Both the position numbers and the translations under genes were made by a program. Source: Chloroflexota bacterium (GTDB lineage: Bacteria; Chloroflexota; UBA6077; JADZDV01). From it: DNA of 7,264 nucleotides. Below, in pieces: positions 1-7,264 of the stretch. Every line of letters begins with the position of its first letter. Positions within the stretch are counted from its first letter, which is position 1. The stretch is from positions 1-7,264 of the forward strand of contig JADZDV010000117.1 in the NCBI GenBank assembly GCA_020850915.1, read 5' to 3'. The notes below the pieces were generated by a model. The model saw only the letters and a program-made list of their open reading frames with translations, did not search any database and was not told the DNA's origin.

Positions 1-801
1 GCCGATCGGGCCGTGGAGTACGTCCGCCAGCGGCTGAGCGCCGAGCAGGCCCCGCTTGGCCCCCAGGGACAGCGTTTGACGTTCCAGGAGTCCGACATCC
101 GCTGGCTGGCGCCGATCCCTCGCCCGCCGATGATCCGCGACGGCATCCTGCTGCTCGACCACTACCGGAACGGAATGGAGCGCCTCTTCAAGATCGACGA
201 GCAGCACCGGATGCCTGAGGCGTCGAAGCACATCCCGATCTACTGGAAGCCGAGCCGCGCGACGGTGATCGGCCACGGAGAGCCGATTCGCTGGCCGAAG
301 TACAGCGAGCACCTCGATTACGAGTTCGAGCTTGGGCTGTACATCGGCAAGCGCGGTGTGGACATCCCAGTTGAGCGAGCCCACGAGTACGTCGCCGGCT
401 ATACCGTCTTCAACGACCTCGGCCTGCGGGACATCCAGCCGGCCGAGATCAGCCTGCGCATGGGGCCGCAGAAGGCCAAGGACTTCTACACCTCGAAGAT
501 CATGGGCCCCTGCCTGGTCACGGCCGACGAGCTGCCGAGCATCGAGAGCTCACGGCTCGTCACACGCGTGAACGGAGAGGTCTGGTTCGATGGACGACTG
601 GGCAACTGGGCGTTCACCTTCGCGGAGCTCATCGCCCACGTCTCGAGGGACGAGCCGCTCGAGGTGGGCGACTTCTTCGGCTCAGGCCCGCCAGCCCACA
701 GCGCCGGCTTCGAGATCGACCGCTGGATCAAGCCGGGCGACGTCCTCGCCTGCGAGATCGAAGGCATCGGCACGCTGAGCAACAGGGTCGTTCGTGCCTG
801 A
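1..801 (+). CDS. Fumarylacetoacetate hydrolase (FAH) family protein, N-terminus cut by window edge
   Basis: FAH-family enzymes are metal-dependent and act on C-C bonds or tautomers of acyl-pyruvate-like substrates in aromatic and keto-acid catabolism; the substrate here cannot be read from sequence. The frame is open to base 1, so the true start lies upstream and the GTG at 13 is probably internal. Counting codons from base 1, the family's divalent-metal ligands are visible as E108 and E110 in DYEFELG (bases 316-336) and D139 in VFNDLGLRD (bases 406-432). These are followed by KDFYTSKIMGPCLVT, the usual lysine and 'GP' segment, and the C-terminal signature PGDVLACEIEGIGTLSNRV. The usual GTPxG loop appears as GSGPP, which I believe is seen in other members. 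About 266 codons are present, against roughly 280-330 for whole proteins. A cytosolic catabolic role is inferred. No intact gene follows for 1.1 kb, so operon partners, if any, lie upstream. Confidence 0.9.
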   Translation, partial: ADRAVEYVRQRLSAEQAPLGPQGQRLTFQESDIRWLAPIPRPPMIRDGILLLDHYRNGMERLFKIDEQHRMPEASKHIPIYWKPSRATVIGHGEPIRWPKYSEHLDYEFELGLYIGKRGVDIPVERAHEYVAGYTVFNDLGLRDIQPAEISLRMGPQKAKDFYTSKIMGPCLVTADELPSIESSRLVTRVNGEVWFDGRLGNWAFTFAELIAHVSRDEPLEVGDFFGSGPPAHSAGFEIDRWIKPGDVLACEIEGIGTLSNRVVRA

Positions 802-871
802 TGCTCGTCTCGTCCGATCTACCGGGTTCGAGCCATGCCTTTCCGTCACGAGGGCGCGGCGTTCCGGGCGC

Positions 872-929
872 GCGCCCCTGGCGCTTCCGATCGTACGCCA
901 GGCATGCCGCCTCAGGCAGCGCCCCTGGC
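872..929. repeat. 11-bp direct repeat GCGCCCCTGGC, two copies
   Basis: Copies of GCGCCCCTGGC lie at 872-882 and 919-929, 47 bp apart, in the non-coding spacer ahead of the peptidase remnant. An exact 11-mer twice in about 160 bases is more than expected, though GC bias raises the odds. It may be a paired regulator site or just low-complexity GC sequence; function unknown. Confidence 0.4.
877..902 (+). terminator. Weak hairpin downstream of the FAH gene, possible terminator
   Basis: The arms CCTGGCG (877-883) and CGCCAGG (896-902) pair perfectly over 7 bp around a 12-nt loop, 75 nt past the FAH stop codon. No T-run follows, so intrinsic termination is doubtful. The rest of 802-962 shows only small palindromes, such as GGGCGCGCGCCC at 866-877, and no convincing gene. 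Confidence 0.25.
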
Positions 930-962
930 TGTGAACCCCGGGGCGTTCGGCCTGTGGACTGG

Positions 963-968
963 TATGCT
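963..968 (+). promoter_or_regulatory. Candidate -10 box (TATGCT) of the former peptidase gene
   Basis: TATGCT matches four of six positions of the sigma-70 -10 consensus and lies 14 nt before the ATG at 983. A transcript would start about 7 nt before that codon, so it would be nearly leaderless; there is indeed no Shine-Dalgarno sequence before 983. No convincing -35 box was found at 16-18 nt spacing. Confidence 0.35.
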
Positions 969-982
969 TGGACACTCAACAG

Positions 983-1322
983 ATGGATCATCACCAGACG
1001 ACCAGCCTCGCGCGCTATCTCAACGCCCGTGGCGCCTTCGGGCCGGCCTTTGACGCCGATGGCGACCGGATGTGCTTCGTGTCCAACCTGGCTGGTCGGC
1101 CTGGCTGCTGGAGCGTGCGGCGCGCGCAGACCGGCCGCTGGCCGGAGCCGCCCCACCTCAGCGCGGATCGCGCGCAACAGGTCGTCGCCTCGCCACGTCC
1201 AGGCCGCGCGGTGCTCGGCGTGGACCTCGGTGGCAATGAGCGCACCGAGTTGTTCCCGCTCGAACCGCCTGGACGTCTATCAGAGAACCGCCGACTTCCT
1301 GGTCGCCCACCTGAGCACCTGA
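983..1322 (+). pseudogene. S9-family (prolyl-oligopeptidase-like) peptidase remnant, internal deletion
   Basis: From the ATG at 983 the frame reads like the start of an S9 serine peptidase with an N-terminal beta-propeller. SLARYLNARGAFGPAFDADG is the usual opening blade, followed by a 'RMCFVSN' strand and, near 1212-1250, GVDLGGNERTELF, the usual second-blade motif. At about 1258-1266 the likeness stops. In another frame the sequence at once becomes NRLDVYQRTADFLVAHL and a TGA at 1320-1322, which looks like the last helix of the alpha/beta-hydrolase domain of the same family. Whole S9 proteins are about 600-700 residues. Here some 90 N-terminal codons are joined out of frame to about 20 C-terminal codons, and the catalytic Ser, Asp and His region is absent. 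This is best read as a gene collapsed by a large internal deletion. Assignment is by motif memory only; an assembly error is the alternative. Confidence 0.6.
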
Positions 1323-1663
1323 GCTCCAACTGGCGCAGGCCGCGACACGCGCGAGCGTCCTGCCTCCTGGGGGTGAGGTCGCTGTGCAACATCACGACGG
1401 CAGCGTCGCGCCGATCGCCGTGCCGAACTCATCCGTCCGGAAGGTCGCCGATCGTACGGGCAAGCAGGGTCGGCGTGATCGTCGCCGGGGCGGCAGGTCC
1501 GTTCCTGGAGGTGCTCTTCGAGAACGGCGGCATCAGGCGGACTGACGTGGAGGTCTTCAACGCCCGGCTGGCAAAGATGCCCACGGTGCTGAAGACTGGT
1601 GGCCGAGCGCGGCGGGAGCGCCACACGATGCTCGCGTCTCTGGGTCACGGCCATCGAGCCTGA
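1321..1663 (+). pseudogene. Unidentified coding-like remnant with a frame change
   Basis: I do not recognise this stretch. Two adjoining pieces look protein-coding by third-position G/C and by composition, but they lie in different frames. From about 1321 to 1465, one frame contains SVLPPGGEVAVQHHDGSVAP and then PIAVPNSSVRKVADR. From about 1467 to the TGA at 1661-1663, a second frame contains VGVIVAGAAGPFLEVLFENG and RRTDVEVFNARLAKMPTVLK. The first piece has a stop codon just upstream (1312-1314) and no credible start or ribosome site. The 'GGEV...HDGSVAP' part could be a third-blade fragment of the S9 propeller next door, which would mean a scrambled order. The second piece resembles the C-terminus of some other enzyme. 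A single frameshift near 1455-1475 in one decayed gene would also fit. Low confidence. Confidence 0.35.
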
Positions 1664-1785
1664 GTGGAGTCAGAGGCTGACCAGTTGCGCTACGCGGCGG
1701 GCGTCGCGGGCTCCGGAGGCCAGGAGAACCCACAACCAGGCTCCGCGACACCGTCGGCAACTCTGGTTGCGACGTCTTCCTCCGG

Positions 1786-1800
1786 CTACCCTGAGGGTAG
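1786..1800. promoter_or_regulatory. Perfect interrupted palindrome CTACCC-TGA-GGGTAG, candidate operator
   Basis: A perfect 6+3+6 inverted repeat lies 106 bases before the pyrK-like start. It overlaps the -10-like TACCCT, so it could be an operator or a small RNA hairpin. Sequence alone does not separate these from chance. Confidence 0.25.
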
Positions 1801-1862
1801 TGACGATCGGCGGGCGCGCGCTCGCGGGCAGGAGCAGCAGGTGGACGAGCAGATCTGTTCGG

Positions 1863-1877
1863 CGCGCGTGACGCGCG
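1863..1877 (+). promoter_or_regulatory. GC hairpin CGCGCG-TGA-CGCGCG just before the pyrK-like ribosome site
   Basis: A 6-bp all-GC stem with a TGA loop ends 13 nt before the Shine-Dalgarno sequence at 1891. It has the same 6+3+6 layout and loop as the palindrome at 1786. It could affect translation start, but GC-rich DNA gives such stems easily. Confidence 0.2.
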
Positions 1878-1890
1878 GTCAGGCCTCGAT

Positions 1891-1898
1891 GGGGAGGG
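1891..1898 (+). promoter_or_regulatory. Ribosome binding site fixing the GTG start of the pyrK-like gene
   Basis: GGGGAGGG lies 7 nt before the GTG at 1906. This strong Shine-Dalgarno match is the main reason for choosing that non-ATG start. Confidence 0.7.
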
Positions 1899-1905
1899 TG
1901 CCCTG

Positions 1906-2748
1906 GTGAACGCCTCCGAGCTGTTGCCGCCAGCGGAGGCCCGCCCGGTGTCAGACCGTGCCGAGGTGCTGGCGAACGAAGAGGTCGGACCGCTGACGTT
2001 CGAGATGGTCCTTCGCTCGCCGCGCATCGCGGAGCGCGCGCAGCCTGGCCAGTTCGTCATGGTCACCGCCGCCCGCGACGGAGGGCTCACGCCGGTGCTG
2101 CCGCGTCCAATGGCGCTCTATGACTGGGATCCGGACGCCGGGGCCGTGTCCTTCGTCTATCGGGTCGTCGGCGAGGGTACGCATCTGTTGTCCATGCGGC
2201 AGCCGGGCGCACAGGTCGAGCTGCTGGGGCCGCTCGGTCAGGGGTTCACGGTCTCGCCGACAATCCGCGGCGCGCTGCTGATCGGTCGCGGGCTCGGCGT
2301 CTGCTCGCTGGCGGCGCTGGCCGTCAGGCTGGCCGGCCGGCAGGTGGCAACGCACGTTCTGGTGAGCGCTCGTCGGCATGAGCTGCTCCTCGGCCTGCCG
2401 TTCTTCGAGCATCTCGGCCTCGAGGTCACGGCGGTGACGGACCAGGAGGGGACGAGCCTGCTGCCAGTTGTCGGCTCACTGCTGGAGCAGGTGCTGGATG
2501 TGCAGCCGTTGAGCCAGCTTTTCGTGGCCGGCTCGCGTCGGCTGCTCGATCTTGCCGTCGATCTCGCGGCCTCCATCGGCGCGGAGGTGCAGGTGTTCCA
2601 GACAGCGCCGATGGGCTGCGGGCTGGGGTACTGTGGAAGCTGCGCTCTCGACGGACCCGGGGCGGTCCAGGCGAGGAGGCTGGTCTGTCGCGACGGTCCG
2701 GTGTTCAGGCTCAGACCCTCGGCTGATCCCCGAATGGTCGGGCGGTAG
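1906..2748 (+). CDS. pyrK: PyrK-like dihydroorotate dehydrogenase B electron-transfer subunit (FAD, [2Fe-2S]), divergent
   Basis: PyrK-family proteins carry FAD and a [2Fe-2S] cluster and shuttle electrons between a PyrD flavoprotein and NAD. This 280-residue cytosolic protein has the family order. An FAD domain contains LPRPMALYDWD (residues 65-75) where LRRPISI is usual, then YRVVGEGT and LGPLGQGF (107-114). A nucleotide-binding domain begins with IGRGLGVCSL (126-135), in place of GGGIGVxPL. The iron-sulfur ligands are C238, C243, C246 and C261 (C-x4-C-x2-C-x14-C), followed by RDGPVF. In the nucleotide-binding half, the family's TDDGSxGxxG segment is replaced by TDQEGTS (178-184), and the CGP motif by AGS (208-210). 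NAD use is therefore uncertain. The GTG start is set by the strong ribosome site. The partner gene begins 2 nt after the stop, so the two are surely co-transcribed and probably form one complex. Family assignment is firm; the pyrimidine role is doubtful. Confidence 0.85.
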   Translation: MNASELLPPAEARPVSDRAEVLANEEVGPLTFEMVLRSPRIAERAQPGQFVMVTAARDGGLTPVLPRPMALYDWDPDAGAVSFVYRVVGEGTHLLSMRQPGAQVELLGPLGQGFTVSPTIRGALLIGRGLGVCSLAALAVRLAGRQVATHVLVSARRHELLLGLPFFEHLGLEVTAVTDQEGTSLLPVVGSLLEQVLDVQPLSQLFVAGSRRLLDLAVDLAASIGAEVQVFQTAPMGCGLGYCGSCALDGPGAVQARRLVCRDGPVFRLRPSADPRMVGR

Positions 2749-2750
2749 TC

Positions 2751-3722
2751 GTGACGTTCGAGCGGCGCACCCGCTGGGTGGTTGAGCCGTCGCTAGCCGT
2801 GGAGCTGGGATCCCTCAAGCTCGCCAACCCGGTCATGCCGGCCAGTGGCTGTTTCGGCCCGGGGCTGGCGCCCTGGCTGGGGCCAAATCGGCTGGGGGCA
2901 CTGGTGACGCCAACGGTCTCCCTGCGGAGGCTTCGCCCGGGCGGGCCGCGCTGCCTGGTCGAGACTGGTGGCGGGCTGCTGGTGGGGGATGCGGCCGGCC
3001 CGACGGTGGACGACCTGGTGGACGACCTGCTGCCGAAGTACGCGCCGTTTCGGGCGCCGTGCCTGGTCAGTCTGGGCGGGGGTGACTCGTCCGAGCTCGG
3101 AGCGCTCGCCGAGCGTCTCAGCGGCGAGCGAGACATTGCTGGGTTCGAGCTGAACCTGGCGTTTCGGGGCGTCGACGGCGAGGCGCTCGGTAGTGACCCG
3201 GATCGCGTTGAACGGATGGTTCGAGCGGTGGTCGATCGCTCGGAGCTCCCGGTGCTTGCGAAACTGACCTCGGAGGGCGTGTCGATCGCGGACGCGGCCC
3301 GGGCAGGGGAGGCTGGCGGGGCCACTGCCCTCACCGTGGCGGCCAGCCTCCCGGCCCTCGCCATCGACGTAACGGGTCAACAGGCTCCCGTCGCGGCCTC
3401 GGGCTACCTGTGCGGGCCGGCCGCCAGACCGCTGGCGCTCGCCCTGGTGCGGCGGGTCGTGCGCGTCGTCTCGATCCCCGTGGTGGGCGTCGGAGGCGTC
3501 TCCACCGCCCGTGATGCCGTCGAGCTCCTCGCGGTCGGCGCCCGGGCGGTGCAGGTTGGGACGGCAACGCTCGTGCGTCCGGACGCCATGGCGCGCATCG
3601 TGGACGGAATCGCCCTGTTCCTTCGCCAGGAAGGTATCGGCGACGTGCGAGATCTGATCGGCTCGCTGGAGCGTGGGAGCATCGGCCGCGCAACGCCAGA
3701 GGGGCCGCGAGCGACCGGTTAG
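2751..3722 (+). CDS. pyrD: PyrD-like (class 1B dihydroorotate dehydrogenase family) flavoprotein lacking catalytic residues
   Basis: Class 1B dihydroorotate dehydrogenase oxidises dihydroorotate to orotate with FMN and passes electrons to PyrK. This 323-residue protein is clearly of that fold: VELGSLKLANPVMPASGCFG (17-36), LRPGGPR (61-67), KLTSEG (171-176), ALAID (202-206), GYLCGP (218-223), VGVGGVSTARDA (245-256) and AVQVGTA (266-272). The last two are FMN-phosphate-site motifs. Active-site residues are missing, however. The strand usually reading VVKGTT is VTPTVS, so Lys becomes P54. The NxxGLxN orotate loop is VGDAAG (78-83). The catalytic NxSCPN is NLAFRG, so Cys becomes F138. The Asn of the INT motif lies in a VAAS segment (196-199). 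The frame is intact and base use matches its neighbours, so it is probably a retained enzyme with another substrate. GTG at 2751 follows the pyrK-like stop by 2 nt; GTG at 2778 is an alternative start. Confidence 0.85.
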   Translation: MTFERRTRWVVEPSLAVELGSLKLANPVMPASGCFGPGLAPWLGPNRLGALVTPTVSLRRLRPGGPRCLVETGGGLLVGDAAGPTVDDLVDDLLPKYAPFRAPCLVSLGGGDSSELGALAERLSGERDIAGFELNLAFRGVDGEALGSDPDRVERMVRAVVDRSELPVLAKLTSEGVSIADAARAGEAGGATALTVAASLPALAIDVTGQQAPVAASGYLCGPAARPLALALVRRVVRVVSIPVVGVGGVSTARDAVELLAVGARAVQVGTATLVRPDAMARIVDGIALFLRQEGIGDVRDLIGSLERGSIGRATPEGPRATG

Positions 3723-3761
3723 GTGGAGACCCGCCACTACGCGGCGAACGGGTGGTCGTGG

Positions 3762-3787
3762 TAGCGTCTGCTGACTTCACTGGGGAG
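3762..3787 (+). promoter_or_regulatory. Candidate -10 box and ribosome site of the alpha/beta hydrolase gene
   Basis: TAGCGT at 3762-3767 is a possible -10 box, without a clear -35. GGGGAG at 3782-3787 is a good Shine-Dalgarno sequence 8 nt before the ATG at 3796. The ribosome site is well supported. The promoter is weak evidence, and the gene could instead be read through from the pyrD-like gene 73 nt upstream. Confidence 0.4.
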
Positions 3788-3795
3788 CAACGGCC

Positions 3796-4689
3796 ATGGC
3801 GCTCACGAACCTGAGTTTCTACAGCAACGGCCTGAAGCTGGCCGCCTATCTCAGTACGCCGGAAGACTGGAAGCCAGGCGACCCGCCCCGACCCGCTATC
3901 CTCTGCCCGGCTGGCTACTCTGGCAACACTCAGACAGACGTGACCCACATGGTCGCGCGGCTCACCACGGCCGGTTACTTCTGCCTCGCCATTGACTACC
4001 AGGGATTCGGCGAGAGCGAAGGCCAGCGGGGCAGACACCGGCCGCTCGAGCAGGCGCAGAACATGCACGACGCGCTCTCGCTCATGCAGACGATCGAGGG
4101 TATCGATCCGTCGCGGCTGGCGATCTACGGCACCAGCTTTGGCGGAGCGAACGGCATCTGGGTGGCTGCGCACGACGAGCGGGTCAAGGTTCTGGTGACG
4201 AGCGTGGCGGTCACCCACGGCGAGCGATGGATGCGCCTGATTCGAAGGCCATGGGAGTGGCAGGCGTTCAAGGAGCAGGTGGAGGCGCATGCCCGGGAGC
4301 GGGTGAAGACCGGCCAGCCCGAGAGCCGCCCCATGACCGACATCCTGCTCCGAGATCCGCACTCTCAGTGGGTCCGCGAGCAGCACATTGCGCGCGGCGC
4401 GAACTACGTCATGGAGTACGACCTGGAGAGCGCGGAGGCCGTCTTCCGCTACCGGCCAGAGTGGGTCGTGGACAGGATCAGCCCGCGACCGGTGCTCTTC
4501 ATTTACGCCGAGCACGACGGGCTGGTCGAACCAACGGACCAGTTGTCCTGCTATGAGAAGTGCGGCGAGCCGAAGAAGCTGGTGAAGCTGCCAAAGGCGC
4601 ACCACTACGACAGCTACGAGTTCGTCAACCCTGAGATGGCCGCTCTTGTCCTGCGGGAGACGCTCGAGTGGTTTGGCACCTATCTGTGA
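3796..4689 (+). CDS. Alpha/beta hydrolase (dienelactone-hydrolase/peptidase-like superfamily)
   Basis: A 297-residue serine hydrolase with the complete alpha/beta fold. It opens with strands YSNGLKLAAYLSTP (9-22) and PAILCPAGYSG (33-43), where the oxyanion loop follows the third strand. Next come AIDYQGFGESEG (65-76), the usual 'D-x-x-G-x-G-x-S' turn, and the nucleophile elbow YGTSFGG with Ser114 (bases 4135-4137). The charge-relay Asp is most likely D241 in YAEHDGLVEP, and the His is H270 (or H269) in KAHHYDSYEF. The stretch at about 140-220 is a helical insert or cap rich in Trp and Arg, which would set substrate choice. No signal peptide or membrane segment is seen, so it is probably cytosolic. 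The reaction (esterase, lactonase or amidase) cannot be told. The start is supported by the ribosome site GGGGAG. A small helix-hairpin-helix gene follows after 28 nt and is probably co-transcribed. Confidence 0.9.
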   Translation: MALTNLSFYSNGLKLAAYLSTPEDWKPGDPPRPAILCPAGYSGNTQTDVTHMVARLTTAGYFCLAIDYQGFGESEGQRGRHRPLEQAQNMHDALSLMQTIEGIDPSRLAIYGTSFGGANGIWVAAHDERVKVLVTSVAVTHGERWMRLIRRPWEWQAFKEQVEAHARERVKTGQPESRPMTDILLRDPHSQWVREQHIARGANYVMEYDLESAEAVFRYRPEWVVDRISPRPVLFIYAEHDGLVEPTDQLSCYEKCGEPKKLVKLPKAHHYDSYEFVNPEMAALVLRETLEWFGTYL

Positions 4690-4717
4690 GGCGGCGCGCC
4701 GTCGGTGGGGCTGGTCG

Positions 4718-5305
4718 ATGACCGGCCAGTTGTGGTCCAGCCACGATCTCGAGGCGTGGCAGCGTGCTCTCCTGGCCTACCCACGGGTGGTTCAGGAGCA
4801 GCCATCTGCGCTGCTCCACCGATTGGACGCCTGGTATCGGGAGGAGCTGCCGGCTGCCCTGGTCGGACGGGAGCCACCGTACCTGACCCCGCGCGAGCTG
4901 GTCCAGGTGGTCGAGTGGAAGATGGCGCGCGGAGTCTGGCGGCCACGGAATCTCCAGCTTGCCCGTGCCAATGACGAGGCGGCGGTCTACGCTGCTAGCC
5001 AGGAGGCCTTCCGCCGAGCACCTGATCCGGCGGCTCCTCTGCGCGTCCTGGGACGGCTCAAGGGTGTGGGCCCGGCAACGGCCTCGGCAGTACTCGCCGC
5101 CTGGCGGCCTGACCTGTACCCGTTCTTCGATGACGTCGTGGCCGCGCAGTTGCCAGGGATGGAGATCGGCCAGTTTACGCTGCCGGCATATCAGCGGTAC
5201 GCCGCGACGCTGCGCGGGCGCGCTGAGCTGCTCGGCGCGCCCTGGACGGCACAGCAAACGGGACTCGCCCTCTGGAGCGCGGCCGGCGGCAAGCTTTCCT
5301 CCTGA
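4718..5305 (+). CDS. Uncharacterised helix-hairpin-helix protein, HhH-GPD glycosylase-like
   Basis: A 195-residue protein with no assigned function that I can name. The start is taken at ATG 4718 because GGTGGGG (4704-4710) lies 7 nt before it. The frame is open further upstream, but that would overlap the hydrolase gene and give poor protein sequence. A conserved-looking block, LVQVVEWKMARGVWRPRN (61-78), is followed by a helix-hairpin-helix, LGRLKGVGPATASAVLAAW (111-129), and then YPFFDDVVAAQ (134-144). Helix-hairpin-helix units bind DNA backbone. In HhH-GPD DNA glycosylases the catalytic Asp sits 22 residues after the first Gly of the GVG turn; D138 is exactly there. The C-terminal iron-sulfur cysteines of MutY/Nth enzymes are absent; in fact there are no Cys at all. 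I recall similar uncharacterised proteins with the EWKM-R-WRPRN block in other bacteria and in eukaryotes. DNA binding is plausible; glycosylase activity is speculative. Confidence 0.75.
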   Translation: MTGQLWSSHDLEAWQRALLAYPRVVQEQPSALLHRLDAWYREELPAALVGREPPYLTPRELVQVVEWKMARGVWRPRNLQLARANDEAAVYAASQEAFRRAPDPAAPLRVLGRLKGVGPATASAVLAAWRPDLYPFFDDVVAAQLPGMEIGQFTLPAYQRYAATLRGRAELLGAPWTAQQTGLALWSAAGGKLSS

Positions 5306-5330
5306 AGGGATGTCAGCATCCCCAGGAGGA
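5297..5330 (+). terminator. Strong bulged hairpin overlapping the stop codon of the helix-hairpin-helix gene
   Basis: The outer arms TCCTCCTG (5297-5304) and CAGGAGGA (5323-5330) pair perfectly over 8 bp. After a 2-nt AA bulge on the left side, GGGATG (5307-5312) pairs with CATCCC (5317-5322) around a TCAG tetraloop. That is 14 bp in total. The TGA stop at 5303-5305 lies in the stem. No T-run follows, so it may act as a non-canonical or Rho-aided terminator, or protect the 3' end of the message. Confidence 0.6.
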
Positions 5331-5397
5331 TCCAGGCGCTGCCCGGGCCGTGTTACTTCCGGCCTCGCACGCCAAGGCGCGGCTCGCGAGCGCAGGC

Positions 5398-5421
5398 TGA
5401 GGGCGGTGTCCACCGCCCTCA
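5398..5421. terminator. Perfect inverted repeat between convergent genes, likely fumC terminator
   Basis: TGAGGGCGGTG (5398-5408) and CACCGCCCTCA (5411-5421) form a perfect 11-bp inverted repeat. As RNA this would be a 10-bp stem with a GTCC loop on the plus strand. It lies 13 bases beyond the fumarase stop codon on the minus strand and 92 bases past the plus-strand gene, the usual place for a shared terminator. There is no T-run on either side. The remaining bases of 5331-5397 show nothing clear. Confidence 0.6.
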
Positions 5422-5434
5422 CGGCTTCGGCGAG

Positions 5435-6871
5435 CTAGCCGGAGACCGGGGAGGCGCTCAGACCCGGCTCGGTCATGCTGGTCGGGTCGAGAATCTTGCT
5501 CATCTCCTCTTCGCTGAGCTGGGTGCGCTCGCGTGCCACTTCGCGGATCGTCCGTCCAGTCTTGTAGGCCTCTTTGGCGATCTCGGCTGCCGCGTCGTAG
5601 CCGATGACTGGTGCGAGGCTGGTCGTGAGCATGAGGCCACGCTCGACCATCTCGGGACCGTGGGAGGTCGCCTGGATGCCTTCGATGCACTGGTCCACGA
5701 GGTTGCTCAGCGAGGTGGAGAGAATGGCGATGGACTGAAGCAGGTTATACGCTGCCACCGGCATCATGACGTTGATTTCGAAGTTGCCGCTCTGGCCGGC
5801 TACTGCCACGGTCATGTCGTTGCCGATCACCTGCGCGCAGACCATCGCCACAGCCTCGGCAATCACCGGGTTCACCTTGCCCGGCATGATCGAGCTGCCC
5901 GGCTGTACCGCTGGCAGGTCGATCTCGCCAATGCCGGCGCGCGGACCCGAGCCGAGCCAGCGCAGGTCATTGGCGAGCTTCATCATGCTGACGGCGATCG
6001 TCTTCAGCACGCCGCTCGCCTCCACGATGTTGTCGAGGGTGTTCTGAGCCTGGAAGTGATTGCCGGTCTCGTGGACCTCCACACCCGTCATCTCGGAGAG
6101 CCGGCGACACACCCGGGCCGAGAACTCCGGATGCGCATTGACGCCCGTGCCGACCGCCGTCCCGCCAAGCGCCAGCTCGCCAAGCTCCTCCTGAGCGTGG
6201 CGCAGGCGACGGATGGCCCGCTCGGCCTGGCCGGCGTAGCCGAGGAACTCCTGGCCGAGCCGAATCGGGGTCGCGTCCTGGAGATGCGTGCGGCCGGTCT
6301 TGACGATCGGCATGAACTCGTCGGCCTTGGCCCGCAGCGCGGCCTCGAGCTTCGCCAGGGCGGGAGTCAGGTCTTCCTCGATCGCGATCAGGGCGGCCAG
6401 GTGAATGGCGCTGGGAATGACGTCGTTCGAGGACTGGCAGATGTTGATGTGGTCGTTGGGGTGGACCCGCTTCGAGCCGAACGGCGCCCCAAGGCGCTGA
6501 ATCGCACGATTCGCGATCACCTCGTTGGCGTTCATGTTGGTGCTCGTGCCAGAGCCGGTCTGGAAGATGTCCAGGACGAACTGGTCGTCGAACGCGCCGC
6601 TCGCCACCTCGCCCGCGGCGCCGATGACGGCATCGGCGATCGTCGGGTCGAGCAGGCCGAGGTCGCGGTTGGTCTCAGCCGCCGCCAGCTTGATCAGCCC
6701 GAGGGCGTGGATGAAGCGACGCGGAAACCGCAGCTCGCTGATCGGGAAGTTCTTGACGGCGCGCATCGTGCTGGCGCCGTAATAGGCTCCGTCTGGGACC
6801 TCCAGCTCGCCCATCGAGTCTCGCTCGATGCGTCGGCCGGGGCGCTGGTCCAACGTCGTCTGTTCAGGCAT
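5435..6871 (-). CDS. fumC: Class II fumarate hydratase (fumarase C)
   Basis: Fumarase C interconverts fumarate and malate in the TCA cycle; it is an iron-free cytosolic homotetramer. The 478-residue product carries all the superfamily motifs: DSMGELEVPDGAYYG (18-32), FQTGSGTSTNMNANEVIANR (103-122), HPNDHINICQSSND (137-150), GRTHLQDATP with the catalytic His196 (193-202), GGTAVGTG (236-243) and the signature GSSIMPGKVNP (325-335) with catalytic Ser326. The C-terminal fumarase domain ends with the usual TGRTIREVA and LDPTSMTEPG. H in GRTHLQ and the QSSND block favour fumarase over aspartate ammonia-lyase, despite the aspartase-like YYG and NFPIS near the start. Length matches the family (about 460-480). 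The start ATG at 6869-6871 has GTGAGGA (plus-strand 6878-6884) 6 nt before it. It lies 117 nt downstream of the sigma-factor gene and may have its own promoter. Confidence 0.97.
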   Translation of the reverse strand: MPEQTTLDQRPGRRIERDSMGELEVPDGAYYGASTMRAVKNFPISELRFPRRFIHALGLIKLAAAETNRDLGLLDPTIADAVIGAAGEVASGAFDDQFVLDIFQTGSGTSTNMNANEVIANRAIQRLGAPFGSKRVHPNDHINICQSSNDVIPSAIHLAALIAIEEDLTPALAKLEAALRAKADEFMPIVKTGRTHLQDATPIRLGQEFLGYAGQAERAIRRLRHAQEELGELALGGTAVGTGVNAHPEFSARVCRRLSEMTGVEVHETGNHFQAQNTLDNIVEASGVLKTIAVSMMKLANDLRWLGSGPRAGIGEIDLPAVQPGSSIMPGKVNPVIAEAVAMVCAQVIGNDMTVAVAGQSGNFEINVMMPVAAYNLLQSIAILSTSLSNLVDQCIEGIQATSHGPEMVERGLMLTTSLAPVIGYDAAAEIAKEAYKTGRTIREVARERTQLSEEEMSKILDPTSMTEPGLSASPVSG

Positions 6872-6877
6872 GGCATG

Positions 6878-6931
6878 TCCTCACGATCGATTCCGGAGTG
6901 GTGTCTTCAAGGTGCTGCACCCCGAAGGATA
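6878..6931 (-). promoter_or_regulatory. fumC ribosome site and candidate -10 box
   Basis: On the minus strand, GTGAGGA (plus 6878-6884) is a good Shine-Dalgarno sequence 6 nt before the fumC ATG. TATCCT (plus 6926-6931) is a fair -10 box that would give a leader of about 48 nt. No good -35 box is seen, so the promoter is tentative. No T-tailed terminator for the sigma gene is visible in the 117-nt gap. Confidence 0.35.
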
Positions 6932-6988
6932 ACGCCGAAGGTGGCCCGGCGCACGCGCGAAGGCCGATCGTGGCGAGCGGGCCGATGG

Positions 6989-7264
6989 TTACTCGAGATA
7001 GGCGCGAAGGCGGCGGGAGCGCGACGGGTGCCGCAGCTTGCGGAGCGCCTTGGCTTCGATCTGGCGAATGCGCTCGCGAGTGACGCCCAGTTCGTCGCCA
7101 ATCTCCGAGAGCGTGCGGTCCCGATCGCCGTCCAGGCCGAAGCGTAGCTCGACGACGCGCCGCTCGCGGCCGGAGAGCGTCCCCAGGACAGCACGGATCT
7201 GCTCGCGGAGCATGGCGCGATTTGCCGCGTCATCCAGGTCTGGCGCGTTCTCGTCGGGGACGAA
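6989..7264 (-). CDS. rpoD: Principal RNA polymerase sigma factor (RpoD/SigA), C-terminal end, cut by window edge
   Basis: Sigma-70 factors direct RNA polymerase to promoters; region 4 reads the -35 box. The last 91 codons are present on the minus strand, and the frame is open through base 7264, so the gene starts outside. The visible part opens with [17 protein letters not shown], the usual acidic linker before region 4. It continues with [20 protein letters not shown] and ELRFGLDG (region 4.1), then [20 protein letters not shown], the helix-turn-helix of region 4.2, [20 protein letters not shown] and a final Glu. The intact RERIRQIE recognition helix and the C-terminal RHPSRSR-LR-YLE tail are typical of the housekeeping sigma factor rather than of alternative ones. 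The stop is TAA at 6991-6989. fumC follows in the same direction. Confidence 0.95.

Follow-up and report, generated by a model that had tools for sequence, protein, structure and literature searches.

The window, by which we mean the whole 7264-base stretch of DNA analysed here, carries seven genes or parts of genes that can be recognised. On the forward strand, an FAA-hydrolase gene (13-801) is followed by the gene for a PyrK-like subunit of 280 amino acids with an FNR-like FAD/NAD domain and a [2Fe-2S] domain (1906-2748; PF10418, 40.4 bits; phmmer match to 5ksw_B, E 2.9e-24), the gene for a PyrD-like subunit of 323 amino acids that is a divergent class 1B dihydroorotate dehydrogenase (DHODH) homologue (2751-3722; Pfam DHO_dh, 93.8 bits), an alpha/beta hydrolase gene (3796-4689) and a DUF6308-like gene (about 4718-5305). 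Encoded on the reverse strand are a fumarase of class II (5435-6871) and, running off the window, the final part of an RpoD-type sigma factor (6992-7264). The closest fumarase found is 77% identical in 400 sampled Chloroflexota genomes and 72% in 198 sampled Actinomycetota genomes, the two phyla compared, so that the DNA probably comes from a Chloroflexota bacterium. The PyrD-like gene starts two bases past the end of the PyrK-like gene, and its frame opens with GTG and is uninterrupted up to the stop codon, which lies within the coordinates given; the preliminary description had likewise called it whole. Between the FAA-hydrolase and PyrK-like genes lie 1.1 kb in which no recognisable intact gene was found. 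The longest forward frame within these 1.1 kb (968-1663) has a sub-threshold match to a PD40 beta-propeller (17.4 bits; cut-off 20.9), and this stretch is perhaps a broken beta-propeller or peptidase gene. In codon usage, the PyrK and PyrD genes fit the window's larger genes at 0.11 and 0.05 bits per codon, compared with 0.51-0.65 in the three training genes, but this says little because the DUF6308-like neighbour, outside the training set, has an equally low fit (0.12 bits per codon).

The PyrD-like protein of the window (P0001) was compared with 118 relatives, which are the best 120 of 959 found at E <= 1e-10 (7995 candidates scored) minus P0001 itself and its divergent relative P0002. It was also aligned with the solved structure of Lactococcus lactis DHODB (5ksw, an I74D mutant), whose K, NAxGLQN, NISCPN and INT sites match the segments described below. 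The Lys that contacts FMN and orotate, present in all 118 of these relatives, is Pro54 in the segment VTPTVS (residues 52-57; 2904-2921, forward strand, as for all segments that follow). The substrate loop, NSVGIPS or NAIGLQN elsewhere, is replaced by LLVGDAAGPT (2976-3005; VGDAAG at residues 78-83), one residue shorter in the alignment, with loss of an Asn78 that 117 of the 118 possess. In ELNLAFRG (3147-3170; NLAFRG at 135-140), which stands in place of the catalytic NxSCPN, Asn135 is kept and Cys has become Phe138, at a motif where Ser, Cys, Pro and Asn are each found in 118/118 of the set. The INT Asn, again universal among the 118, is Ala198 in LTVAASLP (3330-3353; VAAS at 196-199), next to a Ser199 that is kept as Ser/Thr, and in SGYLCGP (3399-3419) the second Gly of GGLSG (Gly219 in 118/118) is Tyr219 and the Ser is Cys221. 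On the cofactor side, VLAKLTS (3252-3272; KL at 171-172) keeps Lys171, presumably the FMN-site Lys judging by class 1A structures, and loses the conserved Pro after it at position 174, while VGVGGVST and QVGTA (3483-3572; GGVST at 248-252, QVGTA at 268-272), which we take to be the FMN phosphate-site motifs, are both present. The motifs and residues listed in the preliminary description are all found where it had placed them. Its statement that the active-site residues had been lost all together is right for F138, P54, V78 and A198, all of them replacements, but goes too far for Asn135, Ser199 and Lys171, which are kept.

PMC12481576 describes, for a Leishmania class 1A structure, an orotate bound through Lys44, Asn68, Asn128, Asn195, Ser196 and backbone atoms, with Cys131 as the catalytic residue. 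Of these, P0001 lacks the counterparts of Lys44, Asn68, Asn195 and Cys131 and retains those of Asn128 (N135) and Ser196 (S199). Sixty-nine columns are at least 95% conserved in the 118 relatives (from the best 120 of 959); P0001 and P0002 both keep 50 of them, both depart at 17 and part company at 2, where just one departs, and no single protein of the 118 departs at more than six. Conserved orotate-contact and catalytic columns, assigned by hand from the list in PMC12481576, depart in 6 of 7 cases compared with 11 of 62 for the others (Fisher p 0.0006), and the change is therefore centred on the substrate site. PMC10395836 reports that a fungal class 1A enzyme no longer complements once Ala is put in place of the equivalent Lys or Cys. 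No alternative Cys or Ser base occurs in ELNLAFRGVDGEALG, the segment standing where the catalytic loop would be; Cys34, Cys104 and Cys221 are present in both P0001 and P0002. With the NCBIfam class 1B equivalog PRK07259, P0001 scores 198.7 bits, below the cut-off of 269, and all eight PyrD relatives scored with it reach 341-453. The predicted model of P0001 has a TIM-barrel fold of the FMN-binding type (pLDDT 88.6, compared with 90.7 for an intact relative), which, together with the FMN motifs, is consistent with the earlier view that the cofactor site is kept.

The partner subunit has also changed. Of 334 PyrK relatives found, the best 120 were listed, and 67 close ones among these were used to define conserved columns. 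Four [2Fe-2S] ligand cysteines, aligned to the cluster-domain cysteines of 5ksw_B, are kept as Cys238, 243, 246 and 261 (codons at 2617, 2632, 2641 and 2686; 2617-2688, forward strand). The window PyrK and P0122, a second PyrK introduced below, both depart at 7 of the 53 columns that are at least 95% conserved in the 67 close relatives (best 120 of 334), and these seven include Cys208, which is Ala in both (2527-2529, forward strand; Cys in 118 of 119 compared PyrK sequences), and Glu233, which is Thr in both (2602-2604, forward strand; Glu in 119 of 119). The FNR family has a conserved Cys at its NAD(H)/flavin site, and by analogy positions 208 and 233 of PyrK may lie there; the loss of both residues suggests that the NAD(H) end of the complex has changed too. 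PMC9687028 describes a Ser-Glu pair for the FNR family, and adds that cytochrome b5 reductase, an NADH-using enzyme of the FNR fold, does without it, a point against equating the loss of Glu with loss of NADH use. The NCBIfam models for PyrK do not separate the window PyrK from close relatives with intact residues: on PRK00054, with a cut-off of 314, the window PyrK scores 113.4 bits and 5/5 close intact relatives also stay below (best 106-134 bits).

The same residue losses occur in one other protein among the best 120 of the 959 relatives. P0002, 84% identical to P0001, is listed with another contig, a 2995-base sequence from JGI, and P0122, 87% identical to the window PyrK, is listed with a 2995-base contig that we take to be the same one. 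Both frames are open in the window pair and in the P0002/P0122 pair, and both copies keep the cluster cysteines and the FMN motifs. The preliminary description had expected automatic annotation to call such a protein pyrD, and JGI does so for P0002, despite the score of P0001 on the equivalog model.

Further members were sought widely. Among the best 120 of the 959 relatives, only P0001 and P0002 have lost the motifs. With residues 50-225 as query, four proteins were found, namely these two, P0241 and P0242. P0241 (385 amino acids; ENA, longest contig 12382 bases) has Lys changed to Arg, the loop Asn to Thr and CPN to CAG, with the catalytic Cys kept; it sits on a branch of 2.22 outside the lineage described below, its position being unsure. 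P0242 also keeps the Cys, and His replaces the last Asn of its motif. In Chloroflexota, 343 of 400 sampled genomes have a match at E <= 0.001 (mostly with five first-look candidates scored per genome), the best four being 48-50% identical, and in one Chloroflexota class of 29 genomes, 3 match at E <= 1e-60. That class yielded 54 DHO_dh matches, of which 30 were fetched; a pattern search finds the Cys motif in 22 and a Ser motif in 2, and by alignment the other six comprise four with Cys, one with Ser and one fragment. Lys54, Cys138, Asn198, Asn135 and Lys171 are kept in 113/113 locus matches and Asn78 in 110/113, a set restricted to stop-free matches that cover more than 250 residues, with some genes present twice. 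Matches in 79 plasmid records are all below 60% identity, and viral contigs scanned with six peptide patterns gave no relative. Among the titles and opening lines of abstracts listed in a literature search, there was no description of an orotate-degradation operon or a DHODH pseudoenzyme like the window pair.

In a maximum-likelihood tree of 62 chosen PyrD sequences (IQ-TREE), P0001 and P0002 form a pair (100/100) inside a class 1B clade of 34 sequences (100/98). The 32 other members all have a loop of the GIPS type, the named ones being from Chloroflexota and Actinomycetota, and P0001 lies among them with a loop of its own, VGDAAGPT. Thirteen sequences with a GLQN-like loop fall outside the clade. 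A wider group that adds GIPS-type sequences from Pseudomonadota is less certain (91/91) and includes one sequence with neither loop. Across the 62-sequence tree and the 113 locus matches, the GIPS or GLQN loop separates this second class 1B lineage from biosynthetic PyrD, with two changes per label. The stem of the pair is 1.42 in the IQ-TREE analysis, and its tips are 0.17 for P0001 and 0.058 for P0002, about a threefold difference; with FastTree the stem is 1.54 and the next longest inner branch 0.46. In the PyrK tree the stem, at 0.96, is barely the longest inner branch (next 0.84), and joint acceleration of both subunits is therefore weakly supported; the tip lengths are reversed relative to PyrD, with 0.081 for the window PyrK and 0.138 for P0122.

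The gene neighbourhoods of this lineage point to a particular kind of operon. At six of its Chloroflexota loci (L001, L112, L113, L114, L115 and L118), a phosphoribosyltransferase and an M20 amidase precede PyrK-PyrD, 6/6 by profile; the amidase passes the NCBIfam hydantoinase/carbamoylase cut-off in 3/3 tested (L001, L112, L118) and the transferase the NCBIfam pyrE cut-off in 2/2 tested (L112, L118). The gene order at these Chloroflexota loci runs phosphoribosyltransferase, a protein of about 170 amino acids, M20 amidase, GIPS-type PyrK and PyrD. Scanned against Pfam at five of the loci, the protein of about 170 amino acids is without a match at four (L001, L112, L113, L114), and in L115 it resembles a phosphoribosyltransferase weakly (16.5 bits, E 0.0055). 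On three Pseudomonadota plasmids, GIPS-type genes lie beside a carbamoylase or Zn-dependent hydrolase, plus a dihydroorotase and/or an orotate phosphoribosyltransferase. Klebsiella accounts for 53 of the 79 matching plasmid records, and the one read, an IncFIB plasmid (L084), carries a GIPS-type PyrD, a PyrK annotated as hypothetical, a Zn-dependent hydrolase and a dihydroorotase. Genome G001 also carries a biosynthetic operon, recognised by profile from pyrB, dihydroorotase, carA and carB, which includes a PyrK and a GLQN-type PyrD of its own. Two strong DHO_dh genes were found in G005 and only one in G233; a GIPS-type gene is therefore not in every case an additional copy. From the gene order we infer that the GIPS lineage serves orotate utilisation; the papers listed, at title and abstract level, contained no biochemistry for it.

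The ancestor of the window pair was thus probably of the GIPS-loop, orotate-utilisation type. In the window itself, no carbamoylase or phosphoribosyltransferase gene or remnant was found, and a search of 801-1905 for remnants of the sister-operon genes gave a best score of 20.0 bits, compared with a mean of 21.9 for the best of each of 30 shuffles. At one of the six sister loci, within the flanks fetched, PyrK-PyrD runs towards an rpoD on the opposite strand, as it does in the window (G233, locus L112: 5839-7257 and 8876-10872; window: 1906-3722 and 6992-7264). The shared orientation would fit a positional orthologue that has lost its upstream genes, although it may be due to chance.

Among known systems, the closest relatives of P0001 are the GIPS-loop class 1B PyrD proteins of orotate-utilisation-type operons (up to 51% identity among the best 120 of 959), which occur in Chloroflexota, Actinomycetota and Pseudomonadota and on plasmids of Variovorax, Klebsiella and Roseomonas. 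The Chloroflexota and Actinomycetota members share a clade with the window pair, and the close PyrK relatives of the GIPS type have a matching PyrK type (PRPMA/GRGxGxCSL). Unlike the window pair, however, the GIPS-loop proteins read keep the K, the NxSCPN and the INT-site Asn, and the loci read have an adjoining carbamoylase-type hydrolase with a dihydroorotase and/or phosphoribosyltransferase. Relative to the class 1B PyrDB-PyrK complex of L. lactis (PDB 1ep3/5ksw), the Cys, Lys, loop Asn and INT Asn of PyrD are replaced, as are the PyrK Cys and Glu at 208 and 233. Dihydropyrimidine dehydrogenase and PreA are a poorer match to P0001 (NCBIfam PreA, 94.6 bits; cut-off 335) and keep their Cys, which is Cys671 in the pig enzyme according to structure titles. 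A further comparison is the dihydrouracil oxidase of fungi, for which we know of no PyrK partner. This class 1A DHODH by sequence sets a precedent for another reaction under a DHODH name in databases, but the mould enzyme, unlike P0001, keeps its catalytic Cys (PMC10395836).

The two copies allow selection since their split to be examined. With both genes pooled, conserved columns differ between the copies at 7/122 and others at 80/480 (Fisher p 0.0014), the figures being 5/69 and 45/253 for PyrD alone (p 0.038) and 2/53 and 35/227 for PyrK alone (p 0.023). Restricting the count to conserved columns that one copy or both still keep gives 3/98 (p 1.2e-4), a choice that favours the functional reading. 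The PyrD columns that have departed differ between the copies at 3/17, compared with 45/253 of the unconserved ones (Fisher p 1.0); departed columns vary like unconserved columns, and hence there is no sign of selection on the new pocket. Under substitution-only drift to the same divergence, the frame stays open in a fraction of 0.28 for PyrD and 0.30 for PyrK (400 simulations each). The earlier claim of a changed substrate instead of decay is thus borne out in part: the losses are common to two copies and conserved columns change less, but no substrate is indicated and the departed columns behave as unconserved ones do.

With most key substrate residues lost and the cofactor framework kept, the gene pair probably has a different job. 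It is very unlikely, judging by its sequence, that P0001 works as an ordinary dihydroorotate dehydrogenase, and the PyrK-PyrD pair has probably retained its cofactors. Our favoured explanation, to which we give an even chance, is an orphaned and re-purposed PyrK-PyrD complex, no longer a dihydroorotate dehydrogenase, that descends from the GIPS-loop class 1B lineage and is kept for another role. The heteromer would have arisen from that lineage and not from ordinary biosynthetic PyrD, become separated from the other genes of an orotate-utilisation operon, and lost dihydroorotate/orotate chemistry before being kept for its other role. FMN would still sit in the PyrD barrel and FAD and [2Fe-2S] in PyrK, with electrons passing between them; the pocket above FMN, with Pro54, Val78, Asp80, Phe138, Arg139, Ala198 and Tyr219 at former contact positions, would serve another substrate or electron partner, and NAD(H) exchange at PyrK would be weakened or replaced. 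Against re-purposing stand the small number of sequences (two), the 3/17 and 45/253 comparison, and frames whose openness is not rare under drift. A stronger form of the proposal, which we advance tentatively and consider rather unlikely, is a DHODB complex blind at both ends, whose wire of FMN, [2Fe-2S] and FAD would have been kept by selection and would now serve a different donor and acceptor, or a different substrate; the pair would then be a two-subunit flavo-iron-sulfur oxidoreductase that has escaped recognition under a pyrimidine-biosynthesis annotation. The preliminary description had proposed an unrecognised flavin oxidoreductase subfamily; it was probably right that this is no DHODH, but its 'subfamily' consists of two sequences. 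Our analysis adds to it the loss in one other protein (among the best 120 of 959), the losses in the partner, the two surviving orotate contacts and the probable GIPS-type ancestor.

The main rival is slow decay, in which an orotate-utilisation operon was stripped of the genes for its hydrolase and transferase and the PyrK-PyrD left over came under relaxed selection, with no stop codon as yet. We regard this as a serious possibility, if not a probable one. Both terminal active sites without their residues, the very long PyrD stem, the absence of the sister-locus operon genes from the window and of a recognisable intact gene from the 1.1 kb upstream, the variability of the departed columns and the readiness with which frames stay open under drift are all as decay would have them. 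However, the pair exists in two copies, 84% and 87% identical, neither of which has a broken frame, conserved columns change less (7/122 vs 80/480), and the four cluster cysteines and FMN motifs are kept in both, so that between a new function and fading, the balance is towards function.

The remaining readings fare worse. A non-catalytic flavoprotein or scaffold, a pseudoenzyme that binds cofactors or a partner without redox chemistry, would account for the missing PyrD substrate residues and for the absence of the conserved Cys and Glu from PyrK when most of the other conserved positions survive, but a pure scaffold would have no need of the cluster ligands and FMN-site motifs that persist, and we consider it improbable. 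That the protein is still a dihydroorotate dehydrogenase using other residues is much less probable again: Asn135, Ser199 and Lys171 are kept, and three cysteines are common to both copies, but the Lys, both Asn and the SCPN of the loop are all lost and the stretch in place of the catalytic loop offers no Cys or Ser. A sequencing or assembly artefact is hardly credible, for although the window is a single short contig, the same changes are found in P0002 and P0122, a pair listed with another contig.

The pyrD/pyrK annotation of the window pair is very probably wrong in function, and what sets the pair apart is that residues kept by the relatives are missing from the two subunits of a redox complex and not from just one of them. 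An active pair would mean that the PyrK-PyrD electron wire had found a new use; a decaying one would provide a snapshot of the loss of a flavoenzyme complex. The GIPS or GLQN loop, a signature of this sample only, could help to tell biosynthetic from catabolic PyrD in genomes.
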